Origin: an uncultured Clostridia bacterium
Lineage (GTDB): Bacteria; Bacillota; Clostridia; Oscillospirales; Acutalibacteraceae
Assembly: GCA_947168445.1 (NCBI GenBank)
Contig: CAMVLW010000001.1
Location: 37,603 to 101,602 of the forward strand
Direction: 5' to 3'
DNA length: 64,000 nucleotides
Positions within the stretch are counted from its first letter, which is position 1; every line of letters starts with the position of its first letter. Below, piece after piece: positions 1 to 64,000 of the stretch. The notes beneath the pieces were generated by a model. That model saw nothing but the letters and a program-made list of their open reading frames with translations. It was not told where the DNA came from and searched no databases. Both the position numbers and the translations under genes were made by a program.

Positions 1-377
1 TCAACGCTGACAGCACCCATTAGGCTGCTGTTCTGGCTTGCCTCCAGCGTTGCGATACGCGCTTCCAGCTCGTCGGCGCGGCTGTTGGCAACCGCGTCGC
101 TGTCGTTGGAAAAGACCTTTGCAATCACGCTGTTGGCGTCAACCGCCTCGCCGTTTGAAACGGTATAGGACAACACGCCGCTGGTGTCGTTTTGAATGAC
201 AGCTTCGTCGCGGATAATGAAGCCGTTGGTGCCGATTGTCGCCGTTACCGTGGTTGCCACCGCGTTTTCGGTCGGGTACATATCAAAATTGGAACGCAGC
301 AGCAAATAGGTGACATACACCAACGCCAAAACCGTCAGCGCGGCAACCAGTATTCGCTTAAACAATAATTTATCCAT
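1..377 (-). CDS. HlyD-family-like membrane-anchored adaptor protein (N-terminal part; C-terminus beyond left edge)
   Basis: Minus-strand reading from ATG at 377: MDKLLFKRILVAALTVLALVYVTYLLLRSNFDMYPTENAVATTVTATIGTNGFIIRDEAVIQNDTSGVLSYTVSNGEAVDANSVIAKVFSNDSDAVANSRADELEARIATLE; one TM helix, then biotinyl-lipoyl-like motif and coiled coil; open to edge; start overlaps miaA stop. Confidence 0.65.
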   Translation of the reverse strand, partial: MDKLLFKRILVAALTVLALVYVTYLLLRSNFDMYPTENAVATTVTATIGTNGFIIRDEAVIQNDTSGVLSYTVSNGEAVDANSVIAKVFSNDSDAVANSRADELEARIATLEASQNSSLMGAVSV

Positions 378-1338
378 ACAATAATCCTTTATTGATGATG
401 TGAACGGCTGCGTTGTATAATTCTTCAAAAGAATCAAATTCATCAACATACAGCCAGTGAATCTCTTTGTCACGGCGAAACCATGTCAGCTGCCGTTTGG
501 CGTAGCGTCTGGTTTCGCGCTTTAGCTTTTCAATACATTCCTCAAGCGCTGCCTCTCCCTTGAAATAAGGCGCTAACTCCTTGTAGCCGATTGCTTTAAC
601 GGAGGTTGCGCTCAGCGGCGAGGACAACACCGCCTGCGCTTCTTGGAGCAAGCCCTGTTCGAGCATGCAATCCACGCGCAGATTAATGCGCTCATAGAGC
701 CTTTCCCTGTCGCGGAAATTCAAGCCGATTTTCACGGCGCGGTAAGGACTTTGTTCTTTGCGCGAACGCTCGTTTTGTTCGGTGAGCGTCATACCTGTTG
801 TGCGGTAAAACTCAATAGCGCGAATCACGCGCTTGGGATTTTTTTCTATACGGAGGCGGGCGGCGGTTTGAGGGTCAAAGGCTTCAAGCTGATTGAGCAG
901 CGGTTCAAGTCCGTTTTTCTCAAATTCACCCCAAAGCTGCGCGGTCAGCGCTTCGTCGCGGTGCTCTCCGTGAAACTGAATATGGTTAAGCAGGGAATCA
1001 ACATAAAGTCCTGTGCCGCCGACAACAAACGGAAGCTTTCCCCTGCCGTTGATTTCATTGATACAACGGCGGGCGTCCTCCACAAACATTGCGACGGAAT
1101 ACTCACTGTCGGCGGGCAGAAAATCCATCAGATGGTGCGGAATCCCCTGCTGCTCCTCCTTGGTCGGCTTGGCGGTGGCAATGGTCATTCCACGGTAAAT
1201 CTGCATGGAATCGGCAGAGACAATCTCGCCGTGAAAGTGCTTTGCAAGCTCCACCGAAAGCCCGGTTTTGCCCGACGCGGTAGGACCGACAACGGAAACT
1301 AACTGTATTTGATTTTCCACACAATCACGCCCTGCCAA
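370..1338 (-). CDS. miaA: tRNA dimethylallyltransferase MiaA (start may be the internal GTG near 1320)
   Basis: VVGPTASGKTGLSVELAKHFHGEIVSADSMQIYRGMTIATAKPT P-loop and DSMQ motifs; next to mutL/mutS. Confidence 0.96.
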   Translation of the reverse strand: MAGRDCVENQIQLVSVVGPTASGKTGLSVELAKHFHGEIVSADSMQIYRGMTIATAKPTKEEQQGIPHHLMDFLPADSEYSVAMFVEDARRCINEINGRGKLPFVVGGTGLYVDSLLNHIQFHGEHRDEALTAQLWGEFEKNGLEPLLNQLEAFDPQTAARLRIEKNPKRVIRAIEFYRTTGMTLTEQNERSRKEQSPYRAVKIGLNFRDRERLYERINLRVDCMLEQGLLQEAQAVLSSPLSATSVKAIGYKELAPYFKGEAALEECIEKLKRETRRYAKRQLTWFRRDKEIHWLYVDEFDSFEELYNAAVHIINKGLLYG

Positions 1339-3304
1339 ATTGTCTTTCGATTTCGCTTTTCTTCATCACAATGGTGATGGGTCTGCCGTGCGGACAGTAC
1401 CGGATGTCCGGGTTTTCCTCCAAGATTTTCACAATCTCCATCAGTTCTTGTGCTGAATTCTTGTTGCCCGCCTTTATCGCGCTGCGGCAGGCGACGTTGT
1501 GATAGAACCAATCCATCTTTTCGGTAAAAATATCGTTCTTTCCCATGGAAATATAATTCGCCATCTCCGCAACGCAATCAGCAATTTCCGCCGCGTCGAG
1601 ATACTGCGGCGCACTGCGCACAATCAGCGTGGAATTACCGAAATCCTCCACATCAAACGCGCAGTCGCGGAACAAGTCCAAATGCCCTGCCGCCGCGTTA
1701 TATTCTTCCTTGCTCAGCGTCACCGTGATGGGCTGCAAGAGGATTTGAGAGGACGCGCCCGCCTTTTCCGCCTTGAGTTTTTCGTAAATGATGCGCTCAT
1801 GAGCGGCGTGCTTGTCAATAAGCAGCAACTCCTTGCTGTTGCGCTCTACGATAATGTACGTATCAAACGCCTCACCGATATAGCGCAGCTTGTTTTCGGG
1901 AGGAGTAAACAGCATTGGCTGTTCCTCTTTTACGGGAAGCTGTTCGGAGATTTCCGCCGTTTGCTGCTTTTGCGGTTGTTGCGGCTGCTTCGGCGGGTCG
2001 TTAACAAACAGCGGCTTGTCAACGGTTACTTCTGTTTTACCGAACTGCTCCTCACGCTTGGCGGCTTTGACCGCCTGCTTTGAGAAGATGTCAAACGGCT
2101 TGGCGGAATCGGAAACCGTCACCTGCTCCAGCGGATCCTCCGCTGTGTCTAAAATATCAAGCTCCGCAATCACGCTCTGCTTCTCCGGCTGCACAGGCTT
2201 TGGCGGCTGCGGCTGAAAAGGATGATTGAGAATCACCTCGGCGTTTTTAAAGGGGCTGAACTTGCGAATGTCGTTAAAGGCGGTCTCTTTTTTAAAGGTG
2301 ACCTGCTTTTTGGTGTCAAACTGCATGAGCGCGGACTTGACCGCGTGATACACCGCGTCAAACACCGGGCGCTCGTTGATAAAACGCACCTCAATTTTGG
2401 AGGGGTGCACGTTGACGTCTATCATTTCATACGGCAGTTCAATATTGAGCACACAGGACGGATATTTTCCCACCATGATAGAGTGCTTATACGCTTCGTC
2501 AAGCGCTGCCATTGCGGTGCGGGACTGAACATATCTGCCGTTGATGAAGAAATTTTGCATTTTTCGGTTGGGTCTTGCGTGAACGGGCTTGGAGGCGTAA
2601 CCGCTCACCTTGACGGAATCAAGCTGATAATCAACGGGAATCAGCCCGCCTGCAAACTCTCTGCCAAATACGGCATAAATTGCGGAGAGCAGCTTGCCGT
2701 CGCCGAAGGTTTTCAGCGCCTGCTTGCCGTCGCGGATAAAGGTAAAGGCGATTTCAGGGTGAGACAGCGCGGTTTTATCAATGATGTTCGCAACCGCGTT
2801 GCCCTCGGAAACGTCCTTTTTCAAAAACTTGGCGCGTGCGGGAATGTTGTAGAACAAATCACGCACGACAAAGGTAGTTCCCACCGGACAGCCCGCGTCA
2901 TCAAGGCTCTTTTCCTCGCCGCCTTCAATCAGGTAAGACGAGCCGGTTTCCTCATGCTCGTTGCGGGTAATCAGCTGCAAACGCGACACCGCGCAGATGG
3001 AAGCGAGCGCCTCGCCGCGAAAACCGAGGGTTGCAATGCGGTCGAGATCCTCCTCCTTCTTCACCTTGCTGGTCGCATGGCGGAGAAAGGCAACCTGAAT
3101 GTCGTCCCTTAAAATGCCGCAGCCGTCGTCGGTCACACGCATAAAAGTGGTACCGCCGTTTTTGATTTCAACGGTGATGTGCTTTGCGCCAGCGTCAATG
3201 GCGTTTTCAACGAGTTCCTTAACAACGGACGCCGGACGCTCCACAACCTCGCCCGCCGCAATCAACTCCGCGACGTGCTTGTCGAGCACATTAATCACTC
3301 CCAT
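1325..3304 (-). CDS. mutL: DNA mismatch repair protein MutL
   Basis: IAAGEVVERPASVVKELVENAIDAGAKHITVEIKNGG and GFRGEALASI GHKL ATPase motifs. Confidence 0.98.
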   Translation of the reverse strand: MGVINVLDKHVAELIAAGEVVERPASVVKELVENAIDAGAKHITVEIKNGGTTFMRVTDDGCGILRDDIQVAFLRHATSKVKKEEDLDRIATLGFRGEALASICAVSRLQLITRNEHEETGSSYLIEGGEEKSLDDAGCPVGTTFVVRDLFYNIPARAKFLKKDVSEGNAVANIIDKTALSHPEIAFTFIRDGKQALKTFGDGKLLSAIYAVFGREFAGGLIPVDYQLDSVKVSGYASKPVHARPNRKMQNFFINGRYVQSRTAMAALDEAYKHSIMVGKYPSCVLNIELPYEMIDVNVHPSKIEVRFINERPVFDAVYHAVKSALMQFDTKKQVTFKKETAFNDIRKFSPFKNAEVILNHPFQPQPPKPVQPEKQSVIAELDILDTAEDPLEQVTVSDSAKPFDIFSKQAVKAAKREEQFGKTEVTVDKPLFVNDPPKQPQQPQKQQTAEISEQLPVKEEQPMLFTPPENKLRYIGEAFDTYIIVERNSKELLLIDKHAAHERIIYEKLKAEKAGASSQILLQPITVTLSKEEYNAAAGHLDLFRDCAFDVEDFGNSTLIVRSAPQYLDAAEIADCVAEMANYISMGKNDIFTEKMDWFYHNVACRSAIKAGNKNSAQELMEIVKILEENPDIRYCPHGRPITIVMKKSEIERQFGRA

Positions 3305-3329
3305 GATGTCACCGCCTTTCTATCGTAAA

Positions 3330-5939
3330 TTAAATCATGTTTTTGAGTTCGTATAATAAATTCATCGCCTCAATCGGGGTCAGTGTGTTCAAATCCACCG
3401 ATTGAATTTTTTCGACCACCGGGCTTTGCGCCGTCGCCATCAGGGAAAGCTGCGCGGTTTCGTCCGCGTGAGATTTTTTTGAAGGCTTTGCTTCACCCTT
3501 GCCGCTTTCCAGTTCCGCAAGGATTTCCTTTGCGCGGCTGATGATGGAATTCGGCACGCCCGCAAGCTTGGCAACCTCAATGCCGTAGCTGTCGTCGGCG
3601 CCGCCGGGAACAATCCGTCGCAAAAAGGTGATGTCGTCGCCGCGCTTTTTAACGGCAATGTTATAGTTTTTCACGCCGTCGAGCAGCTGCTCCATAACGG
3701 AAAGCTCGTGATAATGCGTTGCGAACAGCGTTTTGGCGCCCAGCTTTTTCTTGTCGGCACAAAACTCCAAAACCGCTCTGGCAATGCTCATGCCGTCGAA
3801 GGTGGAGGTTCCTCTGCCGATTTCGTCGAGAATCAGCAGGCTCTTGGACGTCGCGGATTTGACGATATGCGCCACCTCGCTCATCTCCACCATAAAGGTT
3901 GACTGACCGGAAGCCAAATCGTCAGACGCTCCGACGCGGGTGAAAATGCTGTCCACAATGCCGATTCTTGCGTAAGAAGCCGGCACAAAGCTGCCCATTT
4001 GCGCGAGCAGCACAATCAGGGCAATCTGCCGCATGTAAGTGGATTTACCCGCCATGTTGGGGCCGGTGATAATCGCCACACGGTCGCCCTTGCTGTCGAG
4101 ATAGACGTCGTTCGGAACAAACGGCGCGTCTTTGAGCAAGGCTTCCACCACCGGATGGCGCGAATCCTTTATTTGCAAAGCGGAAGATTGAGTGACCTCG
4201 GGGCGCACATAGCGGTTGTCGGAGGCAACGTTGGCAAGGGAAGTCAGCACATCCAGTGCGGCGATTGACTTTGCCGTGCGCTGAATCCGCTCCAAGTTCT
4301 TCGCGACTGTTTGACGGATAGAATCAAAAATCGCGTATTCCATCGCAACGCTTCTGTCCTTTGCGCCGAGAATCCGTCCTTCGATTTCTTTTAAGTCGGG
4401 CGTGATGTAACGCTCGCAGTTGGTGAGGGTTTGCTTGCGGATGTAGGTTTCGGGCACCTGCGATTTATAGGAATTCGTCACCTCTATGTAGTAGCCGAAC
4501 ACCTTATTATAGCCGACGCGCAGCTTGGGAATACCGGTTTTTTCCTTCTCGTCGGCTTCAATCTTTGCGAGAATATCCTTCGAGTCGGTCATATCGGACA
4601 CAACCGAGTCAAGCTCTTCGTCGTAGCCGCGCGCAATCATGCCGCCTTCTCTGACGGAAAACGGCGGGCTTTCGACAATTGCGGAATCAATCAGTGCGTG
4701 AATATCCTCCAGCAAGTCGAGATTGCGGTAAACCATTTTTAAATGAGAGGAACGGCAATTGGCAATCAAGCCGGAAATCGCCGGCAGGTTTTGAATTGCC
4801 GCGCACAGAGAACGCAAATCTCTCGCGTTTGCCGAGCCGTAGACAATGCGCGTCATCAGACGCTCAATGTCGAAGATACCGCTGAGATTTTCGGTGATTT
4901 CCAGACGGAGCATGGTGTCGTCCACCAGCTCCTCCACCGCCGCCTGACGGTTGTTGATTTTGGAAATATTCATCAGCGGGTGTTCGAGCCACGAGCGAAT
5001 CAGGCGCTTGCCCATGGCGGTTTTTGTCTTGTCAATCACCCATAAAAGTGAACCGCGCTTTTCCTTGGAAAGCATGGTCTGGGTGAGTTCTAAGTTACGT
5101 TGAGTGTTGAAGTCGAGCCGCATATACTGCGCTTCGGAATACAATTCAATATGGCTGATGCGCTCCAAGCCCGACATTTGGGTTTCTTTGAGATAATTTA
5201 TCAGCGCGCCGACGGTGCACAGCAGCACGGGCTTGTCCTTGACGTCATTATACTCCGCGCCGAATTGGTCGAGCACGGTCTGCGCACATTCGGCTTCATT
5301 GAATTTTGTATCCTCCAGCATTTCAACGCCCGCGGAGAGTCTGGTTTTAATAAAGGAAGGCAACTCCTTGATGGCGATAATGTCGCCGCCAATCAGGATT
5401 TCACGCGGACTGTAGCTTGACAGCTGGTTGGTGAGGATATTCACACTGTCCTTGCCCGTGATTTCGGTCGCTAATAATTCTCCTGTGGAAATATCGCAGA
5501 AGCAAAGACCGATGGCTTTCTTTTCGGAATACATGCAGCAGATGTAGTTGTTTTTGCCCTCTTCAAGCATGCTCTGCTCCATGACGGTGCCGGGCGTGAT
5601 AACGCGGATAATATCGCGCTTCACCAAGCCCTTTGCCGCTTTGGGATCCTCGGTCTGTTCGCAGATAGCGACCTTGTAGCCCTTGGCGACAAGTCTTGCG
5701 ATATAGCTCTCACAGCTGTGGAACGGCACGCCGCACATGGGCGCGCGTTCTGCCTGTCCGCAATCTCTGCCGGTGAGTGTGAGTTCGAGCTCCTTGGAGG
5801 CTATTTTGGCGTCCTCATAGAACATCTCATAAAAATCGCCCAACCGATAAAACAGAATACAGTCCTTGTTTTGCTCTTTGATCTCAAAATACTGCTTCAT
5901 CATCGGAGAAAGCTCCGCCATTTTCTCACACCCTTTCAA
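3330..5939 (-). CDS. mutS: DNA mismatch repair protein MutS
   Basis: GDFYEMFYEDA, TGPNMAGKSTYMRQ Walker A, DEIGRGTSTFDG Walker B, FATHYHEL. Confidence 0.98.
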   Translation of the reverse strand: MKGCEKMAELSPMMKQYFEIKEQNKDCILFYRLGDFYEMFYEDAKIASKELELTLTGRDCGQAERAPMCGVPFHSCESYIARLVAKGYKVAICEQTEDPKAAKGLVKRDIIRVITPGTVMEQSMLEEGKNNYICCMYSEKKAIGLCFCDISTGELLATEITGKDSVNILTNQLSSYSPREILIGGDIIAIKELPSFIKTRLSAGVEMLEDTKFNEAECAQTVLDQFGAEYNDVKDKPVLLCTVGALINYLKETQMSGLERISHIELYSEAQYMRLDFNTQRNLELTQTMLSKEKRGSLLWVIDKTKTAMGKRLIRSWLEHPLMNISKINNRQAAVEELVDDTMLRLEITENLSGIFDIERLMTRIVYGSANARDLRSLCAAIQNLPAISGLIANCRSSHLKMVYRNLDLLEDIHALIDSAIVESPPFSVREGGMIARGYDEELDSVVSDMTDSKDILAKIEADEKEKTGIPKLRVGYNKVFGYYIEVTNSYKSQVPETYIRKQTLTNCERYITPDLKEIEGRILGAKDRSVAMEYAIFDSIRQTVAKNLERIQRTAKSIAALDVLTSLANVASDNRYVRPEVTQSSALQIKDSRHPVVEALLKDAPFVPNDVYLDSKGDRVAIITGPNMAGKSTYMRQIALIVLLAQMGSFVPASYARIGIVDSIFTRVGASDDLASGQSTFMVEMSEVAHIVKSATSKSLLILDEIGRGTSTFDGMSIARAVLEFCADKKKLGAKTLFATHYHELSVMEQLLDGVKNYNIAVKKRGDDITFLRRIVPGGADDSYGIEVAKLAGVPNSIISRAKEILAELESGKGEAKPSKKSHADETAQLSLMATAQSPVVEKIQSVDLNTLTPIEAMNLLYELKNMI

Positions 5940-5950
5940 TAATTGTTATC

Positions 5951-6355
5951 TTACGAGCAGCCGCCGCAGGTGCTGCAGCTTCCGGTGCAGTCCTGATAAT
6001 CAGCGGTTTCGGGGTCTTGTCCCTGTGCGCTCTGCTGAATAATCGCGTTAATGCGGTTGAGCAAGCCGTCAAACGCCTGCTTTGCCTCGTTGTAAGCAAT
6101 CATGCGGTCGTTGGACATGATTTTGGAATACACCTCGCGCATTTCCTTGTTTGCCTTGGTGAGTTTTTCCTGATCTCTGTCCTGCTTTGCCGCTTCGTCG
6201 TTAATAATCATTCTTTTGAGGTTGAACTCTCCGATTAAATCCTGAAGTTCCGTGTCGGCATCGGCGGTCTTTTGCGCCTGCTGCCATTTCAGAAAGGTTT
6301 CCTCCTGCTGAATTGCCTTGCCTAATTCTCTTGTCAGTGCAATAACGTCCATCAT
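5951..6355 (-). CDS. YlbF/YmcA-family regulator with C-terminal Cys motif (CTGSCSTCGGCS)
   Basis: Helical YlbF/YmcA-like protein between mutS and miaB; Cys-rich tail read directly. Confidence 0.8.
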   Translation of the reverse strand: MMDVIALTRELGKAIQQEETFLKWQQAQKTADADTELQDLIGEFNLKRMIINDEAAKQDRDQEKLTKANKEMREVYSKIMSNDRMIAYNEAKQAFDGLLNRINAIIQQSAQGQDPETADYQDCTGSCSTCGGCS

Positions 6356-6364
6356 AACTTCCTC

Positions 6365-7777
6365 CTATATTAATTCGCCCTTTAAAATCCAGTTGCGGGC
6401 TTTGGTGATTTTTACGTTTTGGAAGGTACCAATCAGGTCTTTGCCGCCGTCGAGTTCCACGATAATATTGCCGCTGGTGCGGGCGTTGAGTTCGCCGGTT
6501 TTTTCCTTGACGCCTTCAATTAAAACCTTCTCTGTCTGTCCGACCATAGAGGAACAGCGCTTTGCGGCGATTTCCTCCTGCACATCAAGCAGTTCCCGGA
6601 ACCACTTGCCCTTTTCCTCGGCGGAAACGGGATCGTCGTATTTTTCCGCGGGCGTTCCTTTTCGCGGGGAGAAAATGAAGGTGAAAAGCGAAGTAAACTC
6701 CACCTCCCGAATCAAGGAAAGCGTTTCCTTGAAATCCTCATAGGTTTCGCCCGGAAAGCCGACAATGATGTCGCTCGTCAGCGAAACGCCGTCAATGCGC
6801 TCCTTGGCGTAAGCGATGGTTTCCAGATATTTTTTGCGGTCATAGTGGCGGTTCATCGCCTTTAAAATGCGGTCTGACCCGCTTTGGAACGGCAGATGCA
6901 GGTGCTTGCTGATGTGTTTTCCACTTGCAATCGCGTCAATGAGTTCCTTTGAACAGTCCTTTGGGTGCGAGGTCATGAACCGCAGCCAATAGTCGCCTTC
7001 AAAGGAATCAATCTCCCGGATCAGTTCGGCAAAGGTCACAGGATTTTCAAGCGTTTTGCCGTAGGAATTCACGTTCTGACCGAGCAGAGTGATGTCCTTA
7101 TAGCCGCTTGCAATCATCTCGCGTGCTTCCTTGAGAATCACGTCCTTTTCTCTGCTGCGCTCTCTGCCGCGGACATACGGCACAATGCAGTAGGTGCAGA
7201 AGTTGTTGCAGCCGTACATAATCGGCAGCCAGCCCTTAAAAATGCCGTCGCGGTGAACGGGAAAGCCCTCATATATTTTTTTGTCGTCGTTGCCGCGCTC
7301 AAACACACGCTTGCCGTCAACCAAGGACGTATAAAGCAACTCGGGAAAATGGTGCAGCGAATGGGTGCCGAACACCAAGCCCACAAACGGAAAGCTGTTG
7401 TAAATGCGGTTGGCAACGTGCTCTTGCTCCATCATGCAGCCGCACAGCGCAATTAGAACCTGCGGGTGCTTTCTCTTTAGGTTTTTCAGCGCGCCGACAT
7501 TGCCGAACACCCTGTCCTCGGCGTGCTCACGCACGGCGCAGGTGTTGAATAAAATAAAATCCGCGTCGTCGGGAGAATCGGAAAAATCAAAGCCCGCCTC
7601 ACTGAGCATTCCCTTGATTTTTTCGCTATCGGCAACATTCTGCTGACAACCGTAGGTGCGGACAAACGCAATGGGCTTTTCGCCGCGTTTGCGAATTTCT
7701 ATAATTTCGGCAATCAGCTTGATATATTCCGACTGTTTTTCGGACAGCTGCTCCGCTTTAATGATATTCTCCGCCAA
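6365..7777 (-). CDS. miaB: tRNA-2-methylthio-N6-dimethylallyladenosine synthase MiaB (TTG start at 7777 preferred over ORF-track start 7864)
   Basis: FVRTYGCQQNVADSEKIKGML, YGCNNFCTYCIVPYVRGRERSR radical SAM motif, TRAM tail; AAGGAGG 8-9 nt upstream of TTG. Confidence 0.96.
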   Translation of the reverse strand: MAENIIKAEQLSEKQSEYIKLIAEIIEIRKRGEKPIAFVRTYGCQQNVADSEKIKGMLSEAGFDFSDSPDDADFILFNTCAVREHAEDRVFGNVGALKNLKRKHPQVLIALCGCMMEQEHVANRIYNSFPFVGLVFGTHSLHHFPELLYTSLVDGKRVFERGNDDKKIYEGFPVHRDGIFKGWLPIMYGCNNFCTYCIVPYVRGRERSREKDVILKEAREMIASGYKDITLLGQNVNSYGKTLENPVTFAELIREIDSFEGDYWLRFMTSHPKDCSKELIDAIASGKHISKHLHLPFQSGSDRILKAMNRHYDRKKYLETIAYAKERIDGVSLTSDIIVGFPGETYEDFKETLSLIREVEFTSLFTFIFSPRKGTPAEKYDDPVSAEEKGKWFRELLDVQEEIAAKRCSSMVGQTEKVLIEGVKEKTGELNARTSGNIIVELDGGKDLIGTFQNVKITKARNWILKGELI

Positions 7778-7820
7778 ACAAACGCCTCCTTGCCCATTGT
7801 AATTATTTTCTAACTTATAG

Positions 7821-7849
7821 ATTATATCACAATTGCAAGGGCATTTCAA
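7821..7849 (-). promoter_or_regulatory. Sigma-A-type promoter for miaB (-35 TTGAAA, 17 nt, -10 TATAAT)
   Basis: Minus strand TTGAAA-TGCCCTTGCAATTGTGA-TATAAT directly upstream of miaB. Confidence 0.65.
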
Positions 7850-7878
7850 TATATTTTTCCACAATATTTCGGCTTTTA

Positions 7879-8535
7879 TCAGCGAATCGGCGTGTAATAT
7901 CCACCATATGTTGTGGGAATCGCTCCCACGAGCACAGACTGCGCGATTTCAAAATCCGTGGAGAAGGTCAAGGTATCTTTATAATCCACGGACGCGGTGA
8001 CAATCGAGGACGTGACAACGAGCTTGATGTGATGAACGGTTTGGTTAATTCCCGCCTCCTCAAAGGTACTTTGCAGTTCCGCCGAAAAGCTGCCTGTGAT
8101 GCAGTAGGTCAGCGGAATCCGCGGACCGTAGTTGGCAATCAGGGTCAGCCCGGTGAACGCGCCGAGCGGAACATGCATGGCGCTGTTATGGATTTTTTCC
8201 GCTTCCTCCTCCGCAGCGGCAACAACGCGGGCTTTGAGCAGGTTGATTTTTTCGGAATTCGTTTCTACGGCGCTGACGGAACCGTCGTGATATTGGAGCG
8301 TAGTTAAATCCTCGTATGAGAATTCTCCTCCGCCAATCACCTTTTCCACCGCGCTGCAAACCGCGTCGGTCGTCACCTGGCGCGCAAAGGCGGGCAGGTA
8401 GGATTTGCTGAAGGTTGAAGCCTTTTTTTCAAAGCAGCGGATTCCCCAAAACAGCAGCAGCAAAAGAATAAAAAGCACCAAAAACCGCTTGCGCCTTTTT
8501 CCCCTCCTGTGCCGCTTGACTCTTTTTGCAACCAA
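7879..8535 (-). CDS. Sporulation protein YunB-like (likely TTG start at 8535; ORF track extends to 8667)
   Basis: VAKRVKRHRRGKRRKRFLVLFILLLLLFWGIRCFEK then YunB-like domain (LPAFARQVTTDAV..., IHNSAMHVPLGAFTG...GPRIPLTYCITGS). Confidence 0.75.
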   Translation of the reverse strand: MVAKRVKRHRRGKRRKRFLVLFILLLLLFWGIRCFEKKASTFSKSYLPAFARQVTTDAVCSAVEKVIGGGEFSYEDLTTLQYHDGSVSAVETNSEKINLLKARVVAAAEEEAEKIHNSAMHVPLGAFTGLTLIANYGPRIPLTYCITGSFSAELQSTFEEAGINQTVHHIKLVVTSSIVTASVDYKDTLTFSTDFEIAQSVLVGAIPTTYGGYYTPIR

Positions 8536-8569
8536 AAAAACACCCCTCGTACATACTATACAAGGGGTG
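8534..8569 (-). terminator. Rho-independent terminator after the CD1247-type gene
   Basis: Minus strand CACCCCTTGTA-tagta-TGTACGAGGGGTG followed by TTTTTTT. Confidence 0.85.
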
Positions 8570-8582
8570 AATTCCTGTGAAA

Positions 8583-9092
8583 TTATTTCTCTTCGCTTTC
8601 GTTTTCGTTTTGCTTTTCGCTCTCGTCTTTCTTCTCGCAGCTGTCCTTGGCGCCGCAGGAATCGCAATCAGCGTCGCAATCCTCGTCCTCCTCAAACAAA
8701 TCGGAAAAGTCAAATTCAAGCAGCTCGCCGCAGTTGGGACAATTGATTTCGCCTTCAAGGAGCACATCCTCGGAAACATGAATCTTTTCGCCGCAGGCGG
8801 CGCAGGTCACTTCATAGAAGGGATTTTCTTCGTCGTCGAAGTCGTCATAATCGTCCTCGTCGTCGTAATCCTCATCATAGACCTCGTTTTCAACGTCAGC
8901 CAAATCATGGTCGATTTCGTCAACCTGCTCGCTGAGCTCGTCATAGAGCTCCTGCATATCCTGAACGTCATATGCCATATCGTCCAGAAGGTCGATAATC
9001 GCGTTCAGCACCTTTACCTCCGGCTTGTTTTCGTCGAGCGCAAGACCCTCTGCCAAGCCTTTGATATAAGCAATCTTCTCAGTTAAATCCAT
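8583..9092 (-). CDS. CD1247-type N-terminal domain protein with acidic linker and zinc ribbon
   Basis: MDLTEKIAYIKGLAEGLALDENKPEVKVLNAIIDLL..., Asp/Glu-rich segment, CAACGEKIHVSE...CPNCGELLEF. Confidence 0.75.
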   Translation of the reverse strand: MDLTEKIAYIKGLAEGLALDENKPEVKVLNAIIDLLDDMAYDVQDMQELYDELSEQVDEIDHDLADVENEVYDEDYDDEDDYDDFDDEENPFYEVTCAACGEKIHVSEDVLLEGEINCPNCGELLEFDFSDLFEEDEDCDADCDSCGAKDSCEKKDESEKQNENESEEK

Positions 9093-9105
9093 AGCTTACT
9101 CCAAA

Positions 9106-9663
9106 TTATGCTCTGCCCATGTATTCGCCGGTGCGGGTATCAATCTGAATAACCTCGCCCTCGTCGATGAACAGCGGAACCTTAATCTCCGCGCCTGTTT
9201 CCAGGGTAGCGGGCTTGGTAGCGTTGGTAGCGGTGTCACCCTTAAAGCCGGGATCGGTCTTGGTTACCTGCAGCTCAACAAAGTTGGGCGGCTCAACGCC
9301 GAACACGTTGCCCTTGTAGGAGAGAATCTTGCAGACCATGTTCTCCTTGACAAACTTGAAGTTGTCGCCGAGCACGCTCTTGTTAATCGGAATCTGCTCC
9401 CATGTTTCGGTATCCATGAAGTAGTAGAGATCGCCGTCGGAATAGCTGTACTCCATATCTTTTCTCTCAATGAATGCGGTGGGATATTTGTCGTTGGGGT
9501 TGAAAGTCTTTTCAACAACAGCGCCTGTAATCACGTTTCTGATTTTTGTTCTGACGAACGCAGCGCCCTTACCGGGTTTAACGTGCTGGAACTCGATGAT
9601 GGAAACCACCTGTCCGTCCATTTCAAATGTTACGCCGTTTCTGAAATCACCTGCTGAAATCAT
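9106..9663 (-). CDS. efp: Translation elongation factor P
   Basis: [44 protein letters not shown]...[17 protein letters not shown]. Confidence 0.98.
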
Positions 9664-9710
9664 TTGAATTACCTCCTGTGAATTTTGTCATACCAGTCAT
9701 GGTTAAGAGT

Positions 9711-9739
9711 ATTATACATAATTATGCCAAAAAAAGCAA
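9711..9739 (-). promoter_or_regulatory. Sigma-A-type promoter for efp (TTGCTT, 17 nt, TATAAT)
   Basis: Minus strand TTGCTT-TTTTTGGCATAATTATG-TATAAT upstream of efp. Confidence 0.65.
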
Positions 9740-9744
9740 GTGTT

Positions 9745-10833
9745 TTAAAGAATTATCAATTCCTTTGGCAAATTTACGAAATTATGATAGCCGTTTTCGG
9801 TTACGCAGAGCATATCCTCAATGCGCACGCCGAACTCTCCGGGCAGATAAATGCCGGGTTCGTCGGTAATCACCATGTTCGGCTGCAAAATCGCGTCGCT
9901 GCGGGACGACACATAGGGCAGCTCGTGAATATCAAGCCCTACGCCGTGACCGGTGGAATGACCGAAGAACTTTCCGTAGCCCGCCTGTGTGATAATATCG
10001 CGCGCGGTTTTGTCCACATCACTGCACTTGACGCCGGGCTTGACCGCCTCCAGCGCCTTTAACTGCGCCTGTAAAACAATATCATAGATTTCGCGCATTT
10101 TATCGGTAGCGGAACCGATTGCCACAGTGCGGGTGGTATCGCTGTGATAGCCCTCATACATTGCGCCGAAATCAACGGTGAAGAAGTCGCCCTCACGCAC
10201 AACATCATCTGACGGCACGCCGTGCGGCAGCGAGGTCTTTTTTCCTGTAATCGTGATTAAGCTGAAGGAAATGTCCTCCGCGCCGCGCAGCTTCATTTCA
10301 AATTCCAGCCGAGCGGAGATTTCACGCTCGGTTACGCCGGGCTTGAGGTAGTTGAGCATTTCAAGATAACCCTGCTCGGCAATTTTCTGCGCGGCGGCGA
10401 TTCTGTCAAGCTCGGTTTCGTCCTTAATAACGCGGATGTCGCCGATTTGCTTGTCGAGTTTATCCCCTGTCACCAATTCAATGCCATGCTCAGAGAGCTT
10501 TTCTTTAAAAAGGCTGTAACGGCTCAGCGTCATGTGGTCTGCTTCCACCAAAACCGCGTCAATGCTCTCGTCTGTCAAAGCGGAAAGCAGGCTTTCGGAG
10601 AGTCTTTCAAAGCAAACGACCTTGCAGCCGTGCGACTTGTTCTGCGCCGCTTCAAAATAGCGGAAATCCACCAACAGCGTCGCGGTGTTCTGCGTGACAA
10701 GCAGCGCGCCTTCGCTGTGGAAAAAGCCGGTGAAATAACCGATGTTCACTTCGTTTGTAACAAGCAGCGCTTCGTGTGAACCGCCGAGCACCGCTCTTAA
10801 TCCGTTAATTCTGTTTTCGAATAATTCTTTCAT
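9745..10833 (-). CDS. M24-family Xaa-Pro aminopeptidase
   Basis: FTVDFGAMYEGYHSDTTRT, GHSTGHGVGLDIHELP, TDEPGIYLPGEFGVRIEDM. Confidence 0.93.
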   Translation of the reverse strand: MKELFENRINGLRAVLGGSHEALLVTNEVNIGYFTGFFHSEGALLVTQNTATLLVDFRYFEAAQNKSHGCKVVCFERLSESLLSALTDESIDAVLVEADHMTLSRYSLFKEKLSEHGIELVTGDKLDKQIGDIRVIKDETELDRIAAAQKIAEQGYLEMLNYLKPGVTEREISARLEFEMKLRGAEDISFSLITITGKKTSLPHGVPSDDVVREGDFFTVDFGAMYEGYHSDTTRTVAIGSATDKMREIYDIVLQAQLKALEAVKPGVKCSDVDKTARDIITQAGYGKFFGHSTGHGVGLDIHELPYVSSRSDAILQPNMVITDEPGIYLPGEFGVRIEDMLCVTENGYHNFVNLPKELIIL

Positions 10834-11264
10834 CAAATCAAGTCCTTTAATGCCGAAATTGCGAGAAAATAACTGTGCTTGCCAAAGCCCGCAATCTGTC
10901 CTGCGCACACGGGCGCAATCACCGAATGCCGGCGGAATTCCTCGCGCGCGTGTATGTTGGACATGTGAACCTCCACATACGGAATGTTTACTGCCGCAAT
11001 TGCGTCGCGCAGAGCATAGCTGTAGTGGGTCAACGCGCCTGCGTTAATCACCGCACCGTCAAAGCTCAGACGGGATTCATGGATTTTGTCAATCAAATCA
11101 CCCTCGTGGTTTGATTGATACACCTCCGCTTCAAAATCGTTGTCCTCGGCAAACGCGAGGATTTCGCTCTCGATCGTTTCGGCGGTTTCTGTACCGTAGA
11201 CGCCTTTTTCGCGGATGCCGACCATATTGAGGTTGGGGCCGAGCAAAACAAGAATTCTTTTCAT
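10833..11264 (-). CDS. aroQ: Type II 3-dehydroquinate dehydratase
   Basis: MKRILVLLGPNLNMVGIREKGVYG, SNHEGDLIDKIHE, VINAGALTHYSYALRDA, VEVHMSNIHAREEFRRHS. Confidence 0.95.
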   Translation of the reverse strand: MKRILVLLGPNLNMVGIREKGVYGTETAETIESEILAFAEDNDFEAEVYQSNHEGDLIDKIHESRLSFDGAVINAGALTHYSYALRDAIAAVNIPYVEVHMSNIHAREEFRRHSVIAPVCAGQIAGFGKHSYFLAISALKDLI

Positions 11265-11295
11265 TACAATCACCTTAGTTGATAAAATAAACAAC

Positions 11296-11320
11296 AAAAG
11301 CGGACAGAATGCTCTGTCCG
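11296..11320 (-). terminator. Rho-independent terminator after rpsU
   Basis: CGGACAGA-(4 nt)-TCTGTCCG perfect inverted repeat at 11301-11320, then T-rich tail on minus strand. Confidence 0.85.
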
Positions 11321-11329
11321 CCTGTTTGG

Positions 11330-11506
11330 TTACCTGTATTTGCGTTTGCGAGCTGCTTCGGATTTCTTTTTACGCTTTACAGAGGGCTTTTCATAAGCTT
11401 CTCTTTTGCGAACCTCAGCAATAACGCCAGCTCTGGCACACTGCTTTTTGAATCGTCTTAAAGCACTTTCAAGAGATTCATTCTCTTTCAATCTAATCTC
11501 TGCCAT
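11330..11506 (-). CDS. rpsU: 30S ribosomal protein S21 (58 aa; absent from supplied ORF track)
   Basis: Minus-strand translation [58 protein letters not shown]. Confidence 0.97.
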
Positions 11507-11623
11507 CTATCTTCCCTCCCATCTGCCAAACGGCATGGGTAATTTGCATAATTTGCAGTGACTATTATACAATATGTAGCGTTTATTGTCAATAGAATTG
11601 TAGAAATTTAGAAGAAATTAATT

Positions 11624-14038
11624 TTATTTCGGCTTTACAACGAGATTAACGAGCTTTTTAGGAACAACAATCTCCTTCAAAACCGACATTCCGTCAAGCG
11701 CCGCCGCTACTTTCTCATTCGCCTTGGCAAGCGCGAGCATTTCTTCCTTGTCCGCGTTGACAGAAACATTCAGCTTTGCCTTGATTCTGCCGTTGACCTG
11801 CACGACAATTTCAACGCTCTCCTCAACACACTTTGATTCGTCATATTCCGGCCACTGTGCCTCGGCAAGAATACCCTCGCCAAGCTTGTTGGCTTCATAG
11901 ACCTCCTCGGTCACATGCGGCGCAAAGGGATTGAGCAGAATGGAGAACACGCGCAGCTCTTCCCTGTTGATGGTTTTGAGGTTGGTAATGTCGTTAATCA
12001 ATGCCATTAATGCGGCAATCGCGGTATTGAACTTAATGTTTTCAATGTCGTCTCCGACCTTTTTAATCGCCTTGTGGAACGCGGCTTCCAACTCGGGACG
12101 AATAGAATCGCCGTCAATCAGAATACTTTGCAGGTTCCAGTAACGCTCGATAAAACGACGGCAGCCCCGAATACTCGCAGGGCTCCACGGAGCAGCCTTT
12201 TCAAAGTCGCCGATGAACATCTCATACAGACGCATGGTGTCGGCGCCGTATTCCTCCACGATTTCGTCGGGGTTGACGACATTGCCGCGGGACTTGCTCA
12301 TTTTTTCGCCGTTCTCACCGAGAATCATGCCGTGAGAGGTACGCTTTGCATAGGGCTCCGGCGTGGGAACAACGCCGATGTCAAAGAGGAACTTATGCCA
12401 AAAGCGGCTGTAAAGCAGGTGAAGCGTGGTGTGCTCCATGCCGCCGTTGTACCAGTCAACAGGCGACCAGTAGTTGAGGGCTTCCTTGGAAGCCAGCGCT
12501 TCGGTGTTGTGGGGATCCATATAGCGCAGATAGTACCACGAAGAACCCGCCCACTGGGGCATGGTGTCTGTCTCGCGCAGGGCTGCGCCGCCGCACTTGG
12601 GACAGGTGGTTTTAATCCAGTCGGTCATATTGGCAAGCGGAGATTCGCCGTTGTCGGTGGGCTCGTAGCTTTCCACCATCGGCAGCTTTAAGGGCAGCTC
12701 GCTCTCGTCAATCGGCACATAGCCGCACTTGTCGCAGTGCACAATCGGAATCGGCTCGCCCCAATAGCGCTGGCGGGAGAACACCCAGTCGCGCAGCTTA
12801 TAATTCACCTTGGCGTGACCCTTGCCTTCTTTGGTCAGCCAATCAATAATCTTTACCTTTGCGTCGTCAACAGACAAGCCGTCGAGCATACCGGAATTCA
12901 CCATCACGCCGGTGGCACAATCGGTGAACGCCTCCTCCTGCACGTTGCCGCCCTTAACGACCTCAATAATCGGCAAATCAAATTTCTTAGCGAATTCCCA
13001 GTCGCGGGTATCGTGCGCGGGAACCGCCATAATCGCGCCGGTGCCGTAGGAAACCAGCACGTAGTCGGAAATAAAAATCGGGATTTCCTTGTTGTTAACA
13101 GGGTTAATCGCGCGAACGCCCTCAAGCTTCACACCGGTTTTATCCTTGGCAACCTCGGTGCGCTCAAAGTCGGATTTTCTCGCGGCTGCCGCCTGATATG
13201 CGCGGATGTCGTCCATGTTGGAAAGCTTGTCCGCCCACTTTTCAATCAGCGGGTGCTCAGGAGAAATAACCATATAGGTTGCGCCGTAGAGTGTGTCGGC
13301 ACGGGTGGTGTAAACAGTCAGGGTGTCGCCGGTAGTGGTTTGGAAATCAACCTCTGCGCCGGTGCTTCTGCCAATCCAGTTCTTCTGCTGCGCCTTAACG
13401 CGCTCGGGATAGTTGACCAAATCCAAGTCGTTAATCAGGCGGTCGGCATACTCGGTGATTTTGAGCATCCACTGGGATTTTACCTTGTGGACAACCTCGC
13501 TGCCGCAGCGCTCGCAAACGCCGTTGACAACCTCCTCGTTCGCCAGAACGCATTTACAGGAGGTACACCAGTTGACGTTCATCTCTTTTTTATAGGCGAG
13601 ATTGTGCTTAAAAAGCTGAATGAAAATCCACTGCGTCCATTTATAGTATTCAGGGTCGGTGGTGTTGACCTCGCGGCTCCAGTCAAAGGAAATACCCAAG
13701 GACTGAATCTGCTTTTTAAAGCGCTGAATATTGTTTTTGGTGACGATTTCAGGATGAATGTGGTTTTTAATCGCGTAGTTTTCGGTGGGCAGACCGAACG
13801 CGTCCCAGCCAATGGGATAGAGCACATTGAGTCCCTGCAGTCTTTTCTTTCTGGCAACCGTGTCAAGCGCGGTGTAGGGACGCGGATGTCCTACGTGCAA
13901 GCCTTGACCCGACGGATAAGGGAATTCAATCAGCGCGTAAAACTTCTCCTTGGAAGTGTCGTCGCTGGCGTGGAACACGCCCTTATCCTCCCAGATTTTC
14001 TGCCATTTTGGCTCGATAGCCTGATGATTATATTTCAA
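11624..14038 (-). CDS. leuS: Leucyl-tRNA synthetase (TTG start at 14038, RBS GGAGGG)
   Basis: [71 protein letters not shown]. Confidence 0.98.
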
Positions 14039-14066
14039 AATAATCCCTCCATGAGATTTAATCAAC

Positions 14067-14426
14067 TCAGTTTTCTTTGAGAATGTCGCTGATATCAACG
14101 GGCTTTCCGTCCTGCCACATTCTGTCAAGGTCATAGAACTCGCGGGCTTCCTCGTCAAACACGTTGACAATCACGTCCACATAGTCGAGCAAAATCCACG
14201 TATTAGAGCGGTAGCCCTCAATATGGCTGACGGACACGCCCTGCTTGTCCAGCTGATATTCCACCTCGTCGGCAAGCGCCTTGACGTGTGTGGAGCTGCT
14301 GCCGGTGGCAATGACCATGTAGTCCGCCAAAACGGAAATATCGCTGATTTCGATAACCTGTATATCAAGACCCTTTTTGCCGTCAAGCGCTTTGACCGCA
14401 AGAATCGCCTGTTCATAAGATGTCAT
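14067..14426 (-). CDS. rsfS: Ribosome silencing factor RsfS
   Basis: [36 protein letters not shown]...[34 protein letters not shown]. Confidence 0.96.
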
Positions 14427-14430
14427 AGTT

Positions 14431-15600
14431 TTATCCTTTCCTGTTTAACACAAGGTCGTTATAGCAAAATAACTGGTCGGGGTGAATTGCCGCTTCCTTT
14501 GCGGAAAGATTTTGCAGCGTAAACTGGCAGCTGAAAATCATTGCTTCCTCCAGGCTTTTCCGCGACTTTTCGCGCATAACGTCCGCGCCGTTATAATTGC
14601 GCTCGGCGGAGGTGTAGTCGGCGGTGTAGATGATTTTTTCGAGCAGCGACATGCCCGCTCTGCCGGTGGTGTGATAGCGGATGGCGTTAATAATATCCTC
14701 GTCCGTGACGCCCAGCTTGGTGCGGACATACACGCTGCCGCTGACGGAATGCCACAGCTTCGGCGCGTTTTGCTGCACATTATCAAGTATTATACCACCG
14801 TCTTTGATAATTTGCAACTGTTCTTCGTGCGGGATTTCCTTGGTGACGTCGTGCAGAATACCCGCAACATACGCCTTGTGCTCGTCGGCGCCATACAGCC
14901 TTGCGAGCGTGACCGCTTCCTGCGCCACATTCACGCTGTGGGTAAAGCGGTAGTCCCCCATCAATTCTCTGATAATGCTTTGATAGTCCATTTCCTTTTT
15001 CCGGTACAATCCCTTTTGGCAAATATAGTCATAAACCTGCGTCGGAAGCAGCGAAGAAAGCGCCTCGCTGTCGCCGATATGAGAGCGGATAAAGGTGGAA
15101 GAAACCTCCATAACAGGCTCGTCCAAAACCATTGCCCTTGCCCCCATCGGTTCAATCACCTGATGATAATAGTCCGTGAGCTTCTCCTTGTCCGAGGAAT
15201 CACGCGGCACCGCAATCAGCGACGCGCAGCGGAAAATCGTTTCGGGATTCTTCCACTCGTGCAAAGTCAGAAACATGTCCGCTCCTGTGATAAGAAACAA
15301 TTCATCCGACGGATATAATTCCTTCAAAGAAAGAAGCGTTTCATACGTATAGCTTTTTCCTTCGCGTTTCAGTTCAATATCCGACACTTCAAGCCACGGA
15401 AATTGCTTTGCGGCAAGGCGGCACATTTGCAGTCTGTCGCTGCCGCCTGCCAAATCAGGGCTGATTTTGTGCGGCGGCGTGTTGTCGGGAATCAGCAGCA
15501 CCTTGTCAAGCAAAAGTTCCCTTTTGCAGTATTCGCACAGCAGCACATGTCCGTTGTGAACGGGATTGAAGGTGCCGCCGAAAATGCCGATACGGCTCAC
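14431..15600 (-). CDS. nadD: Fused nicotinate-nucleotide adenylyltransferase (NadD) and HD-domain YqeK hydrolase
   Basis: N-term RIGIFGGTFNPVHNGHVLLCEYCKRELLLDKVLLIPDNTPPHK (NadD); C-term YRFTHSVNVAQEAVTLARLYGADEHKAYVAGILHDVTKE (YqeK HD); one ORF. Confidence 0.93.
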   Translation of the reverse strand: MSRIGIFGGTFNPVHNGHVLLCEYCKRELLLDKVLLIPDNTPPHKISPDLAGGSDRLQMCRLAAKQFPWLEVSDIELKREGKSYTYETLLSLKELYPSDELFLITGADMFLTLHEWKNPETIFRCASLIAVPRDSSDKEKLTDYYHQVIEPMGARAMVLDEPVMEVSSTFIRSHIGDSEALSSLLPTQVYDYICQKGLYRKKEMDYQSIIRELMGDYRFTHSVNVAQEAVTLARLYGADEHKAYVAGILHDVTKEIPHEEQLQIIKDGGIILDNVQQNAPKLWHSVSGSVYVRTKLGVTDEDIINAIRYHTTGRAGMSLLEKIIYTADYTSAERNYNGADVMREKSRKSLEEAMIFSCQFTLQNLSAKEAAIHPDQLFCYNDLVLNRKG

Positions 15601-15899
15601 TGTTTTGCCCTCGGCAGCTTAATCACCGGCTCGTCGGGATTCGGTCTGTAAAGCACAAACTTGGAGCCGATTACCTGCACCACGTCCGCGCCGCATTTTT
15701 CCGCGAGCAAATCAGCGCACTCACGCGCGGAATAGCTGCTTGTTTCCAACCGCTTGCCCTTTATCAGTTCACGCGCGGTCAGGGCAGTGTCCGCCTGCAT
15801 AATAATGTTATCGGTGATTTCGCCCTTGCCGACAATCAAAATGGTTTCAAGATTGTTGGCGAGTCCTCTTAAATACGCTCTTTGTTTACTTGTCAGCAT
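15597..15899 (-). CDS. yhbY: YhbY-family (CRM domain) RNA-binding protein
   Basis: MLTSKQRAYLRGLANNLETILIVGKGEITDNIIMQADTALTARELIKGK. Confidence 0.95.
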   Translation of the reverse strand: MLTSKQRAYLRGLANNLETILIVGKGEITDNIIMQADTALTARELIKGKRLETSSYSARECADLLAEKCGADVVQVIGSKFVLYRPNPDEPVIKLPRAKQ

Positions 15900-15902
15900 A
15901 GT

Positions 15903-16499
15903 TTATCCTCTCATATACGCTTCCAGCGCTGCCTTCAGCTTGCGCAGCGCTTTGCCGCGGTGACTTACTTTATCTTTTTCTTCGGCGGAAAGCTGTGCAA
16001 AGGTTTTGTCGCCCTGCATGAAAATCGGATCATAGCCGAAGCCGCCGTCACCGATAAATTCATAGCCGATGGTGCCCTCGCAGATTTCCTCGATTTCAAT
16101 CTTGCTGCCGTCGGGCAAAATGCAGCAGATAGCGCAGGTGTAGTGTGCGCCGCGCTGTCCTTCGGGAACGCCCTGCATTTCGTCCAAAATGCGCTGCGTT
16201 CTGTCCTCATCGGTCACACACAGTTCGGGACAATAACGCGCCGAGAAAATACCGGGTCTGCCGCCGAGCGCGTCCACACAAATGCCGGAATCATCGGCAA
16301 CAGCGGGCATACCTGTTTTTTCAAACGCCGCGTTCGCCTTTAAAAACGCATTTTCCTGAAAGGTAGTGCCGGTTTCGTCAACCTCGTCAAGCACCACGCC
16401 CGCGTCCCTCGCTGAAACTGCCTCAATGCCGAGCGGGTTGAGAATCCGCTCCATTTCAATCAGCTTTTTGGCGTTGTTGGTTGCAATAATAAATTTCAT
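15903..16499 (-). CDS. rdgB: XTP/dITP diphosphatase (RdgB/HAM1)
   Basis: FIIATNNAKKLIEMERIL, VADDSGICVDALGGRPGIFSARY, GFGYDPIF, SHRGKALRKL. Confidence 0.96.
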   Translation of the reverse strand: MKFIIATNNAKKLIEMERILNPLGIEAVSARDAGVVLDEVDETGTTFQENAFLKANAAFEKTGMPAVADDSGICVDALGGRPGIFSARYCPELCVTDEDRTQRILDEMQGVPEGQRGAHYTCAICCILPDGSKIEIEEICEGTIGYEFIGDGGFGYDPIFMQGDKTFAQLSAEEKDKVSHRGKALRKLKAALEAYMRG

Positions 16500-16513
16500 A
16501 GTGTTCCTCTCGC

Positions 16514-17434
16514 TTATTCGGATTCCGCGGGAGCGTAAAGCGCGCGCGCAAAGTCCCCTGCGACAAACGGCTGCAAATCGTCAATCTGCTCGCCGACGCC
16601 GATATACTTCACGGGAATTCCCAGTCCCTCTTTAATTGCCAGCACAACGCCGCCCTTTGCGGTGCCGTCAAGCTTGGTGAGGACGATACCGGTGATTCCG
16701 GTGGCTTCTCTGAACTGTTCCGCCTGATTGACGGCGTTTTGTCCTGTGGTAGCGTCGAGCACCAACAGCTTTTCCTTTGCCGCGTCGGGCAATTCTCTGT
16801 CGATAACGCGGTTGATTTTTGCCAACTCGTCCATCAGGTGCTTTTTGTTGTGCAGACGTCCGGCGGTGTCGCAGATAATCACATCCGCGCCTCTCGCCTT
16901 TGCCGCCGCAATCGCGTCAAAAATAACCGCCGCAGGGTCGCTGCCCTCGTTTTGCTTGATGATTTCACAGCCGCTGCGCTGCGCCCAAATGTCAAGCTGG
17001 TCAATCGCCGCCGCACGGAAGGTGTCCGCCGCCGCGAGCAGCACATACTTGCCCTGGTCGGAAAGCTGCTTGGCAAGCTTGCCGATAGTGGTGGTTTTGC
17101 CGACGCCGTTAACGCCGATTACCAGAATGATTGACGGTTTGGTGGAAAGGTCAAGCGAAGCGTCGCCCTCAAGCATTTCGGTGATGATTTTCGCCAAAAG
17201 GTCCTTTGTCTTTTGCGGATTGGTGATACCCTCTTTTCTGACGCGGTAACGCAGCTCGCCGCAGATTTTGTTAGCGGTGGCAACGCCGACGTCGCCCATG
17301 ACAAGCACCTCTTCCAGTTCGTCGAAAAAATTCTCGTCAATGGTCTGGAAGGAGTTGACAACCATGTCGATTTGTCCCTTAAAGGCGGTTCTGGTCTTTT
17401 TCAGACCTTCCTTTATCTTACTGAATAATCCCAT
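16514..17434 (-). CDS. ftsY: Signal recognition particle receptor FtsY
   Basis: VIGVNGVGKTTTIGKLAKQ, AAADTFRAAAIDQL, DTAGRLHNKKHLMDEL, TKLDGTAKGG. Confidence 0.98.
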   Translation of the reverse strand: MGLFSKIKEGLKKTRTAFKGQIDMVVNSFQTIDENFFDELEEVLVMGDVGVATANKICGELRYRVRKEGITNPQKTKDLLAKIITEMLEGDASLDLSTKPSIILVIGVNGVGKTTTIGKLAKQLSDQGKYVLLAAADTFRAAAIDQLDIWAQRSGCEIIKQNEGSDPAAVIFDAIAAAKARGADVIICDTAGRLHNKKHLMDELAKINRVIDRELPDAAKEKLLVLDATTGQNAVNQAEQFREATGITGIVLTKLDGTAKGGVVLAIKEGLGIPVKYIGVGEQIDDLQPFVAGDFARALYAPAESE

Positions 17435-17453
17435 AAAATCATTCCTTTATATA

Positions 17454-20400
17454 TTAATTTGATTTGATACCTAATTTTTCCGCAACCTCGGTTGAGCGCA
17501 GTTCAAGCAGCTTGGAAATACCCTCGTCCTGCATGGTGACGCCGTAGAGCACGTCGGCTTCCTCCATCGTGCCGCGGCGGTGGGTAATCAGAATAAACTG
17601 CGTTTTGTCGGTCATCCGTCTTAAATAGCTTGCAAAGCGGTTGACGTTTACATCATCAAGAGCGGCTTCAATCTCATCCATTACGCAGAACGGCGCGGGT
17701 CGCACCTTCATAATCGCAAAGTAGAGCGAAATCGCGACAAGCGCCTTCTCGCCGCCCGAAAGCGCGTCGAGGTGGACAACGATTTTTCCCGGCGGGTGCA
17801 CCACAATGTCGATACCGCTGGTGAGAATATTTTCGGGGTCGGAAAGCGAAAGCGAGGCGGTGCCGCCGCCGAACAGTTCCTTAAAGGTGAAGGTGAAGTT
17901 GCGGTTAATTTGCTCAAAGCTCTCGACAAACACCTCTTTCATCTGCTTGGTGAGAGAGGTAATCAGACGCTCGATTTCACTTTTGGATTTTTCCACGTCG
18001 GCAACCTGCACGCTCATGAACTCATAGCGCTCGGAAACCTCCTTGTATTCCTCAATCGCGGAAACATTGACGTTGCCCAGCGCCTTTATGCTCTGCTTCA
18101 GGCTCGTCAGCCGCTTTTGCGCGGCGGGCTGATCCTCAATTTCAATGGCGATTTTCTCGGCTTCGCGGCGGGTCAGTTCATATTCGTCCCACAGCTTGGA
18201 AATGATGTTGTCATAATCGCGCTGCAAATTGATTTTGCGCTCCTCAAGCCTCGCCAATTCCCTGCCGGAATTTTCGCGCTCGGTGTTCTTGCTGCGCTCC
18301 ATTGCGCGGATTTCCACACTGCGCTTTTCAAGCAGATTGCGCTGTTCGGTGATAGCGTCAATTTGCTGCGCGTGAGAGGCTTGGGTGCTTTTCAGCTTGT
18401 CGATTTCTCCGTTCAGGCGGGAAATCTGCTCCTTTTTCTCCTTTGTCGCGCCTTCAAACGCCGCGATTTGCGCGTTTAGCTCCGCCTTTCGAGCGTCCAT
18501 GCCGGTGCCCGAATTTTTCGCAAACACGATTTCCGCGTTGAGTGCGTCAATGTCCTTTTGGGCGGTGACGATTTCAAGGCGAATATTTTGCAGCGCAGCG
18601 GTCAACTCCTCGCGCTTTTTTGTCAGCACGGCGCGGTCGCCGGAAACGGCGGTGACCTTCTGCTCCGCCGCGATGATTTTTTCACTGAGTTCGGAAAGCC
18701 TTGCGCGGGCTTGGTCGCGGCTGACTTTCAGACCCTCAATGCGCTGCGACATCTCCGCAATTTCCGTTTCGGCGGATTGTGCGCTGTCGGTGAGCATTTG
18801 CAGTTCATTTTCGCAGGCGCGCCTTTCCGCTCCCAAACGGGCAAGATTCTGCTGCTGATTAGAGAGCTCCGCCTGTGCGCCGAGCACCTCGGCTTCAACA
18901 GCGGAATACTCGCGGTTAAGCTGTTCCAACAGCGCTTCACCCTGCCGCAGCCTTGCGCCGAGCTGTTCGGTCTGTTCCCGTAGCTGCGCGATTTCAGCGG
19001 CACGGCTCAAAACACCGGTGCTTTTTGCCAGAGAACCGCCCGTGAGCGAACCGCCGGCGTTTACCACCTGACCGTCGAGGGTGACGACCTTAAAGCGGTA
19101 GGAATATTTTTTCGCAATCGCGGCGGCACTGTTCAAGTCCTCCGCAATGACGATTTTTCCTAACAAATTATATAAAATATTGCTGAATTTATTATCGCAG
19201 GTGCAAAGCTGCGCCGCAATGCCGACGTAGCCGTAACAATCGTCGAGATTGTTTTCTCTGAGCTCACGCGGCTTGATGGTGTTCAGCGGCAAAAACGTCG
19301 CTCTGCCGCCGTCGGTGGATTTCAGATAGCGAATCGCCTGCTTTGCGTCCTCGTCGCTGCCGACAACGATATTCTGCATGGCGGCGCCCAGCGCGATTTC
19401 AATCGCCGTGGCATACTGCCGCGGAACGGAAATAACGCGGGAGACAGGACCAAACACACCGCGCAGTCTGCCGTTAGAGGCGGCGCTCATCACCTGCTTA
19501 ACGCTTTTGTGAAAGCCCTCCATGTTGCGCTCCATGTTGTCAAGAAAAACAATTTTGCGCTGCGCTTCCCTGACGTCGAGCGTCAGCTTGTCACACAGGG
19601 ATTTTTGCTCGCCGCGCTTTTTGTTTTTGGCTTCAAGCTTCATGGAAAGCCCGTCGATTGAGTTGGAGAGCGACGACAGCGCTTCCTCGCAGGAAAGAAT
19701 ATCGGCGTTATATTTTTCCAGAATCTCGGTTAAATCCTTTTTCTGCTCAGCTTTTCCGCCGTTAGCTTCGCGCAGGCTTTCAATGCGGGCGGAAAGTTCC
19801 GCAATAGAACTTTCTGATGTCATTTCAATGACGCGCTCGTCCGCCGACTGCGCCGTCAGGCGGGTAACCTCGGCGGAAAGCGCCTGCAGCGCGTCGCCGC
19901 TTTTGCCCGCGTCAAAGTTAATTTCATTCAGCTGTTCGCTCGCTTCGGAATATTTCTTCTGCTTGGTGATAATCTCGTTGTCGAGCACCGCAATGCGCTC
20001 TTGTTTTTCGGCAATGCTTTTTTCATATTCCTCTGCGTTTTTATCCGCTTGTTCAATTTCCGCCTTGACGCGCCCGATATTCTCGGTGTTGTGAAGAATA
20101 TCGTTCTCCGCAACGGAAATCTGCGCGTTCTTGTCGGCAATTTCACTGTCGAGAGAGGAAATCTGTCCGCGGATAGCCTCCGCTTTTGCGGCAAGCTCGC
20201 CGTTTTTAACATACAGTTCCTCGGTTTCTGTCTGAATGTCCTCCAACGCCTGCTCCGCGTCGTCATACTGCGCCTTGGCAATGGAGATTTTCTCGTCCTG
20301 CTGCTTAATACTCGCCTGTGATTTATCGAGCGTGAGCAGCCAGAGCGCGATTTCAAGACCGCGCTTTTCTTCGGCGTATTCCAAAAACTTCTGCGCCTTT

Positions 20401-21029
20401 TCGCTTTGCTTTTTCAGCGGACCGACGCGCTCCTCCAGTTCGGTGACAATATCGCGCAGACGGAGCAGATTGTCCTCGGTGTTTTTCAGCTTGCGCTCCG
20501 CGTCGATTTTGCGGTAGCGGTATTTGGAAATACCCGCCGCTTCTTCAAAAATCTCGCGCCTGTCCTCGCTCTTGGAGGAAACAATGCTGTCAATTTTGCC
20601 CTGTCCGATCATGGAATAGCCATCTCTGCCCAAGCCTGTGTCCATAAACAGCTCGTTGATATCCTTGAGTCTGACAGCCGCCTTGTTAATCAGATATTCG
20701 CTTTCACCGCTGCGGTAATAGCGGCGGGTAACGGCGATTTCGTCGCCGTTGAAATCGAGAAAGCGGTCGGAATTGTCAATGTTGAGCGTGACCTCGGCAT
20801 ATCCTGTCTTTTTGCGGTTGTCGGTGCCGTTGAACACAACGTCCTCCATACGCGAACAGCGCAGGCTTTTCGGTGACTGCTCACCCAGCACCCAGCGAAT
20901 GGCGTCGCTGATGTTGCTCTTGCCCGAACCGTTCGGACCGACAACCGAGGTTATGCCGCTCTCAAAGCTTAACTTCGTTTTATCGGGAAAGGTTTTAAAC
21001 CCGTGAACTTCCAGTGATTTCAGTCGCAT
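17454..21029 (-). CDS. smc: Chromosome segregation protein SMC
   Basis: LEVHGFKTFPDKTKLSF, VVGPNGSGKSNISDAIRWVLGEQSPKSLR, hinge, LSGGEKALVAISL...PAPFCVMDEIEAALDD. Confidence 0.98.
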   Translation of the reverse strand: MRLKSLEVHGFKTFPDKTKLSFESGITSVVGPNGSGKSNISDAIRWVLGEQSPKSLRCSRMEDVVFNGTDNRKKTGYAEVTLNIDNSDRFLDFNGDEIAVTRRYYRSGESEYLINKAAVRLKDINELFMDTGLGRDGYSMIGQGKIDSIVSSKSEDRREIFEEAAGISKYRYRKIDAERKLKNTEDNLLRLRDIVTELEERVGPLKKQSEKAQKFLEYAEEKRGLEIALWLLTLDKSQASIKQQDEKISIAKAQYDDAEQALEDIQTETEELYVKNGELAAKAEAIRGQISSLDSEIADKNAQISVAENDILHNTENIGRVKAEIEQADKNAEEYEKSIAEKQERIAVLDNEIITKQKKYSEASEQLNEINFDAGKSGDALQALSAEVTRLTAQSADERVIEMTSESSIAELSARIESLREANGGKAEQKKDLTEILEKYNADILSCEEALSSLSNSIDGLSMKLEAKNKKRGEQKSLCDKLTLDVREAQRKIVFLDNMERNMEGFHKSVKQVMSAASNGRLRGVFGPVSRVISVPRQYATAIEIALGAAMQNIVVGSDEDAKQAIRYLKSTDGGRATFLPLNTIKPRELRENNLDDCYGYVGIAAQLCTCDNKFSNILYNLLGKIVIAEDLNSAAAIAKKYSYRFKVVTLDGQVVNAGGSLTGGSLAKSTGVLSRAAEIAQLREQTEQLGARLRQGEALLEQLNREYSAVEAEVLGAQAELSNQQQNLARLGAERRACENELQMLTDSAQSAETEIAEMSQRIEGLKVSRDQARARLSELSEKIIAAEQKVTAVSGDRAVLTKKREELTAALQNIRLEIVTAQKDIDALNAEIVFAKNSGTGMDARKAELNAQIAAFEGATKEKKEQISRLNGEIDKLKSTQASHAQQIDAITEQRNLLEKRSVEIRAMERSKNTERENSGRELARLEERKINLQRDYDNIISKLWDEYELTRREAEKIAIEIEDQPAAQKRLTSLKQSIKALGNVNVSAIEEYKEVSERYEFMSVQVADVEKSKSEIERLITSLTKQMKEVFVESFEQINRNFTFTFKELFGGGTASLSLSDPENILTSGIDIVVHPPGKIVVHLDALSGGEKALVAISLYFAIMKVRPAPFCVMDEIEAALDDVNVNRFASYLRRMTDKTQFILITHRRGTMEEADVLYGVTMQDEGISKLLELRSTEVAEKLGIKSN

Positions 21030-22014
21030 TGCATACCCCTAAATCATACTTACCTAATGTATCGTCAAATCGAAGCTGCGGCGTGTACCCCATTGCGCCG
21101 AGCCGCTCTAAATTGCATTTTTTCTGTCCCACAAATTTTGAAAGGGACTTTGGGTGAAGTGTCACCGTGACATGCTTGGTGTCAAGCTGCCGCGCCTTTT
21201 TCAAAAAGCTGTCGAAGAAAATTTTGTTTTCGCACAGCTCCTTAAAGGCAGGGTGATAGTTGCCGCCGAGACTGTTTTCGACCAAGCTGTCGGAATAATG
21301 CAGTCCCAGACGGATAAGTTTGATGTCAGCCTTTGCAAACAGAAGAATCAGCCCGGCGCATAAATCCACCGATTCATCAAGCGTGTACGGCACATAAGCG
21401 CCGCTTGAAAAAAAGTCCGCCAGCGCAGTGTTTTTCATGATGACAGTGGGATAAATCCGCACGGTTTCCGGCTTGATTTTCACAAACTGTTCCGCGGTGA
21501 ACATGTCCTTTTCGGGCGTGGAGCCGTAAAGCCCGGTCATCATTTGCAGACCGAGCGAAAAGCCGTAGGATTGAATCAGGCGAGAAGCCGCATAAACATC
21601 CTCCGCTGTGTGACCGCGCTCATTTAATTCTAAAACAGAATTATCCATTGACTGGGCGCCCAGTTCAATCGCCGTAACGCCGTGATTCTTTAAAACAGAC
21701 AGCACTTCTTCGTCAATGTAATCCGGACGGGTAGAAATGCGGATGCCGTAGAAAACGTCAAGAAACGGCTGCGCCGCGCTGAGCAGAGAAAGCATGTAAT
21801 CCCTGTCAATTGCGGTGAAGCTGCCGCCGAAAAAGGCGATTTCCGCTTCTTTGGCAGAATCTCCCAAATCCCCCGCCGCTTTTTTTAGAATCGCCGTTAC
21901 TTCCTCCGGCGAAGGCTGGCTTTGCTGTCCTGTGATATTCTTCTGATTGCAAAAGCTGCACCTGTGCGGGCAGCCGTTATGCGGGATAAAAATCGAAACA
22001 TTGCCGCGTTTAAT
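20995..22014 (-). CDS. Radical SAM protein (Elp3-like); complete ORF probably starts at an ATT codon at 22014
   Basis: In-frame extension of the ORF-track entry: (ATT)KRGNVSIFIPHNGCPHRCSFCNQKNITGQQSQPSPEEVTAILKKAAGDLGDSAKEAEIAFFGGSFTAIDRDYM...; CxxxCxxC motif lies upstream of the reported start; next upstream in-frame codon set ends in TGA. Confidence 0.85.
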   Translation of the reverse strand: MKRGNVSIFIPHNGCPHRCSFCNQKNITGQQSQPSPEEVTAILKKAAGDLGDSAKEAEIAFFGGSFTAIDRDYMLSLLSAAQPFLDVFYGIRISTRPDYIDEEVLSVLKNHGVTAIELGAQSMDNSVLELNERGHTAEDVYAASRLIQSYGFSLGLQMMTGLYGSTPEKDMFTAEQFVKIKPETVRIYPTVIMKNTALADFFSSGAYVPYTLDESVDLCAGLILLFAKADIKLIRLGLHYSDSLVENSLGGNYHPAFKELCENKIFFDSFLKKARQLDTKHVTVTLHPKSLSKFVGQKKCNLERLGAMGYTPQLRFDDTLGKYDLGVCNATEITGSSRV

Positions 22015-22684
22015 AGCCCATCAACTCCAACGCTTCGCGTGCCGCCTGCTGCTCCGCTTCCTTTTTGCTGCGCCCGCCGCCTTTGCCAATCACATTGCTG
22101 TTGAGGTGCACCTCAAAGACAAAGTGCTTGTTGTGGTCGGGACCGCTCTCCGAAACGAGCACATATTGCAGCCTTTCTCCGGGATTCTTCTGAATAATCT
22201 CCTGAAGGGTGGTTTTGTAATCCTTGACCCGTTTTTTCTTTTGGTTTTGAATGGCGGGAACGACAAAATTGAGAATGTGCTTTGCGGCAGGCTCAATGCC
22301 GCCGTCAATGTAAATCGCCGCAATCAGCGCTTCAAATGCGTCGGAAACAATCGACGGACGCTGTGCGCCGCCGTTGTGCCGCTCGCCCTTGCTCAATTGC
22401 AAGTAGCTGCCCAGCTGAATCTGCTTGGCAAAGTCAAAAAGCGACTTTTCGCAGACAAGCGAAGCGCGCAGCTTGGTAAGCTCGCCCTCCGGCAACTCCG
22501 GGCAATTTTTGAAAATATAATCGCTGACGACAATCGACAGCACCGCGTCGCCCAAAAATTCGAGCCGCTCGTTATATCGAATGTGCTGCGACTTGCGCTC
22601 GTTCGCATAGGACGAATGGGTCAGCGCCGTCGTCAGCAGCTCTTTGTTTTTAAAATGATAACCGATTTTATCTTCCAGTTCCAT
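22010..22684 (-). CDS. rnc: Ribonuclease III
   Basis: YNERLEFLGDAVLSIVVSDYIF, FEALIAAIYIDGG, dsRBD GKGGGRSKKEAEQQAAREALELMGY. Confidence 0.97.
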   Translation of the reverse strand: MELEDKIGYHFKNKELLTTALTHSSYANERKSQHIRYNERLEFLGDAVLSIVVSDYIFKNCPELPEGELTKLRASLVCEKSLFDFAKQIQLGSYLQLSKGERHNGGAQRPSIVSDAFEALIAAIYIDGGIEPAAKHILNFVVPAIQNQKKKRVKDYKTTLQEIIQKNPGERLQYVLVSESGPDHNKHFVFEVHLNSNVIGKGGGRSKKEAEQQAAREALELMGY

Positions 22685-22695
22685 GCATGTCTCCG

Positions 22696-23688
22696 TTATT
22701 TTAATGAAGTGGAAATTTCATCTATCGCGTGCGCCTCAACGTAGTCCTTGCAGAGACCGATTGCGTTCTTGATGGTGCGCGCCTTGGCGTCGCCGTGCGC
22801 CTTGAACACCGGCTTGGACGAACCGAGAATCGGCGCGCCGCCGTAGGTGTTGTAATCAAAGCGGGTTTTCATTGCCTTTAAGTCCTTTAAAAGCAGACCC
22901 GCAGCAAGCTTGCCCTTTACGCTGCCCGCGAACATGTTTTTAATCTCTTTCATCAGAACCGCCGCAACACCCTCGTAGGTTTTGAGAATCATGTTGCCAA
23001 TGAAGCCGTCGCAGACAACAACGTCGCACACACCCTTGGGAATATCACGACCCTCAACATTGCCGATAAAGTTGAGATTGCTCTCTTTGAGAATCTTGTA
23101 GGTTTCGCGGTACAGCTCGGTGCCCTTGTGCTCCTCTGTGCCGACATTGGCAAGTCCCACACGCGGGTTGTCCATTTTCATGACCTTCTGCATGTAAACA
23201 GAACCCATCACGGCAAACTGACGCAGCATTTCGGGACGGCACTCCACATTTGCGCCGCCGTCAACAAGCATAAAACAGCCCGTTGCGGACGGAAGCACCG
23301 GCGCAAACGCCGGGCGCTTGATTCCCTTGATTCGCTTTACCGCCAAGGTTGCGCCCACGCACAGCGCGCCGCTGTTGCCCGCGCTGATGAAAGCGTCGCC
23401 TCTGCCCTCGCTGAGCAGGCGCAGTCCGGCGCCCATGGAGCTGTCCTTTTTTGCTTTGAGCACGCTTTCGGCGGAATCGTGCATGGTGAGAATGTCGTCG
23501 CAGTTTTCGATTTCTATTTTGTCGAGAGAAATGCTGTTTTGCTCCGCCACATTTCTGATGACGCTCTCCTTGCCCGTGAGAATAATTTCCACACCGTGCT
23601 CCTGCACCGCGTCGGCGCAGCCCTTGATGATTTCCAGCGGCGCGTTGTCGCCGCCGAATGCGTCAACAATGATTTTAATCGTATCCAT
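22696..23688 (-). CDS. plsX: Phosphate acyltransferase PlsX
   Basis: IIVDAFGGDNAPLEIIKGC, ISAGNSGALCVGATL, CDGFIGNMILKTYEG. Confidence 0.97.
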   Translation of the reverse strand: MDTIKIIVDAFGGDNAPLEIIKGCADAVQEHGVEIILTGKESVIRNVAEQNSISLDKIEIENCDDILTMHDSAESVLKAKKDSSMGAGLRLLSEGRGDAFISAGNSGALCVGATLAVKRIKGIKRPAFAPVLPSATGCFMLVDGGANVECRPEMLRQFAVMGSVYMQKVMKMDNPRVGLANVGTEEHKGTELYRETYKILKESNLNFIGNVEGRDIPKGVCDVVVCDGFIGNMILKTYEGVAAVLMKEIKNMFAGSVKGKLAAGLLLKDLKAMKTRFDYNTYGGAPILGSSKPVFKAHGDAKARTIKNAIGLCKDYVEAHAIDEISTSLK

Positions 23689-23689
23689 A

Positions 23690-25006
23690 TCAGTCACCAA
23701 TATTCTCTGAAAGAAATTTATCTAATGAAGCAAGCGCACGCTCTGCATAAGCTGCCGCGCGTTCGCGCTTGTCTCTCGGACGGTTTTGCAGTTCGGGAAG
23801 CACGCCGAAATTCGCGCCCATCGGCTGAAATTTTTTGACGGTTGGGTCGGCAATATAGCGCGACAAAGCGCCAATCATGGTGTCCGCCGGAAGCGTGAGA
23901 GTTTCAAGACCGTTCACAAGCCTTGCGGCGTTCAGTCCTGCCATAATGCCGGACGCGGCGCTTTCCATGTAACCCTCAACGCCGGTGATTTGTCCGGCGA
24001 AAAACAGGGTGTTATTTTCCTTTACGGAAAAATCAGAGTTCAGCACCTGCGGCGAACAAAGGAAGGTGTTGCGGTGCATCACGCCATAGCGCACAAACTC
24101 CGCGTTGTGCAGTGCGGGAATGAGCGAGAAAACGCGCTTTTGTTCGGGAAATTTCAGGTTTGTCTGGAACCCGACCAGATTATACATGGTTCCGGCGGCG
24201 TTTTCCTTGCGCAGTTGCAGCAGCGCCCACGCCCTGTGCCCGGTGCGCGGATTGATTAAACCGACAGGCTTCATCGGACCGAAGCGCAGCGTCCCTTCGC
24301 CGCGCTGCGCCAAAACCTCAACAGGCATGCAGCCTTCGTAGACCTTGGGATTGCTGACGTCAAAATCATGCAGCGGCGCACGCTCGGCGTTCACCAATGC
24401 ATTGTAAAAGATTTCATATTCCTCTTTGTTCATTGGGCAATTGATATAGTCGTCGTCACCGCCGCGGTCATAGCGCGACGCGGTGAAGGCGTAGTCCATA
24501 TCAATGCTCTCTGCGGTGACAATCGGCGCCGCCGCGTCAAAGAAGGAAAGCGAGCTGCCGAAGCGCTTTTCGATTTCCTCAGCCAATGCGTCGCTTGTCA
24601 AGGGACCTGTGGCAATCACGGTCACGCCGTCGGCGGGAATCACGGTGATTTCCTCATGCACTACGGTGATGTTTGGGTGGCTTTCAATGCCTTTTGTCAC
24701 CAAATGCGCAAAAATGTCGCGGTCAACCGCCAGTGCGCCGCCCGCGGGAACCTGACATCTGTCGGCACACTTCATCAGGAAGGAATCAAGCCGCCGCATT
24801 TCTCCCTTCAAAAGACCTGCGGCGCTTTCAACGCGCATGGCTTTTAAGGAATTGGAACAGACCAGCTCACCGAATAAATCTGTTTTATGGGCGGGGGTGC
24901 GTTTGTGGGGCTTCATTTCAAAAAGCCGCACCGAAATGCCGCGATTGGCAAGCTGCATTGCCGCCTCGCAGCCCGCAAGCCCCGCGCCGATAACATTAAC
25001 CTTCAT
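23690..25006 (-). CDS. trmFO: tRNA (uracil-5-)-methyltransferase TrmFO
   Basis: VNVIGAGLAGCEAAMQLANRGISVRLFEMKP, LVCSNSLKAMRVESAAGLLK, FFAGQITGVEGYMESAASGIMAGLNAAR. Confidence 0.97.
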   Translation of the reverse strand: MKVNVIGAGLAGCEAAMQLANRGISVRLFEMKPHKRTPAHKTDLFGELVCSNSLKAMRVESAAGLLKGEMRRLDSFLMKCADRCQVPAGGALAVDRDIFAHLVTKGIESHPNITVVHEEITVIPADGVTVIATGPLTSDALAEEIEKRFGSSLSFFDAAAPIVTAESIDMDYAFTASRYDRGGDDDYINCPMNKEEYEIFYNALVNAERAPLHDFDVSNPKVYEGCMPVEVLAQRGEGTLRFGPMKPVGLINPRTGHRAWALLQLRKENAAGTMYNLVGFQTNLKFPEQKRVFSLIPALHNAEFVRYGVMHRNTFLCSPQVLNSDFSVKENNTLFFAGQITGVEGYMESAASGIMAGLNAARLVNGLETLTLPADTMIGALSRYIADPTVKKFQPMGANFGVLPELQNRPRDKRERAAAYAERALASLDKFLSENIGD

Positions 25007-27095
25007 TTTTTTCTTCCGCCTTTACCGCCTTGGTAAAGCCGCAGTCGGTGTTTGCGCAGTACAGCGTGGGCTTTTTGCCCTTCTTTTTATAGAGAATCTG
25101 ACCGCACTGCGGACATCTTTCATTGGTTGGCTCGTTCCAGCTGACGAAATCGCAGTTGGGATAATTAGAGCAGCCGTAGAAAACGCGCTTGGATTTTGTA
25201 TGCTTAACAATAACGTCGCCGCCGCACTTGGGACAGCTTACGCCGGTTTTTTCCACATATTTGAGAATATTTTTACATTCGGGATAGCCCGGACAGGCAA
25301 TAAACTTGCCGTATCTGCCCATCTTGACGACCATTTTTCTGCCGCACTTGTCGCAGATGATGTCGGTTTCATCCTCCTTGAGTTTAAGCTTCACGCCCTC
25401 CATTTCGGCTTTGGCTTCCTTCAGGGTAGTTTCAAAATCGCCGTAGAAGTCACGCAAAAGCTGCACCCACTCCACGTCGCCGTGCTCCACCTTGTCCAAA
25501 TCGTTTTCCATTTCGGCGGTGAATTTCACGTTGACAATGTCGGGAAAACGCTCCTTCATCAGCTGGGTAATCACCTCGCCCAATTCGGTCGGCACAAGGC
25601 TCTTTGCCTCGCGCTTGACATATTCGCGGCTGGTTAAGGTGGTGATGGTGGCAGCATAGGTAGAAGGTCTGCCGATGCCGTATTCCTCCAGCGTTTTAAT
25701 CAGCGACGCCTCGGTGTAGCGTGCGGGCGGCTGGGTAAAGTGCTGGTTCTTTTTGAGTTCCCTGCACTTGACAGGCATATCCTTTTGCAGCGGCGGAAGC
25801 TGAGAGGATTTTTCCTCCGCTTCGTCCTTACCCTCGACATAGAGCGCGGTAAAGCCGGGAAAGTCAACATGGTAGCCGGACGCCTTGAAGGTGTAGCCGT
25901 TCGCCATAATATCCGCCTGCGTGGTCTTTTGCACGCAATCCGCCATTTGAGAAGCGGTAAAGCGGCTCCAAATCAGCTTGTAAAGCTTATACTGGTCGGA
26001 GGACAGACTGCTTTTTACGCTGTCGGGCGTTAAGGACGGCATAGACGGTCTAATGGCTTCGTGACCGTCCTGCGCGTTGTTGCGCGACTTGAAGAAGCGC
26101 GGCTTTGGCGGCAGATACTCATCGCCGTAAGCGCCCTGAATATATTTTGTCACCTCGTCAATGGCAAACTGCGAAACGCGCAGCGAGTCGGTACGCATAT
26201 AAGTAATCAAACCGGTGGCGCCCATGCCCTCGATATCAACGCCTTCATACAGTTCCTGCGCGACGCGCATGGTGCGGCGTGACTGGAAGCCGAGCTTCCG
26301 GGAAGCCTCCTGCTGCAAGGTGGAGGTGATGAAGGGCGGTGCGGGCGATTTTTTGCGGGTGCCGTTTTTTACCTTGGTAACGACATATTCCGCGCCCTGC
26401 AAATCCGCTTCAATCTTGTCCGCCTGTTCCTGATTGGTGATTTTCAGCTTGCCGTTTTGGTCGGAATAGAGCGTAGCGGCAAACGACTTGCGGCTGCCCT
26501 TGGGGATAAACTTCGCGTCAATCGTCCAGTATTCCTCGGGCTTGAATTTTCTGATTTCGTTCTCGCGGTCAACAATAATGCGCAGCGCAACAGACTGCAC
26601 TCTGCCCGCGGAAAGTCCGCGGCGGATTTTCTGCGAGATAAACGGACTGAGCTTGTAGCCCACCAGTCTGTCGAGCACGCGGCGCGCCTGCTGCGCGTTC
26701 ACCAAATCCGCGTTGATTTTACGGGGGTGCGCCATACCGTTTTGCACGCCCGCCTTGGTGATTTCGTTAAACTCCACGCGCTGGGCATAATTTTCGGGCA
26801 AGCCGAGAATATATGCCAAGTGCCATGAAATTGCCTCTCCCTCGCGGTCGGGGTCGGTTGCGAGATATACGCTGTCGCTCTGCTGCGCGAGGCTTTTGAG
26901 CTCCTTGACAAGCTTTTCCTTGCCCTTGATAATATCATACTTCGGGGCAAAATCGTTTTTTATGTCAACGCTGAGTCTTGCCTTGGGCAGGTCGCGCACG
27001 TGTCCCATAGAAGCGACAACCTCGTAACCGCTGCCCAGATATTTTTTGATGGTTTTTGCTTTGGCAGGTGACTCCACGATAACCAAATCTGACAT
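24996..27095 (-). CDS. topA: DNA topoisomerase I
   Basis: LVIVESPAKAKTIKKYLG, YLATDPDREGEAISWHLA, TYMRTDSLRVS, C-terminal CxxC zinc ribbons. Confidence 0.98.
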   Translation of the reverse strand: MSDLVIVESPAKAKTIKKYLGSGYEVVASMGHVRDLPKARLSVDIKNDFAPKYDIIKGKEKLVKELKSLAQQSDSVYLATDPDREGEAISWHLAYILGLPENYAQRVEFNEITKAGVQNGMAHPRKINADLVNAQQARRVLDRLVGYKLSPFISQKIRRGLSAGRVQSVALRIIVDRENEIRKFKPEEYWTIDAKFIPKGSRKSFAATLYSDQNGKLKITNQEQADKIEADLQGAEYVVTKVKNGTRKKSPAPPFITSTLQQEASRKLGFQSRRTMRVAQELYEGVDIEGMGATGLITYMRTDSLRVSQFAIDEVTKYIQGAYGDEYLPPKPRFFKSRNNAQDGHEAIRPSMPSLTPDSVKSSLSSDQYKLYKLIWSRFTASQMADCVQKTTQADIMANGYTFKASGYHVDFPGFTALYVEGKDEAEEKSSQLPPLQKDMPVKCRELKKNQHFTQPPARYTEASLIKTLEEYGIGRPSTYAATITTLTSREYVKREAKSLVPTELGEVITQLMKERFPDIVNVKFTAEMENDLDKVEHGDVEWVQLLRDFYGDFETTLKEAKAEMEGVKLKLKEDETDIICDKCGRKMVVKMGRYGKFIACPGYPECKNILKYVEKTGVSCPKCGGDVIVKHTKSKRVFYGCSNYPNCDFVSWNEPTNERCPQCGQILYKKKGKKPTLYCANTDCGFTKAVKAEEKNEG

Positions 27096-27105
27096 GAGTT
27101 TCCTC

Positions 27106-28332
27106 CTATTTCAGTGAGAATTTTCTTCCCTGATGCGCTTGAACAAGACCTTCCATTTCAAGCAGGGTCAGGGCGGAAAGCGCCCTGAATACAGGCAGCT
27201 TCAGGTTGCCTGCAATGGTATCTATATGAATGGGCTCAGCGGAAAGGGATTCATAAACCGCTTTTGCGTCGCCCTCCAAATTTACGTTTTTATGTTGTTC
27301 GGGCTTTTGCGTTTCTTTCACAACAGGCTTTGGCGCAGACGGACGTTTTTCAGGCGCGCGCTGCTTTTTCTGCTGTTGACCACTCCGCTTGACAGGGATA
27401 AAATCCACATCCGCAAAGGAGATTTCGTCCGTGTCAAACAGGTTTTCGGGCGTATCATTGTTATAGTACGCCAAAATATCCATAAAATCCGTCACCGCAG
27501 CGGCGGAATTTTCTTTGATACGCTGATTGGAGCCCTTGTTTTGCGGGCTGTTGTTGCCGACAAGCGCAAAAACATCCTTTCCCATTTCCAGCGCGAGATT
27601 CGCCGTGATAAGCGAACCGCTCCTCTCGCCCGCTTCAATCAGCAAAACGCCGTCGGAGAGCGCTGCGATAATACGGTTACGCTGCGGAAAATAATAGTTT
27701 CTTGCCGATTCGTCGGGCAGATATTCGGAAATCACGGCGCCCTTGCCGGTGATGGAGCGGCGCATGTCGGCGTTATCGCGCAGATAATCATTGTGAATAC
27801 CGCAGCCGCGCACACAAACCGTCACACCGCCTGCCGCCAGAACGCCGCGGTGAGAGGCGCAGTCAACGCCCAGCGCACCGCCGCTGACAACAATCACGTT
27901 ATATTTTGCGAGAGAATAACCGATTTTATAGGAATTCTCCACGCCGTAGCGCGTTGCCTTTCTCGTTCCGACAATGCCGATGGAAAGGTGATTGTCAAAA
28001 TTCGGCAGCGTGCCGCGGATATAAAGCACCGCCGGCGGGTTATAAATGTGATACAGCCGTTCGGGATAGGCTTCGTCGTCAATCGTAAGAACGGAATCGC
28101 CGAGATAACGGCAGCGCTGAAGCACCTTTTCCGCGTCCCGCGCCAACTCCTCATTGCACAGCGCGTCCGCTTCCTTCGGCGTAAAAATGCCGCACAGCCT
28201 CGCTTCCTTTTTCACATTCTCAAAAAAGGAAGAAATGTCGGGATAGCGCTCCAAAAGCGCCTTTGCCTTGGGCGTGCAATAGCCGATTGCCTTTGTCAGC
28301 CAAATCCAATACTTCGCGTTTGCAGAAATCAT
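27106..28332 (-). CDS. dprA: DNA-processing protein DprA/Smf
   Basis: SIGIVGTRKATRYGVENSYKIGYSLAKYNVIVVSGGALGVDCASHRGVL, SEYLPDESARNYYFPQRNRIIAALSDGVLLIEAG, C-terminal winged helix. Confidence 0.95.
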   Translation of the reverse strand: MISANAKYWIWLTKAIGYCTPKAKALLERYPDISSFFENVKKEARLCGIFTPKEADALCNEELARDAEKVLQRCRYLGDSVLTIDDEAYPERLYHIYNPPAVLYIRGTLPNFDNHLSIGIVGTRKATRYGVENSYKIGYSLAKYNVIVVSGGALGVDCASHRGVLAAGGVTVCVRGCGIHNDYLRDNADMRRSITGKGAVISEYLPDESARNYYFPQRNRIIAALSDGVLLIEAGERSGSLITANLALEMGKDVFALVGNNSPQNKGSNQRIKENSAAAVTDFMDILAYYNNDTPENLFDTDEISFADVDFIPVKRSGQQQKKQRAPEKRPSAPKPVVKETQKPEQHKNVNLEGDAKAVYESLSAEPIHIDTIAGNLKLPVFRALSALTLLEMEGLVQAHQGRKFSLK

Positions 28333-29115
28333 TTACTTTACCATTTCCCAAATCAAAATCGCGGCGGCAACGGACGCATTGAGCGACTCCGCCTTGCCGT
28401 TCATGGGGATTGTAATGCTGTGCTTGCATGCCGCAACGGTTTCCGGCTTCAAGCCGTTGCCCTCGTTTCCGATAACAACCGCGCAAGGCTCGCAAAAGGA
28501 AATATCCGTAACCTTTTCGGCGGAAGCATGCACCACCGCAGCGTAGGTGTTGAGCTGCGGATTCTGTTCAAAAAATGTCTCTAAGGATTCTACATGGAGC
28601 ACAGGCAGTCTGAAAACAGCGCCCATGCTGCCCCGGACTACCTTCGGGTTAAAAACGTCACAGCAGTCGCCGGAGAGAATCACGCCCGAAACGCCGAAAG
28701 CCTCGGCAGACCGCAAAACAGCGCCGAGATTGTTGGGATCCTGCACATTATCGAGCGCAAGGAATTTTCCGCCAATCTTAATTGTATCAAACTCAGCGGT
28801 TTTGTCAAGTGTTTTTATCACGCAAAGCACGCCCTGCGGGGTTTGCGTGTCGCTGATATGGGCAAAAAGCGCCGGAGAAAGCAGATAAGCCTTCTCTGCG
28901 GCGGCCCGCAGCGCGTCCGCTTCCGCGGGATTTTTTTCAAGCGCCTGCTCTGTGATAAAAAGCGCCTTTATCTCTGCCCCGCTGCGCACCGCGTCCATAC
29001 ACACGCGCAGACCCTCGGCAATAAACAAGCCTTCCCTGCGGCGGTGCTTGGCGCTCTTTATCAGTTTGACGGCGTTTTTAATCACCGCGTTATCCTTGCT
29101 GGAAAGTGAAATCAT
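28333..29115 (-). CDS. TrmH/SpoU-family RNA 2'-O-methyltransferase
   Basis: LALDNVQDPNNLGAVLRSAEAFGVSGVILSGDCCD...VIGNEGNGLKPETVAACKHSITIPMNGKAESLNASVAAAILIWE. Confidence 0.93.
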   Translation of the reverse strand: MISLSSKDNAVIKNAVKLIKSAKHRRREGLFIAEGLRVCMDAVRSGAEIKALFITEQALEKNPAEADALRAAAEKAYLLSPALFAHISDTQTPQGVLCVIKTLDKTAEFDTIKIGGKFLALDNVQDPNNLGAVLRSAEAFGVSGVILSGDCCDVFNPKVVRGSMGAVFRLPVLHVESLETFFEQNPQLNTYAAVVHASAEKVTDISFCEPCAVVIGNEGNGLKPETVAACKHSITIPMNGKAESLNASVAAAILIWEMVK

Positions 29116-29126
29116 AGCAGTCTCCA

Positions 29127-29160
29127 AATACAGCAAAAGCGTTTGGAAAACCCAAACGCT
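29127..29160 (-). terminator. Terminator after rplT
   Basis: Minus strand AGCGTTTGG-GTTTT-CCAAACGCT then TTTTGCTG. Confidence 0.75.
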
Positions 29161-29177
29161 GTTACAGTTATCATCAA

Positions 29178-29528
29178 TTATGCGTTCTTTGCCTGTTCAA
29201 CCAGAGCAGTGAAGGCAGCGGGATCGGCAATGGCAATCTCGGAAAGCATTTTGCGGTTGAGCACAATGCCAGCCTTCTTCAAGCCGTTCATAAAGGTGGA
29301 ATAGTTGGTGCCGTTTGCCTTGCAGGCAGCGGAAATTCTGGTGATCCACAGACGGCGGAAATCTCTCTTTCTCTGCTTACGGCCGATATATGCATAGTTG
29401 CCGCTCTTCATTACCGCCTGTTTTGCCATTTTGAAGTGCTTGGATTTTGCACCCCAGTAGCCCTTGGCAAGCTTTAATACTTTTTTTCTTCTTTTGCGAG
29501 TCATCATCGCGCCTTTTACTCGTGCCAT
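29178..29528 (-). CDS. rplT: 50S ribosomal protein L20
   Basis: [62 protein letters not shown]. Confidence 0.99.
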
Positions 29529-29574
29529 AATCTATTACCTCCGATAATTTCTAAGTTAGTTTGTCAAGCAGTGA

Positions 29575-29772
29575 TTATTTATAAGGAATCAGGCGCTTGA
29601 TCTGAGCGGTATTTGTTACGTCAGCAACTGTGGTCTGGCGAAGTCCTCTTTTACGCTTTCTGGTCTTTTTGTTCAGAATGTGGCTCTTGTTTGCGTGAGC
29701 GCGGATAACCTTACCGTTCTTGGTGAGTTTAAAGCGTTTTTTCGCACCGCTATGTGTTTTAATCTTAGGCAT
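29575..29772 (-). CDS. rpmI: 50S ribosomal protein L35
   Basis: MPKIKTHSGAKKRFKLTKNGKVIRAHANKSHILNKKTRKRKRGLRQ. Confidence 0.99.
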   Translation of the reverse strand: MPKIKTHSGAKKRFKLTKNGKVIRAHANKSHILNKKTRKRKRGLRQTTVADVTNTAQIKRLIPYK

Positions 29773-29794
29773 AATTTATATCCTCCTTAATGAA

Positions 29795-30319
29795 TTACTT
29801 GTTGGGCTTTGGCGCAAGAAACATTAACATGTTGCGGCCTTCCAGCTTTGCGGGCTTTTCCACAACGGCAAACTCGCTGCACGCCTCGGCAAAGCGCTTC
29901 ATGGTGTCGAGTCCGATTTCGGGATGACCCATTTCACGTCCGCGGAAACGGATGGATACCTTTACCTTGTCGCCGTGCTTGATGAACTTGAGAGCGTTGT
30001 TAAGCTTGGTGTTAAAATCGTGCGTGTCGATATTCAGAGAAAGTCTGACTTCCTTGATGTCAACGGTGTGCTGATTTTTTCTGGCTTCCTTTTCTCTCTT
30101 TGCCTGTTCAAAACGGTATTTGCCGTAGTCCATGATTTTGCATACAGGCGGAGTTGCCTGCGGCGCAATCTTCACCAAATCCAGATTTTTCTGTTCTGCG
30201 AGATTAAGCGCGTCCTTTGCGGACATAATGCCAAGCTGCTGACCGTCCGAGCCGATTACTCTCAGCTCTTTGTCACGGATTTCTTCGTTAATCTGTGTGT
30301 TGTTTTCTTTCTTGCCGAT
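29795..30319 (-). CDS. infC: Translation initiation factor IF-3 (probable ATC start at 30319)
   Basis: NNTQINEEIRDKELRVIGSDGQQLGIMSAKDALNLAEQKNLDLVKIAPQATPPVCKIMDYGKYRFE; TTTGGAGGTG 7 nt upstream of ATC; ORF-track start lies inside the leader. Confidence 0.95.
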   Translation of the reverse strand: MGKKENNTQINEEIRDKELRVIGSDGQQLGIMSAKDALNLAEQKNLDLVKIAPQATPPVCKIMDYGKYRFEQAKREKEARKNQHTVDIKEVRLSLNIDTHDFNTKLNNALKFIKHGDKVKVSIRFRGREMGHPEIGLDTMKRFAEACSEFAVVEKPAKLEGRNMLMFLAPKPNK

Positions 30320-30472
30320 GGTTGAGCACCTCCAAAGCGTTAGATAAAAATAGCAAAAACAAGCGCGGACAGAAATACTCCGTCCGCGCAGCAATACACA
30401 TAAAATCTGAGTATTGACCCGTGCAGACGGTACTCCACAGGTGAAAGCATTTCTGCTTTGCTTTATTTTCTT
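30320..30472 (-). promoter_or_regulatory. infC-rpmI-rplT 5' leader with attenuator hairpin (L20-leader-like)
   Basis: Terminator stem GCGCGGAC/GTCCGCGC (30363-30370/30382-30389) followed by TTGTTTTTGC before infC; alternative pairing GAGTA/TACTC upstream. Confidence 0.7.
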
Positions 30473-30477
30473 TTGCT

Positions 30478-30506
30478 ATTATACAGCATAAATTATTTCT
30501 TGTCAA
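30478..30506 (-). promoter_or_regulatory. Consensus sigma-A promoter of infC operon (TTGACA, 17 nt, TATAAT)
   Basis: Minus strand TTGACA-AGAAATAATTTATGCTG-TATAAT. Confidence 0.88.
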
Positions 30507-30509
30507 GCA

Positions 30510-32282
30510 TTATTTTAAATTATCATACAACAGCTTCACCACTCGGTCGGTTGCGTGACCGTCGCGGTTGTCAAAGAACATGTCCGCAAAGGGCGCAATC
30601 TTCTCGGTGCAGAAGTCCTGCTTGTTGATGGAATCAATCAATTCGTCGAGCGAGTAGGCGATTTTGCCGGGGACATATTCCTTAAAATCAAAGTAGAAAT
30701 CGCGCTCGTTGATGTATTTCTCCAAATCAAAGGCGAAGAAAATCATCGGAATGTCAAGCAGCGACGCCTCGAACACCAGCGAGGAATAGTCGGTGATAAT
30801 CAAATCGGTGACAAAAAGCAAATCGTTAAGCTCCGGGTCGCATGACAAATCTATCACGCGGTCGCGGTACTTTTCGGGAATCGGCTGCACGTCGTTGACG
30901 AACGGATGGTGCTTGACGATAATCGCATAGTCGTCGGGAATACTCTCGCACACTCTTTCCACATCGAACATCTCGGTGGGATAGAACGCGGTCTCCTTGA
31001 CCGTGCCGCGGAAGGTGGGCGCAAAGAGGATAATCCGCTTGCCCGCAAAGTTCGGGAACTTTTCAAAGAATTTCTTCCGTGCGCTCTCGGCATACTTACC
31101 GTCAAAGAACACGTCCGTGCGCGGAATACCGGTTGCCACCACGTTGTTCGTCGCAATACCGAAGCCCTCGGAATGGCACTTTTTGCAGTAGGTGGAGCTG
31201 ACGGTTACATAATCGTAGCTGCGGTGGTTTCTGGTGGTCTGCGGCGAGCCCTTGGGCTTGGAAAGACGGGTAAAGCCGAAGGTCTTAAACGCGCCGCAGG
31301 CGTGCCACAGCTGCACCAGCTTGGTTTCCCTGCGCAAATCAATATAGTGAATCATGGGAGTGAATTCGTCGAGCACCACGATTTTGCTCGTCGCGCAGGA
31401 CTTGGTGAAATCTATAATCTCCCCGATGGTCATAAACGAAATGGTGTGGTCGTTGAGAATAAAATGAATATCGAGATTTTTGTCGTCCTTAATTTTGTCA
31501 TAGACAAAGGCAAAGTTGCCCGAAATGTCGTTTCTTCTCAGCGAAATAAAGGTAATGCGGTTGTTTTGAACCTTGAAAAGCTTAAAGAAACGGTAAAAGC
31601 CCTTGAACAGCCAGCGCTTGAACGTCCACAGCGATACCTTGCAGGTGGACACGTTGGAAAAGCGCCACAGGATAAACGCGATAAAGCGCTTGGATTGGCT
31701 TTCGTCGTTAAACCGCGCCGGCAGCCGCAGCACGCCGGTAAAATGGAGCGCGGCGTCAATGACAAAGAGCGGGAGCATGACAATCGCAAACAGGTATTGA
31801 ACAATCTTGATGACCTTTGACGTCAGCTTTACGAAAAAGCGTCTGGCGGGAGATTTTACAATTGCCTTTTTGTCGGGCTTAAAGGAATAGTGATTCCCGC
31901 ATACTTTCAGCCGGAACAGCTTATTGTCCGCCTGTAAGACATCCGGCTTAAATTTCGCTTCGATTTTTTCCTCATAATAATCGACAAAGCTGAAATTAAA
32001 ATACATGTCAAAGGGCATAAAGCGCTTGCTCGTTTTCCAGAACAGCAAATCAAGACGATAGGTATACATGCCCGAAAAATAGCACTTTCCTTCGGTATGT
32101 ATGACGTTTGTCAGAACAAACGGAATTCTTCTGTCCTCTTTGCCGTTGATAAAGTGCAAAATTAATTTTGGCTTAGAAACAAAGTGTGCGTTGATTCTCT
32201 CGTCGTTCAGCGTTCCCATAACGGTCATGGTCAGCTTATCATTTTCAATCAACAACTCTTTGACTTCAATTTGGTATTCCAC
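30510..32282 (-). CDS. CDP-glycerol/CDP-ribitol glycero/ribitolphosphotransferase (TagB/TagF/TarL family)
   Basis: LVQLWHACGAFKTFGFTRLSKPKGSPQTTRNHRSYDYVTVSS, FAPTFRG, IIVKHHPFV, DLLFVTDLIITDYSSLVFEASLLDIPMIFFAFDLEKY. Confidence 0.9.
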   Translation of the reverse strand: MEYQIEVKELLIENDKLTMTVMGTLNDERINAHFVSKPKLILHFINGKEDRRIPFVLTNVIHTEGKCYFSGMYTYRLDLLFWKTSKRFMPFDMYFNFSFVDYYEEKIEAKFKPDVLQADNKLFRLKVCGNHYSFKPDKKAIVKSPARRFFVKLTSKVIKIVQYLFAIVMLPLFVIDAALHFTGVLRLPARFNDESQSKRFIAFILWRFSNVSTCKVSLWTFKRWLFKGFYRFFKLFKVQNNRITFISLRRNDISGNFAFVYDKIKDDKNLDIHFILNDHTISFMTIGEIIDFTKSCATSKIVVLDEFTPMIHYIDLRRETKLVQLWHACGAFKTFGFTRLSKPKGSPQTTRNHRSYDYVTVSSTYCKKCHSEGFGIATNNVVATGIPRTDVFFDGKYAESARKKFFEKFPNFAGKRIILFAPTFRGTVKETAFYPTEMFDVERVCESIPDDYAIIVKHHPFVNDVQPIPEKYRDRVIDLSCDPELNDLLFVTDLIITDYSSLVFEASLLDIPMIFFAFDLEKYINERDFYFDFKEYVPGKIAYSLDELIDSINKQDFCTEKIAPFADMFFDNRDGHATDRVVKLLYDNLK

Positions 32283-32307
32283 AAAGACACCCCAAATGGT
32301 TATAATC

Positions 32308-32976
32308 TTATTTTACAAGCTCGCTCATGCGCGCAACAGCTTCCTTCATGTCAAGCCCTTTTTGATAGAGCGAGGAAGAACCCGCGACAAACATGTCTGC
32401 GCCGCATTCGCGCATTTGAGCGCACAACTCCCAGCTGACGTGACCGTCAACCTCCATAAGCAGGTCATAGCCGCTGTTGTCAAGCAGCTTTCTGACCGCG
32501 GCAAGCTTTTCCATGCTGCCCGGAACAATCGGTCTGCCCGCAAAGCCCGGATAAACCGTCATGACCACAACGCCGTCAATCTTGTCAAGATAACCGTTCA
32601 AGACCTCAGGCTTGGTGTCGGGGCTGATGGCGATAAACGCCTTTGCGCCTCTTTTGCGAATGTCCGCAAGCACCTGCGCCAAATCGTCGGGACACGCCTC
32701 GTAATGCACCGAAACAATGTCGCCCTCACCGATTTCCATCGCGTCAAAATACTGCTGCGGCTGAAACGCCAAAAGGTGAATATCCCTTTTCATGTGCTTG
32801 AGCACAGACTTTGTCGCTTTAATCAAATCTGTGTTAAGCGTAATATTGGGGACAAAATGGTTGTCCATAAAATCGAGATGAATGTATTCCACACCCAACT
32901 CGTCCAGCACCGTCAACTCGCGCTCAAGATTCATCACATCAGCGCACATCAGCGACGGAGACAAAATACCTTTCAT
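32308..32976 (-). CDS. Ribulose-phosphate 3-epimerase family protein
   Basis: LSPSLMCADVMNLERELTVLDELGVEYIHLDFMDNHFVPNITLNTDLI, VVVMTVYPGFAGRP, EVDGHVSWELC, FVAGSSSLY. Confidence 0.88.
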   Translation of the reverse strand: MKGILSPSLMCADVMNLERELTVLDELGVEYIHLDFMDNHFVPNITLNTDLIKATKSVLKHMKRDIHLLAFQPQQYFDAMEIGEGDIVSVHYEACPDDLAQVLADIRKRGAKAFIAISPDTKPEVLNGYLDKIDGVVVMTVYPGFAGRPIVPGSMEKLAAVRKLLDNSGYDLLMEVDGHVSWELCAQMRECGADMFVAGSSSLYQKGLDMKEAVARMSELVK

Positions 32977-32992
32977 GTTAACACCTAACCTG

Positions 32993-34042
32993 TCAGTCGG
33001 TCAATACCATGACCTTTGCGAAAAATTCGCTGTTGTTTTTCATAATGTCAAGACCCTTGTCCATATCCTTCAGGGAAAAACGGTGGGTAATCAGCTTTTC
33101 GGCGTTAATCGTGCCCTTGGAAAGCGCGTCAACCACCAGGTTCCAGTCGCTCTTGTGGGTGTCGCTGTAGGAAGAATTCCAAGTGCCGAAGATTGAGAGC
33201 TGCTTTCTGAGAATCTGCCAGTAGGTATTCTGCGGGAAGGTGAAGTCACCGTGGGGATTGCCAACAAAAATCACCTTGCCGCCGGAAGCCGCCGCTTCCA
33301 GACAGTTGCATGCCGTCAGCGGAATACCGACCGCTTCAATCGCTATGTCGGCGCCGACGCCGTTTGTCATGTTCTTAACCCATTCAATCGCGTTCTCGCG
33401 CGAGGAATTGCAGTATTCGGTGAAGCCGAGTTCCTCAATAAAATCCCAGTTGTTCACGTCGGTGCCGACCAGCAGCACTCTTGCTCCCCAGGCTCTCGCC
33501 CACTGCGCAATCAGCATACCGATGGTGCCGGGACCGAAGATAACCACGTTATCCCCCACCTCGATCTGCGCGCGTCTGAGCGCATGCAGCGCAACCGCAC
33601 AGGGCTCGGTCATTGCCGCAACCTCAAAGCTGACGTTATCGGGAATCGGAACAAGGTTCCAGACCGGCACACGCACATACTGCGCGTAACCGCCGTCACT
33701 GCGCGAGCCGAGATAGTCATAGCTTTTGCACATTTCAAAATCGCCGTGGTTGCAGTTCTCGCACTTTTTGCAGGGAATCAGCGGAAACACGGTGGCTCTC
33801 ATGCCGATTAAGTGCTTGTTCTTTTCATCACCGACGCCCGCAACCTCACCGGCAAACTCGTGACCGGGAATGGTCGGAAAGTGATAGGTTCCGTTGACGA
33901 AAATGCGCGGAATATCGGAGCCGCAAACGCCGCAGGCACGCACCCGGAACAATACCTCGTCGGGCTTGACCTCAGGCATGGGATAGTCACAGTATTCTAA
34001 GTTGCCGACCTCTCTGAGCACTCTTGCCTTCATGGTTTCCAT
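32993..34042 (-). CDS. Zinc-dependent medium-chain polyol(-phosphate) dehydrogenase (GatD/TarJ-like)
   Basis: RACGVCGSDIPRIFVNG, GHEFAGEVAGVG, CKKCENCNHGDFEMC, GPGTIGMLIAQWARAWGARVLLVG. Confidence 0.88.
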   Translation of the reverse strand: METMKARVLREVGNLEYCDYPMPEVKPDEVLFRVRACGVCGSDIPRIFVNGTYHFPTIPGHEFAGEVAGVGDEKNKHLIGMRATVFPLIPCKKCENCNHGDFEMCKSYDYLGSRSDGGYAQYVRVPVWNLVPIPDNVSFEVAAMTEPCAVALHALRRAQIEVGDNVVIFGPGTIGMLIAQWARAWGARVLLVGTDVNNWDFIEELGFTEYCNSSRENAIEWVKNMTNGVGADIAIEAVGIPLTACNCLEAAASGGKVIFVGNPHGDFTFPQNTYWQILRKQLSIFGTWNSSYSDTHKSDWNLVVDALSKGTINAEKLITHRFSLKDMDKGLDIMKNNSEFFAKVMVLTD

Positions 34043-34043
34043 C

Positions 34044-34826
34044 TTAAATCCCGCCTTTCAAAATTGTTTCAAAGGTTTCCAAATCCTCAATGGTGGTGAT
34101 TTTCAGGTTGCGTTCGCTGCCCTTCACCATGCGGATTTCCATTCCGTGGCGGTAAGCAATTTCGCTGCTGCCCGCCGTTGCGCCGATTTCCTCGTCGCTG
34201 ACCTCGTTATGTATCTGATAGTATTTTTGGAATTTAAAGCTTTCGGGAGCCTGTCCCGCGAACAGCTCGCTGCGCTTGAGCAGGCACTCAATCGTCTTGC
34301 CGTCCTTGCTCTGGTAAACGGTGTCCTTGACGGAAATCACCGGCATGGCACCGTCATATTCCGTTGCGCCCTGAACGCACGCGGAGATGATTTCGTCCGA
34401 CACCAGCGGACGCGCCGCGTCGTGGACAATCACAATATCGGTGCCGGGACAGTTCTGCGCAATGCATTTGAGTCCGTTATAAATGGAATGTTGGCGTGTT
34501 TCGCCGGCGGGCGCGTAGCCCTTGATTTTTGTCACGCCGTACTTCGCGGCATGCTCCTCCACAAACGGCTGCCACTGTTCGCTGACAACGACAACCATAT
34601 TATCAATTTCAGAATGTTTCTGAAAAATATCAAAGCAGTAGGAAATCACGGGCTTGCCCTCAACCTCCAAAAACTGCTTCGGACAATCAAGACCCATGCG
34701 GCTTCCTACGCCGCCTGCCAAAATAATTGCGGTATTCATATCCGTTCCCCTCACATATAAAAAAGTGAAACTGTTTGCAGTATTCTGTATATCATACCAT
34801 ATATGGGGTGCTGTTGTCAAATGCAC
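34044..34826 (-). CDS. IspD/TarI-family cytidylyltransferase, copy 1 (true start near the MNTAIILAGGVGSRMG Met)
   Basis: AIILAGGVGSRMGLDCPKQFLEVEGKPVISYCFDIFQ, VHDAARPLVSDEII, SERNLKITTIEDLETFE. Confidence 0.9.
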   Translation of the reverse strand: MHLTTAPHIWYDIQNTANSFTFLYVRGTDMNTAIILAGGVGSRMGLDCPKQFLEVEGKPVISYCFDIFQKHSEIDNMVVVVSEQWQPFVEEHAAKYGVTKIKGYAPAGETRQHSIYNGLKCIAQNCPGTDIVIVHDAARPLVSDEIISACVQGATEYDGAMPVISVKDTVYQSKDGKTIECLLKRSELFAGQAPESFKFQKYYQIHNEVSDEEIGATAGSSEIAYRHGMEIRMVKGSERNLKITTIEDLETFETILKGGI

Positions 34827-34837
34827 CCCAAAATTAT

Positions 34838-35920
34838 CTAATTATTTTCTTCCAAAACCGCTACCGCACGGCGGATTCCCTCTGCCAAATCGACCTTGGG
34901 CTGCCAGCCGAGCGCAAGCAATCTGCCGCTGTCAAGCACCTCCGGCACCTGTCTAAGCGGCGAGGCGGTTTCCTGCGGCTCTTCTTCATCGGCGGGATTG
35001 GCAAAGGACAGGCGCATGTTCCGCTCCGGAAACACCTCGCACGCCTTTTTTGCAAAGCCGCGAATAGTGACGTCGGACTTTTCATACGCGATATTGTAGG
35101 GCGTGATGTCCTCGCCGCTGAGCAAAATATACAGCAGCGCCGTTGCGGTGTCGGTGACATAACAAAAGGAGCGCTTCGCCGCGCCGTTGGATTTCAGCAG
35201 AATATTCTCACGCCTGACGACATTCGCGATAAACTGCGCCCACACGCGGTCGTCCTCCAAAGAGCTTGCGCCGTAGATGTAACTCGGTCTTGCCAGCTTG
35301 ACATGCAAGCCGTATTCATTATAATAGCTTGCCGCCAGCGTTTCGCTCGCGCGCTTGCCCATAGCGTAGCAGTTTTTATAAGAAGTAAAGTCGATGTAGC
35401 CGTTGTCGCTCTCGCTGATTTTGTCCTTTTCGCCGTAAATTACGCCGTAGACCTTGAGCGAGGAAACAATCAGCGTTGCCCTTGCGCCGCTGCTCTTGGC
35501 AAATTCCAGCACATTCGCGGTGCCGGTCAAATTGGCGCTGATGGTGCCGACCGGGTCGGTTTCAAACTGAATATTGCTCGCCTGACTCGCCGCGTGAATC
35601 ACAAAATCAGCCCGCGGCGCTTTAATCGGCTGCGTGACGTCCTGCACGCAGAGCGTCAAGTCCTCTCTTTTGAGCAGTTCGCCGAACTTCTTTTCCGCTT
35701 TTTCTCTGCTGCGCACCAAAGCGGTGACGGTAATGTTGTCGCCGTACAAATCGTTGCGGAGCAGCAGCGCGGCTGTGAGATAAAAACCGATAAAGCCGCC
35801 TGCGCCGGTAATCAGCACGCTTTGATTCTTTAATTGTTGAAAATCCACATTAGAGGCGGCGATTTCCGCCAAATCGGAATAGACGGAGGCTTTGACGCAA
35901 GCCTGTACCTTAAATGCCAT
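34838..35920 (-). CDS. NAD-dependent epimerase/dehydratase (extended SDR)
   Basis: VLITGAGGFIGFYLTAALL, SSLKVYG, YAMGKRASETLAASYYNEYGLHVKLARPSYIYG. Confidence 0.88.
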   Translation of the reverse strand: MAFKVQACVKASVYSDLAEIAASNVDFQQLKNQSVLITGAGGFIGFYLTAALLLRNDLYGDNITVTALVRSREKAEKKFGELLKREDLTLCVQDVTQPIKAPRADFVIHAASQASNIQFETDPVGTISANLTGTANVLEFAKSSGARATLIVSSLKVYGVIYGEKDKISESDNGYIDFTSYKNCYAMGKRASETLAASYYNEYGLHVKLARPSYIYGASSLEDDRVWAQFIANVVRRENILLKSNGAAKRSFCYVTDTATALLYILLSGEDITPYNIAYEKSDVTIRGFAKKACEVFPERNMRLSFANPADEEEPQETASPLRQVPEVLDSGRLLALGWQPKVDLAEGIRRAVAVLEENN

Positions 35921-36650
35921 ATTTCAGTTCTTCCTTTGCGAACCGCTTATAATTTTCATAATAGAATTGTGAGCGGAGCGTGATTAAGTCCTCCGGGGTC
36001 GTTACTTTAATATTGAAACGCTCTCCCTTGAACAGGTGTACCTTCTCCCCCAACTCGATAATCAACTCGCTGGAGGACACGGGATTGAGGATTCCGCGCT
36101 TATACGCTTCCTCATGCGCCCACATGATTTTTTCCATTGTGTAGCCCTGCGGCGCCTGCGTGATATACATGGTGTTACGCGCATAGCTTTTTCCGCAGGT
36201 TTCGCCGTCGGTGCTGTAGAGCAGCGAGTCGATACTCGGCATAACGGGCACCGCCGTTTTGTACTTTTTGGTGTGCTCAATGCAGTCGGTAATCAGCCGC
36301 TCGGAAAGCATGGGACGCACGCCGTCGCAAATCAAAATAATATCGTCGCCGTTGAGCGAAAACTCCGCCGTCGCCATCACGCCGTTATGAATGGAGTCAA
36401 AGCCGTTGGGTCCGCCGGGAACCACCGCTCTGACCTTCGGCACATGAAACTGCTCAATCAGCTCGTTTAAATAGTCAATCCATTCTTCCTTGCAGGCAAC
36501 GACAATCGCGTCAACCTGCGCGTGACGCGCAAAGTGCTGCAGCGTGTGAATGATAATCGGCTTGCCGCCGACCTCCAAAAACTGCTTCGGCAAATCGGAG
36601 GACTGCATTCTCACACCCGATCCGCCCGCAAATAACATGGCTGTAATCAT
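35910..36650 (-). CDS. IspD/TarI-family cytidylyltransferase, copy 2 (overlaps SDR start by 11 nt)
   Basis: ITAMLFAGGSGVRMQSSDLPKQFLEVGGKPIIIHTLQHFARH, ILICDGVRPMLSERLITDCI, ERFNIKVTTPEDLITLRS. Confidence 0.9.
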   Translation of the reverse strand: MITAMLFAGGSGVRMQSSDLPKQFLEVGGKPIIIHTLQHFARHAQVDAIVVACKEEWIDYLNELIEQFHVPKVRAVVPGGPNGFDSIHNGVMATAEFSLNGDDIILICDGVRPMLSERLITDCIEHTKKYKTAVPVMPSIDSLLYSTDGETCGKSYARNTMYITQAPQGYTMEKIMWAHEEAYKRGILNPVSSSELIIELGEKVHLFKGERFNIKVTTPEDLITLRSQFYYENYKRFAKEELKYGI

Positions 36651-36703
36651 AAAAATAGCTCCTGTTCTGACAAAAGGGTATCATTACACACATATCTAGT
36701 CTA

Positions 36704-36732
36704 ACTTTACCACTAAACCACCCCTTTGTCAA
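36704..36732 (-). promoter_or_regulatory. Sigma-A promoter for the alditol/teichoic-type operon (TTGACA, 17 nt, TAAAGT)
   Basis: Minus strand TTGACA-AAGGGGTGGTTTAGTGG-TAAAGT upstream of 36650. Confidence 0.7.
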
Positions 36733-36774
36733 TTTACATTCTTGTAACGAAAGGTCTGATAGTGATATTATCTC

Positions 36775-36803
36775 TTGAAAACTGACGATTATTATGATAC
36801 AAT
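36775..36803 (+). promoter_or_regulatory. Sigma-A promoter for CPBP protease gene (TTGAAA, 17 nt, TACAAT)
   Basis: TTGAAA-ACTGACGATTATTATGA-TACAAT; AGGAG RBS before ATG at 36821. Confidence 0.75.
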
Positions 36804-36820
36804 AAACTAGGAGTGATATT

Positions 36821-37900
36821 ATGCAAAATGAAATTTTCCGGGCGCCGACAGGTTATCCCGCGCCCTACCCGAACTTTTATCCCGCGATTCCCGACCCAAA
36901 AGCCGTTGAAAAGCGCGCGCTGCGCAAGGCGTCCAACGGGCTTGGCTTTTTTGTGTTCACCTACTTCATACTGATGATGGTGTGCAGCTTGATTATCGGA
37001 AGCGTTGTCGGCTTGGCAAGCATTGCCACCGAGCAGAATTTGACGTCGCTTGAGAGCATCATTCAGATTCTCTGCATCCTGATTCCGCCGCTGATAGCCG
37101 GCTTTTTCTACAGAATTCTCTCGCGCAGAAGAATCAGCGACACCATTCCGAAAAGCTTTGTGCCGCTAAAAAAGTTGGTTCCCATGCTGCTGCTCGGCAT
37201 GGCGGCGGCTATGATTGCCAATCAGCTTGCGCAGATGTTTGACAACAATATTTCGCTGTTTTCTCTGCACAACAACGCGCCCGATATTGAAAACTCGCAA
37301 ACCGGAATAGAAATGCTCCTCAGCTTTATCTGCACGGCGATTTGTCCGGCGCTTGCGGAGGAATTTGCGTTCCGCGGCATTTTCATGGGCGTCATGCGAA
37401 AATACGGCGACGCCTTTGCGGTGTTTTCTTCCGCGCTGGTGTTCGGCGCCATGCACGGCAACACCACACAGATTGTCTTTGCCTTTGTGCTCGGCTTGAT
37501 TTTCGGCTATCTGGACTGCAAGGCAAATTCCATTATTCCCTCAGTTCTTCTGCACTTCGGCAACAACTTTTACGCGGTGCTCACCGACTTTCTCCGCACC
37601 GCGATTCCCGACGAGCAGCAGGCAATGCTGATTGTTATGGTGATTATCAGCCTGTTCTACATTCTGGGAATTCTGTCGTTTATCTATCTGGCGCGCACGG
37701 ACAAAAGCTTTTTCCGCATGAGCAACGCCGACAAAAACCCCTACTCCGGCACGGATATTCTCAGCTTTAAAGAAAAAATCACAACCCTGCTCACCTCTCC
37801 GGGCATTATCGTCAGCCTGTCCGTGTTCCTTGTGGAAATGCTGATTTATCTGATTCCCACCGATTCTCTCGGCTTAACGGGGGCTATCGGCATTGGATAG
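36821..37900 (+). CDS. CPBP-family (CAAX protease/bacteriocin-processing type) intramembrane metalloprotease
   Basis: Multi-TM; CPALAEEFAFRGIFMGVMRKYGDAFAVFSSALVFGAMHGNTTQIVFAFVLGLIFGYLDCKANSIIPSVLLHFGNNF. Confidence 0.92.
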   Translation: MQNEIFRAPTGYPAPYPNFYPAIPDPKAVEKRALRKASNGLGFFVFTYFILMMVCSLIIGSVVGLASIATEQNLTSLESIIQILCILIPPLIAGFFYRILSRRRISDTIPKSFVPLKKLVPMLLLGMAAAMIANQLAQMFDNNISLFSLHNNAPDIENSQTGIEMLLSFICTAICPALAEEFAFRGIFMGVMRKYGDAFAVFSSALVFGAMHGNTTQIVFAFVLGLIFGYLDCKANSIIPSVLLHFGNNFYAVLTDFLRTAIPDEQQAMLIVMVIISLFYILGILSFIYLARTDKSFFRMSNADKNPYSGTDILSFKEKITTLLTSPGIIVSLSVFLVEMLIYLIPTDSLGLTGAIGIG

Positions 37901-38339
37901 CAAAGAATTTTTTATGAAAAAGGCGCTGGAACTGGCGCAGGAGGCGTTTGACGACGACGAGGTGCCTGTCGGCGCGGTGATTGTCCGCAACGGTGAAATC
38001 GTCGCCACAGGGCGCAACCGCCGCGAAAAAGCCAAAAACGCGCTGCTTCACGCGGAAACCGACGCGATTAACAACGCTTGCCGTGCCCTCGGCGGCTGGC
38101 GGCTGTGGAATTGTGAAATCTATGTCACATTGGAGCCCTGCCCCATGTGCGCGGGCGCGATTATCAACGCCCACATTCCCAAGGTTTATTTCGGCGCATA
38201 TGACTTCAAAAACGGCTCCTGCGGCACGATTACCAATCTGTTTGAAATGCCGTACAACTTTAAGCCGAGCTGTGAAGGCGGCATTTTGCAGAAGGAATGT
38301 GCCGCGCTGCTGACTTCATTTTTTAAAAGATTACGCTAA
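37893..38339 (+). CDS. tadA: tRNA-specific adenosine deaminase TadA (TTG 37893 or ATG 37914 start)
   Basis: FMKKALELAQEAFDDDEVPVGAVIV, LLHAETDAINNAC, YVTLEPCPMCAGAIINAHIPKVYFGAYD. Confidence 0.96.
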   Translation: MDSKEFFMKKALELAQEAFDDDEVPVGAVIVRNGEIVATGRNRREKAKNALLHAETDAINNACRALGGWRLWNCEIYVTLEPCPMCAGAIINAHIPKVYFGAYDFKNGSCGTITNLFEMPYNFKPSCEGGILQKECAALLTSFFKRLR

Positions 38340-38367
38340 TTGCCGGTTCACGCCGGCAATTTCTTTT
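38339..38367 (+). terminator. Terminator after tadA
   Basis: ATTGCCGG-TTCACG-CCGGCAAT then TTCTTTT. Confidence 0.8.
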
Positions 38368-38376
38368 GCGAAACAC

Positions 38377-38405
38377 TTGCAAATTTGCGCAATTCGCGTT
38401 ATGAT
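38377..38405 (+). promoter_or_regulatory. Promoter of CobW-family gene (TTGCAA, 17 nt, TATGAT)
   Basis: TTGCAA-ATTTGCGCAATTCGCGT-TATGAT; overlaps palindrome GCAAATTTGC. Confidence 0.7.
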
Positions 38406-38436
38406 AGTGGGTGGAAAATAAATAGGAGGAATCAAC

Positions 38437-39780
38437 ATGTTTAAGAAAAAGCAAAACAAGCTCGTTCCCGTTTCCCTGCTGACAGGTTATCTCGGTGCGG
38501 GCAAAACGACCGTATTAAATCATATTCTCGCCAATCAGAAGGGCTACAAGGTAGCGGTTATCGTCAATGACATCGGCGAGGTCAACATCGACGCTTCCCT
38601 GATTGCCAAGGGCGGCGCTGTGACCCAAAAGGACGAAAACCTTGTGCCGCTGCAAAACGGCTGCATCTGCTGCACCTTAAAGGTCGATTTGATGAAGCAG
38701 ATTATCGAGCTGGCGCGTTCCAAAAAATTTGACTATATTTTGATTGAGGCATCCGGCATTTGCGAGCCCGGTCCGATTGCCGGCTCCATCTGTATGCTCG
38801 ACGGCACTCAAAAGCAGGCAAATCTTCCGGCTGTTGCCTATCTTGACAGCATTACCACCATTGTTGACGCAAAGAGAATGGCGGACGAATTCGGCGCGGG
38901 CAAGGCGCTGCTCAACGAGGATTTGGAGGAAGAGGACATTGAAAACCTGCTGATTCAGCAGATTGAATACTGCACCACCATTATTCTCAACAAGGTCGAT
39001 TTGGTAACGCCTGAGGAAAAGAAAGCAGTTCTGGAAGTGATTAAGGCACTGCAGCCCGAAGCGAAGATTATCGAAACCAACTACGGCAAAATCGACGTGG
39101 AAGAAGTGCTTGGCACCAACAACTTTGACATGCGCAAGATTATGCAGAGCGCAGGCTGGTTAAAGGCAATGGAGCTTGAGGGTGAAAACTCCGAGAACAT
39201 GCACGACGACGAGGACGACGACCACGACGAGCACGAGCACCACCATCATCACGACCATGATGACGAAGATGAGCACGAGCACCACCATCATCATGACCAT
39301 GATGACGATGACGAGCACGAGCACCATCACGACCATGATGACGACGAGCACGAGAAACACGGTCACCACCATCATCACCATCACCACCATGAGGAGGGCG
39401 AAGCGGAGGAATACGGTATCGGCACCTTCGTTTATCAAAACGTAAAGCCCTTCAACAAAGAAAAGTTCGAGCAGTTTGTCTTTGAAAACTGGCCGAAGGA
39501 GGTTATCCGCGCCAAGGGTCTGTTCTGGGTGACAGAAGCGCCCAACACCGCCTATATCTTTGAGCAGAGCGGCAAGCAGAAGTATGCCACCGACGACGGC
39601 GACTGGATTGCCGCCTTCCCGGAGGAAGAGAGAAAAGAAATTCTCGACATGAATCCCGACATTGCCGCCGCATGGCACCCGGTTTACGGCGACAGAGTGA
39701 ACAAGCTGGTGTTTATCGGCAGAAAGATGGACAAGGCAGCGATTATCAAAGCACTTGATGATTGCATTGAAGAACCCTGA
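38437..39780 (+). CDS. CobW/COG0523-family GTP-binding metallochaperone with His/Asp/Glu-rich linker
   Basis: LLTGYLGAGKTTVLNHIL Walker A, NGCICCTLK CxCC motif, ILNKVDLV, His-rich HDDEDDDHDEHEHHHHHDHDDEDEHEHHHHHDHD... Confidence 0.93.
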   Translation: MFKKKQNKLVPVSLLTGYLGAGKTTVLNHILANQKGYKVAVIVNDIGEVNIDASLIAKGGAVTQKDENLVPLQNGCICCTLKVDLMKQIIELARSKKFDYILIEASGICEPGPIAGSICMLDGTQKQANLPAVAYLDSITTIVDAKRMADEFGAGKALLNEDLEEEDIENLLIQQIEYCTTIILNKVDLVTPEEKKAVLEVIKALQPEAKIIETNYGKIDVEEVLGTNNFDMRKIMQSAGWLKAMELEGENSENMHDDEDDDHDEHEHHHHHDHDDEDEHEHHHHHDHDDDDEHEHHHDHDDDEHEKHGHHHHHHHHHEEGEAEEYGIGTFVYQNVKPFNKEKFEQFVFENWPKEVIRAKGLFWVTEAPNTAYIFEQSGKQKYATDDGDWIAAFPEEERKEILDMNPDIAAAWHPVYGDRVNKLVFIGRKMDKAAIIKALDDCIEEP

Positions 39781-39790
39781 TTTTTGCTTA

Positions 39791-39830
39791 AAAAGAGCGT
39801 TCCGCATTTCGCAGAACGCTCTTATTTTTT
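39791..39830 (+). terminator. Terminator after CobW-family gene
   Basis: AAGAGCGTTC...AGAACGCTCTT then ATTTTTT. Confidence 0.88.
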
Positions 39831-39850
39831 GGCTTTATTACAGCGCTTTA

Positions 39851-40570
39851 TTACAGCGCTTTGTTAAACAAATGTCTTGCGTTGTCCATCATACGCGCCA
39901 TGTGACGCTCGCCGCATTTTTGCGTGATGGTCTGCATTGCCTCGCTGAACACATTGGGCGGGTTATGGGTCATGGAATGTGTGTCGGAGCCGAGCAAATC
40001 AATCATACCCTTGCTGATGTATTTGAGCAGCTTTCTCTTTTTGAAGAAAGAAGCCTCTTTGGTATAATTGGAAATGTTGGTCTGAATCAGCACGCCCATT
40101 TCACGCAGCATCTCAATACTTTCGGGATTGTCCATCAAGTTCGGATAACGCTCCACATGCGGCATCACGGGAATCAGCTTGTAGTTTTGCAGAAGCATAT
40201 AGAATTTTTGCAGGGTCTTTTCCGTAAAATGCGTGCCGTAGGGAAATTCCGTCAGAATATACGGAGAATTGCCGTAGGCAAGCGCGGAAAGGTCGCTGTT
40301 ATTGAACATATACTCCGTAACATAAACCTCGCAGCCCAACACAATGTTGATGTCGGCGGGAATGTACGGCATGAATTTTTCAAACGCCGCCTGCCGCTTG
40401 ACAAGATAATCCTCAAGGCTCATTTCATTGGTATAGAAATGCGGCGTCAGGCAAATGTTCGTCACGCCCTGCTTTCTCAGCTCGTCAATTAATCGCAGGC
40501 TTACTTCAACGGTTTTCGCGCCGTCGTCAAATGCCGGGAGAATGTGAGAGTGAACATCAAATAATTCCAT
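39851..40570 (-). CDS. CpsB/CapC-type tyrosine phosphatase (PHP domain)
   Basis: ELFDVHSHILPAFDDGAKTVEVSLRLIDELRKQGVTNICLTPHF, GCEVYVTE, LLGSDTHSMTHNPPN. Confidence 0.88.
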   Translation of the reverse strand: MELFDVHSHILPAFDDGAKTVEVSLRLIDELRKQGVTNICLTPHFYTNEMSLEDYLVKRQAAFEKFMPYIPADINIVLGCEVYVTEYMFNNSDLSALAYGNSPYILTEFPYGTHFTEKTLQKFYMLLQNYKLIPVMPHVERYPNLMDNPESIEMLREMGVLIQTNISNYTKEASFFKKRKLLKYISKGMIDLLGSDTHSMTHNPPNVFSEAMQTITQKCGERHMARMMDNARHLFNKAL

Positions 40571-40578
40571 AGAGCACC

Positions 40579-41649
40579 TTAAAGCTGCGCACAGACAAGA
40601 TTGCCCATTTCGTCGCAGCCGACCTTGTTCAAGCCGTCCTCATAAATATCGGGCGTGCGGTTCTCAACAAGCACCTTGGCAACCGCCGCTTCAATCGCCT
40701 CGGCAGCCTCCTGCTCATTCAGAGAATAACGCAGCATCATGGCAACGGACAGAATGGTCGCAAGCGGGTTGGCGATGTTCTGACCCGCAATGTCGGGAGC
40801 GGAGCCGTGAATCGGCTCATAAAGTCCGAGCTTGCCGCCGGAAAGACTTGCGGAAGCCAGCATACCGATAGAGCCCGCAATCATGGAAGCCTCGTCAGAG
40901 AGAATGTCACCGAAGATGTTGGAGGTAACAATGACGTCAAACTGCTTGGGGTTGCGCACAAGCTGCATAGCGCAGTTGTCAACATACATATGATTCAACT
41001 CAACCTCGGGATAGTCCTTGCTGACGCGAATGACGGTTTCTCTCCACAGGCGGGAGGATTCCAGCACGTTCGCCTTGTCAACGCTTGTCACCTTTTTGCC
41101 GCGCTTCATTGCCAAATCAAAGGCAACGCGCGCGATGCGCTCCACCTCGGCGACGGTATACATCTCGGTATCCCACGCAGCGGGCTGACCGTCAACCTCT
41201 TTTCTGCCGCGCTCGCCGAAGTAAATACCGCCTGTCAGCTCGCGGACAATCATAATGTCCATATTGTCGCCGATAATCTCGTCCTTGATCGGAGAAGCGC
41301 TTTTGAGCGGTCCGAAAATCACGGACGGACGGAGGTTCGCAAACAGACCGAGCGCGCCGCGAATACCGAGCAGACCCGCTTCGGGGCGGTTGTTGCCGGG
41401 CTGGTTATCCCACTTGGGACCGCCGACCGCACCGAGCAGCACGCTGTCGCTCGCCTTACACTTTGCAACGGTTTCTTCGGGAAGCGGAACGCCGGTTGCG
41501 TCAATCGCGCAGCCGCCGAGCAGCGCTTCGTCATAGGTCACGGTAAAGTTGAATTTTTCCGCTGCCTTGTCAAGCACCTTAACCGCCTGATTGACGATTT
41601 CGGGACCGATTCCGTCGCCCTTTAATAAGGTAATTTTGTAATTGTTCAT
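40579..41649 (-). CDS. leuB: 3-isopropylmalate dehydrogenase
   Basis: [78 protein letters not shown]. Confidence 0.97.
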
Positions 41650-41692
41650 GTTGATTAACTCCTTCTATGAAAATGTAATAAAATACAAAGCT

Positions 41693-42334
41693 TTATTGTT
41701 TCTCACTGCGCGCAAGCGGTATCCGCTGAAAAACCTCGGTCACCTTGTCGCGCTGCCACAGCATGGGAGTGACACGGAGCGAATAACCGAAGCCGTTGTC
41801 CATCGCCCACTCAAAGGGCTTTGCCTGCGGCAATCCGTAAACGGCAAGCAGCGTCATTATCACGCCGCCGTGAGTCACAATCGCGCTTTCGGTGGTACCG
41901 GTTTTCATCAAACCCTCCACGATGCTCTCAAACATGCGGCAAATCCGGCGGACAAAATCGGCGTTGCTCTCCCCTCTCGGCGGCTTAACGGCGTTGTCGC
42001 CCGCAAGCCACTTTTGAAAGTCCCCGTCGCCCTTTAACTCCTCGGCGGTTTTTCCTTCCCATTCTCCGAAATTGCACTCGCTGAGATTGGCAATCACCAA
42101 CGGATTAATATTCGGATAAAGAATTTTGCAGGTCTCGGTGCAGCGCTTCAAGGGGCTTGTGAACACCACCTGCGTAAAGGGATAGCGCATTTCGTAATCA
42201 AGCTTGCGCAGCGCCATTTTGCCCTTGTCGGACAGCGGCGGGTCGGTGGTGCCGATATATTTTCCCGCGAGCGTTTCGTCAATCGCACCGTGACGTATCA
42301 AATGAATGATATAAGATTTCATAAATCTCCTCAA
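41693..42334 (-). CDS. Histidine phosphatase (phosphoglycerate mutase superfamily)
   Basis: IIHLIRHGAIDETLAGKYIGTTDPPLSDKG, VFTSPLKRCTETC, CNFGEWEGK, VTHGGVI. Confidence 0.93.
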   Translation of the reverse strand: MRRFMKSYIIHLIRHGAIDETLAGKYIGTTDPPLSDKGKMALRKLDYEMRYPFTQVVFTSPLKRCTETCKILYPNINPLVIANLSECNFGEWEGKTAEELKGDGDFQKWLAGDNAVKPPRGESNADFVRRICRMFESIVEGLMKTGTTESAIVTHGGVIMTLLAVYGLPQAKPFEWAMDNGFGYSLRVTPMLWQRDKVTEVFQRIPLARSEKQ

Positions 42335-42433
42335 AGCATATTTACAAATGGTTGAAAATAAAATATACTATATGTTATAGAATAATCTACAACGAATCTA
42401 TTATACAATGTTTGTCAAAGGAGTGTCAAGGTT

Positions 42434-43093
42434 TTGAATAAGGATTTTCCGAGAATTATGACTTTTTTGCGCAAGGAACGCGGTTTGAGCCAAAAACAGG
42501 CGGCGGCGGATTTGGGTGTTTCGCAGGCGCTGCTCTCTCATTATGAAAAGGGAATCCGCGAGTGCGGTCTTGACTTTTTGTGCCGGGCGGCGGATTACTA
42601 TGAGGTTTCCGCCGATTATTTGCTCGGAAGAACCGTTCAACGCAGTCCTGCCGCTGTCAGCGAAATGCCCGAAGCCGACGAAATCCGCCATTTGAAGGGC
42701 GACATGGTGAACCAAATCAACCGCAGAATTCTGATGAACACCACCACCATTATCTATGACCTGCTTGCGCAGATGGGCAGCAAGCACCTGACAAACGCCG
42801 TCAGCAACTATCTGATGTGCGCCGAATATCAGGTGTTCCGCACCGTTTACAACGCGGAGAAAACAAACGAGCAAACCATGTTTTCACTCGACAAGGAGCA
42901 TTTTAAGGCGCCTGTATTTGCCGCCATGCTGTTTGATTTAGACCTGGCGCAAGCGGTGATTGAACGCGAAAACAACGCGCTCTCCCTCTCTCCCGACACG
43001 CTTTCCGGATATTTTGACAAGGGCGTTTCGTCGCTGTTTAACCTTATTCAGTTTGCGGAGCGGAATGTGCGCAATTACAACAAAACCGAGTAA
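42434..43093 (+). CDS. XRE-family helix-turn-helix regulator (TTG start)
   Basis: FLRKERGLSQKQAAADLGVSQALLSHYEKGIRECGLDFLCRAADYYEVSADYLLGR; AAAGGAG upstream. Confidence 0.92.
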   Translation: MNKDFPRIMTFLRKERGLSQKQAAADLGVSQALLSHYEKGIRECGLDFLCRAADYYEVSADYLLGRTVQRSPAAVSEMPEADEIRHLKGDMVNQINRRILMNTTTIIYDLLAQMGSKHLTNAVSNYLMCAEYQVFRTVYNAEKTNEQTMFSLDKEHFKAPVFAAMLFDLDLAQAVIERENNALSLSPDTLSGYFDKGVSSLFNLIQFAERNVRNYNKTE

Positions 43094-43100
43094 CAAGCAA

Positions 43101-43134
43101 ACGGAGCAGATTCAAAACCTGCTCCGTCCGCTTT
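43101..43134 (+). terminator. Hairpin terminator after XRE gene
   Basis: ACGGAGCAG...CTGCTCCGT, short T tail. Confidence 0.6.
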
Positions 43135-43169
43135 AAGGAGATACATTAAGAAAATGTGATGTAGGTGAA

Positions 43170-43853
43170 TTAAAGAACTCTTTCATTGACGGCGGGCATC
43201 AAAATGGAGATTTCAAGGTTGCCGTTGCGGCATCTGATGTCGTCGATAAACTTTTGCACGTCGTCCTCATTTTTGAGTTCAATCTCATAGGTGAGCTTGT
43301 AAAGGCTGCCCATGTTGGTTGTCTTGACATTGAGAAGCTTGCTGCTGTTGGTGTAATGCTTGAACAAATCGTCAAACTCATGCGCATAGTTAAGATCCTC
43401 AGGAATGGTGATGCGCAGTTCTCTGACAAAGTCGTCCTTCTCTTTGAAGTGAACAAAATTGGAAAGCACCATAATCAGGCAAACAATGATTACAAACAGC
43501 GCCGCTAAGGTTAAGTAACCCTTTGCCGTTGCCAGTCCGGTTGCCATAGCGAGGAAAATGCTGACGATTTCCTTTGCGGAGCCGGGCGCGCTGCGGAAGC
43601 GAACCAGTGAGAAGGCGCCCATTACGGCGACGCCTGCGCCGACGTTGTCGTTAACCAGCATAATCACCATCTGCACAATGACGGGGATCAGCAGCAGTGC
43701 CAGTGAAAAACTCTTGCTCTGTCTGCTCTTGACGCTTGCAGCCCACGCGATTACTGCGCCGAGCACGAGAGAAACTAAGGAACAAATGAAATAAGTAGAA
43801 GCTGTAATTTGGTCGGTGGATGAATATAACGGTGAAAAAATAGTATCAAGCAC
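43170..43853 (-). CDS. DUF4956-family membrane protein (GTG start at 43853)
   Basis: (V)LDTIFSPLYSSTDQ..., NVGAGVAVMGAFSLVRFRSAPGSAKEIVSIFLAMATGLATAKGYL; RBS GGGAGG; start overlaps VTC gene stop. Confidence 0.88.
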   Translation of the reverse strand: MLDTIFSPLYSSTDQITASTYFICSLVSLVLGAVIAWAASVKSRQSKSFSLALLLIPVIVQMVIMLVNDNVGAGVAVMGAFSLVRFRSAPGSAKEIVSIFLAMATGLATAKGYLTLAALFVIIVCLIMVLSNFVHFKEKDDFVRELRITIPEDLNYAHEFDDLFKHYTNSSKLLNVKTTNMGSLYKLTYEIELKNEDDVQKFIDDIRCRNGNLEISILMPAVNERVL

Positions 43854-44568
43854 AGTACTGACCTCCCTTGTAATGATGTTTTCTTTCTTCTGTGAGTTGA
43901 TAAGCGGTTCCGTATTTGGAGAAGGTGCCGGGGAACACGCCCATATCGGCAAGCGTTTCGGTGAGCCAGAGCGGCATGGCGCTCAGCGCCTTGATTTCCA
44001 TGATGCAGAGGTTTGCCTCAAGGATTCTTTCACCGTAATGACCCTTTGCAAGGTCAAGGTTATCGGTGCGGAACCGCACGTTGCGGTCAAAGGTGATGCG
44101 CAGCTCGTGGTCGGTTTTGCTGTAGAACGCGGTGCGGTCATACGCAATAAACATTCTGGGAGCCAGCGACTTGTAGTATTTCATTGCCCAGTCAAGCTCA
44201 CGCATAATCTGTGAGTCGTCGGGCTTGACGCCCTTGTTGATGTAATTCATTGCCTGGGTGTAATTCATTGTCTTGCGGCGCTTGTAAACCACGCCGTTAT
44301 ATTTCTTTTTCAGTTCAAGAAAAACATTGCTGTCACTCTTGGGGGTGGAGTAGCTGCGCAGTCTCAGCTTTTCCTTATACACCGGCTTTTCCATAGAGCA
44401 GCGGATCAGGCGGTAGTCGTCGGTGTCAAAATAAAGCGAGCAAACCGTGCTTTCGCCGTATTCATCCGGCTTGATATATTGCGAAATTCTTCTTAAAAAC
44501 TCTCTGCGCTGCGAAAGCGTGAGGATGTATTTCTTTTCGGTTCTTTCAAATACAGTCTGGATTTTCAT
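43846..44568 (-). CDS. VTC-domain protein (putative polyphosphate polymerase)
   Basis: FERTEKKYILTLSQRREFLRRI, STVCSLYFDTDDYRLI, EKLRLRSYSTPKSDSNVFLELKKKYNGVVYKRR, IAYDRTAF, LRITFDRNVRFR, LCIMEIKA. Confidence 0.92.
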   Translation of the reverse strand: MKIQTVFERTEKKYILTLSQRREFLRRISQYIKPDEYGESTVCSLYFDTDDYRLIRCSMEKPVYKEKLRLRSYSTPKSDSNVFLELKKKYNGVVYKRRKTMNYTQAMNYINKGVKPDDSQIMRELDWAMKYYKSLAPRMFIAYDRTAFYSKTDHELRITFDRNVRFRTDNLDLAKGHYGERILEANLCIMEIKALSAMPLWLTETLADMGVFPGTFSKYGTAYQLTEERKHHYKGGQYCA

Positions 44569-44615
44569 CTTCAGAACCCCTTTCTTATCTTCTGGCGTTA
44601 TCGTATCATCTCAAC

Positions 44616-44738
44616 CTTAAAAAAGACTTAAAAACTTAAAAAACCTTTTGATTTTTGTTTTCGCGCTTTTTTGCGTTGCTTTTGATTACGGCTTTATCAT
44701 AATGCGCCAAACTTAAAAAAGCCTTAAAATTTTTTAAA
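44616..44738. promoter_or_regulatory. Clustered CTTAAAA direct repeats with 11-bp phasing (candidate response-regulator boxes)
   Basis: CTTAAAA at 44616, 44627, 44635 and at 44712, 44723, plus near-match at 44733; lies between VTC operon and response regulator. Confidence 0.6.
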
Positions 44739-44763
44739 AAGTTATTTCAGCTTTATTTAAGAC

Positions 44764-44792
44764 TTGTGATGTAAGATTTTTATTGATATAAT
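44764..44792 (+). promoter_or_regulatory. Promoter for response regulator gene (TTGTGA, 17 nt, TATAAT)
   Basis: TTGTGA-TGTAAGATTTTTATTGA-TATAAT; GAGGAGG RBS before ATG 44819. Confidence 0.7.
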
Positions 44793-44818
44793 TAGTATAC
44801 ATTTGAGGAGGTTTTTCT

Positions 44819-45493
44819 ATGCAGATTTTGGTTGTTGAAGATGAAAGACATTTGGCGCGTGCGCTCAAACAAATTTTGACCGAACAAAAATATATGGTTG
44901 ACGTGGTTTATGACGGCAACGACGGATTGGACTACGGACTCAGCGGAATCTATGATGTGATTATTCTCGACATCATGCTGCCGTACCGCGACGGCTTTCA
45001 GGTAGCGTATGAGCTGCGCAAGAACAAAATCAACACGCCGATTCTTATGCTGACCGCCAAGGACACAATTCCCGACAAGGTGAGCGGGCTCAATAGCGGC
45101 GCTGACGATTATATGACAAAGCCCTTTGCTCCCGAAGAACTTTTGGCGAGGATCAAGGCGCTGACCCGCCGCCACGGAGAGGTGATGCTCGACGAAACCG
45201 GGTTTGGCGATTTTAACTTTAACGCCTCCACCTCTGAACTGAGCAAGGGCAGCAAATCGGTGCACCTCAACTTTAAGGAAGCGGAAATTTTGAAGCTATT
45301 GATTGCCAATCCCAACACCATTCTCTCCAAGGAGGATTTGATTACCAAGGTTTGGGGCTACGACTCCGACGCGGGCTCAAACAACGTGGAAGCGTATATC
45401 TCTTTTCTCCGCCGCAAGCTGCACTTTATCAACTCCTCCACCGAGATTAAATCCATTAAAAAGGTTGGCTACAGATTGGAGCACGGACAATGA
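44819..45493 (+). CDS. OmpR/PhoB-family response regulator
   Basis: MQILVVEDERHLARALKQILTEQ, DVIILDIMLPYRDGF, LTAKD, GADDYMTKPFAPEELLARIKAL, winged helix. Confidence 0.96.
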   Translation: MQILVVEDERHLARALKQILTEQKYMVDVVYDGNDGLDYGLSGIYDVIILDIMLPYRDGFQVAYELRKNKINTPILMLTAKDTIPDKVSGLNSGADDYMTKPFAPEELLARIKALTRRHGEVMLDETGFGDFNFNASTSELSKGSKSVHLNFKEAEILKLLIANPNTILSKEDLITKVWGYDSDAGSNNVEAYISFLRRKLHFINSSTEIKSIKKVGYRLEHGQ

Positions 45494-46761
45494 TTAACAA
45501 ACTCAGACGGCGCATTATTCTGATTAATATGGCGCTGATTGGCGTGGTGATTCTCGGCATTTTTACCACCGTCAACATCAATCTCTATTCCAATTCCGTG
45601 CATACGCTGGAGCACGGACTGAGCCAACTGCTCGACAAAGCCGGCAGATACCCCATTGACGGCGGAATACCGCCGGAGGATTTAGAGGATTTTAATAACG
45701 AAGGCAAGGGCTTCCGCTTCAAAAAAAGCGGCATGAAGGAAGAAGCGCCCATGCAAATCACCTCATACATCACCGTCACCGTTGACAGCAGCGGCAATGT
45801 TTTGGACAAGCAGGAAAGCAATGTCACGATGGACAGCGACGACCTTGCCGAGTGTATTGCGCTCGCCACCGGAAAAGACGGACAAATCAGCGAATACAGC
45901 CTGATGTATGTGACCCGGGAAGGAATCGGTGAAAAACAAATCGCCTTTGCCGACAACAGCAGCATTTATTCTTCACTGCGCAATTCGCTGCTAATCAGCT
46001 TTGTGCTGTTTCTGGCAAGCATGGGCGTGATTTTTGTCATCAGCCTGTTCTTATCCAATTTGGCGGTCAAGCCTGTAAAAAAAGCGTGGGAGCAGCAAAA
46101 GCAGTTTGTCGCGGACGCCTCTCACGAACTGAAAACGCCGCTGACGGTTATTCTCGCGAACAACAATATCATGATGTCGCACACCGAATCGCGCGTAAAG
46201 GACGAGCGGCAATGGCTGGAAAGCACGCAGGAAGAAGCCAACCACATGAAGCAGCTGATTGACGAAATGCTCTTCCTTGCCAAATCAGACGCGGGAACAG
46301 AGAAAATTCAGCTTTCCGAAGTGAATTTCAGCGAACAGGTAGAGGGCTGCACGCTCAACTTTGAACCCGTCGCCTTTGAAAAAGAGGTGCTGATTGACGC
46401 AAATATTGATGAAAATGTGATTCTCCACGGCAACAGCACACAGCTCAACCAACTGGTGCATATTCTGGTGGACAACGCCGTGAAATATGCCGACAACGGA
46501 ACGGTGATTACCGTAAAGCTGAAAAAGCAGGGCGATTATGTGCATTTCTCTGTGAACAACCACGGCAACGAAATGTCGCCGGAGGATATGGAGCATATCT
46601 TTGACCGCTTTTACCGTGCGGAAAAATCGCGCACCACCAAGGGCTACGGCTTGGGACTGAGCATTGCCCAGCGGATTGTGCAGAGCATGAACGGCAAGCT
46701 GCATGTCGAGAGCAACAAGGAAAACGGAACAACCTTCACGGCAGAGTTTAAAGCTTTATAA
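45490..46761 (+). CDS. Sensor histidine kinase
   Basis: Two TM helices around ~130-aa sensor; FVADASHELKTPLTVILANNNIM, DNAVKYADNGTVI, FDRFYRAEKSRTTKGYGLGLSIAQRIV. Confidence 0.96.
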   Translation: MINKLRRRIILINMALIGVVILGIFTTVNINLYSNSVHTLEHGLSQLLDKAGRYPIDGGIPPEDLEDFNNEGKGFRFKKSGMKEEAPMQITSYITVTVDSSGNVLDKQESNVTMDSDDLAECIALATGKDGQISEYSLMYVTREGIGEKQIAFADNSSIYSSLRNSLLISFVLFLASMGVIFVISLFLSNLAVKPVKKAWEQQKQFVADASHELKTPLTVILANNNIMMSHTESRVKDERQWLESTQEEANHMKQLIDEMLFLAKSDAGTEKIQLSEVNFSEQVEGCTLNFEPVAFEKEVLIDANIDENVILHGNSTQLNQLVHILVDNAVKYADNGTVITVKLKKQGDYVHFSVNNHGNEMSPEDMEHIFDRFYRAEKSRTTKGYGLGLSIAQRIVQSMNGKLHVESNKENGTTFTAEFKAL

Positions 46762-46762
46762 T

Positions 46763-46797
46763 GGAAAAGGCGTACCGCAAAGGCACGCCTTTTTTCT
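46763..46797 (+). terminator. Terminator after histidine kinase
   Basis: AAAAGGCGT...ACGCCTTTTTT. Confidence 0.75.
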
Positions 46798-46812
46798 ATC
46801 ATAGAATGATAT

Positions 46813-48699
46813 TCAGCTTTTTCTGCCAAACGCGTCTATCATTTCAGCGAGATAAAACTGGATTTCTGTCGCGTCGTTAATGTCAATCACGCCGTCACCG
46901 TTGACGTCGGCGGTGATTTTTTGCAATTCAGTTGCGGGATAAAGCTCCGCAACAATACGCTGGATTTCGGTTACGTCACGAATGCTGACAATACCGTCGC
47001 CGTTAACGTCGCCTATCTTATATGAGGGTTCAAATACCGCGCAAACGTAGCGCAGCGGTTCCTCGTCGCCCTCAACAACGGTAACTCCCGGCAGATAGGT
47101 AAAGCTGCTGTCGGTGGAAATGACCTCTCCCTCATATTTTTCGCCATTGCCGGGTCCCCATTCGATATTGACATGGTACCAGCCCTTGAACACATAGCCA
47201 TTGTCAGGCTTGGCGTTCACCGTGATGGAATCGCCCTTCCAAAATGGTACAACCTCGCCGATTCCGACATAATGATTGCCGTCCTTGGGCTTGATATAGC
47301 CGTCGTCATCCCATGTCGGCGTATACTGCACGGAAGCCTTGCCACCGTCGGTAATCCACACCTGAATCTGGTCGCCCTGACGTTCTATGCCGGTGTATTC
47401 AAATTTTGCGCAGATATAGGGGTATTCATACGCTTCAAAAACATAGGGATTTTCGGTTGTAATCAGCTCGTCGGTGAACATTTCTTCATAGGATGAAGCG
47501 TTGACGTCGCCCTTGTACCAGCCGATAAACCGATATTTCGGCTTCGGCGTGGCTGTTAACGTCACCTCGGCGCCCTCGGGAACGGCATAAGGCTGCGAAT
47601 AATCGCCGTCATAATCATCGCACCAAAAGTCAGTCCAACCGCCCTCTGTGGTTAAAACATGAATATAGCTCATGGGAACGCTGACATAATCCGCCTCAAG
47701 CGTCACGGTGATTTGCCATTCGTGGGAATAGCTGCCCTCTGTTATCAGGCTCTTTTCGAAATAATCGCCGTTTTCGTCATATCCGGCGTGGTCTTCGTCG
47801 TCATAATATGTCCGGACGCGGTTATCGGTTGTACTGAGAATTGAAGGGTCTGAAACCGTCAGCCGGCTGTTGGACCAATCGTCAAAGGTATTCAACCGCT
47901 CATACAGCTCGCTTTCTGCGTCCTGCAAAACTGCGCTCACCTCGTCATTATAAGGCTGTGTAAAATCCGACATCATTGTCATGCCACAGACCGTAAATAT
48001 TGTTTCTTGTTCTGTTCGCAAATCATGCAGCAGCAAAACGCCCTTGACATTCGTTGTGCTGTCATCGGAAGAATAATCTAATTGAACGGCATTTTGATGC
48101 TTCCAAACCGCCTTCACGGTAACGTCGTCATACAGGCAAAGACTGTCGCCGGGATTGTATTCAAAGCCGTTTACCTCCCAACGGTAAAAGTCTCTGCCGG
48201 TTTTTGTAAACCCGCAATCAAGCAGGGTGATCTCTCCGCCGTAATCTACCGACGTCTGCTCCATCTCGCCCTCGCCGCCGTTTGCGTCAAAGACAACGGC
48301 GCAGGGTTCGTCGGGGTCATGAGGCGTCGGGTCATCCGGCACTTCGTCAAAGGCATCCTCCTGCGCAAAGGTAACGTGCAGCGTCACGTTTTCCGCAGGC
48401 ATGGTAAAGCCGTCAACATCCTCCTCGAAAGAAGGTGTGGTATAGGTGATTTTTGTAATCTGAACATCGGCGGTGGTGACAAGCATCTCTTTCACAAACC
48501 AGCCGCTTTCCGCCGTCATGGTGACGGTCACATATTCCTCTGCTTCGGCAGGCGAAGGATTGGCGGTTACCGTTCCGTTTCCGGTGGTGACAATCTGAAT
48601 GGAATAGCTCTCACCCGCTGCACCGGCGGCAATGGTTCCCGCAGGAACCATCAGCCAAACGAGCAGCAACGCCATCATCAAGCTGAATAACCTTTTCAT
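46813..48699 (-). CDS. Secreted protein with InlB-type (Listeria-Bacteroides) repeats and C-terminal type I dockerin
   Basis: Signal peptide MKRLFSLMMALLLVWLMVPAGTIAAGA; repeats FIGWYKGD, FKGWYHVN; dockerin YKIGDVNGDGIVSIRDVTEIQRIVAEL...ADVNGDGVIDINDATEIQFYLAE. Confidence 0.88.
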   Translation of the reverse strand: MKRLFSLMMALLLVWLMVPAGTIAAGAAGESYSIQIVTTGNGTVTANPSPAEAEEYVTVTMTAESGWFVKEMLVTTADVQITKITYTTPSFEEDVDGFTMPAENVTLHVTFAQEDAFDEVPDDPTPHDPDEPCAVVFDANGGEGEMEQTSVDYGGEITLLDCGFTKTGRDFYRWEVNGFEYNPGDSLCLYDDVTVKAVWKHQNAVQLDYSSDDSTTNVKGVLLLHDLRTEQETIFTVCGMTMMSDFTQPYNDEVSAVLQDAESELYERLNTFDDWSNSRLTVSDPSILSTTDNRVRTYYDDEDHAGYDENGDYFEKSLITEGSYSHEWQITVTLEADYVSVPMSYIHVLTTEGGWTDFWCDDYDGDYSQPYAVPEGAEVTLTATPKPKYRFIGWYKGDVNASSYEEMFTDELITTENPYVFEAYEYPYICAKFEYTGIERQGDQIQVWITDGGKASVQYTPTWDDDGYIKPKDGNHYVGIGEVVPFWKGDSITVNAKPDNGYVFKGWYHVNIEWGPGNGEKYEGEVISTDSSFTYLPGVTVVEGDEEPLRYVCAVFEPSYKIGDVNGDGIVSIRDVTEIQRIVAELYPATELQKITADVNGDGVIDINDATEIQFYLAEMIDAFGRKS

Positions 48700-48747
48700 T
48701 GTTTTGCACTTCCTTGCTTTTGATATAAGTATAGTATACAAGCAAAA

Positions 48748-48781
48748 TACCTACCCGAACAGGATAGTTTTCGGGTAGGTA
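48748..48781. promoter_or_regulatory. 12-bp-arm perfect inverted repeat between luxR-type and dockerin genes (operator or terminator)
   Basis: TACCTACCCGAA-CAGGATAGTT-TTCGGGTAGGTA. Confidence 0.6.
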
Positions 48782-48843
48782 CGGGCAAAACAAGGGTAGT
48801 TTTCGGTATTTTCAGGGATTATCATTCTAAAAAAGAATCATCA

Positions 48844-50160
48844 TCACAACGTCTGTAACTGCGCGTGATAGATTGTCCGCAGCTCCACGCGGCTTTTACA
48901 GTCCGTTTTTTGCAACAGATTGCGCACATGAAATTTCACGGTGTTTTCGGAAACACAAAGTAAAGCGGCAATTTCTTTGTTTGTTTTATTGTCGATAAGC
49001 AGCCGCAGCACCTCGCGCTCTCTGGCGGACAACGCGAACTTGTCAGCGAAAAGCTCAAATATTTCGCCCTCGCTTTTCGGCGTTTCAGGCGCAGGCAAAT
49101 ACATCTGCTGGAACAGCTTGATAAAAGCGAATACCGCGCCGACAAAGAGGATTGCCGCCAAAACGACAAGCAGAAGGGCGTTGTCTTTCAAAACAACATA
49201 AAGCTCCGCGCCGAGCGCGTCACCGAGTCTGCCAAGCGCCAACCCGAAGCCCAAAAGGAACAGGAGATGGCGCTCCCGCGAAATATCCGAAAACAAAATC
49301 ACCCGAAAAACCGCATAAAAACCGAACGCAAAATAGCCAAGCGCCCAAAACACCGCAGACGAAACCGGCTCGCCGCGAAGCGCCAACACAATAAACGGAA
49401 TCACAAGCGCCGCCAACACGCACACCGCGCCGTATTTGCGGCTGAAATCCGTCACAAAGCCCGCCGCGATTAAGCCGACGGCATAAAATACGCGGGAAAA
49501 CTCGGGGCGCAGTCCGTTCTGTACCTCGTCGGCAGAGTAAGAAAAGCCGATGTTGTTCACTAAGCTGAAAAGCAGCACAACGCCGCCGAGCAACAGCAGC
49601 AGCGGCGAAAGCTTTACAGGCTGCTGCTGTTCCTCCGGCTGCAGTTCTTCGCTCTTGATAAAAGCAACCGCTACCGCCGCCACAGCCAATAAAGCGCATG
49701 TAATCAGCGAGCTGTTTTCAATCAGTGAAAGCAGCCATGAAGCAAGCGCCGCGGCGCCGTAACCGATTCCAAAGGAAAGAGCGCAGCGATTGTGGGGAAT
49801 GTTTTTTGTCAATTCAAAAAGATAATATCCTGCAATCGCGCCGCAAAACACGCTGAGCAGCAAACCGAAAACAGCGCTTCCCGCAAGACTTGTTCCGAGT
49901 ACAGCGGGAAAAAGACAAACAACATAAGCCGCAACAGAGATGACAAAAAGCATGCGCGGCAAAACGCGGTTATTTTTCAACAAAAACGCAAGTGCCGCTA
50001 TGCCGAGCGCCTGCGCCGTGTAGCCTGCCACAGTTGAAATCTGATAAGCTGTTTCGGCGGATGTTTGCTCCATCAAATGATACATCCACGCAAGATGCCC
50101 GGTTGACGTCAGCAAAAAACATGAGAAAATCAGAAAAGTTGTTTTGATGAATGTTTTCAT
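48844..50160 (-). CDS. LuxR-family transcriptional regulator with multi-TM N-terminal domain
   Basis: ~12 hydrophobic segments then FALSAREREVLRLLIDNKTNKEIAALLCVSENTVKFHVRNLLQKTDCKSRVELRT. Confidence 0.9.
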   Translation of the reverse strand: MKTFIKTTFLIFSCFLLTSTGHLAWMYHLMEQTSAETAYQISTVAGYTAQALGIAALAFLLKNNRVLPRMLFVISVAAYVVCLFPAVLGTSLAGSAVFGLLLSVFCGAIAGYYLFELTKNIPHNRCALSFGIGYGAAALASWLLSLIENSSLITCALLAVAAVAVAFIKSEELQPEEQQQPVKLSPLLLLLGGVVLLFSLVNNIGFSYSADEVQNGLRPEFSRVFYAVGLIAAGFVTDFSRKYGAVCVLAALVIPFIVLALRGEPVSSAVFWALGYFAFGFYAVFRVILFSDISRERHLLFLLGFGLALGRLGDALGAELYVVLKDNALLLVVLAAILFVGAVFAFIKLFQQMYLPAPETPKSEGEIFELFADKFALSAREREVLRLLIDNKTNKEIAALLCVSENTVKFHVRNLLQKTDCKSRVELRTIYHAQLQTL

Positions 50161-50311
50161 AACAATTACCAAAATAAGCATAAGGCGCACCACAAGAGTA
50201 CGCCTTAATGATAAAATAAATATAATTACACAACGTCATGACCCGCCGTTGCAGAAACATTATCAAATAATCAACGTTTCCAAAGGCGGACTGCCCACCG
50301 CGGCAGCGGTC

Positions 50312-52519
50312 TTAGTGGCGGTTGTTTCTTCTGCGGTCGTTGTTGCGGGGTCTGCGGGGACGCTGGGGCTTATCGTCACCGTCGTCCTCGGGAGTCAAGC
50401 CGTCAACATCAATCAGCACCTGACGGCGGCTGAGGTTCAGTCTGCCCTTATCGTCGATTTCCGTTACCATGACGCGGATAATATCACCGACATTAACAAC
50501 GTCAGTCACGTTCTCGGTGCGCTTAACGTCAAGCTGAGAAACATGCACAAGACCTTCCTTGCCGGGTGCGATTTCAACAAACGCGCCGAAATCCATAATT
50601 CTGGTTACCTTGCCGAGATAAATTGCGCCGGGTTCGGGATCGGTTGCGATGGTCTGGACAATATCAATCGCGCGCTGGCACTTTTCAGCGTCAAGACCTG
50701 CGACAAATACCTGACCGATTTCGCCGTCCTCTTCAATATCAATCTTAACCTCGCACTCAGCCTGGATTTCCTTGATAACCTTGCCGCTCTTACCGATAAC
50801 CTCGCTGATTTTGTCAGCGGGAATGGTAGTGGTATACATCTTGGGCGCATAGGGAGAAAGCTCGGCTCTGGGCTCGGCAATCGCCTTGAGCATAACCTCG
50901 TCCAGAATAAACAGACGCGCCTTGTGGGTCTTTTCAAGCGCTTCCTTCACCATTTCGGGAGTCAAGCCGCTGATTTTCAAGTCCATCTGAATCGCGGTGA
51001 TTCCGTCGTGCGTACCGGCAACCTTAAAGTCCATGTCGCCGAAGAAGTCCTCCAAGCCCTGAATGTCAACCATGGTCATCCAGCGGTCGCCCTCGGTAAT
51101 CAAGCCGCAGGAGATACCCGCTACGGGAGCCTTGATTGGAACACCCGCGTCCATCAGCGCCAATGTGGAGCCGCAGACAGAGCCCTGAGAGGTGGAACCG
51201 TTGGAGGAAAGCACCTCGGAAACAAGACGCAGCGCATACGGGAATTCCTCAACAGAAGGAATAACAGGCAGCAGCGCGCGCTCTGCAAGAGCACCGTGAC
51301 CGATTTCACGTCTGCCGGGACCGCGGCTGGGCTTGGTCTCGCCTACCGAATAGCTCGGGAAGTTGTAGTGATGAATATATCTTTTTTCGGTTTCGCCGTC
51401 GATACCGTCAAGCAGCTGCTTGTCCCCGATAGAGCCGAGGGTGGCAACGGTGAGAACCTGAGTTTGACCTCTGGTGAACAAACCCGAACCGTGAACTCTG
51501 GGCAGAACCGCAACCTCGCTTGCGAGCGGACGAATATCGTCCATGCCTCTGCCGTCAACGCGCTTTTGCTCATCAAGCAGCCAGCGGCGAACGATAAACT
51601 TCTGGGTCTTATACAGACACTCGTCAATCATTGCTTCCTGCTCGGGATAGATTTCGTCAAATTTTGCGTGGACCGCCTCATAAATGGGCTTGAGTCTTTC
51701 ATCGCGGACAGTCTTGTCGTCGGTATCAAGCGCAGCCTTGACATCCTCCTCGGCAAACGCCTTGATTGCCTCAAACATATCGTGGTCGGGCTCCAGGCTG
51801 GTGAACTCAAACTTGGGCTTGCCGATTTCCGCTTTAATCTCATTGATAAAGTTGATAATCTTCTGGTTTGCCTCATGACCGAACATGATTGCGTTATACA
51901 TATCCTCGTCGGATACGCAGTCGGCGCCTGCTTCAATCATTGCGATTCTCTCACTGGTGGAAGCAACGGTGGTCGCCATCTTGCTGACCTTGCGCTGTTC
52001 CTCGGTGGGGTTAATCACAAACTCGCCGTCAACCATACCGACGGAGCAGCCGGAAATCGGACCGTTCCACGGAATATCGGAAATAGAAATCGCGATAGAC
52101 GCGCCAATCATAGCGATAATTTCAGGCTGACAGTCGGGGTCAACGCTCATAACGGTGCAGACGATAGAAACGTCGTTGCGCATGCTCTTGTCGAACAGCG
52201 GACGAATCGGACGGTCAATCACGCGGCTGGTGAGAATCGCGTGCTCGGTGGGTCTGCCCTCTCTTTTGAGGTAGGAACCGGGAATTCTGCCGGCGGCGTA
52301 CATTTTCTCCTCGTAGTCAACGGACAGCGGGAAGAAATCAACGCCCTCTCTGGGCTTTGCGGAAGCGGTAACGGCACAGTGAACGGTGGTGTCGCCGTAG
52401 GTCACTAAGCAAGCGCCGTTGGCAAGCTGGGTCATTTTGCCTGTTTCAACCTTCAGCGGTCTGCCCGCGAATTCGGTTTCAAACACTCTGTACTTGTCAA
52501 AAGTCATTAATCTGTTCAT
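50312..52519 (-). CDS. pnp: Polyribonucleotide nucleotidyltransferase (PNPase)
   Basis: GDTTVHCAVTASAKPREGVDFFPLSVDYEEKMYAAGRIPGSYLKREGRPTEHAILTSRVIDRPIRPLF; KH and S1 domains at C-terminus. Confidence 0.98.
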   Translation of the reverse strand: MNRLMTFDKYRVFETEFAGRPLKVETGKMTQLANGACLVTYGDTTVHCAVTASAKPREGVDFFPLSVDYEEKMYAAGRIPGSYLKREGRPTEHAILTSRVIDRPIRPLFDKSMRNDVSIVCTVMSVDPDCQPEIIAMIGASIAISISDIPWNGPISGCSVGMVDGEFVINPTEEQRKVSKMATTVASTSERIAMIEAGADCVSDEDMYNAIMFGHEANQKIINFINEIKAEIGKPKFEFTSLEPDHDMFEAIKAFAEEDVKAALDTDDKTVRDERLKPIYEAVHAKFDEIYPEQEAMIDECLYKTQKFIVRRWLLDEQKRVDGRGMDDIRPLASEVAVLPRVHGSGLFTRGQTQVLTVATLGSIGDKQLLDGIDGETEKRYIHHYNFPSYSVGETKPSRGPGRREIGHGALAERALLPVIPSVEEFPYALRLVSEVLSSNGSTSQGSVCGSTLALMDAGVPIKAPVAGISCGLITEGDRWMTMVDIQGLEDFFGDMDFKVAGTHDGITAIQMDLKISGLTPEMVKEALEKTHKARLFILDEVMLKAIAEPRAELSPYAPKMYTTTIPADKISEVIGKSGKVIKEIQAECEVKIDIEEDGEIGQVFVAGLDAEKCQRAIDIVQTIATDPEPGAIYLGKVTRIMDFGAFVEIAPGKEGLVHVSQLDVKRTENVTDVVNVGDIIRVMVTEIDDKGRLNLSRRQVLIDVDGLTPEDDGDDKPQRPRRPRNNDRRRNNRH

Positions 52520-52579
52520 TGTAAAATCCTTTCTGAAAATAATGTAACGGGATTTCACGCCGATTTAGCAATAAAACCA

Positions 52580-52867
52580 GCAACGTGACGTTGCATCCAG
52601 TCCGCCTTTGAATAACGCGGCTGTTAGGAAAAATCGGATTAACGGCGGGTCAAGGGTCATTCTGAAAACAAAATGCAATGTGACGTTGCATCCAGTCCGC
52701 CCTTGAATAACGCGGCTGTTAGGAAAAATCGGTTTAACGGCGGGTCAAGGGTCATTCTGAAAACGAAATGCAATGTGACGTTGCATCCAGTCTGCCCTTG
52801 GATAACGCGGCTGTCAGGTAAAAACGGCTTAACGGCGGGTCAAAACGAATTCTAAGACAAAATGCAG
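52580..52867. repeat. Tandem array: three copies of a 95-bp structured repeat in the rpsO-pnp intergenic region
   Basis: GTGACGTTGCATCCAGTC... begins at 52585, 52680, 52775 (exact 95-bp period); copies 1 and 2 differ at 3 positions; copy 3 more diverged. Confidence 0.95.
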
Positions 52868-52969
52868 CAAAAACAGTGAAATAAAATCAACCCGAAAAAA
52901 GGGAATATAAAACTCACGTTGTTCGTTTTACCGCTAAAAAGCAACGATTAAATCCCGTTATTTGAATTT

Positions 52970-52999
52970 AGGGCAAGCGGGTGTTCCCCTGCTTGCCCT
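52970..52999. other. Strong GC-rich hairpin just downstream of rpsO (no clear U-tract; possible RNA processing site)
   Basis: GGGCAAGCGGGTGTTCCCCTGCTTGCCC. Confidence 0.65.
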
Positions 53000-53012
53000 G
53001 AATTGTCTGTGA

Positions 53013-53276
53013 TTACTTACGGATACCGAGTCTGGAAATAATGGAACGGTATCTTTCAATGTCTACCTTTTTGAGGTAACCGAGAAGGCTTCTTCTCTGA
53101 CCAACCATCATCAAAAGACCGCGTCTGCTGTGATGGTCTTTTTTGTGGATCTTGAGGTGCTCGGTGAGGTCGTTGATTCTTCTGGTGAGAAGCGCAATCT
53201 GAACCTCGGGAGAACCTGTGTCGCCCTCGTGGGTAGCGTACTCAGCCATGATAGCTTGCTTTTCTTCTTTTAACAT
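53013..53276 (-). CDS. rpsO: 30S ribosomal protein S15
   Basis: [68 protein letters not shown]. Confidence 0.99.
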
Positions 53277-53379
53277 GTTTATTCCACCTTTTTAATATAT
53301 TCGCCCGTATCTCAGAATAAGGCTGTGAAACTCCGCATAACGGCTTAACCCTTAATCCGTGACATGGGTCAACTCTTGA

Positions 53380-53408
53380 ATTATATCACAAAGCGCACGC
53401 TTTGTAAA
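53380..53408 (-). promoter_or_regulatory. Promoter of rpsO (TTTACA, 17 nt, TATAAT)
   Basis: Minus strand TTTACA-AAGCGTGCGCTTTGTGA-TATAAT; leaves a ~95-nt leader before rpsO. Confidence 0.75.
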
Positions 53409-53422
53409 GAGATTTTCAAAAT

Positions 53423-53800
53423 TTAATTATCCAAGCGGCACAGCTCGTTAAGATACTTCATCAGTTCTTCCCTGCTTTCTCTGTCGAGCATGTGATACTT
53501 TTGGAGCAAAATTCTGTCTTCGGGGTCGGGCAGCCAAATCTCCTCCGCCTGACTGTCACCCAGCGACAAATCCTCCTCCTCGTGCAGCAGCACATTAATG
53601 TCAACCCCCAACACAGCGGCGATTTTTTTCAGGATTTCAAAGCTTGGTTCGGAAGCGCCTGTTTCATATTTTGTGTATGTGGTGCGGTTCAGGTTAACCG
53701 CTTCCGCAACCTGCTTTTGTGTCATCCCGGAAATCTTGCGGTAAAAAGCCAAATTCTGGCCCAACAACGGGTCGACGGAGCTGCATTTTCTTTTTGGCAT
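53423..53800 (-). CDS. XRE-family helix-turn-helix protein
   Basis: LLGQNLAFYRKISGMTQKQVAEAVNLNRTTYTKYETGASEPSFEILKKIAAVLGVDINVLL. Confidence 0.9.
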   Translation of the reverse strand: MPKRKCSSVDPLLGQNLAFYRKISGMTQKQVAEAVNLNRTTYTKYETGASEPSFEILKKIAAVLGVDINVLLHEEEDLSLGDSQAEEIWLPDPEDRILLQKYHMLDRESREELMKYLNELCRLDN

Positions 53801-53901
53801 TTTGATAACCTCCAACAAGATTTTGCTAGAGTTATATTATACCACAAAAGAATCTACGCATGTATAAATGTGATAACTTTTCACCACTTCACGCAAAACG
53901 A

Positions 53902-55050
53902 TTAGGGAAGATATGCCTGAAGGGTTTGAATCAGCTCGCAATCCTCCGAAAGTTCCTTTTGAGTGCCCTTTTTTATTAGAGAATCGCTGTAGCGGTAATA
54001 GGCGTCATAGTAATCGGCACAGGTTTTCCACTCGTCCTTTTGGCTGTCGGTTAACTCCCCTGCCGTTACGCCGTAGTTTTTCATCAAATAATCGGTCAGA
54101 TAAGTCGTGAATTTTTTCTGCCCGTAAACATTCAGATGGTCAAGATTGTAAAAATCCTTGGTTTCGTCAAGACCGGTTTTGTCGTAATTAAGTTCAAAGT
54201 TCAGATAATCAAAGCCATATTCCTTCACAATGTCCGCAACGGTATTGCTGCGTTCAAAGCGCGAGAAGGTGCGCTTGACGACAATGTGCGGAAAACGCGC
54301 AAAGACAACATTCGTCAGGTTTTCGTCCTTGCAGAATTGCAGCAAATCGCGCAAGCCCTTTTCTTCAATCCCGGTCAGCGGGCGCTTACTGTCCTTTGAC
54401 TGCTGCAGCATGCTGTTCATGGAGCGCTGGGTGTTTTGGAACACGGTGGTTTCGTTGAGGATTCCCTTTAAATAGCCGTAGCCGCGCAGCTTGTCCTCAA
54501 ACACGGTTTTCTGATACTTCATATCATTCGGAAAATCGCGCCACAGGGTGTGATACTTCATAATCGGAAAAAGGTACTCCATGTGGTTTTCGGTGACGTT
54601 CTGCGCCATCCATTCCAGCTTAATGCCGTCGAGCGGAATGTTGTCGGCGTAGTTGCGCAGATTGGCTTCCTTGGTCGCCTCGGACTCATCGCCGTAGAGC
54701 GCGCCGTTGAGCTCAATCACAATCAAATCGGGCTTCTGCTTGTTAAGAATATTTTTCAGCTGGCTCTTATAATTAAGAATGGAGTCCGATTGTGTGGCAA
54801 ACAGATAGCTGGTGACGCCGTTTTCACGATAAGCGCAGCCCGGAGCAAAGTCGGAATAGACCTCGCTGGCGCCGAGAAACACCACGTCGAGCGATTGCGC
54901 ATCCTCCTCAAAAAAGCCCTTGAGCCGCTGGCGGTTATGGTCGGCGTGGCACAGGACAAATTCCTGCAAAATGCCGACGGTCAGACAAACGACCAAAGCC
55001 AGACAGAGCAATTTAACAATGCGTAAAATTTTGCCTTTCATAAAACTCAT
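53902..55050 (-). CDS. Membrane-anchored SGNH/GDSL-like hydrolase or acyltransferase-associated protein
   Basis: N-terminal TM; VVFLGASEVYSDFAPG (block I-like), LIVIELNG, FYNLDHLNVYGQKKFTTYL (DxxH-like block V). Confidence 0.65.
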   Translation of the reverse strand: MSFMKGKILRIVKLLCLALVVCLTVGILQEFVLCHADHNRQRLKGFFEEDAQSLDVVFLGASEVYSDFAPGCAYRENGVTSYLFATQSDSILNYKSQLKNILNKQKPDLIVIELNGALYGDESEATKEANLRNYADNIPLDGIKLEWMAQNVTENHMEYLFPIMKYHTLWRDFPNDMKYQKTVFEDKLRGYGYLKGILNETTVFQNTQRSMNSMLQQSKDSKRPLTGIEEKGLRDLLQFCKDENLTNVVFARFPHIVVKRTFSRFERSNTVADIVKEYGFDYLNFELNYDKTGLDETKDFYNLDHLNVYGQKKFTTYLTDYLMKNYGVTAGELTDSQKDEWKTCADYYDAYYRYSDSLIKKGTQKELSEDCELIQTLQAYLP

Positions 55051-55064
55051 TCCTTATAACAAGC

Positions 55065-55096
55065 CAAAAGCAGGGACGCGCTTTCACGCCCCTGCG
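55065..55096 (-). terminator. Terminator after lipoprotein gene
   Basis: Minus strand GCAGGGGCGTGAAAGCGCGTCCCTGC then TTTT. Confidence 0.65.
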
Positions 55097-55111
55097 AATG
55101 TTTTGTGTTGA

Positions 55112-55690
55112 TTAAACGTCGTAGTAATAGTCGATTTCAGTCACCTTGTCGTTCTCAATGAGGAACTGCAGGGACTTGCCTTCGCCGGCGTCATAAGCGT
55201 AGTAAACGCCGACCTTGCGGAAGTTGTCACCGTAAGCAGCGGTTACGGCAGATACATCGTCACCGACCTTAACACCCTTGGAGGTGGGAATGTCAGCGGA
55301 CTTAATGACAACCTCAAGCACCTTGTCCTTGCCGTCGAGCGGATAGGTGTTCAGCACAAAGCCGTTGTAGGTGTAGGTCTTGTCGTCGCCCTGTCCGTGG
55401 CAGCTAAGCTGGGAGCTGACGTTCTGTGCTTCACCGAGCGCCGCAACAGCCGCGTCAGCGTCGCCGTTGAGTTCAACATTCACGCCGTTAAAGGTGAACA
55501 CAGCGTCGGAAGCGCTGATAGTAGCGGCGGCAGAACCCACACTGCTCTGCGCTGCGGCGGATTCCTGAGCGCTGCTCTGTGAAGCGGCGGAAGAAGTGTT
55601 GCCGTTGGAGTTTGAGCCGCAGCCTGCGAGCGCGCAGACAGAGGTCATTGCCACCAAAGCGGATAAGATAGAAATAACAATTCTTTTCAT
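55112..55690 (-). CDS. Secreted lipoprotein, function unknown
   Basis: Lipobox MKRIVISILSALVAMTSVCALAGCGSNSNG, Ser/Ala linker, then a compact domain. Confidence 0.75.
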   Translation of the reverse strand: MKRIVISILSALVAMTSVCALAGCGSNSNGNTSSAASQSSAQESAAAQSSVGSAAATISASDAVFTFNGVNVELNGDADAAVAALGEAQNVSSQLSCHGQGDDKTYTYNGFVLNTYPLDGKDKVLEVVIKSADIPTSKGVKVGDDVSAVTAAYGDNFRKVGVYYAYDAGEGKSLQFLIENDKVTEIDYYYDV

Positions 55691-55744
55691 AATAGCCTCC
55701 TAAAATCACTTTCTAAAAAAATATATATTGAATTTACGAATGAA

Positions 55745-56623
55745 CTAAAGCTTAATACGCATCCACTCAACGCCGTCCATCAGGCTGGTGGTATAGCCAA
55801 CGTCGCTTTCGTCGTTGGGACCGACCGCAAAGTGATTGTATTCGTTATGGTGCATATCCCATTCGGGATCGTAGAATTTTCCGTCAACCTCTGCCCAGCC
55901 GTGGCCGCCGCTGTTGCAGGCGTAAACATTTTCACAGCCGATTCCCTTTGCCATATACGCATAAGCCGCGCCGTAGCTGAAGCAATCGCCTTTGCCGTAA
56001 ACGAAAATGTCCTCGGCGTAGACAACAGGCCAGTCCATCTCCTGATAAGGCGGGTCGTGACGGACGCCTTCAAGATACGCTGTCTTGATATAGTCAAACG
56101 CGCTTTTGAGTTTTTCATCGCGCGTCATACCGCTGTTGGTGCACTTTGCAACCGCCTGCAGCGCATGGTGCAGCATCGCGTCGGAATCACCGCTGACCTT
56201 TGCCGCCTTGCCCTCAATAACGTTCCAATCGGCGCCGTCAAAGCTTACGCCGTCGCAGTAGCCCATATCAATCACACCGTCGCTGTCGGCATAATACCAG
56301 CCGTCGCTGTCGCTGCCGACAATGCCGTTCTTTTGCAGAACACCCTGCGAGTCATAAAAATACGACTTGCCGTCGGCGGTAACAAGACCTCTCTGAGAGG
56401 AGGTTTCGGGAGCGGCGTTTTCCTCCGCCTGTGTTTCGGCTTCGGAATTTTCCGCGGGCGCTGCTGTCTCGGCAGCGTTTGCCGCGGTAGGCGCTTGCCA
56501 CTCGGTTCCCGGAATGGTAATCCTGACAGGCTGTCCCTCTCCGGTGCAGGACATCAGGGTAACGGAGGTGACCGCCAAAGCCGCGACCGTTAAAACAAAT
56601 GTAATACCGTTTTTTATTTTCAT
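55745..56623 (-). CDS. Lipoprotein with transglutaminase-like domain
   Basis: N-term VTSVTLMSCTGE; DIFVYGKGDCFSYGAAYAYMAKGIGCENVYACNSGGHGWAEVDGKFYDPEWDMHH (Cys-His-Asp arrangement). Confidence 0.82.
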   Translation of the reverse strand: MKIKNGITFVLTVAALAVTSVTLMSCTGEGQPVRITIPGTEWQAPTAANAAETAAPAENSEAETQAEENAAPETSSQRGLVTADGKSYFYDSQGVLQKNGIVGSDSDGWYYADSDGVIDMGYCDGVSFDGADWNVIEGKAAKVSGDSDAMLHHALQAVAKCTNSGMTRDEKLKSAFDYIKTAYLEGVRHDPPYQEMDWPVVYAEDIFVYGKGDCFSYGAAYAYMAKGIGCENVYACNSGGHGWAEVDGKFYDPEWDMHHNEYNHFAVGPNDESDVGYTTSLMDGVEWMRIKL

Positions 56624-56731
56624 TAAATGTACGCTCCGTTACGCATAAAAGACAGGGACGGACAGGCTTTCGCGCGGAAAACCGGCTGAATAATTTTCAG
56701 CAATATCCGACAAATTTTTTATACCTCAACT

Positions 56732-56761
56732 ATTATATATTACCAAAAACCAATTTGTCAA
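56732..56761 (-). promoter_or_regulatory. Promoter for transglutaminase-like gene (TTGACA, 18 nt, TATAAT)
   Basis: Minus strand TTGACA-AATTGGTTTTTGGTAATA-TATAAT. Confidence 0.7.
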
Positions 56762-56874
56762 TATGAAAAAATCAGTCCCTTTGAATTTTTCCTATAATGC
56801 TAAAAACGACAGCGCACGCCCCTGTTTTTTTGACTTTTTGCCATATTACCGCACCATTCATCTGCTATTATTCC

Positions 56875-56905
56875 CAAAAAGAAAACCGCCCCAACGGAGC
56901 GGTTT
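56875..56905 (-). terminator. Terminator after acylphosphatase gene
   Basis: Minus strand AAACCGC-TCCGTTGGG-GCGGTTT then TTCTTTTT. Confidence 0.8.
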
Positions 56906-56918
56906 GTCATGTCATTGT

Positions 56919-57218
56919 TTAGTAACGCACGCGGAAGCCCTTTTCCTTTAGGTCAACCGGGAGCGTTTGACATTCCTGCGCGTGAATTCGGATATAGCGG
57001 GCGGAGCCGAGCGTTTGCACCACACGGTCAAGCTGCTCCTCCAAGCCCTGAATTTCCATCGTGACAGAGCCGTCAAACTCATTGCGCACCCAGCCTGTCA
57101 CGCCTGCCGACTGCGCGGCGGACGCGGCGACATAGCGAAAGCCGACGCCCTGCACTCTGCCGTAGAAACGGTATCTTCTGCGAAGCAATTTCATTTCGTT
57201 CATGCAAACCTCCTGCAA
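56919..57218 (-). CDS. Acylphosphatase
   Basis: RRRYRFYGRVQGVGFRYVAASAAQSAGVTGWVRNEFDGSVTMEIQG. Confidence 0.95.
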   Translation of the reverse strand: MQEVCMNEMKLLRRRYRFYGRVQGVGFRYVAASAAQSAGVTGWVRNEFDGSVTMEIQGLEEQLDRVVQTLGSARYIRIHAQECQTLPVDLKEKGFRVRY

Positions 57219-57221
57219 GCG

Positions 57222-57707
57222 TTACTGCGGGAAAAAGCTGACGGTGTATTCACCGTAATTCACATCAATCTGCGCAATCGCGCCGTCTCTGCGGGTCAGG
57301 GCGAATTCGGCGGTGCTGCCGTCGTCGAAGGTTGCCTTAACGGTGTCGCCGCTGATGGCATAGGTACCGGAATGGGTGCCGTCGGCGGCGTCGCCGGGAC
57401 TGAGCCACAATTCAAAGCCGTTATCCTTGTCAAATTCCAGCCTGCCCTGATAGTTGGAATATTTCACGTTGTAAACCTCGCGGATGTCCACCTCGTCGCC
57501 GCTTGCGTTTTTCGCTGTCTGCGAAGCCCAGTAGCTGCTGCGCAGGGCATATTTTGCGTTGTCACGATTGGCGTGAACCACGGCAAAAACCACAATGCCC
57601 GCAATCAGCACCACGGCGAGAATTCCCGCGATAAGCGCTTTGACGGGAAAGGGCTTTTTCTTTGGAGCAGCGGGCTTCTTCCCCGCATTTTTACGCTTTT
57701 TCGCCAT
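57222..57707 (-). CDS. Single-TM protein with small extracytoplasmic domain, function unknown
   Basis: Lys/Pro-rich N-terminus, TM VKALIAGILAVVLIAGIVVFAVV, GRLEFDKDNGFELWL...SGTYAISGDTVKATFDDG. Confidence 0.7.
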   Translation of the reverse strand: MAKKRKNAGKKPAAPKKKPFPVKALIAGILAVVLIAGIVVFAVVHANRDNAKYALRSSYWASQTAKNASGDEVDIREVYNVKYSNYQGRLEFDKDNGFELWLSPGDAADGTHSGTYAISGDTVKATFDDGSTAEFALTRRDGAIAQIDVNYGEYTVSFFPQ

Positions 57708-57710
57708 GAC

Positions 57711-58385
57711 TTAGTTCTCCGAGAAATAAACCTGATAGCCGACTTCGCCGTTTCCGTAAACGATATAGAAGGAGCGCGGCGCTTTGGTTTCTTCATTCCA
57801 TTCAAGCACGGTGATGTTCATGTTGCGGTCATAGATATAGGTCGCCTTTACCTCGCCGTTCTCAACCAAATACTCACCCGAATCCACGCCGGTGCTGCCA
57901 ATGGTGTCGGTAAAGGTGCCGTCGTCGTTAAAGGTCAGCACGCCGCCGGGATAGGTAGCGCCGAACACGTCGCGCAGGCTGGCGCTTTCGCCGGTCTCCA
58001 AATCAATGACCTCGCCGCTGGGAATGTAGCTTGCGTTAAAGTAAGTAACGGAGCTGCCTTCCTCGGTGGGAATGTTAATGTCCATCGTGGTTTCCGGCTC
58101 GTCGGAATGTGAAGGTGTTTCTGTGGTGGTCTCCTGCGGAGCGTCAGCGGCAGCGGTCGTTGCCGGTGCCTGTTCCGACGGTGCGGTTGCCGCAGAGGAG
58201 GAAGCGGGAACGGTAGTGGCAGCCGTTGCGGCAGTTGTCGCTGTCGTCTGCTGACTCTGATTGCGGTTTCTTGTAAGGATAAAGAACGCGCCTGTTCCGG
58301 CAATCACCAGAACCAGTACAATGCTGATGATAATAATCAAAGGTTTTTTGGAGCCGCTTGAGGGCGCCGCATGTTTTCCTGCCAT
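57711..58385 (-). CDS. Single-TM protein with Thr/Ala/Ser-rich linker and small domain resembling the 57222-57707 product
   Basis: TM KPLIIIISIVLVLVIAGTGAFFIL, linker TTATTAATAATTVPASSSAATAPSE, GVLTFNDDGTFTDTIG...SGEYLVENGEVKATYIYD. Confidence 0.7.
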   Translation of the reverse strand: MAGKHAAPSSGSKKPLIIIISIVLVLVIAGTGAFFILTRNRNQSQQTTATTAATAATTVPASSSAATAPSEQAPATTAAADAPQETTTETPSHSDEPETTMDINIPTEEGSSVTYFNASYIPSGEVIDLETGESASLRDVFGATYPGGVLTFNDDGTFTDTIGSTGVDSGEYLVENGEVKATYIYDRNMNITVLEWNEETKAPRSFYIVYGNGEVGYQVYFSEN

Positions 58386-59342
58386 TTAAACTTCCTCGCT
58401 TTCTTGCTTTAATTTGACAATGACGCTTTTTTTCATCATTCTGCCGTTAAAATAAATATACTCATCATCGGGAACCGACTCGTCGATTTCAAAGTTTTTC
58501 AGCGCTTCCTTCATTTCGTCCTTTGCGGCGGGCTTTACGCCGGTTTTCGTTTCCTGAATCTTGGCGTCAATCGCCTCCGCCCGCGAGGACTTGTCCGTAA
58601 TCATCTGATACATGCGCTCATAAACCGCTGAATGGATGATGAAGGACGCGATTGACGGCACCAGCACCGCCGCAAGAATCACCGTCACGATCACCACCGC
58701 CACGGGGCTGCCGTAGCAGGCAATCAAAAGGGTGGTAGACACGACAAAAACCAGCAGCAGACCGAGCAGCGCGATAAAGTTCTTCTTCAATTCGCCGTAG
58801 CTCATCAGCAGGCTGTTTTTGTAGATATACTTCATCGGAATGTCAAACGTCACCGTCATGGCGGGAATATAGAAGAACATGAAGGTGAAAAAGAGAATGA
58901 CAATCACGCTGATAATCAGCGGACCGACAAAGAGCGTGCTCTGACTGAGCAGGCGGATATACAGCGAAACGGAAACGTAGCTGAACACAACCGCCGCATA
59001 AAAAATCACGCCGTGCACCAAAAAGCGCAGAAAGTTTTCCTTTACCGCGCCGAAAAAGGTGCGGACAACCGGAACTCTTTCCTCACCGAGCACCATTTTT
59101 GCGGTGATTTTGACAACGCCCGCATAAAAGGGAAACACGGGAATCACCATGAGCAGCTGCACCAAAACAGCGTAATCCGAGCTGATACCGAACAAAACTG
59201 TCAACCACCAGAACAGCGCAAAAAACGCGCCCAGCGGAACCGCAAACAACAGATTGGTCAGCATCAGCCGCGGAAAATTGCGGAATAAGTTTGAAAACAC
59301 CGCGGCAATCGGCAAGGTGTCTTTTGGGGTTTGCGAAGCCAT
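58386..59342 (-). CDS. Multi-pass membrane protein (YesL/DUF624-like), function unknown
   Basis: Six or so hydrophobic segments; hydrophilic C-terminal tail; clustered with small TM proteins. Confidence 0.6.
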   Translation of the reverse strand: MASQTPKDTLPIAAVFSNLFRNFPRLMLTNLLFAVPLGAFFALFWWLTVLFGISSDYAVLVQLLMVIPVFPFYAGVVKITAKMVLGEERVPVVRTFFGAVKENFLRFLVHGVIFYAAVVFSYVSVSLYIRLLSQSTLFVGPLIISVIVILFFTFMFFYIPAMTVTFDIPMKYIYKNSLLMSYGELKKNFIALLGLLLVFVVSTTLLIACYGSPVAVVIVTVILAAVLVPSIASFIIHSAVYERMYQMITDKSSRAEAIDAKIQETKTGVKPAAKDEMKEALKNFEIDESVPDDEYIYFNGRMMKKSVIVKLKQESEEV

Positions 59343-59372
59343 TTGTACCTCCTGTGCCGCGGCATTGCACGG

Positions 59373-60032
59373 CTAAAATTGAAAGGTTCCCGCAAAGAGC
59401 GTCCACAACAGCGTGTCAAGCAGGGACGCGAAAAAGGTTGTCAGAAGCGCCGACAAAAAGCGGGAACTGAACGAAAAGAATTCCTGCCGCGGGGTGAGGA
59501 CAGGAGCCGCCTTTTGCAGCAGACCGCAAAAAGCGCGCTTGGAATAGCGAAACGCTCCCGCGCCGAAGCGCACCAGCGTAACGCAAAACAAAAAGGTTCC
59601 GGGCAAGAGCACCAGCAAATAAAAGCCTGCGCCGCTCAGCGAATGAGACAGGCACAAAAAGCCCGCCGTCACGCCTGTTCCGAAGCCCTTGAACGCAATC
59701 AGCGCCATCAAAAACGGAATTCCCCACGCGGCAATGCCGAAAAGATAGCAGCAGAGCAAAAAGAGAAAATCCGACGCAAAGCAAGCGCAAAAGATTCCGA
59801 AGGGTCCCTGCCCCAGCCTTGCGTCAAGATTGGTTGTAAAGAGAAAATCAAGCGAGCGCAGTGTTTGCGCGTCCGCGTTGCGGGCATAAATCACGCCCAG
59901 CGTCAAGCCGCCCGTCAGCAGCGCCGCAAACAGAAAATAGATTCCGTAGCGCTTCATCAAACGGCGCAAATCGGGCACGCGCAGCCGCTGCCTGTTGGGG
60001 AGTCCGAGGGATAACACAATACCTTTCATCAA
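59373..60032 (-). CDS. Stage II sporulation protein M (SpoIIM)-like membrane protein
   Basis: LMKRYGIYFLFAALLTGGLTLGVIYARN..., GIPFLMALIAFKGFGTGVTAGFL, LTPRQEFFSFSSRFLSALLTTFFASLLDTLL. Confidence 0.65.
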   Translation of the reverse strand: MMKGIVLSLGLPNRQRLRVPDLRRLMKRYGIYFLFAALLTGGLTLGVIYARNADAQTLRSLDFLFTTNLDARLGQGPFGIFCACFASDFLFLLCCYLFGIAAWGIPFLMALIAFKGFGTGVTAGFLCLSHSLSGAGFYLLVLLPGTFLFCVTLVRFGAGAFRYSKRAFCGLLQKAAPVLTPRQEFFSFSSRFLSALLTTFFASLLDTLLWTLFAGTFQF

Positions 60033-60095
60033 AACATTCCTTTCTTTAGCGGGTTGTCCGTACTAAAGAATATGCGGAAGGTGAAAGGGATATAC

Positions 60096-60893
60096 TTACT
60101 TTCCGAGCTCCTCGGCGCGCTTGGTGCAGGCGTCCATTGCGTCGTGAACCGCCTCGGTAAAGCCGTGTTCTCTGAGCTTGTCGAGCGCCGCAATGGTGGT
60201 GCCGCCCTTAGAGCTGACCTTCTGAATCAGCACCTCGGGGGTGTCGCCGCTCTCGCGCAGCATTGCCGCCGAGCCTTCCAGCGTGGCGCAAATCAAATTC
60301 ATCGCCTTTGCGCGGTCAATTCCCTGCTCCGCGGCATAGTCCGCCATTGCCTGCGCAAAAAGATAGATATAAGCGGGGCTGCTGCCGTTAACGGCGATAA
60401 TCTCGTTCATGTGCTCCTCTGTGATGTACTCGCACACGCCGCTGCCCGCGAACATGTCATAGACCACCTGCTTGTTTTCGGCGGTGATGTTCTCGGACGG
60501 ACAGAGCGCCGAAGCGCCCTTTTTGAGAAGCAAGGGCGTGTTGGGCATGACCCTGACGACAGGACAGGAGCAGCCGAGCGCCTGCTGCACATAGGCAATG
60601 GAAATTCCCGCCGCAATGGAAACAAAGGTTTTTTCCTCTGTGACAGAAGGCTTGATTTCTTCGAGCACTTCAAGGTAATTCTGCGGCTTGACAGCGAGCA
60701 CAATGATGTCGCTGTTGTTCACTGCCTCCGGCGAGGAAGCGTAAACCGAAACGCCCATTTCGCGCATAGCCGCGCGTTTTTCCTCGCTCAAATCAAACAC
60801 GCCGAGATTTTCAGCGGTGTTGTTTTGGGCAATCAAGCCCTTGATAATCGCGGTCGCCATGTTGCCCGCGCCGATAAATCCTATTTTTTTCAT
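60096..60893 (-). CDS. proC: Pyrroline-5-carboxylate reductase
   Basis: KKIGFIGAGNMATAIIKGLI, VLAVKPQNYLEVL, VVRVMPNTPLLLKKGASALCPSE, SSKGGTTIAALDKL. Confidence 0.96.
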   Translation of the reverse strand: MKKIGFIGAGNMATAIIKGLIAQNNTAENLGVFDLSEEKRAAMREMGVSVYASSPEAVNNSDIIVLAVKPQNYLEVLEEIKPSVTEEKTFVSIAAGISIAYVQQALGCSCPVVRVMPNTPLLLKKGASALCPSENITAENKQVVYDMFAGSGVCEYITEEHMNEIIAVNGSSPAYIYLFAQAMADYAAEQGIDRAKAMNLICATLEGSAAMLRESGDTPEVLIQKVSSKGGTTIAALDKLREHGFTEAVHDAMDACTKRAEELGK

Positions 60894-60905
60894 AACAATC
60901 CTTCC

Positions 60906-63900
60906 TTATCCGATGCCGAAGCTGCTGTTGTTGGCACATCTGAAATACATGCCGTATTTATTGAACTCGCCGTCGCACTCATAGTCGCCGTAGAAGAACA
61001 TTTCCACTTCGTCAACGCGGCGGGTCAGCAAGCCCCAATAGCACTCGCCCGCGGCGTGGTGGTATTGCAGGAAGCGCGTGGTAAAGGCGCTCTTGTTGAT
61101 ATTGTTCAAATCCCTGCTGCCGCCGGTGGCGGTTGCGGTGGCGTAATCGGAATAAATATACCCGGTGGTGCCGTCTGACAGCTGAATCCTGTACCAGTGG
61201 GAGCTGTAGAGCGTCGCGTCAACAAAGGTGAAGGCTGTGCCCTCGTCCATTGTAGTGACAACACTGTAGCTTGTGCCCGCGCCGCTGCGCAGGTTGACAT
61301 AATCCGTGTTGACATAGCCTGCGCCGCCCGCCTTGACGGTGCCGGTTCCGGAAGAGCCTGTGTTGAGCAGCAGGCTGGAAAGCTGCGAGTCGCTTGTAAG
61401 CGCATAGGCGCCGACATTGTAGGCAAAGCACACCAGCGCGTCAAACTGCTGCTGATTAAAGCGGATACTGTTTGAGGTTAAGAACTGGTTGGTTCTGGTG
61501 GTATAGGGACCGTAGTTGACGGTCTGACAAAGATATGCGTAAGCCTCGTTTTTGGTGAGGTGGTTGTAGAACTGCTCGTTGCGCGTTACCACCTTGCCGT
61601 GACCGACCGTGGGGTCGTCGGTGATGTAGTCGGCGGTGACGTCGGGCAAAAAGCCCTCAAACAGCGCAATCAGCTGAATCACTTCGTCGCTTGCGCGGCG
61701 CTCGCCTAAAACAGTGGTGGTTTTATTGGTGGAATTGGTAACGAAAACCTCTCCCTCACCGTTTTCCGCTGTGGTCGCGTAGTTGGTAGAGGCGGTTTTG
61801 GAATATGCCTTGACCGTCCACTTGCCCGAAGCGCCGAGTGTGGCGGAGCCTGTCCAGATGTAATAATTGCCGTCCTTGACCTTGCTTGTCGCGTCAACGG
61901 TCACGCTGTTGGAGCCGTTGGTGGCGGTGAACCGCACGGCGGTGCGCTGCTGGTCGGTAATTGCCTTAAACGTGACCTTGGAATTCAGCGGCGCCGAGTT
62001 GGGCGACGCATAAACAAAGCGAATGTTATCGGGAGCGGTAACGTGAATCAGACAGCTTGACGAGCCGTAGGAGGTATTGGCATGAATGGTGACATAGCCC
62101 TCCGCCTTGGTGTCTACAATGCCTTTTCCGTCAACAGAGGTCACGGTTGCAATTGAACTGTTGGACGTTCCCCAGCTTACATAATCGTCAGCCTCCAGCA
62201 CAATCGACTTTCCGCAAGGCACATTGACGCTCGTCAGCGAAATGCCGGAGCTGTAGCCGGACGACACCGTAACGGTGCACGAAGCGCTTGAAACGCTGTT
62301 TGACGCGGTGATGGTGACGGTTCCTGTCGCCTTGGCGGTGACAACGCCATATGCGCTGACCGTCGCGATCGCAATATTAGAGCTTGTCCATGTGGCGGTG
62401 GTGGAGCCGGTCATGCCGATGGCATACTGCGTGCCGGTATAGACTCTCGCGGAGGAAACATTCAGCTTGATGTTGCCGACAACGGGCGCGGTGCTCTTGG
62501 TGACTGTCACCAAGCAGGTAGACGCGCCGCTTGACGTGTAAGCGCTGATGGTGGCATAGCCCTCAGACTTTCCGGTGACAACGCCGGAGGCGCTGACGGT
62601 GCAGACGTTGGTGTTGGACGAGAACCAACTCACGCCGCTTGTTTTGGCGGTGAGCGTGGTGGTTTTGCCCGCCTCCACTGTCACGGACGCCTTTGAGATT
62701 CCTGTGGATACGCCGGATTTAACCCTAAACACACAGGATTCCGCCGCGCCCTGCTGAGAAACGGTAATCGTCGCCGTGCCGGTTGACTTGGCGGTCACAA
62801 CGCCGTTGGTGTCAACCGCAGCGACAGAAGGATTGCTGCTTGTCCAAACAGGGTCGTCGGCGCCTGTCTGCCACAGGGCATACTGACAGCCGACATAGGT
62901 TGTTGCCGTGCTGCGGCACAGCGTAATATTCGGAGCGGGCGGCACAGTGACATAATCGCTCTTGACATAGCCCTGCAACCCGTTTTCGGTTTCCACATGA
63001 TACCAGCCGTCGCCGTAAAGGGTTTGGCTGAGGAGATAAAGCTCGGTATCCTTGGTCAGCGTGGTCAGCACGCTGTAGCTTGTTCCGGCGCCGCTGCGCA
63101 TATTGACATAGCTTTCGTTGATATATCCCATGACGGGCGCAAGCTCCGCCGTCGCCTCTGTCACCTGCACCAAACAGGTGGAAGCGCCGTTTGAAGTGTA
63201 TGCGCTGATGGTCGCGTAGCCAATCGCCTTGGCGCTGACAACGCCCGAAGCGCTGACGGTGCAGACGTTGGTGTTTGAGGAAAACCAGTTCACACTCTGC
63301 TTGGCGGTAAGGGGCGCGGTTTTGCCGACCTCAACCTTAATGGAGGAATTGGAAATGCCTGTCGGATTTGCCGCAAGCACCTTAATCACGCAGCTTGCGG
63401 AATACCCGCCTTCGGAAGCGGTAATCGTCGCGCTGCCCGCCGCCTTTGCGGTGACAACGCCGTTACTGTCAACCGTGGCGACAGAAGAATTTGAACTGCT
63501 CCATGACGGACTGTTCGCGCCTGTTTGCCACAGAGCGTACTGACAGCCGGCATAGGTTGTCGCCGTGCTGCGGCACATTTTGATTTTGGATTCCGCGACA
63601 ACCTGCACCAGACAGGTAGAAGCGCCGTTTGAGGTATAGGCGCTGATGGTCGCGTAACCGACCGCCTTTGCCGTAACAACGCCGGAAGCGCTGACGGTGC
63701 AGACGTTGGTATTGGAGGAGAACCAATTCACACTCTGCTTGGCGGTCAGAGAAGCGGTTTTGCCGACCTCAACCGTCACAGAGGGCGTGGAGATTCCCGT
63801 GGGATTTGCCGCCAGCACCTTAATCACACAGCTTGCGGACGAGCCGTTTTCGGACGCGGTAATGGTCGCGCTGCCGGTTCCCTTTGCGGTGACAACGCCG

Positions 63901-64000
63901 TTGCCGTCAACCGTTGCGACTGCGGTGTTGGAGCTGTTCCAAGAAGGACTGCCCGCGCCTGTCTGCCACAAGGCGTACTGACAGCCAACATAGGTGGTTG
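60906..64000 (-). CDS. Large secreted protein with BIG2 Ig-like repeats, two SH3b domains and GH24-type lysozyme domain (5' end beyond right edge)
   Basis: Repeated ATVDxNGVVTAKxxGxATITAS...; SH3b SYVNMRSGAGTSYSVLTTL and DYVNLRSGAGTSYSVVTTM; lysozyme ALFEGFLPDVTADYITDDPTVGHGKVV...RFNQQQFDALVCFAYNVGAYAL; frame open to edge. Confidence 0.9.
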   Translation of the reverse strand, partial: TTYVGCQYALWQTGAGSPSWNSSNTAVATVDGNGVVTAKGTGSATITASENGSSASCVIKVLAANPTGISTPSVTVEVGKTASLTAKQSVNWFSSNTNVCTVSASGVVTAKAVGYATISAYTSNGASTCLVQVVAESKIKMCRSTATTYAGCQYALWQTGANSPSWSSSNSSVATVDSNGVVTAKAAGSATITASEGGYSASCVIKVLAANPTGISNSSIKVEVGKTAPLTAKQSVNWFSSNTNVCTVSASGVVSAKAIGYATISAYTSNGASTCLVQVTEATAELAPVMGYINESYVNMRSGAGTSYSVLTTLTKDTELYLLSQTLYGDGWYHVETENGLQGYVKSDYVTVPPAPNITLCRSTATTYVGCQYALWQTGADDPVWTSSNPSVAAVDTNGVVTAKSTGTATITVSQQGAAESCVFRVKSGVSTGISKASVTVEAGKTTTLTAKTSGVSWFSSNTNVCTVSASGVVTGKSEGYATISAYTSSGASTCLVTVTKSTAPVVGNIKLNVSSARVYTGTQYAIGMTGSTTATWTSSNIAIATVSAYGVVTAKATGTVTITASNSVSSASCTVTVSSGYSSGISLTSVNVPCGKSIVLEADDYVSWGTSNSSIATVTSVDGKGIVDTKAEGYVTIHANTSYGSSSCLIHVTAPDNIRFVYASPNSAPLNSKVTFKAITDQQRTAVRFTATNGSNSVTVDATSKVKDGNYYIWTGSATLGASGKWTVKAYSKTASTNYATTAENGEGEVFVTNSTNKTTTVLGERRASDEVIQLIALFEGFLPDVTADYITDDPTVGHGKVVTRNEQFYNHLTKNEAYAYLCQTVNYGPYTTRTNQFLTSNSIRFNQQQFDALVCFAYNVGAYALTSDSQLSSLLLNTGSSGTGTVKAGGAGYVNTDYVNLRSGAGTSYSVVTTMDEGTAFTFVDATLYSSHWYRIQLSDGTTGYIYSDYATATATGGSRDLNNINKSAFTTRFLQYHHAAGECYWGLLTRRVDEVEMFFYGDYECDGEFNKYGMYFRCANNSSFGIG
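62575..64000. repeat. Near-identical BIG2-domain coding repeats
   Basis: GCGCTGACGGTGCAGACGTTGGTGTT-type segment at 62590, 63250 and 63688; last two are 438 bp (146 codons) apart with long flanking identity. Confidence 0.85.

Follow-up and report, generated by a model that had tools for sequence, protein, structure and literature searches.

A three-unit tandem array in the pnp leader of an uncultured Clostridia bacterium probably derives from a dispersed REP-like hairpin element

In the genome of an uncultured Clostridia bacterium of the Acutalibacteraceae, a tandem array of 95-bp units lies between rpsO and pnp, which raises the question whether the array takes part in the control of pnp or is a repeat of other origin that settled there. 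The 64,000-nucleotide stretch of DNA that was analysed is called the window here. Both rpsO (87 aa; 53013-53276) and pnp (50312-52519) are encoded on the minus strand; the start of pnp was taken at the ATG at 52519, the listed open reading frame beginning upstream at a GTG. The units on the plus strand are thus antisense to both genes. Probably, the array arose by local multiplication, from one to three copies, of a dispersed, non-autonomous, REP-like element, and is mainly a passenger at pnp.

The array was detected by Tandem Repeats Finder (period 95 at 52580-52843, 94% matches, score 458), and repeat finding delimited three head-to-tail copies at spacings of 95 and 95 bp (52580-52864), a copy number read from an assembly of 118 contigs that is 85% complete. 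In the register starting at 52580, unit 1 (52580-52674) and unit 2 (52675-52769) differ at 4 of 95 positions, and unit 3 (52770-52864), the 3' end of which is degraded, differs from them at 19 and 18 positions, respectively. Since the copies differ from one another, a simple duplication in the assembly does not account for the array. An earlier reading of the locus made from its letters alone (the sequence-only reading) had described three head-to-tail copies with a 95-bp period, a degraded third copy and a short inverted repeat in each unit, all of which was borne out; its count of three differences between copies 1 and 2 holds in the register starting at 52585, in which the difference at 52584 falls away.

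Each unit consists of a 19-nt first hairpin, hp1, of the form GCARCG-TGA-CGYTGC-AYCC, followed by a second, longer hairpin, hp2. In unit 1, hp1 (52580-52598) reads GCAACG-TGA-CGTTGC-ATCC, a 6-bp stem with a TGA loop and an unpaired AYCC tag, and in units 2 and 3 (52675-52693 and 52770-52788) the stem GCAATG/CGTTGC contains one G-U pair. The hp2 of unit 1 (52599-52651) has arms at 52599-52606 (AGTCCGCC) and 52644-52651 (GGCGGGTC) around a variable interior of 37 nt, and lies at +95 and +190 from there in units 2 and 3. Unit 1 scored 71.5 bits (E 1.9e-17) against the covariance model R1, of which it is itself a training sequence. In an alignment of 45 related elements, 57 changes on both sides of a pair were counted versus 27 in shuffles, none of 500 shuffles reached the observed score, and covariation in slid controls was far lower. 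The pairing of hp1 is kept in all 45 elements, two of its base pairs having changed on both sides, and in hp2 the arms covary as (AGT)CCGCC/GGCGG(GTC) (0 of 500 shuffles). The longer stem CCCTTGA...TCAAGGG, which had been proposed for copies 1 and 2, was found in part: CCCTTGA occurs only in copy 2, while copy 1 reads CCTTTGA and copy 3 CCCTTGG. It shows no covariation in the 45 relatives (171 of 500 shuffles score at least as high as observed). This stem was rejected, as was an inner TTGA/TCAA stem, which likewise lacked support from covariation.

Across all loci collected, the stem of hp1 varies by compensatory changes around a fixed TGA loop and AYCC tag. The loop is TGA in 282 of 304 perfect 6-bp hairpins preceding AYCC, with 17 different stems, and each other loop occurs one to five times; most loci were fetched by the two main stems, for which these counts are biased, the other stems being unselected. 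The left boundary is sharp, with a purine preceding hp1 in 91% of 339 copies and no further flank consensus in this set. AATT follows AYCC as a consensus. At six loci, the 5' half of hp1 is tandemly repeated before the full hairpin, as in GCAACGTGAC GCAACGTGACGTTGC.

The element is dispersed in this genome and, in bursts, among its relatives. A search with the array doublet returned further partial matches in the genome, and the hp1 core returned many more: the pattern GCANNNTGANNNTGCAYCC matches 28 times versus none for the reversed-pattern control. The hp1 pattern is present in 58 of 120 congeners with 1-53 copies each (control approximately 0), sister species ranging from 0 to 53 copies, and the exact 19-mer was found in 5 of 200 genomes of the family. 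Orthologous sites that are filled in this genome are empty in most relatives. These patchy bursts support the earlier suggestion of a dispersed REP-like family or non-autonomous element. At least 118 stretches with exact hp1 copies were found in GTDB genomes of several phyla, the matches listed including Ruminococcus and other Clostridia, Selenomonadaceae, Quinella, Propionigenium, Fusobacteriaceae and Verrucomicrobia, among others. Exact copies occur in Clostridia, Negativicutes, Fusobacteria and Verrucomicrobia as well as in viral contigs. Single matches in large genomes are partly expected by chance, so the breadth of the family rests on genomes with many copies, such as Propionigenium maris (64) and metagenome-assembled genomes of Verrucomicrobia (55), Selenomonadaceae (45) and Methylacidiphilaceae (42). 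The 60 stretches with hp1 in viral contigs, which perhaps in part match by chance or within coding sequence, were used only where hp1 joins a stop and a start codon. The idea that hp1-rich regions are cassette arrays was rejected, as their gene lists are those of ordinary neighbourhoods. No description of the exact hairpin was found in the open-access literature and Rfam, which served as yardstick.

Many copies of hp1 lie at gene ends in sense orientation. Among 269 copies, 25 begin directly after a stop codon on the same strand and 12 overlap the last base of such a codon (TA|G); these 37 same-strand cases at offset 0 or -1 compare with none on the opposite strand. In 23 more copies, the TGA of the loop is the stop codon of a long reading frame, although many of these frames are perhaps spurious. 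In this genome, the genes ending at hp1 include, as named by inspection of their sequences, ppa, groEL, glgP, map, argB, mnmE, cysK and a rubredoxin gene. The 3' end of one tRNA-Gly gene abuts hp1 exactly, and three more CCA ends at hp1 resemble tRNA or tmRNA ends, which ARAGORN, run with default settings, did not call. The Propionigenium elements lie within an A-tract immediately before terminator-like hairpins. In eight viral contigs, hp1 stands precisely at the junction of two genes, after the stop codon of the first and before the ATG of the second, and several of these junctions have the form stop-hp1-AANN-ATG.

A copy of the flank preceding hp1 recurs at the distal end of the unit at 35 of 237 loci, as compared with 3 of 584 control positions. 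With tandem arrays set aside, these flank duplications vary in length from 12 to 56 nt. This fits either long target duplications or tandem duplication of local DNA, and some of the loci are clearly of the latter kind. Close pairs of hp1 are oriented head-to-tail in 43 of 46 cases, and an inverted hp1 at the far end was found in only a few loci. A comparison of filled and empty sites was sought in phages, where two queries matched only themselves and the relatives of a third were too diverged to delimit the insert. A trans-acting enzyme might recognize the hairpin as single-stranded DNA (or RNA) and copy the element into new sites. Insertions at gene ends would survive because they do the least harm there and because the enzyme may prefer such sites, and slippage or unequal exchange could then produce arrays, taking along some of the flanking DNA.

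The exact contact with stop codons could also reflect function. Here, hp1 would be a functional RNA element of gene ends that is kept and re-created by selection, be it that the ribosome meets the hairpin at the stop codon, that the 3' end of the mRNA is protected or that re-initiation at the next gene is controlled. The bias for the sense strand, the in-frame stop codon in the loop, the junctions between viral genes, the abutting tRNA-Gly gene and the compensatory stem changes around a fixed loop and tag are all consistent with such a role. However, hp1 is patchy among close species and missing from most orthologous genes, its loci include flank duplications and arrays, and the copies in the window are antisense and inside a leader. 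Overall, selection for a function at gene ends is considered an unlikely explanation of the family, and a mobile repeat with a preference for gene ends is favoured.

BOX-type mosaic repeats and MITEs of Gram-positive bacteria are modular, intergenic and transcribed hairpin repeats of about 100 bp. In anatomy, by which alone the two are likened, the hp1 element resembles them as a modular, intergenic hairpin repeat. MITEs have terminal inverted repeats and a target duplication of fixed length, whereas terminal inverted repeats of this kind do not seem to run through the hp1 family and the flank duplications at hp1 loci vary in length. In the broad sense of the term, which covers dispersed extragenic palindromes of 20-40 bp, hp1 counts as a REP, as it is a short palindrome with many copies that are mostly extragenic and near gene ends. 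Two super-families of tagged REPs have been described, which are dispersed, mostly near the 3' ends of genes, and sometimes provide the stop codon (PMC3733652). GTAG-tagged REPs have an unpaired GTAG at one end, are associated with RAYT (Y1) genes and form mainly inverted pairs (HH/TT), head-to-tail pairs (HT) being rare; CGTC REPs have an unpaired CGTC (TGTC, CCTC) end, a stem of 8-9 bp, a loop of 4-5 nt and a CCA-like tail and are without known transposase (PMC3733652). Like both, hp1 is a palindrome that lies at gene ends, varies in its stem by compensatory changes and keeps a constant unpaired tag on one side. In contrast to both, its loop is fixed as TGA, and its hosts among the Clostridia, Negativicutes and Fusobacteria are outside the phyla listed for these REPs (PMC3733652). 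The AYCC tag (GGRT on the other strand), the head-to-tail pairs and the missing association with a RAYT gene distinguish hp1 from GTAG REPs, and the 6-bp stem, 3-nt TGA loop and AYCC tag from CGTC REPs, with which it shares the lack of a dedicated transposase as judged on Y1 and RVT_1 proteins. REPINs, each an inverted pair of REPs linked to a RAYT gene (PMC3116915), are likewise non-autonomous miniature hairpin elements spreading within a genome, but neither the inverted pairing nor the RAYT link holds for hp1. Given its different tag, loop, pair orientation and host groups, the element was placed in neither super-family; the best reading is that it works like a REP.

A strict REP/RAYT system would consist of REP hairpins and a Y1 HUH transposase, with the transposase having been lost here or missed in an incomplete assembly. 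This would agree with a palindrome bearing a one-sided unpaired tag, with the high copy number and with the location at gene ends, as described for such systems (PMC3733652), and some copy-rich genomes do carry Y1 genes. However, no Y1 match was found in this genome and seven further copy-bearing genomes, and hp1 was found beside none of 30 Y1 loci; incomplete assemblies weaken single absences of Y1 or RVT_1, less so the whole set. Y1 genes are also present in some species without hp1, and the tandem rather than inverted pairs argue against this system as well. On presence and absence and on gene flanks, a RAYT/Y1 transposase was rejected as the mover, and a strict REP/RAYT system is very unlikely. 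A reverse transcriptase was rejected too, as RVT_1 is absent from many copy-rich genomes and shows no association with copy number. As for an integron attC-like site, the attC motif was not seen by eye.

The covariance model search, a check proposed with the sequence-only reading, revealed a further related element on the minus strand directly after the pnp stop codon, sense to pnp (50240-50311; 34 bits, E 2.2e-7). Its hp2 body (50240-50293) corresponds to that of the array units, and its first hairpin is ACCGC-TGCC-GCGGT-GGGC (approximately 50297-50310), which is separated from the pnp stop codon by one base. In the sister species G218, the body at the ends of groEL and cysK is preceded by GCCGC-CAC-GCGGC-AGGA and CCCAT-TGCC-ATGGG-AGGG, respectively, at places where hp1 is located in this genome. 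With a common hp2 body behind different palindromes, the first hairpins appear to be exchangeable, and the differences at the ends of groEL and cysK point to an exchange of modules or to rapid turnover rather than to simple copying. The hp2 body was also seen after other palindromes at six loci, e.g., GCCGC-CAC-GCGGC, CCCAT-TGCC-ATGGG and GCGAC-CGA-GTCGC.

A bolder reading, to be regarded as tentative, is that these are cross-phylum mobile gene-end hairpins with a TGA loop and an AYCC tag, which insert with precision where reading frames and stable RNAs end, by means of a mover other than a Y1 transposase or a reverse transcriptase, and which carry swappable first hairpins on a common hp2 body. 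If so, a third super-family would join the two of tagged extragenic palindromes, one that singles out stop codons very sharply and occurs in bacterial groups for which such repeats have not been listed. The bursts among sister species make a search for the mover tractable by comparative genomics. The interest of the locus lies in this hairpin family with its stop-codon habit and, in addition, in the pnp leader.

Between rpsO and pnp, a long double-stranded leader hairpin is present, as in pnp leaders controlled by RNase III. A terminator-like inverted repeat just after rpsO (52970-52999, minus strand) also follows rpsO in relatives. It is followed by the leader, the outer stem of which is an inverted repeat with its 5' arm at 52950-52969 (AACGGGATTT...) and its 3' arm at 52536-52555 (AAATCCCGTT...). 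Within it, a helix with a 5' arm at 52925-52938 (RNA UUUAGCGGUAAAAC) and a 3' arm at 52564-52577 (RNA GUUUUAUUGCUAAA), all on the minus strand, encloses the whole array as its tip. Unit 1 abuts the conserved leader motif, the plus strand reading ...AATAAAACCA|GCAACG, so that hp1 stands against the CCA/TGG closing the helix. The helix UUUAGCGGUAAAAC/GUUUUAUUGCUAAA and the outer stem (ACGGGAUUU/AAAUCCCGU) are conserved in all 24 leaders extracted from the genus, and the predicted probability of the helix is approximately 1 in all 24, with or without an insert. By inspection, a compensatory change from C-G to U-A at the end of the helix was found in three species. The tip varies in sequence and length, with unrelated inserts of 39-334 nt in other species. 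One element is present at the same spot in G218, and most relatives have none.

Least probable is a reading in which the repeat itself takes part in the control of pnp, for instance by adding RNase III sites to the tip of the leader: the array does lie within the leader, extra hairpins are predicted from it in the pnp mRNA and the pnp leaders of other organisms are targeted by RNase III (PMC5872136), but hp1 was found in only one of 22 related rpsO-pnp regions besides this genome, which speaks against the cis-acting RNA that had been considered, and the leader helix is kept where the repeat is missing and where tips carry unrelated inserts. With a leader predicted to be intact, one copy in G218 and none in most species, the array is most likely a tolerated REP-like repeat. 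It would have inserted into the variable tip, which can accommodate added length, and the folding of the control helix is predicted to be unchanged. The tip of the pnp leader seems to be a site at which repeats often settle. Side observations on tips of other leaders are a different repeat-like palindrome (GTAGGGACGACC...CGTCCCTAC) in one and a length of 334 nt in another.

The hint at RNase III/PNPase control that had been drawn from the location was well placed, but it concerns the leader hairpin and not the repeat. In E. coli and Streptomyces, RNase III targets hairpins between rpsO and pnp (PMC5872136), from which a similar role of the leader reported here can reasonably be inferred. As in these organisms, the helix lies between the rpsO terminator and pnp; in contrast to them, the leader sequence is genus-specific within the sequences tested. 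The conserved leader may thus be regarded as a candidate RNase III/PNPase control element. No Rfam family matched in the window at its gathering cut-off, the pnp region giving only sub-threshold chance matches. As a useful by-product, the analysis brought out a conserved pnp leader that matches no Rfam family. With natural insertions of varied size in its tip, this leader lends itself readily to testing the autocontrol of PNPase in Clostridia.

Two other tandem repeats were observed in the window. One, at 39224-39354, has the consensus GACGAGCACGAGCACCACCATCATCATGACCATGATGACGAA, the translation of which in that frame would give a stretch rich in His, Asp and Glu; the other, at 63163-63995, has a period of 438 bp and 1.9 copies and lies at the window end.
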